The notes below the pieces were generated by a model, which saw only the letters and a list, made by a program, of their open reading frames with translations, searched no databases and was not told the origin of the DNA. Positions 1 through 55,350 of a DNA stretch of 55,350 nt are shown one piece after another (the first letter of the stretch is position 1; every line of letters begins with the position of its first letter). The stretch covers positions 1 through 55,350 of the forward strand of contig JAUWHP010000045.1 in NCBI GenBank assembly GCA_030605765.1, given 5' to 3'. Made by a program: the position numbers and the translations under genes. Source of the DNA: Dehalococcoidia bacterium (lineage in GTDB: Bacteria; Chloroflexota; Dehalococcoidia; GIF9; AB-539-J10).

Positions 1-1092
1 ACAGGGAATACCAGCATAGTCAACATCACTGTTATCTATCTGGAATACGCGACCAATCTCCCCAAGGTCAGGGTCGTCGTAATCCACATATATCCAGGAG
101 TAGCGGAGGTTGCCTTTACGACCATCGTAATCAGCAGACAAAGCTATGCCGGTAGCACCTCCCACAACAACATCTCGGGGCCAATCGGGCGGAGCGGCAA
201 TCCACAGGGGCGGAGCATCCACAATCTCCACGGCATCCGGGAAAGCCGAGCCAGCAATGGCATTCCACTGGTCAACGTTTCCCAGCCTGCCTGTCTGCAG
301 GTAAGTAGCAACGCCATCAGTGGTGATAGCCAGTATGGTGTCATCAGAATCGAACTTGTGAGAGAGCGCCACTGAAGTTACAGCAGTTGTAGTCATAGAT
401 GGAAACAGTCCGTCTACATCACTGTCATCCCAACCAGGATAGTCAGCGACGCCGGCATCATATCCTCCAATCATCTTCCATGCTCCACCCAGGAAACCAC
501 CGGTGACCAGTCGCCAAATATTGCCGGCATCGGTGCCAACAGCGATAGTGTAATCGTCATCCGCCTCACACGAGACAGCCAGACAGAGTATCGTCCCGGC
601 TAACTCATCGTCGAGGTCGCTGTCGCCAAAGTCATCGCCAGCCTCGTCCGAGCCATAAACTTCGGTCTGTGTAGCCACGAATACCATGTCGGAATTGTCA
701 GGAGCTATGGCCACGTGAAGCAGGTCTTCGCCCGCATCGAGGAACTCGTCAGGAAGTTCGTCGGTGATGTCACTCCAGGTGATTGCGCCATCTTCGGTTT
801 TCCATAGCCTGGACACGGGGTCTTCCCACATTTCATCTCCATAGAGCCGATGGTCCTCAATTCCCATGCCCACGGCATAGATGATATCGCCATCGGGATC
901 CGCAGCGAAGTCATAGATGGCAGAATTCGGGGCAATAACCCAGTCAGGGCCATTGACTTCCGGCTGCCATTCCTCCCACCACTCTGTGTCTGGGTCGGCG
1001 CTTACCGTCGCTCCGCCTACCAGACTAAGAGATAGTGCTAAGGCAATAGCCAGGGAAAATACCCGGCTTTGCCACTTTTTTCTCGTATTCAT
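1..1092 (-). CDS. Secreted beta-propeller-like surface protein (partial, C-terminus beyond the window)
   Basis: An open frame without stops runs from an ATG at 1092 to the left edge (364 codons), so the gene is 3'-truncated here. The start has a good AAGGAG site eight bases upstream. Residues 1-32 form a classical signal peptide: basic NTRKK, a hydrophobic stretch and a VSA cleavage site before DPDTEW. The mature part is acidic and repeats segments of the form 'DGDIIYAVG', 'LWKTEDGAITWSDIT', 'DDTILAITTDGVATYL', which resemble BNR/sialidase-type propeller blades in which a time-resolved reading is compared with a 'kick' value. Such proteins are frequent in the cell envelope of Dehalococcoidia and may be S-layer-like. 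No enzyme activity can be assigned. It is preceded by its own promoter and an unusual leader, so it is probably strongly and separately expressed. Confidence 0.8.
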   Translation of the reverse strand, partial: MNTRKKWQSRVFSLAIALALSLSLVGGATVSADPDTEWWEEWQPEVNGPDWVIAPNSAIYDFAADPDGDIIYAVGMGIEDHRLYGDEMWEDPVSRLWKTEDGAITWSDITDELPDEFLDAGEDLLHVAIAPDNSDMVFVATQTEVYGSDEAGDDFGDSDLDDELAGTILCLAVSCEADDDYTIAVGTDAGNIWRLVTGGFLGGAWKMIGGYDAGVADYPGWDDSDVDGLFPSMTTTAVTSVALSHKFDSDDTILAITTDGVATYLQTGRLGNVDQWNAIAGSAFPDAVEIVDAPPLWIAAPPDWPRDVVVGGATGIALSADYDGRKGNLRYSWIYVDYDDPDLGEIGRVFQIDNSDVDYAGIPC

Positions 1093-1199
1093 TTAATTTT
1101 AATCTCCTTATTAAAAATTTCTTAATTCCTCCGAACCTTTACTTGAAATCGACCGGCTTCAAATTCAGGTTCTTCAGATTCTGTTTTCCAGTTAAAGCT

Positions 1200-1312
1200 A
1201 AGTTCTCAAGCCTGTAGCTTCAGCAGACTACCCTCTTATGCCCGGGGTCAAGGCTCTTGCTTTACTCCCCTCCGGTATTTCCTTCGGGACTGTTCCATAG
1301 GCATCACCTCCT
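1200..1312 (-). promoter_or_regulatory. Candidate structured 5' leader of the propeller gene
   Basis: The transcript predicted from the promoter at 1351-1380 has an untranslated leader of roughly 250 bases. Visible pairings are ATGCCT (1299-1304) with GGGCAT (1238-1243), GGGG/CCCC arms within the 16-codon ORF, and a GTAG/CTAC hairpin at 1214-1231. I do not recognise a known riboswitch class. The element is called only from length, pairing and the embedded ORF. Confidence 0.35.
1248..1298 (-). CDS. Possible 16-codon leader peptide ORF
   Basis: Inside the leader of the propeller gene, ATG at 1298 opens a 16-codon frame (MEQSRRKYRRGVKQEP, then TGA). It follows AGGAGGTG at 1305-1312 with six bases between, the best Shine-Dalgarno match I saw in the window. 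The product is very basic (six Arg/Lys in its central nine residues). The SD-ATG spacer (1299-1304) can pair with 1238-1243, just beyond the leader stop, so a ribosome on this ORF would open that helix. This looks like a leader peptide or a translational control device. It could instead be a fortuitous SD inside a structured RNA. Confidence 0.4.
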   Translation of the reverse strand: MEQSRRKYRRGVKQEP

Positions 1313-1350
1313 CTAGCCAGTGCCCTGTTAAGGGTTTACTAGCTTTCCTT

Positions 1351-1380
1351 ATATTAAATGGTATCCTCAATATTTGTCAA
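1351..1380 (-). promoter_or_regulatory. Sigma70-type promoter for the propeller gene
   Basis: On the minus strand a perfect TTGACA (1375-1380) is followed after 18 bases by TAATAT (1351-1356). It faces the propeller gene at 1092, leaving a leader of about 250 bases. The stretch 1381-1494 between this promoter and the small membrane gene shows no further feature that I can support. Confidence 0.65.
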
Positions 1381-1494
1381 GAGGGAGTCTCTTCCAATAC
1401 ACCATAAGTCCTACTCTTTCAGCGGCTGGAATTGGAATCTGTGCCAAGGTTTCCTAGTCTAAGCAGTTTTGACCCGCTGTCACCTGAATACTTT

Positions 1495-1665
1495 TCAATC
1501 CCGCTTCTTAGTGCCGTTGATGAGCCATGCCACGGTGACAATAAGAACTACGGAAATGATGATGGTGGTAATCAAGCCTGTTTTGCCCAGGCCCCAGAAC
1601 CTCTCGGGGTTAGCCACATAAGCCCCAGGGCTCGTTTCTATCCAAGTTGACAACATAAGCATCAT
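1495..1665 (-). CDS. Small single-pass membrane protein, 56 aa
   Basis: ATG at 1665 (alternatives at 1662 and 1656) opens a 56-codon frame ending in TGA at 1495, with AAGGGG nine bases upstream. The protein has an aromatic N-terminal segment (STWIETSPGAYVANPERFW), a hydrophobic helix at about residues 30-49 (GLITTIIISVVLIVTVAWLI) and a positively charged tail, NGTKKRD. By the positive-inside rule the tail would be cytoplasmic. It lies 100 bases downstream of clpP on the same strand and may be cotranscribed, which hints at a membrane partner or substrate of proteolysis, but that is a guess. I recognise no family. The composition and charge pattern look like a real protein. Confidence 0.6.
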   Translation of the reverse strand: MMLMLSTWIETSPGAYVANPERFWGLGKTGLITTIIISVVLIVTVAWLINGTKKRD

Positions 1666-1703
1666 CTAATTTAACCCCTTGGTACCAGCCTCAGGAAACA
1701 AGG

Positions 1704-1745
1704 CAACCCTCTCTCCCCCTCTGGGGGAGAGATAAAGTGAGGGGG
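1704..1745. repeat. Palindromic CCCTCAC-type repeat, 3' flank of clpP
   Basis: A nine-base-pair hairpin, CTCTCCCCC-TCT-GGGGGAGAG, occupies 1711-1731 and is followed by ATAAAGTGAGGGGG. Read on the minus strand this is CCCCCTCACTTTAT followed by the hairpin, the same layout as the repeats near 2405, 35445 and 54709. It could also help end clpP transcripts, although no U-tract follows on the minus strand. Confidence 0.6.
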
Positions 1746-1765
1746 CCTCTCCAATGACAGACATG

Positions 1766-2374
1766 TCATTTCTTCTCTGGCTTAACAAGTATCTCATCAA
1801 TCAGGCCATACTCCACCGCCTGCTGTGGGTCAAGGTAGAAGTCTCTATCGGTATCCTGGGCAACTTTCTCTACATTCTGGCCGGTATGTTTAGCCACGAT
1901 ATTGCGGATTCTCTCCTGCATCCTCATAATCTCCCGGGCTGCTATTTCAATATCGGCTGCCTGGCCCTGAGCACCGCCAATCGCCTGATGCAGATGAATG
2001 GTGGAGTTGGGCAAAGCATATCTCTTGCCTTTAGTCCCGGCACAAAGCAGCAGGGTGCCCATGCTGGCCGCCAGGCCAACACAAATAGTGGACACGGGGC
2101 AACGAACAAGCTGCATGGTGTCATATATGGCCAGCCCAGCGCTGATTACCCCACCGGGGCAATGAATGTAAAGGCTTATGTCTTTGTCGGGGTCCTCTCT
2201 TTCCAGATAAAGGAGCTGAGCAATAATAAGATTAGCTATCTGGTCATTGATAGGCGTGCCCAGAAAAACAATCCTCTCCCGCAGTAAAAGGGAGTATATG
2301 TCAAAGACACGCTCCCCACGAGTACCTGTTTCAGTTACCGTGGGAATTATTACTTGAGATACTGTGTCCATCAT
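1766..2374 (-). CDS. clpP: ATP-dependent Clp protease proteolytic subunit ClpP
   Basis: This is the 202-residue serine peptidase that forms the tetradecameric degradation chamber used with ClpX/ClpC-type unfoldases. The catalytic triad is readable: Ser104 in LAASMG, His129 in HLHQAIGG and Asp178 in DTDRDF. The family hallmarks [15 protein letters not shown] and [10 protein letters not shown] are present. The open frame extends upstream to 2437, but that extra part ([15 protein letters not shown]...) is encoded by palindromic repeat DNA and is not ClpP-like. I place the start at the ATG-ATG pair at 2374/2371 behind AAGGAGG. The spacing is short (four bases to the second ATG), so 2371 may be the one used. 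The gene lies 69 bases downstream of tig, a common tig-clpP pairing. Confidence 0.95.
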
Positions 2375-2404
2375 CCCTCCTTGGCTCATTTTGTTATTTA
2401 TCAA

Positions 2405-2437
2405 CCTCACCCCCTCTAAAGGGCCATGCCCCTTCAA
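2405..2437. repeat. Palindromic CCTCAC repeat between tig and clpP
   Basis: The plus strand reads CCTCACCCCCTCTAAAGGGC and then CATGCCCCTTC. The first 12 bases (2405-2416) are identical to 35445-35456 inside polA. The element fills part of the tig-clpP gap and creates an in-frame upstream extension of clpP. Confidence 0.5.
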
Positions 2438-2443
2438 ACTTCC

Positions 2444-3739
2444 CTATGATACACTCCCTTTTCTTTCCTTTCCCTGCTTTCCGCTGGCTATTTGCACCAA
2501 TCGCTGTAGCGTTTTCTCCTGGCGTAACGATTGCTCAATTGACTGTCTAACCTGAGACACGGCAAGAAATTTTCGCATTTTCTCCTTATCTTCAGCCTTC
2601 TTAAGAATTTCCTCCACCCTATTATCTACTTCCGAGGAGGAAATTTCAATTTTCTCCTCGACGGCCACTTTATCCAGAACCAGGGTATTGGTAACCCGCA
2701 TCTTCGCCGCAGGACGCAATCTCTGACTGACCTCTTCTTCCGTGCGGTTAATTCTCTTCAGGTAGTCTTCCACCTCGCGGTAGCCCAGGCGTCGCGCTTC
2801 ATCCCTGAGAAAACCATCGATCTCACTGTCTTCCAGAATAGGAGGGTAGTCCACCTGGCTCAGTTCAGCAACAGCGTCGATAACTTTTTGCTCCAGCTCG
2901 CGGCGACTTTTCCCCTCAGCCGCGTCCCTCAAATAGGTCCCCATCTGTTCCCTCAGTTGAGTTAAATCAGCATAACCACAGCTTTGAGCAAAGTCGTCAT
3001 CCACCTCAGGCAATTGCTTCTCCTTTATCTCAGTAACCATGACTTTAAAGGGACACTCTTTGCCACCAAATTCCTTAATGCTGTAATCGGCAGGAATCTC
3101 AAGGCTGAAAGTCTTCTCCTCTTTCTTGTTCAGGCCCAGCAAATTTGTAGCAAATCCAGTTAAGGGAAAGCTTGAATTGCTATCCACCTCATATAGTAAA
3201 TCTTTATGGTTCAAGAATGGCTTGCCCTCCACGCTCGCTTCGATATCGATGGTGGCGAAATCACCAGACTGGACAGGGCGCTCGACAGGCAGCAATACGG
3301 CGTGCTCCTGCCGCAGATTCTCAATAGCCGCTTCGATGTCTTGCTTAACGATTTTTACAGGCTCAGGTTTTAGCTTTATTTTGTGATATTCGCCAAGCTT
3401 GACTTCCGGCTTAAGAGGCACAATGGCTTTGAAAACTAAAGGCTCATTTTGAATAAGCTCTATTTGCCCTGGAGCGATAGGTTCAATCTTCTCCGCTTCA
3501 ACCGCCTGCTGATAAAGCTGCGGCACCAGGCGCTCCAACGCTTCACTCAGCAAAGTGTCTTTGCCTACATGCCGCTCCAGAAGGGCTCGTGGCGCTTTTC
3601 CCTTACGGAATCCAGAGATAGAAACCCGGCTCACCAGGCGGTGGTAAGCTTCGTCCAGAGATTTTTCCAGCTCACTGGCTTCAGCCTCTACTTTGAGCGA
3701 TACCTGGCAATTTCCCAGCTTTTCACTGCTTACTTTCAT
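2444..3739 (-). CDS. tig: Trigger factor, ribosome-bound chaperone
   Basis: This 431-residue protein matches the usual trigger factor length and order. The N-terminal ribosome-binding domain carries the signature GFRKGKAPR (about residues 43-51) that docks on protein L23 at the tunnel exit. A FKBP-like peptidyl-prolyl isomerase domain follows (about 150-245, with SGDFATIDIEASVEG and PLTGFATNLLGL). The helical C-terminal arm domain has many Glu and Lys. It shields nascent chains in the cytoplasm. The start lies three bases after the aspS stop, with an AGGG site inside the end of aspS, so translation is probably coupled. The C-terminus (GKERKGSVS) is ordinary. Placement between aspS and clpP fits a protein-quality sub-cluster. 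Confidence 0.95.
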   Translation of the reverse strand: MKVSSEKLGNCQVSLKVEAEASELEKSLDEAYHRLVSRVSISGFRKGKAPRALLERHVGKDTLLSEALERLVPQLYQQAVEAEKIEPIAPGQIELIQNEPLVFKAIVPLKPEVKLGEYHKIKLKPEPVKIVKQDIEAAIENLRQEHAVLLPVERPVQSGDFATIDIEASVEGKPFLNHKDLLYEVDSNSSFPLTGFATNLLGLNKKEEKTFSLEIPADYSIKEFGGKECPFKVMVTEIKEKQLPEVDDDFAQSCGYADLTQLREQMGTYLRDAAEGKSRRELEQKVIDAVAELSQVDYPPILEDSEIDGFLRDEARRLGYREVEDYLKRINRTEEEVSQRLRPAAKMRVTNTLVLDKVAVEEKIEISSSEVDNRVEEILKKAEDKEKMRKFLAVSQVRQSIEQSLRQEKTLQRLVQIASGKQGKERKGSVS

Positions 3740-3742
3740 AAT

Positions 3743-5551
3743 TCACACCCTGTCATTCTGGGGTTGTCTGAGAATCTCATGTTTCAACTTAAGATTTAGC
3801 TCGTCAAGTTGATTCTTATCCACGTACGAAGGAGCATCGAACATCACGTCAACAGCGTTTTGATTCTTAGGAAAGGCGATAACCTCCCTTATAGTTTGCT
3901 CTCCAGCAAGCAGCATCACCAGGCGGTCCAGGCCGATAGCAATGCCGCCATGAGGCGGTGCTCCATATTCCAATGCAGTGAGAAAATGCCCAAAACGGCC
4001 TTCTATCTCCTCTTGGCTATAGCCAAGGAGTTTGAATATTTTCTCCTGCAGCTCACGCTTATGCATCCTGATACTGCCGCTGCCGAGCTCACAGCCGTTG
4101 CACACCACATCATAATGGTGGGCATGGGCTTTAGCCGGCTCTGTATCCAGCAGTGGTATATCCTCCTGTCGAGGAGCAGTGAAAGGATGATGCATGCTCT
4201 CCCAGCAGCCTGTGGTCTCGCTCCATTCCAGTAAAGGGAAATCAACTACGAAAGCCAGCGCCAGCAAATTAGCATCGGCTAAACCAAGGCGCTTTGCCAT
4301 TTCGCCACGTAGCTCACCAAGCGCTTTATCGGCCAGCTCCGGCTTAGCGGCCACAATGAGCAGAAGGTCGCCGGGCCTGGCTTCCAGCCTGTCACATATA
4401 TCTTTTAACTGAGCCGAAGTCAGGTACTTCGCAGCCGCTGACTTAACTTTATCCAGCGCTGCGGTTTCTCCCGACAAAGATACAGTGGTTAAACCCTCCA
4501 CGCCACAAGTCCTGGCCAGGCTGATTAGCTCATCCAGTTGACGACGGCTGTAGTGGGCACAGCCAGGAACACATATACCCTTTACCCTGCCACCCATGGC
4601 AACTGCGGAGCGGAAAACAGCAAAATCTGTCTGAGCAGCAATGTCAGAGAGGTCTTTAAGCTCCAACCCGAACCTTACATCCGGTTTATCCGTGCCATAG
4701 CGTTCCATCACCTCTCCATAGGAGAAACGTGGGAAGGGCCTTAACACCCGCATTTCTGGCCTGACAGTCTCCACAAGCGAGGTAAAAAGCTCCTCCATAA
4801 GTTGCAATATGTCATTCTCCTCCACAAAGCTCATTTCTAAGTCCAGCTGAGTGAATTCGGGCTGTCGATCAGCCCTTAAATCTTCATCCCGAAAGCATTT
4901 TGCTATCTGAAAATACTTTTCCACACCAGCCACCATAAGGAGCTGTTTGAGTTGCTGTGGGGATTGCGGCAGGGCGTAAAACTTGCCCGGGTTGAGGCGA
5001 CTGGGCACCAGATAATCCCGGGCCCCCTCCGGAGTGCTCTTAATCAAAATGGGCGTTTCCACCTCAATAAAGCCCCTGGCATCGAGGAAATCCCGTATGA
5101 ACTTTATTACCCTGTGACGCAGGACAATGTTATCCCTCATTCTAGGCCTTCTTAAATACAAGTAGCGGCTCTTCAGACACAGGCTTTCCTCTATCTCTAT
5201 ATCCTCATTTATATAGAACGGCGGTGTTTCCGATGCGTTAAATATGACAGCCTTTTCCACTATGACCTCAATCTCTCCAGTAGCCAATTTAGGGTTCTCT
5301 GTGCCCTCAGGGCGGGAAACAATCTCCCCCACAACCTGAATCACATATTCGTGGCGCAGTGAGCCAGCCACCTGATATGCCTGTGGCCATATCTGCGGAT
5401 TGAACACTACCTGGACTATGCCACTGCTGTCTCGCAGGTCAATGAATGCTATGCCACCGTGGTCGCGACGTCGGTGCACCCAGCCAGCTAAAGTAACCTT
5501 CCGCCCCACATCTTTTTTTCTTAACTCAGCACAGCTATGACTCTTAAGCAA
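3743..5551 (-). CDS. aspS: Aspartyl-tRNA synthetase, probably the non-discriminating (Asp/Asn) type
   Basis: This class IIb synthetase of 602 residues begins with an OB-fold anticodon domain (LAGWVHRRRDHGGIAFIDLRD) and continues with the catalytic core (FRDEDLRADRQPEFTQLDLEMSF as motif 2, GIAIGLDRLVMLLAG as motif 3) and the bacterial insertion domain. The start codon is TTG at 5551, five bases after AGGAGG. His31 in RRRDHGG is the residue type linked in the family to relaxed recognition of tRNA-Asn. If so, the organism also needs GatCAB to convert Asp-tRNA-Asn. The last residues (EILRQPQNDRV) look as if they are read out of a dispersed repeat rather than conserved synthetase sequence. Confidence 0.95.
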   Translation of the reverse strand: MLKSHSCAELRKKDVGRKVTLAGWVHRRRDHGGIAFIDLRDSSGIVQVVFNPQIWPQAYQVAGSLRHEYVIQVVGEIVSRPEGTENPKLATGEIEVIVEKAVIFNASETPPFYINEDIEIEESLCLKSRYLYLRRPRMRDNIVLRHRVIKFIRDFLDARGFIEVETPILIKSTPEGARDYLVPSRLNPGKFYALPQSPQQLKQLLMVAGVEKYFQIAKCFRDEDLRADRQPEFTQLDLEMSFVEENDILQLMEELFTSLVETVRPEMRVLRPFPRFSYGEVMERYGTDKPDVRFGLELKDLSDIAAQTDFAVFRSAVAMGGRVKGICVPGCAHYSRRQLDELISLARTCGVEGLTTVSLSGETAALDKVKSAAAKYLTSAQLKDICDRLEARPGDLLLIVAAKPELADKALGELRGEMAKRLGLADANLLALAFVVDFPLLEWSETTGCWESMHHPFTAPRQEDIPLLDTEPAKAHAHHYDVVCNGCELGSGSIRMHKRELQEKIFKLLGYSQEEIEGRFGHFLTALEYGAPPHGGIAIGLDRLVMLLAGEQTIREVIAFPKNQNAVDVMFDAPSYVDKNQLDELNLKLKHEILRQPQNDRV

Positions 5552-5665
5552 AATGACCTCCTCCTGCGTGAACAGCGATTATAGCTTATGCAGGGCTTTC
5601 ATTCAATATGCACATGCCTGGTCATAACAGGCTCCACCGCCACTACAAAATCTTCAATTAAATAA

Positions 5666-7327
5666 CTATGACTGTGATAATTTTCGAAGAACGCTCACTA
5701 CATCCTCTTGAGGCACATCACTGCGAATCGTTGTCTTGCCTATGTCCCGCAACAACACCCAGCGAATGGCTTTGGTTCTGATCTTCTTATCCAGCTCCAT
5801 TGCCTTTTTTACATCCACCAAAGCTAATCCAGAAAAGGTAACAGGCAAGCCGAATCTTTGTAACAGCGATTGCTGTCGCTCGACCGCTTCCACAGATAGA
5901 AGACCCAGCCTCTGGCTGAGCTTGGCCGCTCCCATCATACCAATAGCCACCGCCTCGCCGTGGAGGAATCGCCTGTACTGGCTGGCTACTTCCAGGCCGT
6001 GAGCAATGGTATGCCCATAGTTCAGTATGATGCGCTTTCCCCTTTCCTTCTCATCCTCACTTACAACTTGAGCCTTGATAGCAGCGCTACGGGCAATAGC
6101 CTGGCGAACCGTGGCCGGCTCCAGTCCGATAAGCTTATCTACGTTAGCCTCCAGAAATTCGAAGAAATCCTTATCTAATATGAGGCCATACTTAATGACT
6201 TCAGCCCACCCTGAGGTTAATTCCCGCTCTGGTAAACTGGTAAGCGTCTGGCAATCGGCCAGGACAAAGTCAGGTTGATAGAAAGCGCCGATGAGATTCT
6301 TGCCTTGAGGGTGATTAATGCCCACTTTGCCGCCGATGCTGGCATCAACCATGGCTACTAAACTCGTTGGCACCTGTGCCCAGGATATGCCGCGCAAGAA
6401 AGTAGCGGCCACGAATCCAGCTAAATCACCCACCATGCCACCACCCAAAGCAATGAGAATATCTCCCCTCTCCACCCGCCTCTCCACCAGAAAGTCGTAA
6501 ATTCTGATGGCGGAATCGATATTTTTATTTTCCTCACCTGGTGACACTGCAAAGGAGTTGACTGTAAAACCAGCATCTCGTAAGGCTTCCTCAACCTTAC
6601 GGCCATAAATGGAAGCCACAGTTTCATCGCTGATTATGACAACCCTGCCAGACAAACCAAGCTCTTCTATCTTTTCACCCAACTTGTCCAAGAGACGGTA
6701 GCCAACGAAAACAGGATAACTTTGAGTAGCCGTTCTCACCCAGCAGGCAGCATCTTTATCAGTACCATTGCGAGCAGAGCAAAGCAACCTCCAACCCCTT
6801 ATTACTTCATCGGCCACCTGGCTTATGTTCAACCTATCGGTATGAACTGTCCAATCCACATTGGCGTAGTAAGGCTGTCTCGAGGCCTTAAGCTGCCTGA
6901 TGCTCTCCAGCGGGCTTTCGTCAGCCAGAAGAGGACGAACTTCAGGCCCGGAGCCATAAGTGGCATTTTGAAATAGGCGCTGGTAGATTGTTTCCGCTTT
7001 GGCTTCAAGACAAAAAATAAACCCACTCCTAGCTAGCAGTTCATAGTTGCGAAGATTAACGATGGCGCCGCCACCGACAGCTATAACCGATTGCTTCTGC
7101 TGGCAAGCTTTCTCTATCACCTGCCGCTCCAATTCTCTGAATCGGCTCTCTCCATCCTGCCTGAAAATCTCAGCGATGGGCTTGCCAGCCAGCTTGACTA
7201 CCTCATCATCAGTATCAATGAAAGCCCAACTTAACCGTTGGGCTACCTCCCTGGCCACCAGAGATTTACCCGTGCCTGAAAAGCCTGTGAGGATGATATC
7301 AGTTGTTTGACAGTTCATTTTCGCCAA
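5666..7327 (-). CDS. aroKB: Fused shikimate kinase / 3-dehydroquinate synthase
   Basis: This is one polypeptide of 553 residues. Residues 1 to about 175 are a shikimate kinase with P-loop GFSGTGKS, the acidic DTDDEV segment that binds Mg and shikimate, and the Walker-B-like VGGGAI. Residues about 205-553 are a 3-dehydroquinate synthase with NAD-binding GGGMVGDLAGFVAATFLRG, the Zn/substrate region GWAEVIKYGLI and NYGHTIAHGLE. The fusion covers the second and fifth steps of the shikimate pathway. Residues about 176-204 are a poorly conserved linker. The start at 7327 overlaps aroC by 29 bases; a second Met at codon 4 is possible. The fused arrangement is unusual compared with separate aroB and aroK genes, and both active sites look intact. 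Confidence 0.93.
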   Translation of the reverse strand: MAKMNCQTTDIILTGFSGTGKSLVAREVAQRLSWAFIDTDDEVVKLAGKPIAEIFRQDGESRFRELERQVIEKACQQKQSVIAVGGGAIVNLRNYELLARSGFIFCLEAKAETIYQRLFQNATYGSGPEVRPLLADESPLESIRQLKASRQPYYANVDWTVHTDRLNISQVADEVIRGWRLLCSARNGTDKDAACWVRTATQSYPVFVGYRLLDKLGEKIEELGLSGRVVIISDETVASIYGRKVEEALRDAGFTVNSFAVSPGEENKNIDSAIRIYDFLVERRVERGDILIALGGGMVGDLAGFVAATFLRGISWAQVPTSLVAMVDASIGGKVGINHPQGKNLIGAFYQPDFVLADCQTLTSLPERELTSGWAEVIKYGLILDKDFFEFLEANVDKLIGLEPATVRQAIARSAAIKAQVVSEDEKERGKRIILNYGHTIAHGLEVASQYRRFLHGEAVAIGMMGAAKLSQRLGLLSVEAVERQQSLLQRFGLPVTFSGLALVDVKKAMELDKKIRTKAIRWVLLRDIGKTTIRSDVPQEDVVSVLRKLSQS

Positions 7328-8510
7328 GCAAGATGCGGTTCAGGTAATTATGGTAATTTGCCAGCGTCTCTTTCAGGTTATCGCCGCCGAATTTGTCCAG
7401 GCAAGCATCGGTTAAAACGATGGCCAGCATCGCCTCGCCAATCACACCAGCAGCAGGGACGACACAAACATCGCTGCGCTCATAGTGAGCCCCGGCTATC
7501 TCGCCACTGCGGAGGTCTATGGAGGGCAGGGGATTTGCTAGAGTAGCAATAGGTTTAACCACAGCTCTGATTACTATTTCTTCGCCATTGCTCATCCCGC
7601 CTTCAATGCCACCAGCGCGGTTACTGGCATGACGCCAGGGAAGAGATTGCCTCGCCGCTTCGTTTTCCGCAGTGGCAAGGGAAGGATTGAGTTCAATAAT
7701 ATCATGAGCTTGAGAGCCACTGAGCCTGGCCAGGGCAAATCCAGAGCCGATTTCCACTCCCTTCACAGCATTGATGCTCATAATCGCTTGAGCAATCCTG
7801 CCGTCAAGGCGGCGTTCCCAGCCAGCATGGCTGCCTAAACCAACAGGCACACCAGCGGCGACTACCTCAAAAACTCCTCCCAAAGTATCCCCATCGGCTC
7901 TGGCTTTATCTATAGCTGCCATCATCTCCCTCTCCAATTCAGCATCAGCGCAGCGCAGCGGAGAAGCTTCCACCTGCTCCCAATCTATGGTTCTACCACC
8001 TTCCAGGCGGTGTTCACCAACAGCTAAAGTATGGCTATGAATAACAATGCCGAACTCCTGCAAGAACCTTTTGGCGATAGCTCCAGCAGCCACTCTGGCA
8101 GCGGTCTCTCGAGCACTGGCTCTCTCCATTATGGGTCTGATGTCTTTAAGGTTATATTTGGTCACCCCGGCTAAATCAGCATGTCCAGGGCGAGGATGAG
8201 TTATGGGTTCAGCCTCCTTTTCCACAGGCGCAACGCTCATTATTTCCTGCCAGTTTTGCCAATCCCGGTTAGGGATAAAAAGAGCAACGGGGCTACCTAT
8301 TGTCAGTCCATAACGGACACCCGAGATGATTTCCGCTTCATCCTTCTCTATTTCCATGCGGGGACCGCGTCCATAGCCTGCCTGGCGGCGCTTGAGCTCT
8401 TTGTTGATATCTTCAGCTTCCAGGGGAAGGCCAGCCACCATCCCCTCAACTATGGTCACCAATCCCTTCCCGTGGGATTCTCCAGCGGTGGTAAAGCGAA
8501 ATTCTCCCAT
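7299..8510 (-). CDS. aroC: Chorismate synthase
   Basis: This 403-residue FMN-dependent lyase converts 5-enolpyruvylshikimate-3-phosphate to chorismate, the branch point to aromatic amino acids and folate. Family signatures are clear: RFTTAGESHGKGLV at the N-terminus, GYGRGPRMEIEKDEAEIISGVR, HPRPGHADLAG, RASARETAARVAAGAIAKR and GGIEGGMSNGEEI. The length is slightly above the common 360-390. It is cotranscribed with aroKB (overlapping) and lies 49 bases after sppA. Confidence 0.96.
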   Translation of the reverse strand: MGEFRFTTAGESHGKGLVTIVEGMVAGLPLEAEDINKELKRRQAGYGRGPRMEIEKDEAEIISGVRYGLTIGSPVALFIPNRDWQNWQEIMSVAPVEKEAEPITHPRPGHADLAGVTKYNLKDIRPIMERASARETAARVAAGAIAKRFLQEFGIVIHSHTLAVGEHRLEGGRTIDWEQVEASPLRCADAELEREMMAAIDKARADGDTLGGVFEVVAAGVPVGLGSHAGWERRLDGRIAQAIMSINAVKGVEIGSGFALARLSGSQAHDIIELNPSLATAENEAARQSLPWRHASNRAGGIEGGMSNGEEIVIRAVVKPIATLANPLPSIDLRSGEIAGAHYERSDVCVVPAAGVIGEAMLAIVLTDACLDKFGGDNLKETLANYHNYLNRILLGENELSNN

Positions 8511-8559
8511 TAGCGTCCTTCACCCTCACATAAGCTTCATGTAAGGAAGTCCCTTTTCC

Positions 8560-9513
8560 TTACAAGAAAGCAGTAAGTGAGACAAGATATTGAGGTTCAG
8601 GGAAAGTATGGCTTAAAGCCTGCAGCAGAGCTATGTCTTGCCCGCTCAATCCCAACAACCTCATTTGTACAGCGTAAACCAGGCTGCCGAGATTAAGTCC
8701 TAGCAGCGATTCTAACAATGACTTTTGGGGTCTGTAATACTCTATTTGAGGAGCCGTAACACCAGACAGCTCTGCCGCCAAATCTATAGCTGTATCCAGC
8801 CCGCCTAATTCGTCAACTAATCCCAATTCCCTGGCTTGGTCGCCAGTATAAAGCTGGCCGGTAGCTAAATTTCTGACCTCTTCTTTGCTCAACCCTCTAC
8901 TTTCAGCTACCATCCCCACGAATTGCTCATAATAGTCATCCACCATTTGTTGCATGATTTCTTCTTCCTCAGGCGTTAATTCCCTGAGCCCCGAGTACAT
9001 ATCTTTATATTTCCCGCCGGTGAAAATTTGCATTTCAATTCCCAGTTTGTCGTAAAGTCCTTTAACATTCGGTATCGTAGAGATAACACCGATGCTCCCG
9101 GTAGATGTGCCCGGAAGAGCCACGATCTTATCCGCTCTGGCTGAGATATAATAGCCACCAGAAGCAGCCATGCTCCCCATACTGACCACGACGGGTTTGG
9201 ATTGCTTAACCTTCTCTATTTCTGCCGAGATTTCCTGGCAAGGCGCCACTGCACCGCCAGAACTATCCACTCGCAGAACAATTGCCTTTACTGCAGCATC
9301 CATCTCTGCCTTATTCAGTTGCTCCCTCACCAAACTGGGAGTGATAGCCGAACCCCAAAACAAAGAGCTGCCTCCTGCTGTAATAGACCCAGTGAGAGAA
9401 ATCACCGCTATTTTATCTCCTGCCGGCATTACTGATATGCAGCCAGTAGGAATCAACATTGTAGCCAGCAATAACATGGCCAGGGCAATAGCTGTCACCT
9501 TTTTCTTCCTCAT
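8560..9513 (-). CDS. sppA: Signal peptide peptidase SppA, lipoprotein-like
   Basis: This 317-residue membrane-anchored serine protease cleaves leftover signal peptides. After a basic start (MRKKK) and a hydrophobic helix there is IPTGC, a near-lipobox with Cys25 as the possible lipidated residue. The Ser/Lys dyad is visible as Ser118 in GSMAASGGYY and Lys170 in GGKYKDMYS, and VDSSGGAV forms the oxyanion-side segment. It is the short single-domain form like that of Gram-positive bacteria. It shares a four-base overlap with aroE, so its translation is coupled to a shikimate-pathway gene although the functions are unrelated. Confidence 0.93.
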   Translation of the reverse strand: MRKKKVTAIALAMLLLATMLIPTGCISVMPAGDKIAVISLTGSITAGGSSLFWGSAITPSLVREQLNKAEMDAAVKAIVLRVDSSGGAVAPCQEISAEIEKVKQSKPVVVSMGSMAASGGYYISARADKIVALPGTSTGSIGVISTIPNVKGLYDKLGIEMQIFTGGKYKDMYSGLRELTPEEEEIMQQMVDDYYEQFVGMVAESRGLSKEEVRNLATGQLYTGDQARELGLVDELGGLDTAIDLAAELSGVTAPQIEYYRPQKSLLESLLGLNLGSLVYAVQMRLLGLSGQDIALLQALSHTFPEPQYLVSLTAFL

Positions 9514-10427
9514 CTTTTTCCTCCTATCAGTACCTTCCTCGCCTTATCCAACATTATGTCAACTGGGGCTTTCTTGCCCGTCCATAATTCAAAGGAGGCC
9601 GCTCCCTGATATACTAGCATGGCCAGGCCACCAAGTATATTTGCTCCCGCCTTCCCAGCCAACTCTAACAAGCGTGTGGGATAAGGATTATATACCAGGT
9701 CATAAACCAGGACACCCGGCGGAATCACCTCAATATCAAAAGGGGACTTGCTTTCTTGAGGGCTATGCTTCATTCCCACGCTGGTGCAATTAACTATTAA
9801 ATGGCAGTGAGTAAAAGTCTCACCTGAGCTTAGATTTTGACCGGGCAAAGTAATCACCTCTGTGCTCAATCCTTCCGAGCCTGCGGGTCGAAGCCCCGAA
9901 TAAAGTGAAGGGGAAGAATCTCCAATATAGCTTCTCAAGGTCTCTGCTAATGTTTCAGCTCGCACGGGCGTTCGATTGATGATAATGAGCGAGCTTACTT
10001 TCTCCCGCACCAGGGCGAAACATACCGCCCTCGCAGCCCCACCTGCACCAAGAACCACCACTCGTTTACCTTCAGGGTCAAAATGGCCTTCCTGCCGTAA
10101 GCCCTCAAGGAAACCATGAGCATCGGTATTGAAACCCAAAAGCCTATTATCCCTCTTAACTATGGTATTGACAGCACCAATCAAGCCCGCCAGGTCATCA
10201 ACCTCGTCCAATAAAGGTAAAACTGCTTCCTTATAAGGCACAGTTACATTGGCTCCCAGATTTCGAGGCTCCCTTAGTCCAGTTACCACAGCCTCAAGTT
10301 TCTCCGGGCTTGTTTCCCAGGCTTCATAGCGAATATCAAGGTGGTAGGAATCCAGAGCCGCTTGCTGAAAATATGGAGAGACGGAATGTTTGATGGGATA
10401 ACCAATGAGGCCAATGAATTTTGTCAC
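9510..10427 (-). CDS. aroE: Shikimate dehydrogenase with a repeat-derived insertion
   Basis: This NADP-dependent enzyme reduces 3-dehydroshikimate to shikimate. Catalytic Lys66 (VTVPYK) and Asp102 (NTDAHG), the Rossmann loop VLGAGGAARA (about 126-135), the NRTPVRAE cofactor-discriminating segment and NCTSVGM are all present. The start is GTG at 10427, sharing one base with the ruvX stop (TAGTG). At 305 residues it is about 20 longer than typical AroE. The excess sits at residues about 171-188 (SSPSLYSGLRPAGSEGLS) right after the cofactor-binding arginine segment, in a region that is normally a short loop. The DNA there (about 9865-9915) reads like non-coding repeat sequence. The core residues suggest the enzyme still works. 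Confidence 0.94.
   Translation of the reverse strand: MTKFIGLIGYPIKHSVSPYFQQAALDSYHLDIRYEAWETSPEKLEAVVTGLREPRNLGANVTVPYKEAVLPLLDEVDDLAGLIGAVNTIVKRDNRLLGFNTDAHGFLEGLRQEGHFDPEGKRVVVLGAGGAARAVCFALVREKVSSLIIINRTPVRAETLAETLRSYIGDSSPSLYSGLRPAGSEGLSTEVITLPGQNLSSGETFTHCHLIVNCTSVGMKHSPQESKSPFDIEVIPPGVLVYDLVYNPYPTRLLELAGKAGANILGGLAMLVYQGAASFELWTGKKAPVDIMLDKARKVLIGGKR
9865..9915. repeat. Repeat-like insertion inside aroE
   Basis: This stretch encodes the extra loop of AroE. Its AATAAAGTGAAGGGG (plus strand, around 9899-9913) closely resembles ATAAAGTGAGGGGG of the palindromic repeat at 1704-1745. The boundaries are estimated from where AroE similarity resumes. Confidence 0.4.
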
Positions 10428-10873
10428 TAAACAGTCCCTTCCTTTTGCTCAGAATGCCTGCTATCCAGAAACCCCTGCAGAATAAAAGAAGCAGCTATGG
10501 CATCTCGGCGCTGATTTCTCTTTTTCCTCTTCGTACCCACCTCAGCCATCAACTGCTCAGCAGCTACAGTGGAGAACCGTTCATCCCACAATTCTATATC
10601 AATTTGGCCAATATTGCTCTGCTGTACTCGTAACGATAGTTTGTCAGTGAAAGCTGTTGTCTTATTAGCTTGTTGTCCAAGGCCACCATTCAAGGAGCGA
10701 GGCAAACCAATCACGATTCGCTCTATCCTGTGCTGTTTAACAAGCTTGATAATATCGTCTATAGCTGCATCTTCGCTTTTGGCAATCACAGTTAAAGGAA
10801 CAGCCAGAAGTCCATGCGGGCCACTTATGGCTACCCCTGTCCTTCTATCTCCAACATCTAACCCTAAGCTACG
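10427..10873 (-). CDS. ruvX: Putative pre-16S rRNA nuclease / Holliday junction resolvase-like YqgF
   Basis: This RNase H-fold protein of about 148 residues begins GLDVGDRRTGVAISG, with the first catalytic Asp, continues with IVIGLPRSLNGG and the ELWDERFSTVAAE segment, and ends with QRRDAIAASFILQGFLD carrying the last acidic ligand. The family processes the 5' end of 16S rRNA in E. coli. The frame extends upstream to a TTG at 10915 inside alaS. I prefer ATG at 10873, four bases after the alaS stop, because the conserved domain begins there. alaS-ruvX adjacency is a common bacterial arrangement. Confidence 0.92.
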   Translation of the reverse strand, partial: RSLGLDVGDRRTGVAISGPHGLLAVPLTVIAKSEDAAIDDIIKLVKQHRIERIVIGLPRSLNGGLGQQANKTTAFTDKLSLRVQQSNIGQIDIELWDERFSTVAAEQLMAEVGTKRKKRNQRRDAIAASFILQGFLDSRHSEQKEGTV

Positions 10874-10877
10874 CATA

Positions 10878-13511
10878 TTAGACCTGACGAGCTCGCTTAG
10901 CTTGGCTGGCAACAACGCTTTTAACTAAACTCAAGGCTTCATCAAGCTTAGCTGCATCCTTGCCACCTGCTTCAGCCATAGTTGCTTTGCCTCCCCCTCC
11001 ACCACCAGCCACCTTAGCCACCTGCTTAACAATATCACCGGCATGAAGCCCCTTAGCCACGAGATCAGGAGTAACCATAGCCAGAAAGTTAGGCTTGCCC
11101 CTATAAACCGTAGCTAGAACTACCACGACACTCCTCAATTTGTCCCGCAATATATCACCCATTTCCCTGAGAACAGGCATAGTCAACAGCGGCACTTTAG
11201 CCGTTAAAACTGTTACCCCATTAACCTGCACTGTTTGCTTAAGCAAGGATTCCGCTATTTTGCGTGACAGCTCCCTTTCCAATAACAACAATCTCTTATG
11301 TTCTATTTCTCGCTCGCCAATAAGAGCACTTACTTTAGTGGAAACTTCCTCAATAGAACTCCCTACTTCCTTAGCCACATCTTGCAAAGCAGAAAGACGC
11401 TTTTCAAACAATAATTCAGCAGCTCTTCCGGTCACAGCTTCAATGCGACGCAGGCCAGTGCCAATGCTGCTTTCACCACATATAAGGAAAAGACCAATTT
11501 CACCTGTTGATTTAACGTGTGTGCCACCACAAAGCTCCTTGCTTATTGGCGGCTCGCCAAGTTCGACCAGGCGAACTTCCTCCCCATATTTCTCTTCAAA
11601 TAAAGCAATAGCACCTTCAGCGATAGCCTGCTTATAAGGAATGACTCTTGACTTTACCGGTAAGTTTTGACGTATTTTGTCATTAATCCATCTTTGAATC
11701 TCTCCAAGCTGTTCTTCAGTTATAGCTGCCAGCCAGGAGAAATCGAATCTGAGCCTATTTGACTCTACTAACGAACCTCTTTGAGAAACGCGGTCGCCCA
11801 ATATTTGTCTTAAAGCAGCTTGAAGAAGATGCGTAGCGGTATGATTGCGAGCGATATCCAGACGACGAGCTACATCAACGCTAGCCTCTACCTCGTCGCC
11901 CACAGAGATCTCGCCTCCAGAAATTTTCCCCCGGTGGACTATCATATCGCCAGCACTTCTAACAGTATCAGTTATGATAACTTTTCCTTTGTTGCTGCTT
12001 ATTTCACCGCTGTCCCCTACTTGCCCTCCCATCTCACCATAAAAAGGAGTCTTGTCAAGAATTATGTCAATCCCATCTCCTTGAGCAGCAGTTTTTTTAG
12101 GCTGCCCTTGAACCCTTAACTCAAGGATTTTAGATTGCGCGGTGTTTGTTTCATACCCAACAAACTCTGTGGGTGTAACGATTCTCGCCCTGGCGGTGGC
12201 TGTCTTAGTAAAAGTCTGAGCTGCCTTGGCTCTCTCTCTCTGCTTTCCCATCTCAAATTGGAAGCCTTCCCAATCTATAGATAGGCCTCGCTCCTTAGCA
12301 ATTTCAGCGGTTAGTTCTTTAGGAAAGCCATAAGTATCATAAAGTCTAAACACCTGCTCTCCCGGCAGCCATTCTCCTCCCCGACTTAGAGCTTCCCCTA
12401 CGAGCTCTTCCACCAAACCAAGCCCTGCATCCAGGGTAGCAATGAATCTCTCCTCTTCTGCTCTGGTAACTTCGCTAATTAAGCTTCGGTTAGTTATCAA
12501 TTCAGGATACACATGACTCATATTATCGATAACAACCTCTGCAACTTCGCCAAGAAAAAGCCTATCCAGGCTCAATCTTCTGCCAAAAAGAGAGGCGCGG
12601 CGCAATAGTCGCCGTAAGACATAGCCTCTTCCCTCATTAGAGGGTAAGACTCCATCAGCAATAAGGAATGTGATGCCCCGAGTATGCTCGGCAACGATTC
12701 TAATAGCCCTGTTATCACCCCCATCCTCACCATAACTCTTACCTGTTAACTGGCAAACCCGTTGCATCAACGGTGAAAAAATGTCTGTTTCATAAACTGA
12801 GGCCTTACCCTGCACTGCCGCTGCAATCCTTTCCAGCCCCATTCCAGTGTCAATATTCGGCTTGGGCAGAGAATTACGACTACCATCGGGGTTCTGGTTA
12901 TACTGGGTGAACACCAGATTCCATATCTCAAAGAAACGGTCACAATCGCAATTAGGTTTGCACTCAGGCCTACCACAGCCAATTCCCTCGCCCATGTCAT
13001 AGTGTATTTCGCTGCACGGCCCGCAGGGCCCAGAATCGCCAGCCGGACCCCAGAAATTGTCCTCATCGCCAAAGCGTAATATCCTATCAGCAGAAACTCC
13101 AACTTGGCGCCAACAAGCGAAGGCTTCATCATCATCGAGGTAAATAGTCACCCAGAGCCGCTCTTTGGGTAGTTTCAACTGCTCCGTGACAAATTGCCAT
13201 GACCAGAAAATAGTTTCTTTTTTGAAATAATCACCCACACTGAAGTTTCCCAGCATCTCAAAGAAAGTAAGATGCTTCCCATCGCCTACTGCATCTATAT
13301 CGGTAGCACGAAAACACTTTTGGCAGGAGGTCAACCGCGAGTTGGGAGGCTTCCCCAGTCCCAGGAAGTAGGGTTTGAACTGCACCATACCAGCGCTGGT
13401 CAGCAGTAGAGTAGGATCTCCATGGGGAACTAAAGATATACCAGGGACGACCTTATGCCCCCTGTTCTCGAAGAATTTCAGGAAAAGTTGTCTGATCTCG
13501 TCGCTAGTCAC
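10878..13511 (-). CDS. alaS: Alanyl-tRNA synthetase
   Basis: This full-length class II synthetase has 877 residues. The catalytic domain starts TSDEIRQLFLKFFENRGHKVVP and holds motif 2 around SCQKCFRATDIDAVGDGKHLTFFEMLGNFS. The editing domain has the zinc ligands HTATH and CGGTH, which clear mischarged Ser/Gly. The C-Ala segment is Gly-rich (KVAGGGGGGKATMAEAGG). The start is GTG at 13511. It is the first gene of the long minus-strand array, and a candidate promoter lies upstream at 13578-13606. Confidence 0.97.
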   Translation of the reverse strand: MTSDEIRQLFLKFFENRGHKVVPGISLVPHGDPTLLLTSAGMVQFKPYFLGLGKPPNSRLTSCQKCFRATDIDAVGDGKHLTFFEMLGNFSVGDYFKKETIFWSWQFVTEQLKLPKERLWVTIYLDDDEAFACWRQVGVSADRILRFGDEDNFWGPAGDSGPCGPCSEIHYDMGEGIGCGRPECKPNCDCDRFFEIWNLVFTQYNQNPDGSRNSLPKPNIDTGMGLERIAAAVQGKASVYETDIFSPLMQRVCQLTGKSYGEDGGDNRAIRIVAEHTRGITFLIADGVLPSNEGRGYVLRRLLRRASLFGRRLSLDRLFLGEVAEVVIDNMSHVYPELITNRSLISEVTRAEEERFIATLDAGLGLVEELVGEALSRGGEWLPGEQVFRLYDTYGFPKELTAEIAKERGLSIDWEGFQFEMGKQRERAKAAQTFTKTATARARIVTPTEFVGYETNTAQSKILELRVQGQPKKTAAQGDGIDIILDKTPFYGEMGGQVGDSGEISSNKGKVIITDTVRSAGDMIVHRGKISGGEISVGDEVEASVDVARRLDIARNHTATHLLQAALRQILGDRVSQRGSLVESNRLRFDFSWLAAITEEQLGEIQRWINDKIRQNLPVKSRVIPYKQAIAEGAIALFEEKYGEEVRLVELGEPPISKELCGGTHVKSTGEIGLFLICGESSIGTGLRRIEAVTGRAAELLFEKRLSALQDVAKEVGSSIEEVSTKVSALIGEREIEHKRLLLLERELSRKIAESLLKQTVQVNGVTVLTAKVPLLTMPVLREMGDILRDKLRSVVVVLATVYRGKPNFLAMVTPDLVAKGLHAGDIVKQVAKVAGGGGGGKATMAEAGGKDAAKLDEALSLVKSVVASQAKRARQV

Positions 13512-13577
13512 TTGCAGTTACCGATTCGGACTTCAAAACATGCCAGTTTAGCCATCAATTGATGCTTTAGCTCAACT

Positions 13578-13606
13578 ATGCTAGCATAAACGTTGCTCTC
13601 GGGCAA
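13578..13606 (-). promoter_or_regulatory. Candidate promoter of the alaS-clpP array, with palindrome at the -10
   Basis: On the minus strand TTGCCC (13601-13606) is followed after 17 bases by TAGCAT (13578-13583), with a TG one base before it as in extended -10 promoters. The -10 sits within a perfect 12-base palindrome, TATGCTAGCATA (13577-13588), which could be an operator. It is 66 bases from the alaS start. Confidence 0.4.
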
Positions 13607-13643
13607 AGAGGCTTTGTGAATACGTAATTTCAAGAGGATAAAC

Positions 13644-14540
13644 ATGACTGACTGGTTCATGGTGCACGGCATCCGGATTCTAGCAATTATTTTAATCTCC
13701 ACCGTCATATGCCTTTTGTTGCGACACTTTGTGCGCCTGTTGATTAAGAAGTCTGTGTCTCGACAAATGAAGGGGCAGCCTGAGGGGGAAATAAAAAAGA
13801 GAACTGATACCTTATGCTCGATTTTTGTTAATACAGGCATAGCCATCGTTGCCACTCTCGCCATCTTCACCATACTTCCTGAATTTGGAGTTAATACTGC
13901 TGCTGCACTGGCTTCTCTGGGCATAATCGGGATTGCTGTGGGCTTTGGCGCTCAATACCTGATTCGTGACCTTATTGCCGGATTCTTCATCTTACTCGAA
14001 AATCAATTCAATGTGGGTGATGTTATACGGACGGGTACTATTGCTGGCGGGGTAGAGGAGATATCTATCAGGAGGACTATCCTGAGAGATCTTGATGGGG
14101 CGCGCCACATGATCCCCAATGGGGAGATCAGAACAGTGAGCAACCTCACCCAAGGGTGGTCGAGGGCCCATCTCAATATAAGCGTGGCCTACAAGGAAGA
14201 CCTTGATAGGGTTATGGGTTTAATGAGGAAGACATGGGAGGAAATGGCACAGGATCGGAACTGGTCTCCCTTTATGAAAGTGGCAACCCCCTGGCTTCTG
14301 AGAGTAGATGAATTCGGGAATTCAGGCATAATCATAAAGATGGTAGGGGAGACTGAGCCTATCAAACAATGGGATGTTATGGGGGAATTCAGAAGAAGGA
14401 TAAAGAAGGTCTTCGACCAGGAAGGTATTGAAATTCCCTGGCCCCACACCAAGGTCTACTTCGGCAATGCCCCTCCTGCTGCAGAGGGAACTCAGCCAAT
14501 GCCAGAGAAATCTACAAATACGAAGGCTGGGCCACCTTAA
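13644..14540 (+). CDS. MscS-family small-conductance mechanosensitive channel
   Basis: This 298-residue membrane protein has an N-terminal transmembrane helix (about 9-30), a second (about 60-80) and the pore-lining helix region AALASLGIIGIAVGFGAQYLIRDLIAGFFILLE, whose Gly/Ala packing is typical of TM3 in MscS. The soluble vestibule follows, with FNVGDVIRTG and the beta domain VEEISIRRTILRDLDGARHMIPNGEI. It releases solutes on osmotic downshock, fitting the compatible-solute cluster further along. It starts divergently from alaS with AGAGGA upstream of ATG and converges on holA with only two bases between stops. The C-terminal tail is Pro/Thr-rich and variable. Confidence 0.92.
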   Translation: MTDWFMVHGIRILAIILISTVICLLLRHFVRLLIKKSVSRQMKGQPEGEIKKRTDTLCSIFVNTGIAIVATLAIFTILPEFGVNTAAALASLGIIGIAVGFGAQYLIRDLIAGFFILLENQFNVGDVIRTGTIAGGVEEISIRRTILRDLDGARHMIPNGEIRTVSNLTQGWSRAHLNISVAYKEDLDRVMGLMRKTWEEMAQDRNWSPFMKVATPWLLRVDEFGNSGIIIKMVGETEPIKQWDVMGEFRRRIKKVFDQEGIEIPWPHTKVYFGNAPPAAEGTQPMPEKSTNTKAGPP

Positions 14541-14542
14541 GC

Positions 14543-15541
14543 TCAGGAAGTAGTGAGCTCAGCTACTAAAAATTCGAGAGCTAACTGGTCATCACATTTG
14601 CCAGTTTTAATAGCCAGATCAGTCTCCAGAAGCTTATCGTAAGCTCTTTTTATATGTTCCACGTCATACAGTTTAGCCTGGCTGAGTGTTCTATCCACAG
14701 CAAAAGGCTTTAATCCTAATTTGCTCTGGATTTGCTTCCGAGATAATCCTGAACTCAATTCTTTGGCTTGCGCTATTAAACGGAACTGCCTGGTAACCAT
14801 AGTTAGAATGTAGGTCGCCGGGTCACCTTCTTGATAGCACCGGTGGAGTATCCGTTGGGCTATCTCAGTCTGACCTTCGACAATTGCATCTGCCAGGGCA
14901 AAAATGTTAGCCTCTTGAGCATAGCTCGCCAATTGCCTCACATCATCTTCACTGATAGTACGCCCGTGAGCATAAAGGAGCAGCTTCAGTATTTCATTAT
15001 TCATCGCCCATAAATTTCCACCTATGAGCTCAGCAAGCAAATCCAGAGCCTCAGGAGTAATGCTACCACTCTCCTCTGTTACTCGTTGTCGCACCCAATC
15101 TGCTAATTTCTTACCTCGCAGCAACGGGAAAGTCTTTACCTGGGCTAATGGCAAAAGCCTTTTCAACAAGGGATTATACTCAGCTATTTTGCCATCAACT
15201 AATATAAGCACAGTGGTTGATGCCATTTGTTTGATGCAAGGAGCTAAATTTTCCCACTCTCCTAGCTCGTTTGCGGATTTGCTGATGGCACGTTTACCAG
15301 GCTGCTTCTTGCCTGGCTTCAGTTCAAACTTCCCCAGCAAACCATCAACTATAACTAACCGATACGAGGATAAGAAAGGAACAGCACCACAGTTTTCTCT
15401 AAGCTCACTCAAAGTTAGCTTTTGGCCATCCAGCCTGGCGGTACTAACTGCCAGCATTTGTGGATCACCTAAGCCAGCTTTAATCTTCTCAGCAGCCTGA
15501 TTAAGAGAGAAATCATCCTGTCCATAAAGAATATGAAACAT
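14543..15541 (-). CDS. holA: DNA polymerase III delta subunit
   Basis: This 332-residue clamp-loader subunit opens the beta clamp. The start FHILYGQDDFSLNQAAEKI matches the family, followed by the degenerate AAA+ fold (RLVIVDGLLGKF, STTVLILVDGKIAEYNPL), LIGGNLWAMNNEILKLLLYAHG and the C-terminal collar helices (LADAIVEGQTEIAQRILHR, ILTMVTRQFRLIAQAKEL). A Lys/Pro-rich loop at about 75-95 (LKPGKKQPGKRAISKSA) is longer than I expect for the family. It is monocistronic here and faces away from the YchF-like gene. Confidence 0.9.
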   Translation of the reverse strand: MFHILYGQDDFSLNQAAEKIKAGLGDPQMLAVSTARLDGQKLTLSELRENCGAVPFLSSYRLVIVDGLLGKFELKPGKKQPGKRAISKSANELGEWENLAPCIKQMASTTVLILVDGKIAEYNPLLKRLLPLAQVKTFPLLRGKKLADWVRQRVTEESGSITPEALDLLAELIGGNLWAMNNEILKLLLYAHGRTISEDDVRQLASYAQEANIFALADAIVEGQTEIAQRILHRCYQEGDPATYILTMVTRQFRLIAQAKELSSGLSRKQIQSKLGLKPFAVDRTLSQAKLYDVEHIKRAYDKLLETDLAIKTGKCDDQLALEFLVAELTTS

Positions 15542-15612
15542 CTTCCGTTATTCTATCACAGCGTAAACCTTCTCTAATGGGAAGCTGAAAATAAACGTGG
15601 TAAAATATAAAT

Positions 15613-16704
15613 ATGAAAGTCGCTATTATTGGGTTACCCAAGAGCGGCAAAACAACGATTTTTAATGCCTTAACCAGCGGCAAAGCCGCAACTGCCGCTT
15701 ACTCCCCTTCCCTCACTCCCAATATAGGTGTGGCTAAAATACCTGACTCACGATTACTGATACTGGAAAGCATATTCCATCCCAAGAAAACCATTCCCGC
15801 TGAAGTAAGCTATGTAGACATTGCGGGTTCGGCCAAAGCCTCCAGTGGCAAGGGAGAGATAAAAGGAGAACTTTTGGGCTACTTGACCACTGCTGATGCT
15901 TTACTTCAGGTAGTTAGAGTTTTTGAAGATGCAAAAATCCCCCATCCTGAGGGAAGCATTAATCCTGAGAGAGATATAGCAACTCTGGATTTGGAACTTG
16001 CCTTTTCCGATTTAGCCATCATTGAAAGGAAGTTGGATAAACTGAAAGAGGCATTAAAAGCGGCTAAAGTACCGGACCGTGGACCGCATTTAAAGGAGCA
16101 AACTCTGTTACAGAAAATCAAAGCAGCATTGGATAATGATATACCCGTGAGGCAGCAGAGCTTAACCGAGGATGAACTTAAACTGCTGTCCAATTATCAA
16201 TTTCTCACTGCTAAGCCCACTCTAATTATTCTTAACATCGGAGAGTCACAAATACCAGAAGTCCCTCAACCGGAAACCGAGATAAAGTCACTTTATCCCC
16301 AATTTGCAGTGGTAGCTTTATGCGGCAAGCTGGAAATGGAATTAGGTCAACTAAATGACATCGAGGCTAAAGAATTCCGCGACGCTATGGGCCTAGCTAC
16401 GCCGGCACTTGACAAAGTTATCAACCTTTCCTATAAGCTTCTGGGGCTAATTTCCTTCTTCACGACAGCTTCCGCCGAGTTAAAAGCCTGGACCATTCCC
16501 AGCGGCACCACAACACCAAAGGCAGCAGGGAAGGTTCACTCCGATATGGAAAGAGGCTTCATCAGAGCTGAAGTAATAAACTGTAGTGACCTGGAGAGAT
16601 GCGGCAATTTGGCTGAGGCACGAAAAAAGGGCTTACTCAGGACAGAAGGCAAGAATTGCATCGTCCGTGACGGAGATGTAATCACCTTTCTATTTAATGT
16701 TTGA
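15613..16704 (+). CDS. ychF: YchF/Obg-like translation-factor GTPase, divergent form
   Basis: This is a 363-residue P-loop protein. G1 is GLPKSGKTTIFNAL, where ordinary YchF has GLPNVGKST. The switch region has NIGVAKIPDSRL and DIAGSAKASSGKGEIKGELLGYLTTADAL, close to the YchF pattern. The G4 equivalent is LNIGESQI, in line with the family's NxxE replacing NKxD, which in YchF goes with ATP preference. A central coiled helical region (about 115-190) and a C-terminal TGS domain (SDMERGFIRAEVI, IVRDGDVITFLFNV) complete the architecture. YchF proteins bind ribosomes and act in stress responses. The altered P-loop suggests a paralogue or lineage-specific form. A TAAAAT-like -10 lies just upstream. 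Confidence 0.88.
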   Translation: MKVAIIGLPKSGKTTIFNALTSGKAATAAYSPSLTPNIGVAKIPDSRLLILESIFHPKKTIPAEVSYVDIAGSAKASSGKGEIKGELLGYLTTADALLQVVRVFEDAKIPHPEGSINPERDIATLDLELAFSDLAIIERKLDKLKEALKAAKVPDRGPHLKEQTLLQKIKAALDNDIPVRQQSLTEDELKLLSNYQFLTAKPTLIILNIGESQIPEVPQPETEIKSLYPQFAVVALCGKLEMELGQLNDIEAKEFRDAMGLATPALDKVINLSYKLLGLISFFTTASAELKAWTIPSGTTTPKAAGKVHSDMERGFIRAEVINCSDLERCGNLAEARKKGLLRTEGKNCIVRDGDVITFLFNV

Positions 16705-16792
16705 GGCAATCTAAAAAGCTTGCACATTACCCGGATTCAATAAATCACCTCACTTCTGCCTCGGCGCAACTCAAGTATGCAAGTCCGTCCTG

Positions 16793-19303
16793 CTAAAGTT
16801 CAATTTTCAAGGTTACTATCTCAAAAGGCTTTACTTCCATTCTCAGCCTATTGCGATCTGGTTTCAGCTCATATTCCTCCCGCTCCAGCAAATCGGAAAC
16901 TGCTGCCCTTTTGATTTCACGGAATAGCTCGATCTCAGCTATCGTTTCCTCCCCTTTAGTTTCAAAGAATCTTAATATTACCTCATCACTATCCTCAGCC
17001 TTCTTAAGCGTGGAGAAGATGAGGTTATCGGGGGAAAGCTTTAGGAAGGAGAATTCTTCTGGGAGCTCTCCCTGGGAGTTTGCTTGAATACAACAGGGCA
17101 AGTGGTAGAAATCTTGAGCCTGTTTATATATCTTAGCTTGCCTCCAGTCACCTTCATGAGGCTGAATGGCATATTCAAAGGTGTAGGATTTAAGCTCTAG
17201 AGCATCTGGAGTGGGAATTAAGGGGCCAGATATTCCATCTGCAGAAAGCCCGTACACGCTTCTCAAAAGCCTGATGTAGACAGAGCCTTTCACTATCATA
17301 ACTGCCGGCAACCCTTTATTCATAAAGGCTACTCCTCTTATACCATCGCTCAGGTCAAACCATCTAAGGAAATTAGGTATTCCTGAAGGCTTAAATCCCT
17401 CCTCCCTACTGATGAAGTATTCTGTGGGTTCAGAAACAACCCCAAATTGCATCTCCCGAAAGTAGACTTTCCGCTCCATTCCCGTATCAAACTTAACACT
17501 AAGCCTTATGTTAGGATACTTATTATCAATCTTAGTGATGAACTCGATTCGGGGAAGGTCACGGAAAACTATGACCTCTTTATGGATATCCAACGTTTTA
17601 TATTTATAAAGCATGGGAGGAAACCTTTTCTTTAATCTGTACGGCCAGGTGAGGCAATAATACTCATCCTCAAAAATTATCTTCGCCTGCAAAGCTCCCT
17701 TCTCTATCCTGAAGTTCTTGGGTTTAAAACTCCCATATTCAAATCCTTCCCCGGATTCGCTTTTTATAAGGTCAGCAAACCTGGCTCGATGGTAATAAAG
17801 GTCCCCTATCTCGTCATCTATGAAGATCTCGTTCCCTTTAACCAGAAGTTCACCTTCCCTACTGCGGACTTCGATTATGCCGGTCTCTTTATCCACAGTC
17901 ACTTTATAGAACGGAGTTTCTATGCTTTCTTCCTCAACCTTTATCTTGGCTTCAGGCTTTTTTGTTTGCGATGTTAGTTTATACGCTTTGTAACCTAACG
18001 GCGGAAGATCAGCCATAAAACCTATCCTTGCTCCTTCAATCTTGCCTTCTTCATCTTTTTTTATCTCTATGACCTCACTCTCTACCTCTTTTGCTTCCTT
18101 TATGCCAGGAGTTCCCTTAAATTTCGGAGCTAATTTCAGGTCAGCTTCACCATGATTCAATATCCCCCACGGCATCGAGTTGAAAGCCAGGAGTGCTTCT
18201 CCACCAGTGTTAACCCTCCCCGCAATATAAGACAGGGATTGATTTAAGCTACCAATAAGTTCTGCTTTAAGAGAGGTGCAAATCTGCTTTACCTCTTCAT
18301 AAATCCCATCCACTCCACAGCCGGTGATGATATCGTGGAAGGCAATGTATAAGATTCCCTCCCACGCTTGGTGTAATTCATTGGCAGGATACTCACCGCC
18401 GAGCAGCCAGGCTATGGTGGCAAATTCCTCTGCTTCCATGAGCAAGTTCTCGCATTCCCTGGAGCTTTGCACTATCCACAGCCGGCTGGTGCAAACCTGT
18501 GGAAATACATCTACAAGTTCATTGTCATACAGTTCCCCCTCCACAATCTGGAATTTCTTTTCCGTCTTTTCCAGGCGCTGGAAGAATTCCCTGGGAGTAG
18601 CAATCTTCATTTCAATAGTAGAATGAGCTTTATTCCAATCTTTTACCGCTTGAAGAATTTCCGTCTGTGGAGGCATTGAGCCACTCCCACAGGGCATGAG
18701 GATATGAGAAGTAGCAGCATATTTATCAAGACCGCTGAATGATTGCTCCAATTCATCCAGGTCAAGGCCAGCTCTATAGCCGCGTGGCATCCAATGAGCC
18801 AGGATAGTTGACCCATCCAATCCTTTCCAAATGAACTCGCTTTGTGTTATCTCCGCTCTTGCCCCTCTCCTGAAAGCCAGCCACTTATACCCAGATTTCT
18901 TATAAATCTGAGGAAGTTGAGCATTCATGCCAAAGCTATCCGCACACCAAGCCACAGGGACATCTACAGCGAATTTCTCCTTGCAGTACCTCTTGCCAAA
19001 AAGTATCTCCCTCACCAGCACTTCACCAGCCGGAAGCATAGCATCAGGCATGAGATACTGCCCATCAACTATTTCAAGCTTTCTCTTCTCTATCATCGTT
19101 TTCAAGCCTTGCCAAAGCTCAGGATTCCTCTTTTCCATCTCCTGAAGCAGGAAAGTTTGTTCCAGAGAAAACCTAAATTCTGGAACCGCCATTAGGCCCA
19201 TGACTTCCTTCAATATCTCTTCATTTATTTTAAGATAGTCCTCTTTAGAAAAAGCCCAGGCAACGTCATAATGAGTATGGGGCACCAAATATATTGTTTT
19301 CAT
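16793..19303 (-). CDS. GH38-family alpha-mannosidase
   Basis: This 836-residue cytoplasmic glycoside hydrolase has no signal peptide. The zinc site and nucleophile are clear: HTHYDVAW gives His11 and Asp13, WCADSFGMNAQLPQI gives the catalytic Asp122, and AFHDIITG gives the fourth ligand. Central helical and C-terminal beta-sandwich domains follow. GH38 enzymes remove alpha-mannose; bacterial members act on small mannosides such as mannosylglycerate or on glycan fragments. It is last in the minus-strand sugar cluster, 34 bases after the nucleotidyltransferase, so a mannose-containing solute or glycan is a likely substrate. The exact linkage cannot be read from the sequence. Confidence 0.88.
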   Translation of the reverse strand: MKTIYLVPHTHYDVAWAFSKEDYLKINEEILKEVMGLMAVPEFRFSLEQTFLLQEMEKRNPELWQGLKTMIEKRKLEIVDGQYLMPDAMLPAGEVLVREILFGKRYCKEKFAVDVPVAWCADSFGMNAQLPQIYKKSGYKWLAFRRGARAEITQSEFIWKGLDGSTILAHWMPRGYRAGLDLDELEQSFSGLDKYAATSHILMPCGSGSMPPQTEILQAVKDWNKAHSTIEMKIATPREFFQRLEKTEKKFQIVEGELYDNELVDVFPQVCTSRLWIVQSSRECENLLMEAEEFATIAWLLGGEYPANELHQAWEGILYIAFHDIITGCGVDGIYEEVKQICTSLKAELIGSLNQSLSYIAGRVNTGGEALLAFNSMPWGILNHGEADLKLAPKFKGTPGIKEAKEVESEVIEIKKDEEGKIEGARIGFMADLPPLGYKAYKLTSQTKKPEAKIKVEEESIETPFYKVTVDKETGIIEVRSREGELLVKGNEIFIDDEIGDLYYHRARFADLIKSESGEGFEYGSFKPKNFRIEKGALQAKIIFEDEYYCLTWPYRLKKRFPPMLYKYKTLDIHKEVIVFRDLPRIEFITKIDNKYPNIRLSVKFDTGMERKVYFREMQFGVVSEPTEYFISREEGFKPSGIPNFLRWFDLSDGIRGVAFMNKGLPAVMIVKGSVYIRLLRSVYGLSADGISGPLIPTPDALELKSYTFEYAIQPHEGDWRQAKIYKQAQDFYHLPCCIQANSQGELPEEFSFLKLSPDNLIFSTLKKAEDSDEVILRFFETKGEETIAEIELFREIKRAAVSDLLEREEYELKPDRNRLRMEVKPFEIVTLKIEL

Positions 19304-19337
19304 CTCACACTCCTATTATTTTTAAATCCCAAAATTT

Positions 19338-20423
19338 TCAGGGCGAAATGCTATTCGCCTCAATAGATTTATCAGGCCAAACTCTGACACCTTGCGGTAG
19401 TTTATTACCTTCTCCAATCATTACATTGTCACCTAAAACACAGTTATCCAAAATTTCAGTCTCATCACCAACATAACAATTGAAGGCGAGCGTACAGTTC
19501 TTTAGCTTAGCACCCTTGCCAATTTTACAATCCCGCCATAACAGTGCCCCTTCCACTATAGCACCTTCTGCTATCTGGCATCCTGGTCCTAAGGCAACAG
19601 GCCCTTTTATTACACAATTTTTATCAACAGCGCAACCCCCACCAATTACCACCGGTCCCTCAATTCGAGCCGTGGGATGCACAAAACCTTCATTCTCAAA
19701 TTCCACGCCCTTACTGAAATAGCGACGGAGCAAATCATGGTTTAGTTTCAGGTATTTCTCCGGCGTGCCTATATCAATCCAATAACCCTCAAATGGGTAG
19801 CCATAAATAATCTGCCCTCCTTCTATAGCCACAGGAAAGATATCACGTTCAAAAGTGAAGAAGACTTCGGAGGGGATATAGTCTAGAATTTCCGGTTCCA
19901 GAACGTAAACGCCAGCATTAATCATATTGGTAGTTACTTCCTCCCATCTTGGTTTTTCCTTGAAACATTTAACCCTGCCCTGGCTGTCTGTCTCCACTAC
20001 CCCATAGATAGTGGGGTTGTCTACAGGAGTCAAGGCTATAGTCATGCGGGCTTTTCTCTCACGGTGCAGGCTCACCATAGCAGTCAGGTCAAGGTCAGTG
20101 AAAATATCACCGTTAAGAACGATAAATGGGCTACCCAGGGATTCTTCAGCATTTTTCACTGCTCCTGCTGACCCCAGCGGTAAATCTTCCACCACGTAGC
20201 TTATTTTTACGCCAAACTTGCTACCATCACCAAAATAAGTTCTGATTTGCTCTGGCCTATGGCTCAAGGTAAGAATAATATCATTGACATCGTGTTTCTT
20301 GAGATAACCGATAAGGTGCTCCAGGAAAGGATGATTTAATACAGGCACCATCACCTTACTCGTATTGCAGCTAAGAGGACGTAGCCTGGTTGCTTGCCCA
20401 CCGGCTAAAATAATAGCTTTCAT
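19338..20423 (-). CDS. NDP-sugar pyrophosphorylase with left-handed beta-helix domain
   Basis: This is a 361-residue nucleotidyltransferase. The N-terminal catalytic domain has LAGGQATRLRPLS, the NTP-binding loop, then VLNGDIFTDLDLTAMV and VETDSQGRVKCFKEKP. The C-terminal third is a hexapeptide beta-helix (VVIGGGCAVDKNCVIKG, AKLKNCTLAFNCYVGDETEI). This layout is shared by mannose-1-phosphate guanylyltransferases and glucose-1-phosphate uridylyl/thymidylyltransferases, so the sugar and nucleotide stay open. In this neighbourhood it probably supplies NDP-glucose to OtsA and the TreT-like enzyme, or GDP-mannose. Confidence 0.85.
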   Translation of the reverse strand: MKAIILAGGQATRLRPLSCNTSKVMVPVLNHPFLEHLIGYLKKHDVNDIILTLSHRPEQIRTYFGDGSKFGVKISYVVEDLPLGSAGAVKNAEESLGSPFIVLNGDIFTDLDLTAMVSLHRERKARMTIALTPVDNPTIYGVVETDSQGRVKCFKEKPRWEEVTTNMINAGVYVLEPEILDYIPSEVFFTFERDIFPVAIEGGQIIYGYPFEGYWIDIGTPEKYLKLNHDLLRRYFSKGVEFENEGFVHPTARIEGPVVIGGGCAVDKNCVIKGPVALGPGCQIAEGAIVEGALLWRDCKIGKGAKLKNCTLAFNCYVGDETEILDNCVLGDNVMIGEGNKLPQGVRVWPDKSIEANSISP

Positions 20424-20548
20424 TGTTTCATTACTCTACAAGGCTCTTAAGATTTGCCTTTTTCACAGTTTATTTGCATGAATCGCAGTAGCCTCTGTTC
20501 GATTTTAGAAACCTCACCTAATATCATTTTCCCCTCGGATAGCAATAT

Positions 20549-21937
20549 CTAACCTCCCCTTTTGCTAAGTTTGAACCACGGGTGATAGCTAATTATAGAG
20601 TTCTTGTCCAATTCACCATTGACGAAATAATTGAAAATTCTCAGATAATCTGCCACTCTATCAGGCATAAGGAAGTGTTCCTCGACATAGTTATGAGCTT
20701 TCTCGCCCATTGATTCTGCTATACATGGGTTCCCCAACAAACGAATTACTTTCTTCGCCGCCTTTTTTGTTGAAGTAACAAAAAACCCAGTTTCGCCTCC
20801 CCTGATTTGAATAGGGATGGCTCCCACTTCCCTGGTTATCACTGGTTTACCCTTCCACATTGCTTCGGTAATAACCAACCCAAATCCTTCCTTAATGGAA
20901 GGTTGCAGCATCACTTTCGCAGCTCTCTGCAACGCATTGACCTCCAAAGCACTAACCTGTACGTCTTCAGGAAGCCTGATAACATGAATATCAAGGTCAT
21001 CTTCCGCTTCCTCGCAAGCCTGATTAAAGACCACCTCTCCTTCAGGATCGTCCGAAGCCATACCGCCAGCTATCACCAGTTGGCAATTTACCTCTCTTTT
21101 AACCATTTTATATATCTTGATACTGGTCCCAATGCCCTTCCAGGGGTCAAATCTACCTATCTGAACCAGCAAAGGGCACTCACAGTCTATTCCATATTTC
21201 TCCAATACCCTGGCAATCTCATTAGCGCTTAGCTCTTTATTTTTCGTAGAAAGCGGATCAATGAAGGGTGGAATTATATATTTCTGTAAAGGCCAACAAT
21301 CCACTACATAATGAGCACCTGAGAAGACAACAGCATCGTAAAAATCTGCCCAAAATGTAATGAATTGCCATAACACAGAGTTGGTTTCCAGAATATCTTC
21401 CTCTACATCAATATGGCTCCTCCACAGCCACTTTTCATTTTCTCCCCTTAAATAGCGAGCTAAACCAAGCGGCTGCGGGTCATGTACAATTGTTATGTCT
21501 GGACTGTAGTTCTTATAATCTCCAGCGTAGATATCGGCATTCTCCTTTAAGGCACGGTAGTATTCCTTTACCATCGGGGGGCTGAAAGTGCCTTTCTTGC
21601 CCTGTAAAAGATTATGGATAGTTTTCGTCACGCGGTAAAAGGATTCCCTACCCGACATAACTTTCCATTCATCCTCCAATCCCAACTGGTTTAAGAATGG
21701 CACCTGGGAGTAAAGCATCTCAGCTACTCCACCGCCTACCGCCGTGGAGTTAACTTCCAGTATTTTTACCCCTTTAAGTTTTTTCGCAAGTTTTTGTAGC
21801 TCTTCTACCCTCTCTTCGCCCACTATAGGAACATAACTCTCAATAGGAGATGCCGAAAAAGGTTGAAGCCCTTTTCTTCGACTATACACACTGCCATTCT
21901 GCAGAGGAAATTCCCTCTTAAGCTCTTCCTTAACCAT
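20549..21937 (-). CDS. GT4 glycosyltransferase, trehalose synthase (TreT)-like
   Basis: This 462-residue GT-B enzyme is retaining by family. Recognisable parts are LEVNSTAVGGGVAEMLYSQVPFL near the N-terminus, HDPQPLGLARYL, WRSHIDVE, then the C-terminal donor domain QIGRFDPWKG and PSIKEGFGLVITEAMWKGKPVI with the E-x7-E motif. These match glycosyltransferring trehalose synthases and trehalose-phosphorylase-like proteins that join NDP-glucose to free glucose reversibly. It lies 23 bases after otsB, giving this cluster a second potential route to trehalose. The acceptor could instead be another small sugar. Confidence 0.8.
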   Translation of the reverse strand: MVKEELKREFPLQNGSVYSRRKGLQPFSASPIESYVPIVGEERVEELQKLAKKLKGVKILEVNSTAVGGGVAEMLYSQVPFLNQLGLEDEWKVMSGRESFYRVTKTIHNLLQGKKGTFSPPMVKEYYRALKENADIYAGDYKNYSPDITIVHDPQPLGLARYLRGENEKWLWRSHIDVEEDILETNSVLWQFITFWADFYDAVVFSGAHYVVDCWPLQKYIIPPFIDPLSTKNKELSANEIARVLEKYGIDCECPLLVQIGRFDPWKGIGTSIKIYKMVKREVNCQLVIAGGMASDDPEGEVVFNQACEEAEDDLDIHVIRLPEDVQVSALEVNALQRAAKVMLQPSIKEGFGLVITEAMWKGKPVITREVGAIPIQIRGGETGFFVTSTKKAAKKVIRLLGNPCIAESMGEKAHNYVEEHFLMPDRVADYLRIFNYFVNGELDKNSIISYHPWFKLSKRGG

Positions 21938-21960
21938 TTTCTTTAGTTTCGCGTTCCCTG

Positions 21961-22776
21961 CTAATTATTCAGTTTAATGACCCCTCCCAGCATATTAAGA
22001 AATTGATACGCTTCACCTGGTGACCGTAAGAGATACTGAGCTTTCGGTTCAGCACTTTCCTCACCCACAAAAATAGAAATCCCTTTACCTTTATTCACCA
22101 CATGAAAACCATCATAATCGGTTATATCGTCACCCAAAAATACCACTAACAGTTTGCTTTCTTCGGCAAGTTTTCCATTAAGCCTTCGAGTGATAAATTC
22201 TATCGCTTTTCCTTTATTCCAATCCACTGCTGGCCTTATATCATATGCTTTCTTGCTTGGCGTAATTCTTATTTTGCCCGAAGCAAGAGGAGGGTTAATA
22301 ATGCGACGAAAAATTCTATCCACCTCTCCTAACTGTGCTTCATCTACAAGCCGATAATGCAAACTTAAAGTTAATCCCTTATCGTCTACTCTGGCTCCTT
22401 TAATTTCAGATAAAGCTTTACCTAGCTCCTCACATAACGAATGCAAGAATGGTTCAGCCTCTTTGGCGACCGGATTAACAAAGCTAAAATTAGGCCCCTC
22501 GATTTCCAGACCATGGTTTCCTGCATAGATAATGCCGTCGATGCCCACTCTTTCCCGTAAATCTTGCACAGTCCTACCACTTATAACTCCTAACGTCAGA
22601 TGGGAATTCTCAGCCAGTTCCTGCAGGTGCTCTTTCATTTGCGGTGATAAATCAGCTAATTCAGGTTTTTCTACGATGGGCGTTAACGTGCCATCATAAT
22701 CACTTAGCAACAATATATGTTCTGCCACTTTAATTCTTGCAGCAACAACATCCCAACAGGAAAGGAGGTTCCTCAT
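21961..22776 (-). CDS. otsB: Trehalose-6-phosphate phosphatase
   Basis: This HAD-superfamily phosphatase of about 271 residues dephosphorylates trehalose-6-phosphate. HAD motif I is LLLSDYDGTLTPIV with the nucleophile and acid/base Asp pair, motif II is LGVISGR, and motif IV is VFLGDDITDYDGF. The cap-domain segment YAGNHGLEIEG is typical of OtsB. The open frame reaches to 22815, but I choose ATG at 22776 because it overlaps the otsA stop as ATGA, the usual coupled start, and the conserved part begins soon after. Confidence 0.92.
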   Translation of the reverse strand: MRNLLSCWDVVAARIKVAEHILLLSDYDGTLTPIVEKPELADLSPQMKEHLQELAENSHLTLGVISGRTVQDLRERVGIDGIIYAGNHGLEIEGPNFSFVNPVAKEAEPFLHSLCEELGKALSEIKGARVDDKGLTLSLHYRLVDEAQLGEVDRIFRRIINPPLASGKIRITPSKKAYDIRPAVDWNKGKAIEFITRRLNGKLAEESKLLVVFLGDDITDYDGFHVVNKGKGISIFVGEESAEPKAQYLLRSPGEAYQFLNMLGGVIKLNN

Positions 22777-24257
22777 ACCAATTTCGTCAACTCTAAAATT
22801 ATAGCTGCAGCCCATTTATAGATGTTATTTTCTCTAACTATGTTCCTTTTTCTTCGCATCCGCTTATATCTCTCTATTCTAGGCATCTTCAGAGCTTTTT
22901 CCATCGAGGCTGCAAGATGGTCAATGTCATAAGGGTTTATCAACAGGGCATCGTTAAGTTCCTTAGCAGCTCCAGCAAAGCGGCTTAGGAGTAAAATACC
23001 ATCATTGTCACATCGGCTGGCGACAAATTCCTTGGCTACCAAATTCATGCCATCATGTAAAGAACTTACTATACACAGGTCCGCCATGCCCATCAGAGCC
23101 ATTATTGTAGTTACAGGTAAAGGACCAACCATAGTGATTATGGGTTTCCAATCTCCCGAGCCATGTTTTAGATTTATCCTTTCCACCAACGTATCTATGC
23201 TTTCTCCTAACTTCCTGTAGCTCGGGATCTCCGTGCGGCTGGGCACTGTGACCTGTATGAAGCTCACCTTACCCTTATACTCTGGGTACTTCTCAAAAAA
23301 GCGGTCTATAGCCATCAGCCGCCGTGGAATTCCTTTAATATAATCCAAACGGTCGATGCTAATCCCGACAAGTTTATCACCCAGGTTTAGCTCCCCTCTT
23401 AATCTCTCTATTTCCCCCTTTACCTCAACACTTTGAGCATCTTGGGAGAGCTGCTCAAAGTCTACGCTTATAGGAAAAGGATGCACTTCTGTTTTCCTTC
23501 CCTCTACGGTGGCCTCAGCTTTCTCGTAGCTAACTTTAGAGCCAGCAACCATTCTATTCACTGTGGTGAGGAAGTTACGGCAGTGGCGCACTGTATGGAA
23601 ACCTAAAAGGTCATTTCCTAAAAGGCCTCTCACTATTTCTTCTCCCCAGGGGCAACTTTGGAAGCTTCCTTGCCTTGGCCAGGGAATGTGCCAAAATTGT
23701 GCCACGGTAATCTCTGGGCTCATCCTCTTTATCAAGCGCGGTAGCAAGGCAAAATGATAATCCTGAATAAAAACTATTGCCTTTCTGTTTCCTATCTCCT
23801 CCAGCACACTTTGAGCAAAGACTTCATTTACCTTCTTATAAATACTCCACTGAGCCTCATCAAATATAGGTTTAATATCAACAGCATGACACAGAGGCCA
23901 AAGAGCTTGGTTAGAAAAACCATAATAGTAGCTATTTACCTCTTCATCGCTTAGCCAGACTCGTTTTAAAGTATAAAGCGGCTCCTCTGGTGGTACCATA
24001 AGCTTACGTTGAGAATCCACCATGTCCCTGTCAGCATCACCGCTGCCATGAGCTATCCAAATACCACCTATAGCGGAGATCACTGGTTCTACGGCTGTAG
24101 TCACACCACCAACTGCGGTTTCACATTTAATTTCGTTACCTTGATAGCTATGAATGTATGGCTCGCGATTGGACACAACTATAAAGAGGTAGTCAGATAA
24201 TTCTGCTTTCGCAAATTGGCATAAATTCTCCCTCTTCCATACTTGCCTTATTTTCAT
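22773..24257 (-). CDS. otsA: Trehalose-6-phosphate synthase
   Basis: This 494-residue GT20 enzyme transfers glucose from NDP-glucose to glucose-6-phosphate. Signatures are FIVVSNREPYIH, VGGVTTAVEPV (acceptor/donor glycine loop), FIQDYHFALLPRLIKR, FWHIPWPRQGSF, GFHTVRHCRNFL, SIDRLDYIKGIPRRLMAIDRF and SLHDGMNLVAKEFVA. It is the first gene of the sugar cluster and overlaps otsB by four bases. Trehalose would serve as a compatible solute. A glucosylglycerol-phosphate synthase activity is possible for the family but less likely with OtsB coupled to it. Confidence 0.93.
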   Translation of the reverse strand: MKIRQVWKRENLCQFAKAELSDYLFIVVSNREPYIHSYQGNEIKCETAVGGVTTAVEPVISAIGGIWIAHGSGDADRDMVDSQRKLMVPPEEPLYTLKRVWLSDEEVNSYYYGFSNQALWPLCHAVDIKPIFDEAQWSIYKKVNEVFAQSVLEEIGNRKAIVFIQDYHFALLPRLIKRMSPEITVAQFWHIPWPRQGSFQSCPWGEEIVRGLLGNDLLGFHTVRHCRNFLTTVNRMVAGSKVSYEKAEATVEGRKTEVHPFPISVDFEQLSQDAQSVEVKGEIERLRGELNLGDKLVGISIDRLDYIKGIPRRLMAIDRFFEKYPEYKGKVSFIQVTVPSRTEIPSYRKLGESIDTLVERINLKHGSGDWKPIITMVGPLPVTTIMALMGMADLCIVSSLHDGMNLVAKEFVASRCDNDGILLLSRFAGAAKELNDALLINPYDIDHLAASMEKALKMPRIERYKRMRRKRNIVRENNIYKWAAAIILELTKLV

Positions 24258-24451
24258 ATAGCCACCGTTATAGAGCGCTCATTTACCTTATCATAACCCC
24301 TCGAAATATCCAAGACAGCCACAAAATCAAGATTCAGAGGTTATCTATCAAGTCTGGCTTGAAAGGATCAACAACTTTTATCTGATGCGCAGCACAAGAA
24401 AAAGGCTTACTTGGTAAGATTGGATTTTGTTCCACCAATGCCCTCGCAGCA

Positions 24452-24480
24452 TTGATAAACTCTGGGGAGGGAGATATAAT
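24452..24480 (+). promoter_or_regulatory. Sigma70-type promoter of the first glutamate dehydrogenase
   Basis: TTGATA (24452-24457), 17 bases, then TATAAT (24475-24480), about 35 bases before ATG at 24515. This is one of the best promoter matches in the window. The rest of the otsA-gdh gap (24258-24451) holds no feature that I can support. Confidence 0.7.
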
Positions 24481-24514
24481 TTGAGCAATTTTTAACGAAA
24501 GCAAGGAACAAGAC

Positions 24515-25771
24515 ATGAGCAGTACTGAAAAAACCAGCCTTCTCAAAATGGTGGTGAGCCAAATTGATGCCGCCTGTGAACGACTAAATGTTCAAGATTC
24601 GTGCCGTTTGCGGCTGCGGAAGTGCGAGCGTGAGCTAATAGCTAATTTTCCTGTAAAAATGGACGATGGAACAGTAAGAATCTTCACTGGCTTCAGGGTT
24701 CAACATAATGATTCCCGCGGGCCATGTAAAGGTGGGATTCGCTATCACCCAGATATTACTTTAGACCAAACTCGGGCTTTGGCAGCTCAGATGACTATGA
24801 AGGCTGCAGTTGTCAATGTACCTTACGGTGGTGCCAAAGGAGCTATTATTTGCAACCCAAAGCTCATGTCTCAATCTGAGCTGGAGAGGTTAACTCGGCG
24901 TTATGCCTGCGAGATATCGCTGTTAATAGGCCCTGAGAGTGATATACCGGCTCCTGAGGTAGGCACAAATCCTCAAACCATGGCATGGATTATGGACACC
25001 TATAGCATGGCGAAGGGATATTCTATCCCAACGGTGGTCACAGGTAAGCCTATAGAAATAGGTGGTAGCAAGGGCAGGCTTGAAGCCACAGGCCATGGTT
25101 GTATGATAAGTGCCAAATTGGCAGCCAAGCAAAGACATCTCAGCCTGCGAGTAGCTACCGTAGCAATTCAGGGTGCTGGCAATGTAGCCTCCTCAGCAGC
25201 TAAGCAGCTAGCCAGAGAAGGCTGTCAAATCATAGCAATGAGCGATTCCACCGGCGGGGCCTATAACCCACAAGGCTTAGACATAGAGAGTTTGCTCAAT
25301 TACAAGAAGGAAACAGGCTCGGTGATTGGCTTTCCTGGTACTGACATCATAACTAATGCTGACCTACTGGCACTACCGTGTGATATTCTGATGGCGGCAG
25401 CTACGGAAAGACAAATAACAGCAGACAATGCAGCACAGGTAAAGGCGAAGATTGTTGTAGAAGGTGCCAATGTGCCCACTACCCCCAAGGCGTCTAAGAT
25501 TCTTTACGATAATGGAGTATTTGTTGTTCCCGATATATTAGCCAGTACAGGAGGGCTCATAATCTCGTACTTTGAGTGGGTACAAAACATACAATCTTTG
25601 TTTTGGCAGGAGTGGGAGGTAAACGATAGCCTACAAAGATTACTAACCGATGCCTTTACAGAAGTTCTGGAAATTACCCGGGCTGAGAAAACAGATATGA
25701 GAAGCGCCGCCCATATGTTAGCGGTAAAACGAGTGGTATCTGCTATGTCCGCAAGAGGAATATACCCCTAA
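24515..25771 (+). CDS. Glu/Leu/Phe/Val-family dehydrogenase, copy 1
   Basis: This 418-residue NAD(P)-dependent amino-acid dehydrogenase of glutamate dehydrogenase type interconverts glutamate and 2-oxoglutarate plus ammonia. The substrate site KGGIRYHP (72-79), the catalytic Lys108 in PYGGAKGA and the Rossmann loop VAIQGAGNVASSAAKQL are intact. The highly conserved LxNAGG motif before SYFEWVQN reads LASTGG here, so the usual Asn is Ser; the neighbouring paralogue keeps Asn. That change lies at the substrate/cofactor cleft and could shift specificity. AAGGA lies seven bases before the start. It is followed 36 bases later by hisF on the same strand. Confidence 0.9.
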   Translation: MSSTEKTSLLKMVVSQIDAACERLNVQDSCRLRLRKCERELIANFPVKMDDGTVRIFTGFRVQHNDSRGPCKGGIRYHPDITLDQTRALAAQMTMKAAVVNVPYGGAKGAIICNPKLMSQSELERLTRRYACEISLLIGPESDIPAPEVGTNPQTMAWIMDTYSMAKGYSIPTVVTGKPIEIGGSKGRLEATGHGCMISAKLAAKQRHLSLRVATVAIQGAGNVASSAAKQLAREGCQIIAMSDSTGGAYNPQGLDIESLLNYKKETGSVIGFPGTDIITNADLLALPCDILMAAATERQITADNAAQVKAKIVVEGANVPTTPKASKILYDNGVFVVPDILASTGGLIISYFEWVQNIQSLFWQEWEVNDSLQRLLTDAFTEVLEITRAEKTDMRSAAHMLAVKRVVSAMSARGIYP

Positions 25772-25807
25772 TCACACGGAAATGCATTGTTTAAAGAGAG
25801 AATATAG

Positions 25808-26578
25808 ATGAAAGAGATAAGGATTATACCTTGCCTTGACGTGAAGGATGGGCGTGTGGTTAAAGGAGTTAGATTTGAAAACCTGAGAGATGCCCGAGAC
25901 CCCGTAGAAGCAGCGGAGACCTATTGTCACGAAGGCGCAGACGAGCTAGCCTTCCTCGATATCGCTGCTACTGTAGAGAATAGAGGGACGAGGCTAGAAT
26001 GGGTCAAGAAAGTGGCAGAAAAGATTACTATCCCTTTTACAGTAGGTGGTGGAATTAGAAATATCGAGGATATAAAGGCATTGCTTGATCTTGGTGTGGA
26101 TAAAGTCTCCATTAATACCGCAGCCGTTAGGAATCCTGACTTTATCAGAAAAGCAGCTAAAGAGTTTGGCCATGATAAATTAGTGGTTGCTATTGATGGG
26201 AAGAAAAATCCGATAGAAAGCAAATTGCCCAGATTAGAGGTAGTGGTAAAAAGCGGAGCAGAGTCCACAGGTATGGAGCTTGTCAATTGGGCAAAGAGAG
26301 TGGAGGAGCTAGGAGCTGGAGAGATTTTGCTTACCAGCAAGGATACCGATGGGACAAAAGAAGGATATGACCTGGAAATGACTAAAACCGTGGCTGAGAC
26401 AGTTAAGATACCAGTTATTGCTTCAGGCGGTGCAGGTAAACTCGAACACCTGTATGAAGCTGTAACAATTGGTAAGGCATCAGCAGTTTTAGCCGCTTCG
26501 ATCTTCCACTTCAGGGAGATTTCAATACCTCAAGCGAAACGATACCTGAAGCAACAAGGTATAGCAATAAAAGTATAA
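25808..26578 (+). CDS. hisF: Imidazole glycerol phosphate synthase cyclase subunit HisF
   Basis: This 256-residue (beta/alpha)8 barrel makes imidazole glycerol phosphate and AICAR from PRFAR and ammonia. The catalytic acids are visible as Asp11 in IPCLDVKDGRVVKG and Asp129 in VVAIDGKKN. Phosphate-binding loops appear as TVGGGIR and VIASGGAGKLEHL, and LLTSKDTDGTKEGYD is the second catalytic-face loop. HisF normally receives ammonia from the glutaminase HisH, but no hisH or other his gene is present; it sits between two glutamate dehydrogenases. It may use free ammonia, or partner HisH encoded elsewhere. Confidence 0.93.
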   Translation: MKEIRIIPCLDVKDGRVVKGVRFENLRDARDPVEAAETYCHEGADELAFLDIAATVENRGTRLEWVKKVAEKITIPFTVGGGIRNIEDIKALLDLGVDKVSINTAAVRNPDFIRKAAKEFGHDKLVVAIDGKKNPIESKLPRLEVVVKSGAESTGMELVNWAKRVEELGAGEILLTSKDTDGTKEGYDLEMTKTVAETVKIPVIASGGAGKLEHLYEAVTIGKASAVLAASIFHFREISIPQAKRYLKQQGIAIKV

Positions 26579-26768
26579 GGAAAACAAAGACGCCTCTTTG
26601 TCAAATTGTGTGGAAACAGCTACGAGATAGTATAAACCCCATGAGCATTTTGCTTTCTGTATTACCTCTCTGGGCAAAACCATTGGTAAAGCCGCTGCCA
26701 GAATGGCTCAGCGTAGGCTCTCTCGGCCACTTTAGAGCATTGCTCCTCCTTACAAACTCGCCAAAACC

Positions 26769-26799
26769 TTGCCCCCCCCATCTAATCTCGAGCTATAAT
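26769..26799 (+). promoter_or_regulatory. Weak candidate promoter of the second glutamate dehydrogenase
   Basis: TATAAT (26794-26799) lies 33 bases before the GTG start and a TTGCCC (26769-26774) lies 19 bases further up, a longer spacing than ideal. The 253-base gap 26579-26831 otherwise shows only a run of eight C (26772-26779) and no supportable gene. Confidence 0.35.
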
Positions 26800-26831
26800 G
26801 TTTAGAATTTTTATGAAACGGAGGTACAAAA

Positions 26832-28079
26832 GTGACAGAACAACTAAACCCATTCAAGATAGCACAAGCACAATTAGATAAGGCTGCGGAGAAATTAAAT
26901 CTAGATTCACAGATGCATGCTTTCCTCAGAGAGCCAATGCGCGAGTTGTCAGTATCCATACCTGTTAAGATGGATGATGGTAGCACGAAAACATTCAAAG
27001 GCTTCAGAATTCAATATAATGATGCCAGAGGGCCAACGAAAGGAGGAATAAGGTTTCACCCGCAAGAAACAATAGATACCGTTCGTGCACTGTCAGCGTG
27101 GATGACTTGGAAATGCGCTGTGGCTGATATCCCCTACGGAGGCTCAAAAGGAGGCATTATTTGTGACACAAAACAGATGTCCCAGGGTGAAATTGAAAGG
27201 CTATCCAGAGGATATATAGACCAAATATGGAGCTTCATTGGCCCTGAAAAAGATATACCTGCGCCAGACGTTTACACAAACCCACAGATTATGGCCTGGA
27301 TGATGGACGAATACAGTAAAATAAGAGGTTACAATGTACCAGGTATAATTACGGGAAAGCCCATTCCTCTAGGAGGCTCTCTGGGCCGAGGAGACGCTAC
27401 CGCGATGGGTGTGGTCTACACCATCAGAGAAGCTGCCAAGGTTCTAGACATTGATCTCAAGGGTGCCACTGTTGCCATTCAAGGATATGGCAACGCGGGG
27501 TACCACCTTGCCAGATTGCTTACAAATCAAGGGTGCAAAATCATCGCAGTCACCGATTCCAAAGGCGGCATTTCGCGTGAAGACGGTCTGGATTGGAAGG
27601 CAGCAAAGGAACACAAGGATAGAACCGGATCCGTTATTGGTTACCCTGGAACAAAGCAACTAACAAACGAGGAATGCTTAGCTGTCAAATGTGATTTCCT
27701 GGTACCTGCGGCTTTGGAAAATCAGATAACAGGGAAAAACGCTAATAACATAAAGGCCAAAATAGTTGCCGAGGCCGCAAATGGCCCTGTAACACCAGAA
27801 GCCGATGAAATACTATACAAAAGGGGCATCTTTCAAATTCCCGACTTTCTTTGCAATGCTGGCGGAGTAACAGTTTCTTATTTTGAGTGGGTTCAGAACA
27901 TCTCTGGATACTACTGGTCTGAGGAAGAAGTGTACGAGAGACTGGATAAGAAAATGACAAAGGCATTCTATGACGTGTATGAGATGGCTAAAAAGGAAGA
28001 CGTTGATAATAGGACAGCCGCCTATATGGTTGCAGTGAACAGGGTAGCTGAAGCAATTAAACTCCGTGGGTGGATATAG
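26832..28079 (+). CDS. Glu/Leu/Phe/Val-family dehydrogenase, copy 2 (glutamate dehydrogenase)
   Basis: This 415-residue enzyme is clearly related to the copy at 24515. Residues KGGIRFHP (70-77), Lys106 in [26 protein letters not shown] and the intact [15 protein letters not shown] segment all match canonical glutamate dehydrogenase. It starts with GTG after a strong ACGGAGG site. Similar sequence throughout and the same strand suggest an old duplication with hisF between, or a conserved nitrogen module. This copy has the more orthodox active site, so I would assign the main glutamate activity here. Confidence 0.92.
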
Positions 28080-28154
28080 CAAATAGTATAGAGCAGCCTA
28101 ACATACTACCAGTACCTCAACACTGAAGTAAGTTTTCTTCGAGATTCTACTAAC

Positions 28155-28217
28155 AAAGCACCGGCTATCTTTCTCATAGTTAGTGAATTAACTCTCGATA
28201 AGGATAAGCGGTGCTTT
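28155..28217 (+). terminator. Nested hairpin, candidate terminator after the second gdh
   Basis: AAAGCACCG (28155-28163) pairs perfectly with CGGTGCTTT (28209-28217), followed by TTTC. The 45-base loop contains a second hairpin, AGTTA (28178-28182) with TAACT (28189-28193). The composite loop is longer than a plain intrinsic terminator. It ends 35 bases before the MFS gene, so it could also regulate that gene. Confidence 0.45.
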
Positions 28218-28252
28218 TCATTCGCAATTACTCTAAATATTAAAGAGTGCCT

Positions 28253-29521
28253 ATGAAAAACGATAGCCCCTGGCATAACAAAACCCTCCTCACCCTCTGC
28301 GCTGGACAGCTAGTGATGGCGATAGGGTTCGGATTTGTCAGCCCCATTTTGCCTAAATTTGTCGGCGAGCTGGGTGTTTCACCAGCACGAATAGGAACTT
28401 TGGTGGGACTGGCTATAACTGCCTATGGCATAGCCCGTGTTAGCATGGATTTACCCGCCGGTAAGTTAGCTCAACGCTGGGGGCGAAGGCCTGCCCTCAT
28501 CCTTGGCCCAGCACTGATGTCCATTGGTGCTCTTGGCTGTGGCTTGGCTACGGAATACTGGCAATTGATAGCATTCCGCCTTTTACAGGGAGTAGGTTCA
28601 TCTATTTACAATGTGACGTGCACAATTGTGGTATGCGAAATCAGTACATTATCCAACCGTGGGCAATATCTGAGCCTCGACTGGGGAAGTTTTCTCATTG
28701 GCTCAAGCCTGGGACCAACATTAGGAGGATTCGTAGGAGGGTACTTAGGTTATAGAGCTCCTTTTTTCTGTTTTTCCTTCCTTGCTTTGCTGGCCACTTT
28801 GTGGTTTTACTTCCGCATACCAGAAACCAGGAAAACACAACATGCTGGCATGTCCCAAACCTCAAATACCACACCACAGCCTAATTCATCCAAGAAAATG
28901 GCTTTCTCCTATAAGAATTTAAATTTCGTGCTTATCTGCACGGTAGCACTTCTAACCATGTTTACCATGAGCGGTCGTATAGTTCTGGTTCCCCTTCTTG
29001 GCTATGAACGTCTCGGCTTGAGCGAAATCCAAGTCGGATTGGTTCTCACTTCCGTGGCTATCATGCAGTGTGCCTTTGTTTTCCCTGCCGGCAGGCTCTC
29101 AGACAAATCAGGAAGAAAAATCATCATCGTGTCGGGAGGAGCAATATCTGCCGCAGCATTTGTTTTGTTCACCCAGAGCTATAGCTATCATCTATGCCTG
29201 CTTAGCGGAGCAATACTGGGCATAGGAAGGGGATTCGGCGGCCCAGTTATTAGTGCTTATGTTGCTGATATCGCTCCAGCGGAAGATTATGAGCACACTA
29301 TAGCATTGTACCGCACTATTACTGACGTGGGCTTTCTGATAGGACCTACCCTTTTAGGTTGGCTCAAAGATATTCACGGGCTAGATTTTCCTTTCTTTGT
29401 GGCCGCGGGGCTTCTCTTAGGAGCGATAACCTTCTTCGCTATATTAGCCGATGAGACGGTCAGTCGCAGGAAAAACCATAACAGCAAACAGACTGAAAAT
29501 CACTCCATCTATTCCACGTGA
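28253..29521 (+). CDS. MFS transporter, drug-efflux-like
   Basis: This major facilitator protein of about 422 residues has 12 predicted helices. The family loop motif between helices 2 and 3 reads DLPAGKLAQRWGRRPAL, and its C-terminal repeat is PAGRLSDKSGRKIIIVSG. Helix 5 contains GSFLIGSSLGPTLGGFVGGYLGYRAPF, the GPxxGG motif of proton-coupled drug exporters. I choose ATG at 28253, preceded by AAGAG, over GTG at 28247. The substrate cannot be inferred. It stands between the gdh/hisF group and the ccdA-tlpA pair without obvious functional linkage. Confidence 0.85.
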   Translation: MKNDSPWHNKTLLTLCAGQLVMAIGFGFVSPILPKFVGELGVSPARIGTLVGLAITAYGIARVSMDLPAGKLAQRWGRRPALILGPALMSIGALGCGLATEYWQLIAFRLLQGVGSSIYNVTCTIVVCEISTLSNRGQYLSLDWGSFLIGSSLGPTLGGFVGGYLGYRAPFFCFSFLALLATLWFYFRIPETRKTQHAGMSQTSNTTPQPNSSKKMAFSYKNLNFVLICTVALLTMFTMSGRIVLVPLLGYERLGLSEIQVGLVLTSVAIMQCAFVFPAGRLSDKSGRKIIIVSGGAISAAAFVLFTQSYSYHLCLLSGAILGIGRGFGGPVISAYVADIAPAEDYEHTIALYRTITDVGFLIGPTLLGWLKDIHGLDFPFFVAAGLLLGAITFFAILADETVSRRKNHNSKQTENHSIYST

Positions 29522-29650
29522 CAGAAAAGCTAAAAGAAGGTAAAATAAAGAGGGTAAAGGCAAATCGAGCAGTGTGGCAAGCCCGTACAGTAAATGCTTG
29601 GCCTTAGGCCCGAGCCCAAGAAATTGCTTGACTCTGTTCTTGGTAGATAA

Positions 29651-30334
29651 ATGTTGGAAATTTCTTACCTTGTTGCCTTTAGCGCTGGAATGCTGTCTTT
29701 CTTATCACCATGTGTGCTGCCTTTAGTGCCGGTATATCTTGCCAGCTTAGCCGGCCCCGACATATTTGTGACTGGAGCTTATAAAAAGAAGCGCGCCCAT
29801 GTATTCCTCCATTCCTTCAGTTTTGTAGCAGGCTTTACCACAGTTTTTGTTACCATGGGTGTTGTGGCTGGGCTTGCTGGATTTGCCATCAGTGCTCACT
29901 TAGCAGTAATTCGTCAAATAGCTGGTGCCGTGCTGATATTCTTCGGGTTATTTATGCTGGCTAGCCTAAAAATCCCATGGTTAAATTATGAGAAACGTCT
30001 ATCTGTATCCAGGGCTAATGCTACCAGTTACCTGCGCTCTTTCTCGATAGGAGCCATATTTTCCCTGGCATGGACGCCTTGTGTTGGCCCTATACTGGGA
30101 GGTATTTTAACTCTTGCCTGGAGCTCTGAAACAGCCTGGTATGGCGCCTGCCTGTTAGCTATTTACTCCCTGGGATTGGGAATCCCCTTCCTTGTGATAG
30201 GAGCTGCTTTTGGTTCAGTTACGCCGTTGTTAAAACGCTTCCAGCGTTATTCCACTGCAATCTATATCTTCGGTGGAGTATTGCTCATAACTATTGGCAT
30301 ACTTATTCTAGCCAATAAGCTAATATGGTTTTAA
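29651..30334 (+). CDS. ccdA: Cytochrome c biogenesis/thiol transporter CcdA
   Basis: This is a 227-residue six-helix membrane protein of the DsbD central-domain type. The two redox-active cysteines are in SPCVLPLVPVYLASL (helix 1) and WTPCVGPILGGIL (helix 4), forming the pair that passes reducing power from cytoplasmic thioredoxin across the membrane. It is followed 38 bases later by a TlpA-like lipoprotein, its natural extracytoplasmic acceptor. Together they would reduce thiols outside the membrane, for cofactor or cytochrome assembly or protein repair. Confidence 0.92.
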   Translation: MLEISYLVAFSAGMLSFLSPCVLPLVPVYLASLAGPDIFVTGAYKKKRAHVFLHSFSFVAGFTTVFVTMGVVAGLAGFAISAHLAVIRQIAGAVLIFFGLFMLASLKIPWLNYEKRLSVSRANATSYLRSFSIGAIFSLAWTPCVGPILGGILTLAWSSETAWYGACLLAIYSLGLGIPFLVIGAAFGSVTPLLKRFQRYSTAIYIFGGVLLITIGILILANKLIWF

Positions 30335-30372
30335 ACGTAATTTAGAGGTAAGATTATATTCGGAGGTTAATT

Positions 30373-30903
30373 ATGAGTAAGCCCCTAAAAATCATGCTGA
30401 TAATAACACTGGTTTCAATTCTAACCATGGGATTCGCGGTAACTGGCTGCTCATCAAATTCTGCTCCCTCTACTCAAGGGACGGGAGTAGGCAACCTGGC
30501 GCCGGACTTCCAGCTTGATAATCTTGAGGGGGAATCTGTTTCTCTCAGTGACTTCCGTGGTAAACCTGTAATGCTCAATTTCTGGGCCACCTGGTGCCAC
30601 CCCTGTGTCTCTGAAATGCCCGATATACAGAGTGTGTACGAAGAGCAGTCAGCCGAGGGACTGGTGATATTACTTGTTAACATGGGTGGCACTTCTCCTC
30701 AGGTGAAAGAGTTTTTACAAAATCATAATCTTTCCCTTCCAGTGCTACTTGATACCACACAGGCCATTGCTCAAAAGTATAACATTCGATGGATTCCCAC
30801 TACCTTCTTCATTGATAAAGATGGCATCATTCAAGCTGTGAAGTTTGGTGCTTTCCCCAACAAGGAAGCAATAGAAAGCGACCTTAATAAAATTATACCG
30901 TAG
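30373..30903 (+). CDS. TlpA/ResA-like thioredoxin-fold lipoprotein
   Basis: This is a 176-residue exported thiol-disulfide oxidoreductase. A hydrophobic N-terminal helix ends in AVTGC (Cys26), a plausible lipoprotein site, followed by a Ser/Gly-rich tether. The AhpC-TSA/TlpA fold begins at NLAPDFQLDNLEG, with active site WCHPC (Cys75, Cys78) and the cis-proline loop WIPTTFFID. A GGAGG site precedes ATG. It is adjacent to ccdA and probably its partner. Confidence 0.93.
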   Translation: MSKPLKIMLIITLVSILTMGFAVTGCSSNSAPSTQGTGVGNLAPDFQLDNLEGESVSLSDFRGKPVMLNFWATWCHPCVSEMPDIQSVYEEQSAEGLVILLVNMGGTSPQVKEFLQNHNLSLPVLLDTTQAIAQKYNIRWIPTTFFIDKDGIIQAVKFGAFPNKEAIESDLNKIIP

Positions 30904-30963
30904 CCAATTTAATTCTAGTACCTACTCCCGAATATCCTCAGAAGCAAAGCTAACAAGGAGTTC

Positions 30964-31899
30964 TTACTTCCTCTCAACCACCGACTTCACTGCTTCTGCG
31001 ATATCTTTAGCAGTCAACCCACACCTTTCCAGTAACTCTTCGGCTCTACCTGATAGGGCATATCGATCTTTGAGGTTGATAAAGGACATAGGCACTGGCT
31101 TTGTCCTGGCTACTACTTGAGCAACTCGGCTGCCTAAGCCACCATGCGCCAAATGTTCCTCAGCAACAACGATGGCCCCTACCTCCGAAGCTACTCTGGC
31201 TATAGCTTCCTCATCCAAAGGTTTCAGAGTGTGCATGTTAATTACACGGCAACCTATACCTTGCTTAGCCAGTACGTCTGCTGCCTCCAGAGCCTTGGCT
31301 ACCATGATGCCCACGGCTATAACGGCAGCATCCCTGCCTTCTCTTACAGTTACCGCTTTACCTAAAGTAAAATGATAGTCCTCAGAATAGACAAGCGGCG
31401 TTCTAGGACGGCTTAATCTAATATAGAAAGGCCCATAGGTATTTGCAGCTACTTTCACCGCCTCGGCAGTCTCTATAGCATCAGCGGGAACAATCACAGT
31501 AAAGCCTGGCAGGGAACAATACAAGGCTAAGTCCTCAATGGCTTGATGAGAGGTGCCATCCTCGCCAACAGTGATGCCTCCATGAGTGGCTACAATCTTG
31601 ACATTCAACCCCGTTTGTGAAAGACACATCCTCAGTTGGTCGAAACAGCGGCAGGAGGCGAAAACGGCGAAGGTGCTGGCAAAAACGGTTTTCCCTGAGG
31701 CAGCCAGGCCAGCAGCTACGCCTATCATATTTTGTTCCTCTAAGCCACAATTAAAGAAGCGGTCGGGAAACTCCTGGCCAAAGAAGTGGGTCATAGTCGA
31801 AGGCGATAAATCAGCATCCAGGACAACAATACCCTTATTCTCTTTGCCCAGTTCTACCAGGGTTTTGCCATAGGTTTCACGGGTGGATATTTCAACCAT
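30964..31899 (-). CDS. Transketolase C-terminal subunit
   Basis: This 311-residue protein corresponds to the pyrimidine-binding and C-terminal domains of transketolase. Characteristic parts are VVLDADLSPS, RFFNCGLEEQNMIGVAAGLAASGKTVFASTFAVF (with the glutamate that activates thiamine diphosphate), HGGITVGEDGTSHQAIED and YIRLSRP. It complements the N-terminal half encoded just upstream at 31981. The pair is a split transketolase acting in the non-oxidative pentose phosphate pathway, supplying ribose-5-phosphate and erythrose-4-phosphate; the latter feeds the shikimate pathway encoded earlier in the window. Confidence 0.92.
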   Translation of the reverse strand: MVEISTRETYGKTLVELGKENKGIVVLDADLSPSTMTHFFGQEFPDRFFNCGLEEQNMIGVAAGLAASGKTVFASTFAVFASCRCFDQLRMCLSQTGLNVKIVATHGGITVGEDGTSHQAIEDLALYCSLPGFTVIVPADAIETAEAVKVAANTYGPFYIRLSRPRTPLVYSEDYHFTLGKAVTVREGRDAAVIAVGIMVAKALEAADVLAKQGIGCRVINMHTLKPLDEEAIARVASEVGAIVVAEEHLAHGGLGSRVAQVVARTKPVPMSFINLKDRYALSGRAEELLERCGLTAKDIAEAVKSVVERK

Positions 31900-31980
31900 G
31901 ATTTCACCTTCGCTTTGCTCTCAAATTAGCCACAGGCCATCAACCGACTACTGGCCGCCGGGCGCTAAATGCTTCTCACG

Positions 31981-32847
31981 CTATTCTAGCTCCCTCAACG
32001 CCCTTTTTGCTTCCTCTGTGGTAGGTACCTTGCCATGAAATTTCACGTTATTTTCCATAAAGCTAACACCCTTACCCTTAATGGTACGAGCAATAATAAC
32101 AATAGGCTTGGTTCTTATCTTCCGAGCTTCCTGAAAAGCTGCTAGAATTTGACTGAAGTCATGGCCATCTATATCAATGCCATGCCAGCCAAAGGCTTGC
32201 CACTTCTGGCCCAAAGGTTCAAGGTTCATAATATCTCGAGTCCAGCCGCTGAGTTGCATCTTATTACAGTCAACAATGGCTACCAGGTTATCCAATTTGA
32301 ACTGTGCTGCTGACAACGCTGCCTCCCAGATTTGCCCCTCCTCACATTCTCCATCACTAAGCAGAACATAAGTGCAATAATCCCTATGGTCGAGCTTGCC
32401 AGCTAAAGCAACCCCAACACCAAAGGATAAACCCATACCTAAAGAGCCAGTGGACATCTCCACCCCAGGAGTAAGATTCCTATCCGTATGTCCTTGAAGG
32501 CGGCTGTCTAATTTTCTCAAGGTTGCTAATTCCTCCACTGGAAAGTAACCACTCTCAGCCAGAGCAGCGTAGAGGATTGGGGCAGCATGTCCTTTACTCA
32601 ATATAAACCTATCACGATCTGCCCACTGCGTATTCTGTGGGTTATAGCGCATAATCTTAAAATAAAGTGCCGTAACGATATCGGCTGCCGATAGAGAGCC
32701 GCCAGGGTGCCCGCTACCTGCCGTAGCCGTCATAGTAATTATATGGCGACGCAATTTCTTAGCCATTTCTCTGAGTTCTGTCACAGGCAAGTCAAATATG
32801 TTGGCTTGTGGGGTAGCCTGGCGAAACACCTTGACTTGATTTGCCAT
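31981..32847 (-). CDS. Transketolase N-terminal subunit
   Basis: This 288-residue thiamine-diphosphate-binding half begins its domain with AGSGHPGGSLSAADIVTALYF. The diphosphate/Mg motif is SDGECEEGQIWEAALSAAQFKLDNLVAIVDCNKMQLSG, of the GDG-x(n)-N type with Ser replacing the first Gly. SKGHAAPILYAAL and TGSLGMGLSFGVGVAL are also typical. It is separated from the C-terminal gene by 81 bases on the same strand. Confidence 0.93.
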   Translation of the reverse strand: MANQVKVFRQATPQANIFDLPVTELREMAKKLRRHIITMTATAGSGHPGGSLSAADIVTALYFKIMRYNPQNTQWADRDRFILSKGHAAPILYAALAESGYFPVEELATLRKLDSRLQGHTDRNLTPGVEMSTGSLGMGLSFGVGVALAGKLDHRDYCTYVLLSDGECEEGQIWEAALSAAQFKLDNLVAIVDCNKMQLSGWTRDIMNLEPLGQKWQAFGWHGIDIDGHDFSQILAAFQEARKIRTKPIVIIARTIKGKGVSFMENNVKFHGKVPTTEEAKRALRELE

Positions 32848-32927
32848 TTGTTGTGGGCTAAATTGTAAACTAGTGAAAGGTTACATGTCTATGGTGTTTA
32901 TGTAAATATTTGCCAATTTTGGGTATA

Positions 32928-33806
32928 ATGCCTCAAGTGATTATAGATTTTCACACCCACATATTTCCTCCGTGGGTAAGGGAAAAACGCAACGAATATA
33001 TTAAACGTGACCCTTGCTTTTCGTTGCTTTACTCCCAGCCAAAAGCCAAGATGGCAACCGCTGAAGAACTAGTTGCCAGCATGAACGAAACCAAAGTTGA
33101 TTTATCTGTCGTGCTCAACATAGGCTGGGCAAGCCAAGAACTTTGTGTGGAAACTAACGACTACATCCTGGATTCCATATCACGTTATCCTGATAGGCTT
33201 ATCGCTTTCTGTAGTGTTCAACCCAAGGAAGAAGATGCTGCTATAATCGAGGTGGAGCGCTGTGCCAGGGCCGGAGCTAGAGGGATTGGAGAAATGAGGC
33301 CCGATGTGCAAGGCTTTAACCTTACAGATAAAATGATTATGCAGCCTCTGGTCGATGTAGCCGTGACGCATAACTTAATCTTTCTAACTCACTCATCTGA
33401 GCCTGTAGGACATCAATACGCTGGTAAGGGCGAAGTTACTCCCACTATCCTCTATTCCTTCATAGTAAACTTCCCTGACTTGAAAGTAGTTTGTGCACAC
33501 TGGGGAGGCGGTCTGCCTTTACATGCCCTGATGCCTGAGGTCGCCAGAGCTTTGGCCAATGTCTCTTTTGATACTGCAGCCACCATTCTCCTTTACCAGG
33601 CTGGAATTTTCAAACAAGTAAGCAATATCATTGGCAGCGATAAAATCCTTTTCGGCACCGATTATCCCCTCATTTCCCAAAATCGAATAATTGCCCAAAT
33701 TCAATCTCTCGAACTTGGCGAAGAGGATAAAGCCAAGATCTTAGGGGGCAATGCTCAAAAATTGCTATCTACAGTTGAAGGAAGTGAAATTGCCACACGA
33801 CTCTGA
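32928..33806 (+). CDS. Amidohydrolase-family (TIM-barrel) metal-dependent hydrolase
   Basis: This protein of about 292 residues resembles the amidohydrolase-2/ACMSD-like group. The N-terminal metal site is IDFHTHIFPP, then LTHSSEP, CAHWGGGLP and FGTDYPLIS, giving His, His, His and Asp ligands in the expected order. These enzymes hydrolyse or decarboxylate small cyclic substrates; no substrate can be named. The frame can be read from 32910, but ATG at 32928 fits the domain start. A TATAAT lies immediately before it, so the true transcript start or start codon is uncertain. Its stop overlaps the start of the next gene. Confidence 0.82.
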   Translation: MPQVIIDFHTHIFPPWVREKRNEYIKRDPCFSLLYSQPKAKMATAEELVASMNETKVDLSVVLNIGWASQELCVETNDYILDSISRYPDRLIAFCSVQPKEEDAAIIEVERCARAGARGIGEMRPDVQGFNLTDKMIMQPLVDVAVTHNLIFLTHSSEPVGHQYAGKGEVTPTILYSFIVNFPDLKVVCAHWGGGLPLHALMPEVARALANVSFDTAATILLYQAGIFKQVSNIIGSDKILFGTDYPLISQNRIIAQIQSLELGEEDKAKILGGNAQKLLSTVEGSEIATRL

Positions 33807-34395
33807 GCAAATCCGTTCTTTTATCGCTATCGAGTTACCCCAGAATGTTAAAAACGAACTGGCGCAGCTAAGAAGCGAACTGGAAAAAACTGAACATCCC
33901 TTTATTAAATGGGTGAACCCGGAGAGCATTCACCTAACTTTAAAATTCTTGGGCAATATTCCCTTTAAGCAGGTGGCCGAAATAGCCAACGCTATAGAAC
34001 AAGCTGCTAAAGGGATTCTCCCTTTCCATCTGGAACTTTCAGATCTGGGAGTTTTCCCCAGCACGAAGCAGCCACGCGTTCTTTGGGTTGGCATCAAGGG
34101 AGAAATAGATAATCTACTGAACTTGCAACGAAATATTGATTCTGCGCTTGCCCCTCTTGGCTTCGCTGAAGAGAAGCGTTCTTTTACACCACATCTAACC
34201 CTAGCTCGTGTTAGAGAAGGGGCAACGCTAGCGGATAGAAAAAATTTTGGCGGACTGGTGCTATCTACCAGTTTCGCAAGCAGTTACCCCCTTAGCGTAG
34301 AAACTATTTGCCTTATGAGAAGTCAGCTAACGCCTCAGGGAGCGATTTATACTCGCTTAGTTACAGTGAAGTTACAACTTACAGAAGCTAGCTAA
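33790..34395 (+). CDS. thpR: RNA 2',3'-cyclic phosphodiesterase (2'-5' RNA ligase family)
   Basis: This 2H phosphoesterase of about 201 residues carries the two defining HxT motifs, HLTLKFLGNI and HLTLARVREG. Other family marks are RSFIAIELP and LGVFPSTKQPRVLWVGI. Members hydrolyse 2',3'-cyclic phosphate RNA ends or ligate 2'-5' bonds in tRNA fragments. I select a TTG start at 33790, seven bases after AAGGA, within the end of the amidohydrolase gene; the open frame extends further upstream without support. It lies 21 bases before polA. Confidence 0.87.
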   Translation: MPHDSEQIRSFIAIELPQNVKNELAQLRSELEKTEHPFIKWVNPESIHLTLKFLGNIPFKQVAEIANAIEQAAKGILPFHLELSDLGVFPSTKQPRVLWVGIKGEIDNLLNLQRNIDSALAPLGFAEEKRSFTPHLTLARVREGATLADRKNFGGLVLSTSFASSYPLSVETICLMRSQLTPQGAIYTRLVTVKLQLTEAS

Positions 34396-34416
34396 GGTCC
34401 CAATAACAAATAAGAA

Positions 34417-37173
34417 TTGATGTCAGCAGAAAAGAACATACAAAATAAGAAAGAGCGCCTGTTATTGCTCTTAGACGGCACTGCTTTAGCGCATCGTGCA
34501 TTTCATGCCTTGCCTCCATTGACAGTACCTAAAACGGGGGAGGCGATAAATGCTGTTTATGGCTTTGCCAGTACATTGCTCAAGATGCTTGCTGAACTTA
34601 AACCGACTCATTGGGCTGTCGCTTTCGATCGCCCCACTCCAACCTTCAGGCACGAAAAATTCAAAGAATATAAGGCACAACGCCCCAAAGCACCAGAGGA
34701 GCTGAAAAGCCAGTTAAAACGCATTCACCAACTGGCGAATAGCTTCCACATTCCTATTTTTGAAATCGATGGCTTTGAAGCCGACGACATTTTGGGCACT
34801 TTGAGCAAGCAGTCTAATGAGCATGGCATTGAAAGTATTATCGTTACCGGCGACAATGACATACTGCAGCTTGTAGTGCCGGGAGTAAAAGCCTTGATGC
34901 CAAGGCGGACATTCAAGGACACGATTCTTTATAACGAACAGGCAGTTAAGCAAAAGTACGGCATCGCACCAGCACAAATCACCGATCTTAAGGCGCTAGC
35001 TGGTGATGCTTCAGATAACATCCCCGGCATTCCAGGCATCGGCGAGAAAACAGCCACTAAATTAATCCAACAATATGGCAGCGTTGAAGGAATCTATGTC
35101 CATATTGAACAGATAGTGCCGAGCAAGCTACAAACAACGCTGCGCCAATATCGATCCCGGGCTTTCCAAAATAAGGAACTAGTCACCATAGTTAGAGATG
35201 TTCCCATTAGTTTAAGCCTAGAAAGCTGCCAGGTAAGCGCCTATGACCGGACTGAGGTGGTAGCGCTATTCCGGGAGCTTGAGTTCATCCAACTGCTACC
35301 CAGATTGCCACAGGACAGTTATCAGCTAACAGTCGACAACTTTCAGAGAGGCACCTATCAAATAATAAACACCGAGCTTGCCCTGAGTCAGTTGTTAGAT
35401 CAACTCAAGGCAACAAATGAAATAGCCATTGACCTCGAAACCGCCCTCACCCCCTCCCTTGAAGGGAAAGGTATTAAGAGTGAGGCCATGGCAGCAAAGT
35501 TGGTGGGAATAGCAATATCTCCAGCTTCAGGAAAAGCATTTTATATGCCGCTAGGACACCGCGGCTTAAACCAACCTGAGCAACTACCACAAGCTCGAGT
35601 CATAGAGGCGCTAAAGCCAATCTTAGAAGCTAAGAACATAGAGAAAATAGCTTATAGTGGTAAACATGATATGGCCGCGTTGGCTAATTATAGAGTGAAG
35701 CTGGAAAATTTGAATTTTGACCTTATGCTTGCCGCTCACCTGCTGGGAGAAAAAAATCTGAGCCTTAAAGCAATTGCCTTCAACAAACTGGGAATTGAAA
35801 TACCGCTCCTCACTGATTTGATTGGCACGGGGAAAAAACAAGTTTCCTTAGCCACACTAGAAATGAGAAAAGTTGCCGATTATGCTTGCACAAATGCTGA
35901 TATCGCCTGGAGCTTAAAAGATAGCTTAGCGAGTGAGCTGAATCAGCAAGGATTATGTCAACTCTTCGACACAGTAGAACTGCCCTTAATTCCAGTTCTT
36001 TTAGCCATGGAGCAAAATGGCATTGCTCTCGACACTCGCTTGCTAAGAGAAATGTCTCTCGAATTAGGCAAGGAAATGATGAATCTAGAAACGCAAATCT
36101 ATAACAGCATCGGCTATAAATTCAACATCAATTCCTCCCACCAACTAGCTGGTGTGCTGTTTGAACAACTCAAACTACCCCGGTCTCGCAAAACAAAAAC
36201 CGGGTATTCCACACAGGCCTCGGTGCTTGAAGAATTAAAAGGCCTCCACCCCATAGTTGAACTTGTGTTGCAGTATCGTCAACTCGGTAAACTTAAATCA
36301 ACGTATGTTGATGCTCTACCTGCGCTTGTCAATCCTGAAACTGGCAGAGTGCACACCAATTTTAACCAAACAGGCACTTCCACGGGACGGCTTTCCTCGA
36401 ACGAGCCGAACTTACAAAATATCCCTGTAAGAGGAAAACTGGGAAATAGAATACGGCAAGCTATTATTGCCCCACCTGGTTCATATCTCTTAAGTGCTGA
36501 TTACTCCCAGGTTGACCTCAGGGCGCTAGCGCATCTTTCCCAGGATTCTGACCTTATCGCTGCCTTTGCCCACAACGAGGATATCCACACCACAACTGCT
36601 GCAAAACTTTTTGGCGTTCCCCCCGACAACGTAAATGCCGAGATGCGTCGAGTTGCCAAGACGGTTAACTTTGGCATTATTTATGGTATGAGTGATTATG
36701 GATTAGAGCAAGCCACTGAACTTAACCGTGAGGAAGCTACACAATTCATCGCTTTATACTTTGAAAGATATCCCGGGGTAAAGGAATATATTGAGAAAAT
36801 CAAAGAGCAAGCCAGGCGATCAGGCTACGTACAAACAGTGATGGGAAGACGGAGACTCATACCTGAAATCAATTCCCTAAATCGACAGATTCGAGAAGCA
36901 GCAGAGAGGATGGCCATAAATGCCCCTGTGCAAGGAACCTCTGCTGATATTATCAAAATCGCTATGATCAATATATATCGTGAAATGAAAACCCGAAATT
37001 TAAACAGCAAGATGCTCCTTCAAATTCATGATGAACTGCTCTTTGAGGTGCCTCAGGAGGAAATAGAGGAGATGAAATCCCTGCTCACTGAGCTTATGCC
37101 CGAAGCCATTAAGCTTTGTGTACCCTTAACAATAGATATCAAGCTGGGGGAAAACTGGGGTGAGATGGCATAG
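34417..37173 (+). CDS. polA: DNA polymerase I with a repeat-derived insertion and altered proofreading motif
   Basis: This is a 918-residue family A polymerase with all three modules. The 5'-3' exonuclease spans about 1-300 (LLLDGTALAHRAFHALP, DGFEADDILGTLS, GDASDNIPGIPGIGEKTA). A 3'-5' exonuclease-like domain spans about 330-520. The polymerase has motif A DYSQVDLRALAHLS, motif B RRVAKTVNFGIIYG and motif C QIHDELLFEVP. In the proofreading domain, Exo I is DLET (Asp339, Glu341) and the Exo II Asp is present in YSGKHDMAAL, but Exo III reads YACTNAD where active enzymes have YxxxD, so the catalytic Asp is Asn. Directly after Exo I, residues about 343-356 are encoded by a palindromic repeat. Proofreading is therefore doubtful, while repair synthesis should work. 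Confidence 0.96.
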   Translation: MMSAEKNIQNKKERLLLLLDGTALAHRAFHALPPLTVPKTGEAINAVYGFASTLLKMLAELKPTHWAVAFDRPTPTFRHEKFKEYKAQRPKAPEELKSQLKRIHQLANSFHIPIFEIDGFEADDILGTLSKQSNEHGIESIIVTGDNDILQLVVPGVKALMPRRTFKDTILYNEQAVKQKYGIAPAQITDLKALAGDASDNIPGIPGIGEKTATKLIQQYGSVEGIYVHIEQIVPSKLQTTLRQYRSRAFQNKELVTIVRDVPISLSLESCQVSAYDRTEVVALFRELEFIQLLPRLPQDSYQLTVDNFQRGTYQIINTELALSQLLDQLKATNEIAIDLETALTPSLEGKGIKSEAMAAKLVGIAISPASGKAFYMPLGHRGLNQPEQLPQARVIEALKPILEAKNIEKIAYSGKHDMAALANYRVKLENLNFDLMLAAHLLGEKNLSLKAIAFNKLGIEIPLLTDLIGTGKKQVSLATLEMRKVADYACTNADIAWSLKDSLASELNQQGLCQLFDTVELPLIPVLLAMEQNGIALDTRLLREMSLELGKEMMNLETQIYNSIGYKFNINSSHQLAGVLFEQLKLPRSRKTKTGYSTQASVLEELKGLHPIVELVLQYRQLGKLKSTYVDALPALVNPETGRVHTNFNQTGTSTGRLSSNEPNLQNIPVRGKLGNRIRQAIIAPPGSYLLSADYSQVDLRALAHLSQDSDLIAAFAHNEDIHTTTAAKLFGVPPDNVNAEMRRVAKTVNFGIIYGMSDYGLEQATELNREEATQFIALYFERYPGVKEYIEKIKEQARRSGYVQTVMGRRRLIPEINSLNRQIREAAERMAINAPVQGTSADIIKIAMINIYREMKTRNLNSKMLLQIHDELLFEVPQEEIEEMKSLLTELMPEAIKLCVPLTIDIKLGENWGEMA
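35444..35485. repeat. Palindromic repeat in frame inside polA
   Basis: CCTCAC (35445-35450) and GTGAGG (35480-35485) are inverted ends. Between them TCCCTT-G-AAGGGA (35455-35467) forms a second perfect palindrome. Bases 35445-35456 are identical to 2405-2416, and 35473-35485 are identical to 54709-54721. Its reading gives the extra residues ALTPSLEGKGIKSE of PolA. Confidence 0.7.
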
Positions 37174-37230
37174 CTTAACAAATACGAAATCTTCAACTCT
37201 AAATTCCAAATATGGGGATTTTGGATTTGT

Positions 37231-38643
37231 TCAGGATTTCCCCTGAAGATATGCATCAATATCAACCGCAGCTCGTTTGCCAGCTCCCATTGCACTAATA
37301 ACTGTAGCTGCCCCAGTAGCCATGTCACCACCACACCAAACTCCTTCCTTACTTGTTCTGCCTGTAGCATCATCAGTAATTATAGTGCCCCATCTAGTAA
37401 GTTCAAGCCCTTTAGTTGTTGAAGGGATAATCGGATTGGGTCTGGTGCCCAAAGCAACAATTGCCGTGTCTATCTCCATAATGAATTCGGTGTTTGGCTT
37501 TGGTATCGGTCGGCGTCGACCACTTTCGTCGGGTTCGCCAAGCTCCATCTCATATAATTCTACTGCCTTGACCCTGCCTTGCTCATCCCCGATAAATCTC
37601 TTAGGATTAGTTAAAAGCTTGAAAACGATTCCCTCCTCTTCAGCATTGTCTCTTTCTTCAGCTCTGGCTGGCATCTCCACTCTAGAACGTCGATAGATAA
37701 TGTATACTTTTCCGGCTCCAAGTCTTAAGGCGCACCTGGAAGCATCCATAGCTACATTTCCTCCACCAAAAACCACCACTTCTTTCCCTACTTTTATCGG
37801 AGTATCGTATTCAGGGAAGGCATAAGCCTTCATCAAATTTGTTCGAGTAAGGAATTCATTAGCGGAATAAATACCACTCAGATTCTCTCCAGGAATATTC
37901 AGAAACATTGGTGCTCCAGCTCCCGGAGCTAAGAAAACAGCATCAAACCCGTTTCCCAAAAGATCATCTACTGTAGCTATTTTGCCTATCACTTGATCAA
38001 ATTTGATCTCCTCACTCAGAGACCTGACATAATTGGCTTCGGCCTGAACGATGTCTTTAGGCAGCCTAAATTCGGGTATACCATACATCAGCACCCCACC
38101 TGCGACGTGGAGAGCTTCAAATATAGTAACCCCATACCCCAGTTTAGCCAGTTCAGCAGCGCAAGTTAAACCCGCTGGTCCAGAGCCAACCACAGCTACT
38201 CTCTTACCATTAAATCTTGCACAGTTTTTTTGCTGTCCAATAATTTCGGGGTGATATCTTTCCCAATCAGCCACATACCGTTCTAAGCGGCCTATAGCAA
38301 TAGGAGCACCTTTTTTCGCTAAAGCGCAGGTCATCTCACATTGAGTTTCCTGGGGGCAAACTCGCCCACAAATGCCAGGGAGGCTGTTCTTATCTTTAAG
38401 CACCCTCACTGCTTCAGGCATATTACCTTCACTTATCGCTCTTATGAACCCAGGAATATCTATGTCGACGGGGCAGCCATCTATGCATGAAGATTTCTTG
38501 CACTGAATGCAGCGGCTTGCTTCTCTAAGAGCTTGCTCTTCCGTATATCCCAGGGCTACTTCGCTAAAATTCTTCTTTCTTACCAAAGGTTCTTGCTTTG
38601 GCATTGACACGCGATTTAAATCTAATTTCTTCTTCTCACTCAT
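37231..38643 (-). CDS. nfnB: NfnB/GltD-type NADPH flavoprotein subunit of NADH-dependent ferredoxin:NADP oxidoreductase
   Basis: This 470-residue protein has an N-terminal two-[4Fe-4S] domain (CIQCKKSSCIDGCPVDIDIPGF, CGRVCPQETQCEMTC). It continues with the FAD Rossmann segment VAVVGSGPAGLTCAAELAKLGY and the NADPH-binding VVVFGGGNVAMDASRCALRLGA with YRRSRVEMPA, whose arginines suit the 2'-phosphate. GGDMATGAATVISAMGAGKRAA closes the fold. It overlaps the 281-residue NfnA-like gene by eight bases, the arrangement of the electron-bifurcating transhydrogenase NfnAB. Alone it would be annotated as glutamate synthase small subunit, but no large subunit is present, so NfnB is preferred. Confidence 0.9.
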   Translation of the reverse strand: MSEKKKLDLNRVSMPKQEPLVRKKNFSEVALGYTEEQALREASRCIQCKKSSCIDGCPVDIDIPGFIRAISEGNMPEAVRVLKDKNSLPGICGRVCPQETQCEMTCALAKKGAPIAIGRLERYVADWERYHPEIIGQQKNCARFNGKRVAVVGSGPAGLTCAAELAKLGYGVTIFEALHVAGGVLMYGIPEFRLPKDIVQAEANYVRSLSEEIKFDQVIGKIATVDDLLGNGFDAVFLAPGAGAPMFLNIPGENLSGIYSANEFLTRTNLMKAYAFPEYDTPIKVGKEVVVFGGGNVAMDASRCALRLGAGKVYIIYRRSRVEMPARAEERDNAEEEGIVFKLLTNPKRFIGDEQGRVKAVELYEMELGEPDESGRRRPIPKPNTEFIMEIDTAIVALGTRPNPIIPSTTKGLELTRWGTIITDDATGRTSKEGVWCGGDMATGAATVISAMGAGKRAAVDIDAYLQGKS

Positions 38644-39481
38644 TTACTATCGCCCCTGCCATCTTCTTTTTCCAGAGCTCTAGCGATTCCTTTTCTTCAT
38701 CTAAATAAGTACGCTGACGCTTCATCAGCAAATCCCAATCAACTTCATGCCCATCAAAATCTGGCCCATCCACACAGGCAAACTTAGTTTCACCACCTAT
38801 CGATACACGACAGCAGCCACACATTCCGGTGCCATCAACCATTATGGGGTTAAGACTGACGATGGTTTTCACACCAAAAGGCTTGGTAGTCAAGGAGCAA
38901 AATTTCATCATTACTGTAGGGCCAATAGCAATTACCCTTCCAATTCTTGTTTCTTGCAAAAGCTCCTTCAATGGCTCAGTCACAAGTCCTTTACGCTTAT
39001 ACGAGCCATCATCGGTAGTCACAATAAGCTCGTCGCTTACGCTGCCTAACCGCTCTTCCCAGAAAACGAGATCTTTCGTACGGAATCCCATAATTGATAC
39101 AACTCTGTTACCAGCTTTCCTCATCGCCCGAGCAATGGGCACTATGGTGGCAATCGCAAATCCCCCAGCAACGCAGACGACAGTGCCGAATTGTTCAATC
39201 TCTGTAGGCCGGCCTAGTGGACCAACAAAATCAACTATACTATCACCTGTATTGAGCACAGCCAATTTCCTGGTAGATGTGCCTACTTCCATGAAAACAA
39301 TGGTCACACTCCCCTCTTTTCCATCCCAATCAGCGATGGTCAACGGAATACGTTCTCCCTTTTCATCAATTCTAACAATGATGAACTGGCCCGCTTGGGC
39401 TTTCCTGGCTACCCCAGGTGCTTCAATTTTGAGCAGGTGAATTTCTGAAGTGAGATCCTCTCTGTCCAAGATCCTGTACAT
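38636..39481 (-). CDS. nfnA: NfnA-type FAD/[2Fe-2S]/NAD subunit
   Basis: This 281-residue ferredoxin-NADP reductase-like protein of the sulfide dehydrogenase/dihydroorotate dehydrogenase electron-transfer type has an N-terminal FAD barrel (RIPLTIADWDGKEG), a central nucleotide-binding domain (VVCVAGGFAIATIVPIARAM, VVSIMGFRTKDLVFWEE) and a C-terminal cysteine cluster MCGCCRVSIGGETKFACVDGPDFDGHEVD for the [2Fe-2S] centre. With NfnB it would couple NADH and reduced ferredoxin to NADP reduction. It starts divergently from mutM. Confidence 0.9.
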   Translation of the reverse strand: MYRILDREDLTSEIHLLKIEAPGVARKAQAGQFIIVRIDEKGERIPLTIADWDGKEGSVTIVFMEVGTSTRKLAVLNTGDSIVDFVGPLGRPTEIEQFGTVVCVAGGFAIATIVPIARAMRKAGNRVVSIMGFRTKDLVFWEERLGSVSDELIVTTDDGSYKRKGLVTEPLKELLQETRIGRVIAIGPTVMMKFCSLTTKPFGVKTIVSLNPIMVDGTGMCGCCRVSIGGETKFACVDGPDFDGHEVDWDLLMKRQRTYLDEEKESLELWKKKMAGAIVNE

Positions 39482-39572
39482 ATACCCCCCTTAGTGGCTC
39501 ATCGTAGAATCAGGCAATTATAGCACTGAAGGTTGGATTTTATAAGGTTTACGTTGTTAAACTAATCAGGAA

Positions 39573-40385
39573 ATGCCTGAGTTACCCGAAGTAGAGACGA
39601 TAAAGAATGAACTTTTACCCTGGGTACGTGGGCAAAGCTTCACTCAGGTTACCATTTTTGATCCTAAAATAGTGTTCTGCGCTTCCACCGAGGAATTTCC
39701 TCGCAACCTGGTTGCCCAGAGGGTAGAAAACCTTGAACGCCGCGGGAAATATCTCATATTCAATTTAGCCAGCAAACAAGTGCTAATCATGCACTTAAAA
39801 ATGACTGGTGTCCTCCTGCTAAATCCTAGAACGTTTGATTCATATGCCAGGGCAGCTTTTAGTTTTTCCAATGATATTCAAATTGTTTTCAGCGATCGAC
39901 GCCGGCTGGGGGCAATATGGCTGGCAGAAAATGCTGATGCTGTGGTAGGCAAACTAGGACCTGAGCCATTAAGCGACGATTTCACTCTTGATGCTCTGGC
40001 ACAGCTATTGGAAAAGCACCACATTCCTATAAAGGCAGCCCTCATTGATCAAAATCTCATTGCCGGCATTGGTAACATGTATGCCGATGAAATTCTTTTC
40101 GCTGCCAAAATTCACCCTTTGAGAAAAGCAAATGCCTTGACACCCCAAGAAATACAAATCCTACATCGCTGCATCCGTGAAATCCTATGGTCAGCTATAA
40201 ACAGCAAAGGTGCCAGCGTTAGTACCTATATTAGGCCCGAAAGGCAGATTGGCACAGCCCAGTTGGCTTTCAAGGTTGCTCATCAATACGGCAAACTCTG
40301 CCCCATTTGCGGCACATCAATCCAGCGGGTTCTGGTGCGAGGTCGGGGCAGCTACTTCTGCCCCAATTGCCAACCTCTACTATAG
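39573..40385 (+). CDS. mutM: Formamidopyrimidine-DNA glycosylase
   Basis: This 270-residue base-excision repair enzyme removes 8-oxoguanine and formamidopyrimidines. The catalytic N-terminus MPELPEVETIKNEL (Pro2, Glu3) is exact, Lys in LKMTGVLLL matches the conserved lysine, and the helix-two-turn-helix GIGNMYADEILFAAKIHP is intact. The C-terminal zinc finger is CPICGTSIQRVLVRGRGSYFCPNC. ATG lies after a weak site, and the protein must begin there for Pro2 catalysis. Confidence 0.96.
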   Translation: MPELPEVETIKNELLPWVRGQSFTQVTIFDPKIVFCASTEEFPRNLVAQRVENLERRGKYLIFNLASKQVLIMHLKMTGVLLLNPRTFDSYARAAFSFSNDIQIVFSDRRRLGAIWLAENADAVVGKLGPEPLSDDFTLDALAQLLEKHHIPIKAALIDQNLIAGIGNMYADEILFAAKIHPLRKANALTPQEIQILHRCIREILWSAINSKGASVSTYIRPERQIGTAQLAFKVAHQYGKLCPICGTSIQRVLVRGRGSYFCPNCQPLL

Positions 40386-40416
40386 CACTCAAAATTCAAT
40401 TAACACCAATAGATAT

Positions 40417-40872
40417 TTACCAGGGCCGTTTTTCAATTGCCAGTTGCTCCCGGGAATCCTTCAATCTCGAAGAAATAAGCTCAGCCAGATTCTCCATCAC
40501 AATCGCGCCAAGGTGAGCATTAGTTCGACACAGGTTACTCATTTCACCACCATCAATAACAATAACCGTACCCTTTTCCATGCATATTGCTCCAGCTGTA
40601 AACACATGTGGTTTCACCAAGGCAGACCAGCCAAAAGCTCCGCCCGCAGAAACAGACCGCACAAGCAGTGGTTTAGTTTGCGCTTCTCTTATCTCGATAG
40701 ATATTCTCCCTTCTTTTACCACATACAGGTTTTTGGCTTTGTCACCTTCATGGAAAATAACTGCTCCTGTATCATAACTTTCTTCGTGGCAGATCCTATC
40801 TACCAATCTGATATCATCATCACCAAGTCCTTTGAAGTATTCAGCTTTCCTGAGTGTATCTATATAGCTCAT
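40417..40872 (-). CDS. Cyclic nucleotide-binding domain protein
   Basis: This 151-residue protein consists essentially of one cNMP-binding beta-roll: FKGLGDDDIRLVDRICHEESYDTGAVIFHEGDKAKNLYVVKEGRISIEI, then GGAFGWSALVKPHVFTAGAICMEKGTVIVIDG. The canonical phosphate-binding cassette (FGE...RxA) is altered to FGWSAL...FTA, so cyclic nucleotide binding is doubtful. No helix-turn-helix is present, unlike Crp/Fnr regulators. It lies on the same strand as the histidine kinase and 155 bases beyond it, and may be a sensor partner. Confidence 0.82.
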   Translation of the reverse strand: MSYIDTLRKAEYFKGLGDDDIRLVDRICHEESYDTGAVIFHEGDKAKNLYVVKEGRISIEIREAQTKPLLVRSVSAGGAFGWSALVKPHVFTAGAICMEKGTVIVIDGGEMSNLCRTNAHLGAIVMENLAELISSRLKDSREQLAIEKRPW

Positions 40873-41027
40873 ATCAACCCCCTTCCCTATTCGTTATTCC
40901 TAACTATACTACCCAACCACTATATTATCAACAACTAATGCTGTAGTATAATTTTCACTCCACAAACTGAGAGGCACAGCATACTATACAAGATGAAATG
41001 ACGCTTTCTCGCCACGGCTTTACAAAG

Positions 41028-43049
41028 CTACACTGGCGCCTCAACTATTACTGACGTTCCCTTACCCGGTTCAGAGTTTATTTCCAGGTTGCCACCCAAT
41101 AATCGTACTCTCTCTTGCATGCCAACCAAACCAAGCTTGCCGTCCCGGGATAGATCGTCTATCTTTCCAAGGGCCTGAAATCCGATGCCATTATCTCTTA
41201 CGCTGGCAGTGATTTTGTTTTCCGCGAATTCAATCAACACTTCAGCGTTTGAGGCATGAGAATGTCTTCCAACATTTCTCAATGCTTCCTGGATAATACG
41301 AAAGAGAAGCAATTCAACTTCTGGTACGAACCTTCGCTCAGAGCCATGTACCTGTAAGCTGATCCTTATCCCATACGTAGTCTTGAATTCTCGGCTGACC
41401 CAGTGCAATGCAGCAAGCAAACCCACATCGTCGAGAATAGCGGGGCGTAGGTCACGACTAAGGTATCGCACTCCTTGCACTATATCTTTAACCTGTTCGT
41501 GAATAGCCCATAGCTCTCTAGCCTCCTCCAAAGGCAGATTCTCCTGACTGTCCGAGAAATTTTCCAGCCTATGGAGCAAAGCAATAAGGTTTTGAGCAGT
41601 GCTATCATGGAGTTCACGAGAAATACGCAGGCGCTCATCCTCCTGAGCTTTAGTGATCTGCCGGACATAAGAGCGCAGGCTTTCCTGCATTTTTGCCTCT
41701 TCGGTTATATCTCGAGCAATGTTTTGAAAGGCTTTGGATTGACCATCACCGTAAATTAGATTGGTGGTTAACCTCAGTGTAGCCTGAGTACCATCCTTTC
41801 GTATGAGGTGTTGTCTGTAAGGTTGTTGAACGGGTTCGCCATGAAGCAAGGAACGCCGCACCTCATTTGCTGTTTCCAAGTCCTCCGGCGAAAGAAAATC
41901 TTTCGTCTTCATATTGGACAATTTCTCTTTACTAAACCCCGTGAGCATTTCGCTTGCTCTGTTAGCGGATATGATATTACCCTCCAGGTCATCGATCCAG
42001 ATGGCATCGTGAGCATTCTCGAATAGCTCGCGGTAGTGCTTTTCGGACCGACGCAGTTGATCCGTTATTATTAACTGGTCCTGGTGGAGGCGAGCATTAT
42101 CAATGGCGGTGCCAACTTCATTACCCATAACTGTAAGCAGGGCTATGTCCTTAGCAGTAAATTGTCTATATTGATGCATACCTATGCATAGTGTGCCCAC
42201 AACTCGAGCTCTGGATCTCATAGGGACTATAAGTTGCGAATGAAGCCCTTCTTTCCTCACCACTTCCCTGCTCAATCTGGGATCCAGGGACGCATCTTCT
42301 ACTACTAAGGGCTCCCCTGTTTCCGCAACACGTCCATTAAAGCCTTCCCCCAGTTTCATCCTCTCCACGCCACCGGCAAATTCTAAAGATACCCCTTCAC
42401 TGGATATGAGCATCAAGGCATTTGCCTCTTCCTCAAGACTAAATACGAGGACGATGTCCACTCCCATTACGCTCATGATCATAACGGTAGCAGAACGTAG
42501 GAGCGGCTCCAACTCTGGAGATTGTGTGAGTAAGTTAGATAATCTGCTCAGGGCAGCTAGGTCTTTCTCATGTTTCATTGTGCTTCGAATTTGAGTGCGG
42601 AGCTTGCCTTGAGATATCGCCACTATTTCTCTAACCTGTTCTCGTTGCTCTATGGCCTGCATCCGCTCGCTTCGCGCCTTGAACCAGAGATTTGTCGTGA
42701 CGCCTGCCAAGATTACAATGGTCGTCTCAAACAAAGCATCAACGGGATTCACGGAAATGAAAACAGCTCGAGGTAACATAAGAAGCAAAACAGCGGAGCT
42801 TGCAACTAACCCAGTTGTGGCGCCGAAGGTATAGCCAGCATAGACTATAAGAGCAAGATAAAACACGCGATCTGCTGTGTGGCGGCTCAAACCAAAGAGC
42901 GAATTGTACGATAACAGAGTGGGTATACCCATCTGCTCAAAATAGTGATTAGCCGTACAAAGCATAAGAAGAGTCAATATAATCCAGAAATGGTAGCTTC
43001 GTACGTCTATCTTGGCTTTTGGGAGCATTTTCGATGGTATATCACTCAA
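41028..43049 (-). CDS. Membrane sensor histidine kinase with GAF and PAS domains (NarL-type partner)
   Basis: This is a 673-residue kinase. The N-terminal part (about 18-120) has four hydrophobic helices. A GAF domain spans about 175-320 (LLRSATVMIMSVMGVDIVLVFS ... LGEGFNGRVAETGEPLVVEDA). A PAS domain spans about 335-455 (YRELFENAHDAIWIDDLEGNIISANRASEMLTGFS). The HisKA_3 dimerisation helix has RISRELHDSTAQNLIALLHRLENF with the phospho-accepting His. The ATPase has an N-box, QEALRNVGRHS, DNGIGF, and GLVGMQERVRLLGG. The regulator gene is one base upstream, so the two are cotranscribed and probably a cognate pair. The signal is unknown. Confidence 0.92.
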   Translation of the reverse strand: MSDIPSKMLPKAKIDVRSYHFWIILTLLMLCTANHYFEQMGIPTLLSYNSLFGLSRHTADRVFYLALIVYAGYTFGATTGLVASSAVLLLMLPRAVFISVNPVDALFETTIVILAGVTTNLWFKARSERMQAIEQREQVREIVAISQGKLRTQIRSTMKHEKDLAALSRLSNLLTQSPELEPLLRSATVMIMSVMGVDIVLVFSLEEEANALMLISSEGVSLEFAGGVERMKLGEGFNGRVAETGEPLVVEDASLDPRLSREVVRKEGLHSQLIVPMRSRARVVGTLCIGMHQYRQFTAKDIALLTVMGNEVGTAIDNARLHQDQLIITDQLRRSEKHYRELFENAHDAIWIDDLEGNIISANRASEMLTGFSKEKLSNMKTKDFLSPEDLETANEVRRSLLHGEPVQQPYRQHLIRKDGTQATLRLTTNLIYGDGQSKAFQNIARDITEEAKMQESLRSYVRQITKAQEDERLRISRELHDSTAQNLIALLHRLENFSDSQENLPLEEARELWAIHEQVKDIVQGVRYLSRDLRPAILDDVGLLAALHWVSREFKTTYGIRISLQVHGSERRFVPEVELLLFRIIQEALRNVGRHSHASNAEVLIEFAENKITASVRDNGIGFQALGKIDDLSRDGKLGLVGMQERVRLLGGNLEINSEPGKGTSVIVEAPV

Positions 43050-43050
43050 G

Positions 43051-43740
43051 TCATTTACCAGAGGAAATATCTTCTAACGTGAACCAGTCATGTCTCAGCC
43101 CTTCCATAACTGCCTCAATACGGGACCCAACACCCAATTTATTGAAGATGCTTGTCAAATGGCTTTCGATAGTATGTACGCTAAGGAAGAGCTCGCTGGC
43201 AATCTCCTTGTTGCTCATCCCCGCAGCAGCCATTTTCAATACTTCAAGCTCTCGATCAGTCAATCCTTCCAGTTCTTTCTCAGGTTCCTCTTTCACACTC
43301 TTCTTCCTAAAACGCTCTACCAGCTTCCGGGCTACTGCAGGATGAAGCACTGTCTCCCCCCTATACACAGTGCGAATGGCGTCGACGAGCTCGTGCCCGC
43401 TCATATCCTTCAATAGATAACCAGCAGCGCCTGCCTCTAAGATAGGGAAAATGTACTCCTCATAATCATAAGCAGTAAGTATCAACATGATTGTGCGGGG
43501 ATCAAGTTGTTTTATCTGCTTCGCAGCTTCGATTCCATTAAGCTTGGGCATAGAAATATCTAAGATGACAATATCAGGTTTGAGTTCTCCTGTTAACCGT
43601 ACAGCTTCTTCACCATCACTAGCTTCACCCACCACCTTAATATCCCGCTCACGATCTAGAAACTGGCGGATGCCCTGGCGAACTACCTTATGATCCTCAG
43701 CAAGCAAAACAGTAATCTTCCCCATGCGCATACTCTCCAT
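43051..43740 (-). CDS. NarL/LuxR-family response regulator
   Basis: This 229-residue regulator has a receiver domain (about 8-125) with acidic pocket AEDHK, phosphorylation site Asp61 in IVILDISMPKLNG, the switch Thr/Ser region LILTAYD and Lys in YLLKD. A LuxR-type helix-turn-helix follows (about 155-215): LTDRELEVLKMAAAGMSNKEIASELFLSVHTIESHLTSIFNKLGV. ATG at codon 6 is an alternative start. It is divergent from the Lrp-type gene and redox operon beginning at 43997, which are natural candidate targets. Confidence 0.93.
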   Translation of the reverse strand: MESMRMGKITVLLAEDHKVVRQGIRQFLDRERDIKVVGEASDGEEAVRLTGELKPDIVILDISMPKLNGIEAAKQIKQLDPRTIMLILTAYDYEEYIFPILEAGAAGYLLKDMSGHELVDAIRTVYRGETVLHPAVARKLVERFRKKSVKEEPEKELEGLTDRELEVLKMAAAGMSNKEIASELFLSVHTIESHLTSIFNKLGVGSRIEAVMEGLRHDWFTLEDISSGK

Positions 43741-43996
43741 CGTGAGTTATATTCCTAGTGTCCCTCTCCTATCTCGTATTCTAACTTATTTGACTATTTG
43801 CTTCAACGCGCAATAAGAAGAACCAGTGATGTTTACTTTGCATCAATGAAAACCCTGTATGTGGAGTAGTCAAACCACCTGGCATCAAGGTTCCTTATTT
43901 CAGGGTTTCCTGGGAGTCAAGAAAGGTTGAATGCAGGGATGCTGGCCGGTATGAGAAATGGTTGAATTAAAGTACAAAAAATAAGGAGGGAAAGAA

Positions 43997-44296
43997 ATGG
44001 GTTTAAGAGCATATCTTCTAGTTAATGTAGCTGATGACGTAGAGCAGCAGGAGTTTGTTGAGATGTTAAGAAAACTGGAGGAGGCACCAGGGGTGGATTT
44101 TGTCGACCCGGTTATTGGATCCCGCGACATAGTAATCATGGTAGATGCACCGGTAACAGTGGAGGCCATAGCCAACAGAATACAGGCTACGGAGGGTATT
44201 AAGAATATGGAGATATTGAGGATTGTTTCCATGTTTGAACGCCACCGGGCTTCGAAAAAAGAACTTCTTAAATCTCTGGCTCACAGTGGAGTGTAA
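43997..44296 (+). CDS. Stand-alone Lrp/AsnC ligand-binding (RAM) domain protein
   Basis: This 99-residue protein matches the effector-binding alpha/beta domain of Lrp/AsnC regulators (AYLLVNVADDVEQQEFVEMLRKLEEAPGVDFVDPVIGSRDIVIMVDAPV ... EGIKNMEILRIVSMF) and has no DNA-binding helix-turn-helix. Such single-domain proteins form dimers or decamers and sense amino acids or small acids. AAGGAGGG precedes ATG. It is 55 bases upstream of the redox operon on the same strand and could sense a metabolite for it. The 256-base gap before it (43741-43996) holds no clear promoter that I can defend. Confidence 0.82.
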   Translation: MGLRAYLLVNVADDVEQQEFVEMLRKLEEAPGVDFVDPVIGSRDIVIMVDAPVTVEAIANRIQATEGIKNMEILRIVSMFERHRASKKELLKSLAHSGV

Positions 44297-44351
44297 TTCT
44301 TAGGTCTGATCATTCATCCCACTGTGCTCAATTCCCAGCAAAAGGAGCAAT

Positions 44352-44879
44352 ATGAATGACGAAATTAACTTGATTACCGAAGCTAGAGAAGAGCCGAATT
44401 TGGTGGTGATTGATGCCATATCCCACAAACACAATAGTCAGCCTGGCGCTACGATTCCTATTCTCCAGGAAATTCAAGACTCCTACGGATATATCCCCCC
44501 CTTCACTATCCAAAAGATAGCCGAGAACATTAACATCCCCGCCAGCGAGCTATTTGGCATAGTCACCTTCTATGCTCAATTTAGACTCCATCCACTCGGC
44601 AAGAATGTAATCAAGGTTTGCCATGGGACTGCCTGCCATCTGAGCGGGACAGAAAAGATATCCCAGGCATTATCTCAGGAAGTAGGTGCCAAAGAAGGTG
44701 AGACAAGCACTGATGGGCTGTTTACCGTGGAACGGGTAGCCTGCCTTGGCTGTTGCAGTCTAGCTCCCTGCGTGATGGTTAATGGCGAAGTTCATGGGCG
44801 GCTTGCTCCTGAGGATATTCGTAAGATAGTGAATCAACTTCGGGAAACAGAGAGGAAAACAGAAGCTGCCACTACCTGA
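44352..44879 (+). CDS. nuoE: NuoE/HndA-type [2Fe-2S] subunit
   Basis: This is a 175-residue thioredoxin-like ferredoxin subunit. The helical N-terminus (GATIPILQEIQDSYGYIPPFTIQKIAENINIPASELFGIVTFYAQFRL) is the family's docking region. Four cysteines bind the cluster: CHGTAC (Cx4C) and CLGCC (Cx3C). In Hnd/Hyd/Stn-type complexes it passes electrons from the NuoF flavin site. It is first in the operon nuoE, decayed hndB, nuoF, fusion protein. The N-terminal 28 residues are variable. Confidence 0.93.
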   Translation: MNDEINLITEAREEPNLVVIDAISHKHNSQPGATIPILQEIQDSYGYIPPFTIQKIAENINIPASELFGIVTFYAQFRLHPLGKNVIKVCHGTACHLSGTEKISQALSQEVGAKEGETSTDGLFTVERVACLGCCSLAPCVMVNGEVHGRLAPEDIRKIVNQLRETERKTEAATT

Positions 44880-44903
44880 AACGAGCCTTGTGATGAAGGC
44901 TCA

Positions 44904-45188
44904 ATGGCAAATTTGGCAACGATTACTGCTCTCAAAGAAACATAGCAACAGGGCTGGGCTATGAGAATTTGTCCTTATCTCCTATGGTATTACTGCTTGT
45001 GGGCCCCGCCTATCTATATAGCTTCAAGACCAGGAGAGGGCGGCCATAGATTTGAGAAACAAGGCGGCTGTGCTAGCATCTGCTACAATAATATGGTGGC
45101 TGCGGTATCTTTGCCTGGGTATAAGCATCTATTATGGGGTAAGGCTACACCTGATAAACTCGGCCATGTAATCGGAGAATATGCTTAG
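44904..45188 (+). pseudogene. Decayed hndB-like [2Fe-2S] thioredoxin-fold gene
   Basis: Between nuoE and nuoF lies a relic of a gene like the N-terminal domain of the following NuoF. ATG at 44904 opens MANLATITALKET and meets TAG after 13 codons. In a different frame, 44971-45018 reads VLISYGITACGPRLSI, matching GLASCGIAAGG-R of NuoF, then meets TAG. In the first frame again, 45050-45188 reads QGGCASICYNN ... GKATPDKLGHVIGEYA, matching TGCMGMCYNE ... GKVTPDRLDRIIEEH. Two stops plus frame changes show that it is broken, and the first cluster cysteine has become Tyr. Position and content fit hndB of hndABCD-type operons. Confidence 0.75.
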
Positions 45189-45196
45189 GAGCGATC

Positions 45197-46996
45197 ATGC
45201 TTCCGCAAAGGGATAAAGAAAACAGAAAATGGGTTATCAGGGTCGGGCTTGCCTCCTGCGGCATCGCTGCTGGTGGACTGCGCATATATGATGCCTTAAA
45301 AACCAAGCTTCAGGAGAAGGATTTAGCCATAGAGGTGAAGCAAACCGGCTGTATGGGCATGTGTTACAACGAGGTATTGGTTGAGGTCTCTTCGCCGGAG
45401 CATGGACGTGTGTTTTACGGCAAAGTCACACCTGATAGGCTAGATCGCATAATCGAAGAACACATTATCGGCGGGCAACCCGTTACCGAGTGGATTGTTC
45501 TTGCTGATTGGATGAAGACCGAGGGTTCTGATTTCCTGGCTAAGCAAGTAAGAATCGTTCTTCGCAACTGTGGCACCATCGACCCCGAATCCATCGATGA
45601 TTATCTAGCAGCGGGCGGCTATGAAGCATTAAGAAAGGTATTATTCAACATGTCGCCACAGGAGGTGATTGATGAAGTCACCAGATCTGGCTTGAGGGGA
45701 AGGGGCGGGGCAGGCTTTCCCACCGGCGTCAAGTGGAGCTTCGCCAAAAAGGCCTCAGGCAATCCTAAATACCTAATATGTAATGCTGACGAAGGAGACC
45801 CTGGCGCTTTCATGGACAGAAGCGTCCTGGAAAGCGACCCTCACAGCGTTATTGAAGGGATATTAATAGCCGCTTACGCCATTGGCGCCTCGGAGGCTTA
45901 CATTTATGTCCGAGCAGAGTATCCACTGGCAGTCCGCCGATTGAAGATAGCTCTCGCCCAGGCTAAAGAAAAAGGATTTATAGGTGAGGACATCCTGGGC
46001 TGCAAATTCAGCCTCGATACAAAGATCAGGCTGGGGGCCGGAGCTTTTGTCTGCGGTGAGGAGACAGCTCTTATCATGTCCATAGAGGGGCACAGGGGGA
46101 TGCCCAGACCCCGCCCTCCTTTCCCAGCGCAATCCGGCTTATGGGGCAAGCCTACCAATATCAATAATGTTGAAACTTTGGCCAACGTGCCTTGGATTAT
46201 ACTCAATGGAGCAGATGCCTATAGTGTCTATGGGACTGAGAAAAGCAAGGGCACCAAACTCTTCGCTCTGGCAGGCAAGGTCGCTCATGGCGGGCTAGTG
46301 GAGGTTCCTATGGGCATAACCCTCAAGGAGATTGTGTTCGACATCGGCGGTGGAACTTCTTCAGGTCAAAAATTCAAGGCAATTCAGATTGGGGGGCCAT
46401 CCGGTGGATGCATTCCAGCAAGACTTGCTGACACCCCTGTAGATTATGAATCTGTGACCAATACAGGCGCCATCATGGGCTCAGGGGGTATGCTGGTAAT
46501 AGACGAGAGCACCTGTATGGTGGATGTCGCCAAGTTCTTCATGAATTTCATCCAAGACGAGTCCTGTGGCAAGTGCACTTTCTGCCGCATAGGAACTCTA
46601 CGCATGTTAGAGATTCTACAACGAATTACTGACGGTCAGGGAAAAGAGGGAGATATAGAGCTATTGAAGGAACTAGCAGAGAAAGTAAAGGAGGCTTCTC
46701 TATGCGGGCTAGGGCAAACCGCACCCAACCCCGTGCTTACTACGATCAGGTACTTCCGCGATGAATATGAGGCTCATATCTATGAAAAGAGATGCCCCGC
46801 AAAGAAATGCAGGAGCCTGATAAGGTATGAAATCATACCCGAAAAATGCCCTGGCTGTGGGCTTTGTGCTAAATACTGCCCGGTAGAAGCTATATCTGGA
46901 GAGAGAAAAAAACCTTATGTTATCGATTCTGAGAAGTGTATTCGCTGCGGATTATGCGTAAGCGCATGCCGGCTCGATGCTATAGTCGTCGAGTGA
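45197..46996 (+). CDS. nuoF: NuoF/HndC-type NADH-binding flavoprotein subunit
   Basis: This is a 599-residue subunit. Residues about 8-95 form a thioredoxin-like domain (RVGLASCGIAAGGLRIYDAL, TGCMGMCYNE) with three visible cysteines, one fewer than a canonical [2Fe-2S] site. The FMN/NAD core follows: GLRGRGGAGFPTGVKW, NADEGDPGAFMDR, GAGAFVCGEETALIMSIEGHRGMPRPRPPFPAQSGL. The [4Fe-4S] site is ESCGKCTFCRIGT plus SLCGLGQTAPNP. The C-terminus has two more [4Fe-4S] clusters, CPGCGLCAKYCP and CIRCGLCVSACR. In HydABC/NfnAB-like systems this flavin exchanges electrons with NADH and ferredoxin. AGGAG overlaps the relic's stop codon. Confidence 0.94.
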   Translation: MLPQRDKENRKWVIRVGLASCGIAAGGLRIYDALKTKLQEKDLAIEVKQTGCMGMCYNEVLVEVSSPEHGRVFYGKVTPDRLDRIIEEHIIGGQPVTEWIVLADWMKTEGSDFLAKQVRIVLRNCGTIDPESIDDYLAAGGYEALRKVLFNMSPQEVIDEVTRSGLRGRGGAGFPTGVKWSFAKKASGNPKYLICNADEGDPGAFMDRSVLESDPHSVIEGILIAAYAIGASEAYIYVRAEYPLAVRRLKIALAQAKEKGFIGEDILGCKFSLDTKIRLGAGAFVCGEETALIMSIEGHRGMPRPRPPFPAQSGLWGKPTNINNVETLANVPWIILNGADAYSVYGTEKSKGTKLFALAGKVAHGGLVEVPMGITLKEIVFDIGGGTSSGQKFKAIQIGGPSGGCIPARLADTPVDYESVTNTGAIMGSGGMLVIDESTCMVDVAKFFMNFIQDESCGKCTFCRIGTLRMLEILQRITDGQGKEGDIELLKELAEKVKEASLCGLGQTAPNPVLTTIRYFRDEYEAHIYEKRCPAKKCRSLIRYEIIPEKCPGCGLCAKYCPVEAISGERKKPYVIDSEKCIRCGLCVSACRLDAIVVE

Positions 46997-47008
46997 GAGG
47001 ATAAGGAG

Positions 47009-50000
47009 ATGCCCACAGTATCACTAATAATCGACGGAAAAAGAGTTGAGGTAGATAAGGGAAGCACTATTCTCGAAGCCGCCTCCCAGACCGGCATTGA
47101 GATTCCTACGCTGTGCCATGACCCTCGCCTAAAACCATATGCTGCCTGCCGTACCTGCTTAGTGGAGGTAGAGGGCGCAAAAGGCCCTTTGGCAGCATGC
47201 TCCACACCGGTGCAAGAAGGCATGGTGGCAAGGACAAAGACCGACAACATTACTGAGCTTCGTCGGACAGCACTGGATTTGCTTCTCTCAGATCACTATG
47301 GTGATTGTGTAGCTCCCTGTAAACTGGCCTGCCCTGCTGGAATAGACATTCAGGGTTACATTGGATTCATTGCCAATGGGCAATATGCAGAGGCACTGAA
47401 ACTGATTAAAGAGACTAATCCCTTACCCCTGGTTGTTGGTCGAGTGTGCCCACGGCTTTGCGAGGCAAAATGCCGCAGAAGCCTTGTAGATGAGCCAGTG
47501 GCCATAAATGCACTTAAGAGGTTTATAGCTGATTTTGACCTGAATAACAGGGATCCCTGTACACCTGAGCCAGGGCCTGCCACAGGGCACAGCGTGGCAA
47601 TTGTGGGTGGAGGCCCAGCCGGTTTATCAGCAGCCTATTACCTCGCTCTAGAGGGACACGAAGTAACCATTTTCGAGGCAAACCCTCAGCTTGGTGGGAT
47701 GCTCAGATATGGAATCCCAGAATATCGCCTTCCCAAAGCAATCCTGGACAAGGAGATATCTGGCATCACCCGTTTTTGTCGTCAAATCCGCTGCAATGTA
47801 TCTCTGGGGCGAGATTTCACCATCGAAAGTCTGAAAGGCAAGGGCTATGAAGCTATCTTCCTTGGCATTGGCGCCTGGGTCAACCAGAAGATGAGGATTG
47901 CAGGGGAGGATTTGCCCGGCGTCCTCTCTGGGATAGGATTTCTGCAAGACGCAGCTACGCACAAAGAAGTAAACCTGGGACAGAAGATAGCGGTTATTGG
48001 TGGCGGCAACACAGCAGTTGATGCAGCGCGAACTGCTCTGAGGCTAGGTGCTGCGGAGGTAACTATTGTCTACAGGCGCTCGAGAAAGGAGATGCCTGCA
48101 AACGAAGAGGAAGTAGAACAAGCCGAGCAGGAAGGAGTAAAAATTCACTTCCTAGCGGCGCCGCTAAAATTAACTGCCCAGAATGGCACTGTCGCCTTCA
48201 TGGAATGCATCAAGATGGCATTGGGAGAACCAGATAGCTCAGGCAGACGAAAGCCGAAGCCAATAGAAAACTCGGAATTCACCATGCACGTGGATACAGT
48301 AATTGCTGCCATCGGCCAAACCATTGATACCTCCGGATTCCTTAAAGATGGTGGGCTGGAGCTTAACCATAAGGGATATGTGATAACCGATGAGGAAACG
48401 ATGCGAACTTCCCTTGAGGGGGTTTTCGCCGCAGGTGACTGTGCCACAGGTCCAGCCACTGTGATCCAGGCGGTAGCTGCGGGACGAAGAGCGGCCCTTT
48501 CCATAAACCAGTATGTCAGCGGGCAACCAGTGACATGTATCGAAAAGCCATTCAACTGCACTAAGGGAGAATTGGGTGAGATCGATATCACCGACTATAA
48601 AGATGTAGTGCGCACTCCTAGAACAGGAATGCCCGTCCTGAGCCCCAAAGCGCGAAAGAGTAATTTCGACGAAATCGAGCTCGGGCTCACTAAGGAAATG
48701 GCAAAAAAGGAAGCTGAGCGCTGCTTGGCCTGCGGTTGCCAAGATGTATTTGAATGTGAGTTACGGAAGCTGGCCACTGAATATGGTGTGAGAGGAGATA
48801 GATATACTGGGCACAAACACCACTTCTCCATAAGTAAGGATGACCACCCTTATATTATTAGAGAACCAAACAAATGTATTTCGTGTGGCGGCTGCGTAAG
48901 AATATGTAGCGAGGTTATGGGCATCAGCGCCTTAGGCTTTGTCGGACGCGGTTTCGATACCGCTATAAAGCCTTCCCTAGATCTACCTCTCTGGTTAACA
49001 GACTGTGTATCGTGTGGCCAGTGCATTTCCGTTTGCCCTACAGGCGCCCTGACAGCCAGAGTTTGCCTGCCTAAACAGGGACCATGGAAAACCAAAACTG
49101 TGTCTAGCGTCTGCCCCCACTGTGGTATTGGCTGCAATATAGAATTGAATGTAATTGGTGAAAAATTAGTGAATGTCACCTCCCCTGCTGGGAGTATAGT
49201 AAATAACGGTAATCTCTGTAGAAAGGGAGCTTTTGGCCATTGCGACAGCCACGATTCAAAGCGACTCACAACACCTCTCATCAAAGAAAACGGCCATTTG
49301 GCCCAAGTAACGTGGGATAAGGCAATATCCATGGCAAGTGAGGGGCTGAGGCAGATTAAGAACCAGAGTGGCGGAGAAAAGCTGGCGGTCCTTGTATCCC
49401 CTCAATTGACGAATGAAGAAATTTACCTGGCCCAAAAGTTTGCTCGGGTTGTTTTGGGAACCAATAACATAAGTAGCCTAACTTCCTCCGTGATGAAGGA
49501 AGGTTTAGCCCAAAGCTTTGGCATAAATGCCTCCACTTGCTCTTATAGCGACATCCTAGCCAGTGATCTTACGCTCGTTTTCGGCTGTGACATCACCGAG
49601 GATTATCCTATAATTGGCTTGAAAATCAGGGAAGCAGTTGGAAAAGGCGGCAAACTAATCACTATCAATCCCAGAGCAACGAGGATAGACCCCTTGGCGC
49701 AAATAACTTTAGCAGTCAACCCGAGAACAACTGTGCCACTGCTTAAAACGATGTTGAACTACATCATATCTTACGACTTGGTAGATCATGATTGTGTTCA
49801 TTCACGCATCAGTAGCTTTGAGGATTTTGCCCAGCAGATAAGGCCATACCACCTCGAAGACATTGTCGATGAACTATGGATCAGGCCTTCAAAGGTCATT
49901 GAGATAGTGCACCTTTATCTTCGAGCCAAGAAACCCGTGATCATAATCGACGCCGAGAACATTACATCCTCAGAGCTTGCCCTGATAAATGATTTAGCCT

Positions 50001-50668
50001 TGGTTACAGGCAATGTAGGAACAGATGCCTCTGGGATTATAGCCCTACATTCTCCAGGCAATGCACAGGGCCTTATTGATATGGGGGGAAGCGCCCAATA
50101 TCTCCCTGGACAACAGGCAGTGGCAGATGCAGCTACGAGGCAAAAATTTGAGACAGCCTACCAAAGGGCCCTACCCATTGAGAAGGGAAGAGATGCTATT
50201 GGTATTATTAAAGGGCTGCAAAAAGGAGATATCAAGGGTATTCTCGTTATCGGCGTTGATGCTGTAGCTAAGACAGGGAAAACTGTCTTTGATAACCCAA
50301 GTTTTTCCGTGCTTATAGATACTGTATTTCCCCAAAACCCTCCTTACGCTGATGTGGTTTTCCCTGGATCCATGTTCACCGAAACTGAGGGCACCTTTAC
50401 AAATTGTGAGCGGCGTATTCAACGCATTCACCGTGCCATCCCATCTCCATCCGGTAAGGATAACTGGCAAATCATCTCAGCCCTGGCAACTGCTCTAGGT
50501 CATCCAATGAGCTATGCTTCAGTTTCAAGCATCTATGCTGAAATAGCCAGTCTGGCCCCTATTTATGCAACCACGTATGGCAAACAATGGCCCTTCTTGA
50601 ACAACGGCAGATTCAGATTCAAAGATGGCCTAGCCCGGCTTCATCTCGCTGAGCCCAGGAATTTCTAG
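47009..50668 (+). CDS. Fusion: [2Fe-2S] + NfnB/GltD NADP flavoprotein + ferredoxin + Mo-domain lacking its ligand
   Basis: This is one frame of 1219 residues. Residues 1-80 are a NuoG/HydA-type [2Fe-2S] domain (Cys36, 47, 50, 64). Residues 100-160 are the NfnB-type Fe-S cluster domain (CVAPCKLACPAGID, CPRLCEAKC). Residues 195-505 are a GltD/NfnB flavoprotein with FAD loop VAIVGGGPAGLSAAYYLA and NADP loop IAVIGGGNTAVDAA with YRRSRKEMPA. Residues 570-585 add CLACGC; residues 620-680 hold two [4Fe-4S] ferredoxin motifs. From about 700 on there is a formate-dehydrogenase-like domain with its Fe-S motif CPHCGIGC...LCRKG. The segment normally holding the Mo/W-bound Cys or Sec (HCARLCHSPTV in active enzymes) reads SSLTSSVMKEG at 822-832, with no Cys, Sec or His. 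It is the NADP(H) end of the complex. Confidence 0.92.
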   Translation: MPTVSLIIDGKRVEVDKGSTILEAASQTGIEIPTLCHDPRLKPYAACRTCLVEVEGAKGPLAACSTPVQEGMVARTKTDNITELRRTALDLLLSDHYGDCVAPCKLACPAGIDIQGYIGFIANGQYAEALKLIKETNPLPLVVGRVCPRLCEAKCRRSLVDEPVAINALKRFIADFDLNNRDPCTPEPGPATGHSVAIVGGGPAGLSAAYYLALEGHEVTIFEANPQLGGMLRYGIPEYRLPKAILDKEISGITRFCRQIRCNVSLGRDFTIESLKGKGYEAIFLGIGAWVNQKMRIAGEDLPGVLSGIGFLQDAATHKEVNLGQKIAVIGGGNTAVDAARTALRLGAAEVTIVYRRSRKEMPANEEEVEQAEQEGVKIHFLAAPLKLTAQNGTVAFMECIKMALGEPDSSGRRKPKPIENSEFTMHVDTVIAAIGQTIDTSGFLKDGGLELNHKGYVITDEETMRTSLEGVFAAGDCATGPATVIQAVAAGRRAALSINQYVSGQPVTCIEKPFNCTKGELGEIDITDYKDVVRTPRTGMPVLSPKARKSNFDEIELGLTKEMAKKEAERCLACGCQDVFECELRKLATEYGVRGDRYTGHKHHFSISKDDHPYIIREPNKCISCGGCVRICSEVMGISALGFVGRGFDTAIKPSLDLPLWLTDCVSCGQCISVCPTGALTARVCLPKQGPWKTKTVSSVCPHCGIGCNIELNVIGEKLVNVTSPAGSIVNNGNLCRKGAFGHCDSHDSKRLTTPLIKENGHLAQVTWDKAISMASEGLRQIKNQSGGEKLAVLVSPQLTNEEIYLAQKFARVVLGTNNISSLTSSVMKEGLAQSFGINASTCSYSDILASDLTLVFGCDITEDYPIIGLKIREAVGKGGKLITINPRATRIDPLAQITLAVNPRTTVPLLKTMLNYIISYDLVDHDCVHSRISSFEDFAQQIRPYHLEDIVDELWIRPSKVIEIVHLYLRAKKPVIIIDAENITSSELALINDLALVTGNVGTDASGIIALHSPGNAQGLIDMGGSAQYLPGQQAVADAATRQKFETAYQRALPIEKGRDAIGIIKGLQKGDIKGILVIGVDAVAKTGKTVFDNPSFSVLIDTVFPQNPPYADVVFPGSMFTETEGTFTNCERRIQRIHRAIPSPSGKDNWQIISALATALGHPMSYASVSSIYAEIASLAPIYATTYGKQWPFLNNGRFRFKDGLARLHLAEPRNF

Positions 50669-50845
50669 ACAGTGTCAAAATCATTCATAAAACATATTAG
50701 GAACTGGTTTCATATCCGCGAGGCTTAATACTCCTGCCTGGCAGTGCTCCGGTTCACCGCTGTGCTCTGCTCCCTGAGTTTCCAGATTCTCTTTTTGCTG
50801 CCCCGAGTCCTAAGTGAAGAAAAGAAGAAGGGGGCCAACGATTCT

Positions 50846-51796
50846 TCACATTTCACGACACCCAGCAATAGTTATTTTTTCCCCCACCTTGACATCTCTA
50901 TAGGCATTCGGGAAGGCGTTACGAAATGCTGCAATACTGGCATCACAGCTATCGTGAGCCGAAAGCCCCACAACTCCGGGGCTCAGCTTCTTCAAATAAT
51001 CGATGGATTTCTGCACATCCCCCATTGTAATTGGTTTCCATGGAAGCCTGCATGTACCTGCATATTTCTGTATCTTAATTCCCATCATCTTCTCCCGTGA
51101 ATCCGTGACCGGGTAATGAAGACCTCCAATAACACCGTAAATTGGCTCTTCAAACAAGGCTTCAGTGCGCCTTATAATTTTGGATAAAGTCTGATGGCCA
51201 CATCCCATAATAACGACAATACCCTTTCCCTCGACATTAACCGCTAACGCCTGTTCCAGTATCCAGCCCAGGAAGAAATCCTGATTCGCTATCGCCCCAA
51301 TAGTCGCAACTCCCGTTGCAATAACAGTTGGGGTTTCCGTACAAAGAGGGTTAAGCCCCGGATACGTCATCGGTATGGGAGTATAAGCTGCTTTCCCTGC
51401 CAAATTAACCTGATGGCTTGCCAAAGAAAATGACTTGCGTTTCTCCCACTTCGTTCCCCCTACATGGTCACAATGATTGTGCGAAATTACAATAGCATCG
51501 AAATCATCCATACCAATCCCTAACAGTTTCATATTATGTAATAAAGGCGATGGGTCACTTTGTTCAACGTTATAGCCTACATCAAACAAAATCGAGTTGC
51601 TATCAGTTTGGATAAGGTAAGAAACACCAGCTTCACCCTTCAACTCTTCACTACTTGTATACCAGTCAATGAGAGGTAATATGGCGAGAGATTTCGTCGT
51701 TCCTAGACCTGTTATCCTCCGAACGCTGGACCGCTGCCAATATTCCTCTGCCTTTCGCTTGCCCCTACTAAAACGAATCAGCAGACACATCTTCAT
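50846..51796 (-). CDS. Metallo-beta-lactamase-fold hydrolase, DHPPP-synthase-like
   Basis: This 316-residue MBL-fold protein has the metal motif SHNHCDHVGG (HxHxDH with Cys inserted), then GCGHQT and GGLHYPV as later ligands. It resembles the group of 7,8-dihydropterin-6-methyl-4-(beta-D-ribofuranosyl)aminobenzene-5'-phosphate synthases involved in methanopterin-like chemistry in archaea, although bacterial members are mostly uncharacterised. The N-terminal 40 residues (many Arg/Lys) precede the conserved part that begins near ILPLIDWYTSSEELKGEAGVSYLI. It is convergent with the redox operon. The 177 bases between the two (50669-50845) show nothing that I can name. Confidence 0.8.
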   Translation of the reverse strand: MKMCLLIRFSRGKRKAEEYWQRSSVRRITGLGTTKSLAILPLIDWYTSSEELKGEAGVSYLIQTDSNSILFDVGYNVEQSDPSPLLHNMKLLGIGMDDFDAIVISHNHCDHVGGTKWEKRKSFSLASHQVNLAGKAAYTPIPMTYPGLNPLCTETPTVIATGVATIGAIANQDFFLGWILEQALAVNVEGKGIVVIMGCGHQTLSKIIRRTEALFEEPIYGVIGGLHYPVTDSREKMMGIKIQKYAGTCRLPWKPITMGDVQKSIDYLKKLSPGVVGLSAHDSCDASIAAFRNAFPNAYRDVKVGEKITIAGCREM

Positions 51797-51983
51797 TTAT
51801 CCTTTATTAACTCACCGCTGAGCTTAGCAACCACACAGGCGGACCTTGAATTCGCCTAATCCCCCTGGTTTGTCAAATTCAGGCTCCACCGTAGCATGTC
51901 TAGCCTGAGCATGCAGAATCTCCCCCCTGTTGCCCTATGCTACATATCATATACCCCATAGATTTGAGGATGTCTAAAATACA

Positions 51984-53282
51984 TTAACTGATTCCTTTAG
52001 TGCTGTCATAAAGGTTTAGATGTGGATTCAATGCTTTTGGAGGTCGAGCCAGGAGAGCACAGACCCCACCGAGAGCACAAAAGCCCGCGCATACACTAAA
52101 AGGAATCGTGTAACTGTGAACAGCATCATACACATATCCGCCAAGGATAGGGGAGCTAGCTAAAACAGGAGTGGCGATAAGCCAGATTATCGCCTGGAGC
52201 CTGGCGAAGCCTTTCGCACCGTAGTACGCTGCTATGATTACTGGCTGCAGCACCAGCATCGCCCCATATGCAAGTCCAAATAAGAGCACATATGCATAAA
52301 CTAGCCCCATAGTCTGCACACGGGTAAAAATAATCAGCCCTATCACCTGCATTAGACAGGCAATAGCAATCAAAAACCTTTGCTCTATCCTGTCTCCCAG
52401 CACACCGCCTATTAGCCTGCCTAAAGTGCTCACGCCAACTAGCAAGCCCAGTGCCCTGGCCGCAACAACTGAGGATATTCCCATATCAGTGAGGTAGGCC
52501 ACTTGATGTGCGCTCGCCATGTTCAAAGCGAACATATTGGCACACCCGGACACTACCAGTAACCATAGTGCTGGCGTTCTCAGCGCAGCCCTTGCCTCCC
52601 ATTCCACAGGCGTGATATAGACTTCTTTTACTAAGGGTCTTACGGATTGTTCAGTTGACGCCGTGCCGGTAGACCCGTCTGGCAATTGCTCTATATCTTC
52701 TGGTTTGTCTCTAGCCAGGATAAGGGGTGGGACAGCGCCAATTACCAATACTATCCCTGCTAACGCCACCCAACCTGCTCGCCAGCCAAGGGAATCAATC
52801 AGGTGAGCAATAACCTGGGCAAGCACAAAGGTTCCAACACCAACCCCCGATGCAACAATACCCATTGCCAGGGCCCTTCTCCTCACGAACCAGAAGTTTA
52901 TCATTGTATACAAAGGAAGAAAGGTTCCAAACGCCATTCCCACTCCCACTACAACCCCAAAAGTCAGCCATAGGTGCCAAATCTGGCTGACCATACTTGA
53001 TAAGAAGACGCCAATGGCTGCCAGAATCATGCCAGCCGGCATTATTTTCCTTGCTCCAAACCTGGACAGGGCAGCAGCGACCGCAGGGCCAAGCACGCCT
53101 CCGGTGATCATCATTATGGAGAAGGCTATATTTGCTTCACCCCTCATCCATCCCAGGTCAGTTATCATCGGCTTCAAGAATATGCCAAACGAATAATAGA
53201 CACCCCCCATAGCAAAGTTCACTAGAAAGCCCATCCCCACTATTACCCACCCGTAGAAAAATCTCTTCTCAGTTGTAGCCAT
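51984..53282 (-). CDS. MFS transporter, oxalate/formate antiporter-like (OFA) family
   Basis: This 432-residue 12-helix carrier starts with the OFA-like pattern FFYGWVIVGMGFLVNFAMGGVYYSFGIFLKPMITDLGW. Loop 2-3 has SRFGARKIMPAGMIL, and TLGRLIGGVLGDRIEQR sits at the matching place in the second half. Members move small mono- and dicarboxylates. A formate, oxalate or related substrate is possible, but nothing here proves it. It is single on the minus strand. The 265-base gap beyond its start (53283-53547) contains the candidate promoter at 53517-53545 for the next plus-strand gene and nothing else that I can support. Confidence 0.87.
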   Translation of the reverse strand: MATTEKRFFYGWVIVGMGFLVNFAMGGVYYSFGIFLKPMITDLGWMRGEANIAFSIMMITGGVLGPAVAAALSRFGARKIMPAGMILAAIGVFLSSMVSQIWHLWLTFGVVVGVGMAFGTFLPLYTMINFWFVRRRALAMGIVASGVGVGTFVLAQVIAHLIDSLGWRAGWVALAGIVLVIGAVPPLILARDKPEDIEQLPDGSTGTASTEQSVRPLVKEVYITPVEWEARAALRTPALWLLVVSGCANMFALNMASAHQVAYLTDMGISSVVAARALGLLVGVSTLGRLIGGVLGDRIEQRFLIAIACLMQVIGLIIFTRVQTMGLVYAYVLLFGLAYGAMLVLQPVIIAAYYGAKGFARLQAIIWLIATPVLASSPILGGYVYDAVHSYTIPFSVCAGFCALGGVCALLARPPKALNPHLNLYDSTKGIS

Positions 53283-53516
53283 AGCAGTTACTCTTCTATT
53301 CTGAGCTCCTTAAGCTGGCAAAATTGTCCAGGGAATATCCTACTGCCCCCTGCCACCGAAGCAGTTCTTTAAACTCTTGCTTCATTTTCGTGCTGGGCGG
53401 CGTAGGGTCTTCTGCTGAGGGTTTCTAAAGGCTGGCCTATTTTTCCTGGAGGTATTTTACACTATACATGTTTTTAGAGGAAGTGCCGAAATGATAGCAG
53501 CATATCCAAAGACGAT

Positions 53517-53545
53517 TTTCAACCAGCAACTGCCGCTGGTATAAT
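53517..53545 (+). promoter_or_regulatory. Candidate promoter of the membrane-anchored protein gene
   Basis: TATAAT (53540-53545) with a weak TTTCAA 17 bases upstream (53517-53522). The first ATG of the following frame (53548) is only two bases after the -10, so it cannot be translated from this promoter. That supports the later ATG at 53614. Confidence 0.4.
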
Positions 53546-53613
53546 GGATGGCAGCTAATTATCATGCTCAGTACTGTTTACTAACGAGTCTTCAGGATTT
53601 CCTCGGACAAGAC

Positions 53614-54672
53614 ATGCAAAATCTGCCCCGGCGGAGGATAGCTTTTCTGGGCATTATTATCGCCCTCATAGCTGTAATTCTAGTTTCCACTGCAAGTATA
53701 GGCTGTAAAGAAGATAGATATCACCAATTGCAGCAGATAGCTAAGCCCTACGCCTTTGATTTTGTTTCCTGGGAGCTGCACGCACTGTCCTCCCTACCAA
53801 AGGAAATGTTCTGTAAAGAAGGTAAAGCCAGTCAAGAAACAATGCTGCGTAGCCAAATCAAGAATGTATTGACAGATAATGCCATATCCGCGTTTCCACC
53901 CATCATCTTTAAACTGGAAAAACCACCTCATCTGCTGGTGGTATCCCCGCGAGAGAAGATAGTTTATTTGGACAGGATGATGCTGCGACAGGAGCTCAGC
54001 GTGGAGGAGATGGAGAGGCTTGAGGTTCAGATTGACGAGTTAGGCTTCTCATCCCTTGTTGTGAAGCTTGGAGGCCTCGGAGCTACTTACCCACCAATAG
54101 TCGGTGACAATATGGCTCTGCCCTACACCATCAATACGGCAGTGGAGGAATGGCTTCACCAGTACCTTGCCTTTAGACCGCTTGGGTTTCTCTACCTGCT
54201 TGACTCAGTTGGCATCAAACGGAACCCTGATGTGGTAACTATGAACGAAACTCTGGCTGGCATCATTAGCAAAGAAATCGGCGCCCAGGTGTACGCAAGA
54301 TACTACAAGAATCAGGAAGAGGCTAAGCTAAGCCCTGATACTCTGGAGTTCGATTTTGACGCTGAAATGAGAGAGACCCGCAAAACTGTGGATTGCTACC
54401 TTTCTCAGGGAAAGATTGAGGAGGCGGAGCGCTACATGGAGGAGCGAAGAAAGGAATTCGTAGCACATGGTTACTACATCAGGAAACTGAACCAGGCCTA
54501 CTTCGCCTTCCACGGCATCTATGGCCAGGACCCAGCTTCGGTTAGCCCAGTCTATAGAGATCTGGAGCAACTCAGGGCTCAAAGCCCTTCACTCAAATAT
54601 TTCCTGGATGAGGTAGCTTCGATGAGGAACTATGCCGAGCTAACAGAAGCATTGGAGGAATTCAAAGAATAG
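53614..54672 (+). CDS. Membrane-anchored protein with metalloprotease-like motif
   Basis: This is a protein of about 352 residues of no family that I can name with certainty. ATG at 53614 gives a perfect anchor: MQNLPRRR followed by a 20-residue hydrophobic helix ending STASIGC, possibly a lipoprotein site. The open frame also allows a start at 53548. The middle holds VEEWLHQYLAFRPLGFLY and, about 25 residues on, VTMNETLAGIISKEIG. This resembles HExxH...NExxA gluzincin peptidases, but the first His is Glu (EEWLH). The C-terminal third is helical and charged (ETRKTVDCYLSQGKIEEAERYMEERRKEF ... LNQAYFAFHGIYG). It would face outside the membrane. Peptidase activity is uncertain. Confidence 0.7.
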   Translation: MQNLPRRRIAFLGIIIALIAVILVSTASIGCKEDRYHQLQQIAKPYAFDFVSWELHALSSLPKEMFCKEGKASQETMLRSQIKNVLTDNAISAFPPIIFKLEKPPHLLVVSPREKIVYLDRMMLRQELSVEEMERLEVQIDELGFSSLVVKLGGLGATYPPIVGDNMALPYTINTAVEEWLHQYLAFRPLGFLYLLDSVGIKRNPDVVTMNETLAGIISKEIGAQVYARYYKNQEEAKLSPDTLEFDFDAEMRETRKTVDCYLSQGKIEEAERYMEERRKEFVAHGYYIRKLNQAYFAFHGIYGQDPASVSPVYRDLEQLRAQSPSLKYFLDEVASMRNYAELTEALEEFKE

Positions 54673-54683
54673 TTCATACCATC

Positions 54684-54721
54684 TCCATCCTTTGAAGCGA
54701 CGAAGGCAATTAAGAGTGAGG
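54684..54721. repeat. Decayed copy of the palindromic repeat
   Basis: ATTAAGAGTGAGG (54709-54721) is identical to 35473-35485 in polA, and the preceding TCCTTTGAAGCGACGAAGG resembles the hairpin core there. The left CCTCAC arm is no longer recognisable. It lies directly after the stop of the membrane-anchored protein gene. Confidence 0.5.
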
Positions 54722-54894
54722 CAACACGGGTATTATGTCTATACTGGTGGCATCTCGATGATATTCTAGCTGGTAGGTGAAAATGACCAAATATATGGTA
54801 TCATATCGTCCAGGGCGAACTCAGCGGCAAAACCAGCACTTTTTCAGTGCCCTCATCGTAATATTTATTCGCAGATTATACCGTTCTTCTCTCA

Positions 54895-55071
54895 ATGCAT
54901 TATTTAGTAGAGCTAGCAATCAGAGTAACAACAATCTATGGGGGAATTACAGCAGGCTTCATCCTGCAAAGATGGTCCAACGCTGACAAAGCAGGAAAAT
55001 GGCTATCCGAGTCAGAACAGGTCTTTCCAACCCTGAAAAAGGGGCTGAAATCATTGCTCTCACTTTATTGA
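54895..55071 (+). CDS. Possible 58-aa protein or gene remnant
   Basis: ATG at 54895 opens a 58-codon frame ending TGA at 55069-55071. The product has an amphipathic or hydrophobic first half (VELAIRVTTIYGGITAGFILQRW) and a charged second half (SNADKAGKWLSESEQVFPTLKKG). No Shine-Dalgarno sequence is visible, and a stop lies 13 codons upstream in frame. It is either a small protein or the tail of a decayed gene in the otherwise empty 535-base stretch 54673-55207. Confidence 0.25.
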   Translation: MHYLVELAIRVTTIYGGITAGFILQRWSNADKAGKWLSESEQVFPTLKKGLKSLLSLY

Positions 55072-55117
55072 ACTTGGGCTACTATTGTGGTGGAAATCAA
55101 TCGGATAGATGAGCTCT

Positions 55118-55147
55118 TTGCCAAAGCCCGGGGTTCTTTCCTATAAT
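55118..55147 (+). promoter_or_regulatory. Sigma70-type promoter of the P-loop kinase-like gene
   Basis: TTGCCA (55118-55123), 18 bases, TATAAT (55142-55147). The expected transcript start, near 55155, gives a leader of about 55 bases before ATG at 55208. Confidence 0.6.
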
Positions 55148-55179
55148 AGTTGCGCAAATGTTGTTAATTGAAGCAATCA

Positions 55180-55200
55180 CCCTATCAACATCAGATAGGG
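55180..55200 (+). promoter_or_regulatory. Hairpin covering the ribosome-binding site
   Basis: CCCTAT (55180-55185) pairs with ATAGGG (55195-55200) across a nine-base loop. The right arm forms part of the AGGGG ribosome-binding site (about 55197-55201) for ATG at 55208, so folding would hide the site from ribosomes. Confidence 0.45.
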
Positions 55201-55207
55201 GCAAGCA

Positions 55208-55350
55208 ATGAAAGTGGTAGCAATTGTTGGTATGGCAGGTGCGGGCAAATCGGAAGTAGCCAGAATATTTGAGAAAAGTGGCTTCAGGAAAGTTCGCTTT
55301 GGAGATATTACAGAGGAGGAAATCGAGAACAGGGGACTTGAACTGGATGA
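55208..55350 (+). CDS. P-loop nucleotide kinase-like protein (partial, C-terminus beyond the window)
   Basis: The visible 47 codons begin MKVVAIVGMAGAGKSEVARIF, a Walker A loop GMAGAGKS directly at the N-terminus, followed by GFRKVRFGDITEEEIENRGLELD. This order (P-loop, then a phenylalanine-glycine-aspartate segment and ENRGLE) resembles the dephospho-CoA-kinase-like/UPF0200 proteins known mainly from archaea. It probably phosphorylates a nucleoside or related small molecule. Only the start is in the window, so the assignment is provisional. Confidence 0.7.
   Translation, partial: MKVVAIVGMAGAGKSEVARIFEKSGFRKVRFGDITEEEIENRGLELD

Follow-up and report, generated by a model that had tools for sequence, protein, structure and literature searches.

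The window analysed here, a stretch of 55,350 nucleotides from the 951-kb draft genome (87.6% complete) of a Dehalococcoidia bacterium, carries three genes on the same strand in the order stnA-stnB-stnC, and in public collections the named relatives nearest to it are MAGs from Dehalococcoidia. The first gene (44352..44879, +) encodes a NuoE/HydC-like subunit of 175 aa with a thioredoxin fold and a [2Fe-2S] site (PF01257, 7e-50); the second (45197..46996, +), preceded by an AGGAG-type ribosome-binding site, encodes a NuoF/HydB-like FMN/NADH subunit of 599 aa and of the bifurcating type, assigned with Pfam and phmmer; and the third (47009..50668, +), with AAGGAG on its 5' side, encodes a GltD/NfnB and NuoG/FDH-like fusion of 1219 aa, assigned with Pfam, phmmer and alignment. 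This last gene is one open frame of 1219 codons, running without interruption from the ATG at 47009 to the stop at 50668. The frame and the Pfam domain search confirm the original prediction of a single 1219-residue chain joining [2Fe-2S], NfnB/GltD, ferredoxin and FDH-like modules, and its NuoE and NuoF subunits are indeed found upstream.

Comparison with all PDB sequences by phmmer placed each of the three products closest to Stn/NfnABC complexes. StnA matched 9n5u_C (5.2e-54) and 8oh5_A, itself a StnA (9.1e-48), while StnB matched 9bov_B (5.2e-268, alignment full-length) and 8oh5_B (1.1e-261) over aa 14-599. For StnC, 9bov_A came first (4.8e-275), followed by 8oh5_C (4.2e-263) and then Thermococcus sibiricus NfnA (9n5u), so that the similarity is far above chance. 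Furthermore, StnB has an N-terminal thioredoxin-like part, followed by the Pfam domains Complex1_51K (PF01512), NADH_4Fe-4S (PF10589) and two C-terminal Fer4 motifs, which together supply every feature of a bifurcating-type StnB, namely the thioredoxin-like N-terminus, the FMN/NADH core and the two C-terminal 4Fe-4S motifs.

Several further features surround the operon. Between stnA and stnB, a frame of 75 aa (44961-45188, +) is 43% like StnB aa 48-89 and looks like the decayed remainder of a partially duplicated stnB start, and just 5' of stnA a frame of 99 aa (43997-44296, +) resembles, by eye, an Lrp/AsnC ligand-binding domain, with no Pfam match at 1e-8. Positions 41028-43740 hold a divergent pair of a histidine kinase and a LuxR regulator, and an Rfam scan of 43700-51000 returned no match. 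In addition, profile and PDB matches identify a canonical nfnB-nfnA pair (37231-39481, −) about 5 kb from the operon, with nfnB (470 aa) above the TIGR01316 cut-off and nfnA (281 aa) best matching the small subunit of Pyrococcus furiosus NfnI in the PDB (5.1e-106).

Within StnC, Pfam gives the order Fer2_4 (aa 3-78), Fer4_20 (100-179), Pyr_redox_2 (195-492), Fer4_Nqo3 (614-682), Molybdop_Fe4S4 (695-744) and Molybdopterin (752-1161). The N-terminal [2Fe-2S] domain (aa 3-78; 47015..47242, +; PF13510) holds Cys36, 47, 50 and 64, which form cluster C4 in StnC of Sporomusa ovata and are kept in every Stn row. Next comes the GltD/NfnB-like FAD and NADP(H) module (aa 100-505; 47306..48523, +; PF14691 and PF07992), which, by alignment to 8oh5_C, 9bov_A and 9n5u_A, sits within the NuoG-type His-Cys3 region, and after it two ferredoxin-like [4Fe-4S] motifs (aa 614-682; 48848..49054, +; PF22117), whose Cys623, 626, 629, 633, 666, 669, 672 and 676 do not vary among the rows compared. 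When mapped on S. ovata StnC, the cluster-ligand cysteines are all kept, as are His96, Lys170 and Arg240 (= R239). Lys170 (47516..47518, +, placed by alignment) has been described in Stn as an unusual and strictly conserved ligand of the FAD-proximal [4Fe-4S] cluster C7, with Glu as its counterpart in NfnB (PMC10482914); it is shared by the window and all long StnC-like rows covering the column, and the short forms have His. A separate observation concerns Cys257 (47777-47779), common to the Chloroflexota and Actinomycetota Stn with a dead FDH site and to three relatives with a live one (L099-L101, below), whereas the live fusions not accompanied by StnAB and the Stn rows taken from the PDB have Gly there; a lineage marker is one possible reading of this residue.

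The FDH-like C-terminal domain (Molybdop_Fe4S4 and Molybdopterin; 49091..50491, +) was delimited by Pfam, alignment and an AlphaFold model. Its Fe4S4 cysteines are kept (Cys702, 705, 709 and 737), yet at aa 819-831 (49463..49501, +) alignment and codon-level reading show NNISSLTSSVMKE in place of the active-site motif NNxDHCARL(C/U)H. Against NNTDTCARVCHSP of Rhodobacter capsulatus FDH (6TG9), the window reads NNISS---LTSSV, so that the catalytic Cys/Sec and the following His are absent, with a 3-residue deletion there, and the active-site Arg is replaced by His. Moreover, Pfam finds no pterin-dinucleotide-binding C-terminal domain (PF01568) after the Molybdopterin domain, and the TIGR01591 (Fdh-alpha) score of 364 bits falls short of the cut-off of 666. 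By fold, the AlphaFold model resembles FDHs and StnC (TM-scores of about 0.5), values taken as evidence for the fold alone because the model, built from 9 sequences with a mean pLDDT of 70, is only of moderate quality, and aa 819-831 are among its lowest-confidence stretches. Since PF01568 and the catalytic Cys/Sec are both missing, the predicted Mo domain survives as an FDH-like fold only. A stretch around aa 1027-1063 is kept in the window and absent from the alignment of S. ovata StnC to true FDHs; judged by its active-site residues, the domain is catalytically dead, though, with this stretch kept, less eroded than that of S. ovata.

Such a domain is not new in itself. StnC has been described as a GltD-NuoG fusion that is annotated as formate dehydrogenase and has no formate activity (Kremp et al., 2020; PMC7483475), and in the 1172-aa S. 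ovata StnC residues 683-1172 form a catalytically inactive FdhF-like domain, whose clusters C1 and C2 lie off the electron path and which is needed for assembly or stability, its role and that of the two clusters being left open in the structure paper (Kumar et al., 2023; PMC10482914). Because the S. ovata papers describe one, an FDH-like domain is a standard part of a long StnC. The C-terminal Mo-type domain had been put forward as an undescribed feature, an idea that these published descriptions (PMC7483475, PMC10482914) rule out, and the suggested new branch of bifurcating transhydrogenases is likewise set aside, because homologues of the same architecture have already been characterised as Stn itself, an enzyme also classed as Nfn-Bfu (Schut et al., 2022; PMC9304861).

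Altogether, the three genes very probably encode an Stn-type (Nfn-Bfu) electron-bifurcating transhydrogenase of a Dehalococcoidia bacterium, a reading supported by the operon and its domain order, the cofactor motifs, the cluster ligands, Lys170, and the fact that the FDH catalytic residues and the pterin-binding domain have been lost, all at the level of sequence. It agrees with the earlier proposal of an Stn-related complex connecting NAD(H), NADP(H) and ferredoxin. The expected reaction would be NADH + 2 reduced ferredoxin + 2 NADP+ <-> NAD+ + 2 oxidised ferredoxin + 2 NADPH. By analogy with the structure and assays of S. ovata Stn, the FAD in the GltD module of StnC would be where NADPH is oxidised or formed, the StnC cluster chain would carry electrons to the FMN of StnB, and bifurcation, gated by StnA, would send them to NAD+ at the FMN and to ferredoxin at the C-terminal StnB clusters; the FDH-like domain, its two clusters off the path, would serve assembly or stability and perform no formate chemistry. 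As the host genome encodes CdhC (acetyl-CoA synthase), Stn would in such a cell connect NADPH with the pools of NADH and ferredoxin. Two observations count against this assignment: the position of S. ovata Cys114, which modulates cluster C7 there and is not strictly conserved (PMC10482914), is Ile in the window and Ile or Val in other homologues, and, with canonical nfnAB so close, another Nfn activity would in part duplicate it.

A search for relatives covered 393 genomes sampled from the class Dehalococcoidia, 23 of which match at E <= 1e-150, and loci from public collections were added for grouping. A first group has a dead FDH site and comprises the window with L048, L050, L107 and L108 in Chloroflexota and L023, L027 and L036 in Actinomycetota, with stnB, and usually also stnA, upstream where the contig reaches. 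A second group, of uncultured bacteria, has a live site and stnA-stnB directly upstream of a StnC-like protein of 1361-1390 aa: L099 (3450-9998, −), with Cys encoded by TGC, and L100 (2553-9028, +) and L101 (5646-12134, −), with an in-frame TGA as catalytic codon. In L099 and L101, PF01568 is present and TIGR01591 scores 872 and 876 bits; the FDH domain of this trio looks complete and live, and the complexes would be four-substrate formate/NADPH/NADH/ferredoxin enzymes. The notion of an Stn with a working Mo domain thus holds, as far as sequence goes, for these three relatives and fails for the window. A third group, again with a live site, has no StnA or StnB match in the stretches read (L045-L047, L028, L102-L104, L106); L045 reaches 854 bits with TIGR01591. 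The single-chain NfnB-FDH fusions L045 (5652-9740, +) and L046 (5385-9473, −), with no stnAB nearby, are, like L102-L104 and L106, probable one-polypeptide NADP-dependent formate dehydrogenases. The fourth group, from other Chloroflexota, consists of forms of about 800 aa that stop before the FDH part and have His at 170.

The catalytic codon of 15 live-group loci, read at codon level, is TGA in 6 and TGC in 9. SelB scored above its cut-off in five of the eight genomes searched (G098, G120, G180, G057, G336) and not in the other three (G000, G032, G206), and RNA folding just 3' of the UGA codons was no better than that of shuffles. Given the catalytic-codon position and SelB, the in-frame TGA codons probably encode selenocysteine. 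Additional arrangements were observed alongside these groups: a second GltD-like gene just upstream of the fusion in L102-L104 and L106; short StnC-like proteins of at least some 800 aa beside NuoF-like genes in other Chloroflexota families (L109-L115), with His at 170 in those checked and some hosts having large genomes; and, elsewhere in the window's own genome (L037, G000:C22, 290-5422), a 1053-aa fusion of NuoF and GltD and, after it, a separate NuoG/FDH-like protein of 657 aa, an arrangement that recurs with a live FDH motif in L038, L044 and L052.

Three alternatives to a plain Stn were weighed. A separate catalytic FDH, or another enzyme, might dock on the dead domain so that formate electrons still enter Stn, as the existence of fused live versions and of a Mo-FDH gene adjoining the Stn-like genes of Dehalobacteriia could suggest, the significance of the latter being called unclear by its authors (PMC10327494); however, no FDH gene adjoins the operon and the 87.6%-complete own genome has no match above the Fdh-alpha cut-off, which makes docking improbable. 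Still harder to credit is a working FDH, in which the C-terminal domain binds a Mo/W-pterin and the complex is a formate/NADPH/NADH/ferredoxin enzyme: although the fold and Fe4S4 site are kept, the likeness to true FDHs reaches further than that of S. ovata StnC (aa 1027-1063), and the domain is complete in the close relatives L099-L101, the Cys/Sec-His pair is gone together with three residues, the active-site Arg has become His and PF01568 is lacking, grounds on which an active FDH in the window was rejected, and S. ovata StnC has no formate activity (PMC7483475). Equally remote is an oxidoreductase of this architecture that does not bifurcate, either NADPH:NAD+ or Nso-like (sulfur/oxygen), for although Nso of Thermococcus litoralis is made up of the same subunits and has been reported as a sulfur/oxygen oxidoreductase, the window StnB keeps its bifurcating-type thioredoxin-like part and Fer4 pair, and the T. 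sibiricus and S. ovata homologues bifurcate.

With an Stn-type transhydrogenase as the preferred reading, the question becomes how its dead domain arose. Among the dead Chloroflexota group, the identity of the FDH part lies below that of the N-terminal part in 21 of 21 pairs, as would be expected if constraint on the FDH part had relaxed in Stn, while the FDH part diverges faster in 0/3 pairs within the live trio and in 4 of 28 pairs of the live group without StnAB, being the more similar part in 3/3 and 24/28 pairs, respectively. L099 combines two affinities: its N-terminal part is 61% identical to the window and 56% to L100, and stands among the dead Dehalococcoidia Stn in the N-terminal tree, while its FDH part is 66-70% identical to live FDHs and 37% to the window. 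In the FDH and StnB trees the live trio L099-L101 stands apart from Stn, the FDH-region tree being a quick one and the Firmicutes and Synergistetes StnC being represented by partial PDB-derived rows only. On the N-terminal tree, AU tests rejected neither a single live clade (p 0.11) nor a single dead clade (p 0.128), so that, with the trees of the three parts in conflict, a single loss of the FDH site in Stn and a module swap are both compatible with the data. We tentatively suggest, as an idea that falls somewhat short of probable, that Stn descends from a bifurcating formate dehydrogenase with four substrates that survives in Dehalococcoidia (L099, L100, L101), or swapped NADP modules with it, clusters C1/C2 of Stn being the former formate path and the window protein a less eroded dead form.

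The live relatives matter more than the window, as the live StnAB-(NfnB-FDH) loci offer a concrete ancestor-like enzyme, make the origin of the Stn 'remnant' clusters testable and, if correctly read, represent one complex coupling formate, NADPH, NADH and ferredoxin; full-text literature searches, with subscription literature outside their coverage, found no description of them. The window complex itself, whose assignment to Stn has good support, is a known kind of enzyme in a new lineage, and it adds Dehalococcoidia to the range that Kremp et al. (2020; PMC7483475) gave as Firmicutes, Proteobacteria, Synergistetes and archaea. Moreover, Stn and NfnAB lie a few kilobases apart in the window, whereas the two have been reported as almost mutually exclusive in acetogens (Kremp et al., PMC7483475); NfnA and Stn also share a contig in one relative (G039), and NfnA has no match in the three genomes with live Stn-FDH.

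Among characterised systems, S. ovata StnABC (8OH5/8OH9) is alike in subunits, domain order, cluster ligands, Lys170 and the inactive C-terminal FdhF-like domain, and the window differs from it in its Dehalococcoidia host, the Ile for C114, the less eroded FDH-like domain and the accompanying nfnAB. NfnABC of Caldicellulosiruptor saccharolyticus (9BOV/9BP5), the top PDB match for StnB and StnC, branches apart from the window in StnC trees. T. sibiricus Nfn-Bfu (9N5U; Schut et al., 2022), for which bifurcation has been shown, shares the GltD-inserted NuoG-like subunit and the BfuBC core but has 963 aa, a shortened C-terminal domain and fewer clusters. NfnAB of P. furiosus and Clostridium kluyveri has a comparable GltD-like FAD/NADPH module, yet its own FAD is the site of bifurcation, the cluster has a Glu ligand and the partner is NfnA, whereas the window StnC has Lys, not Glu, at 170 and StnAB as partners in an operon without an NfnA gene. 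Type 1 Fdh-Bfu and R. capsulatus FDH (6TG9) follow the same NuoE/NuoF/FDH plan and FDH fold but possess a live Cys/Sec site and no GltD module. Finally, Fdh3 of Thermococcus onnurineus (PMC8965080), although its subunits are separate and it lacks StnAB, combines a W-FDH with an NfnB-like NADP subunit and is the split counterpart of the fusions L045 and L046.
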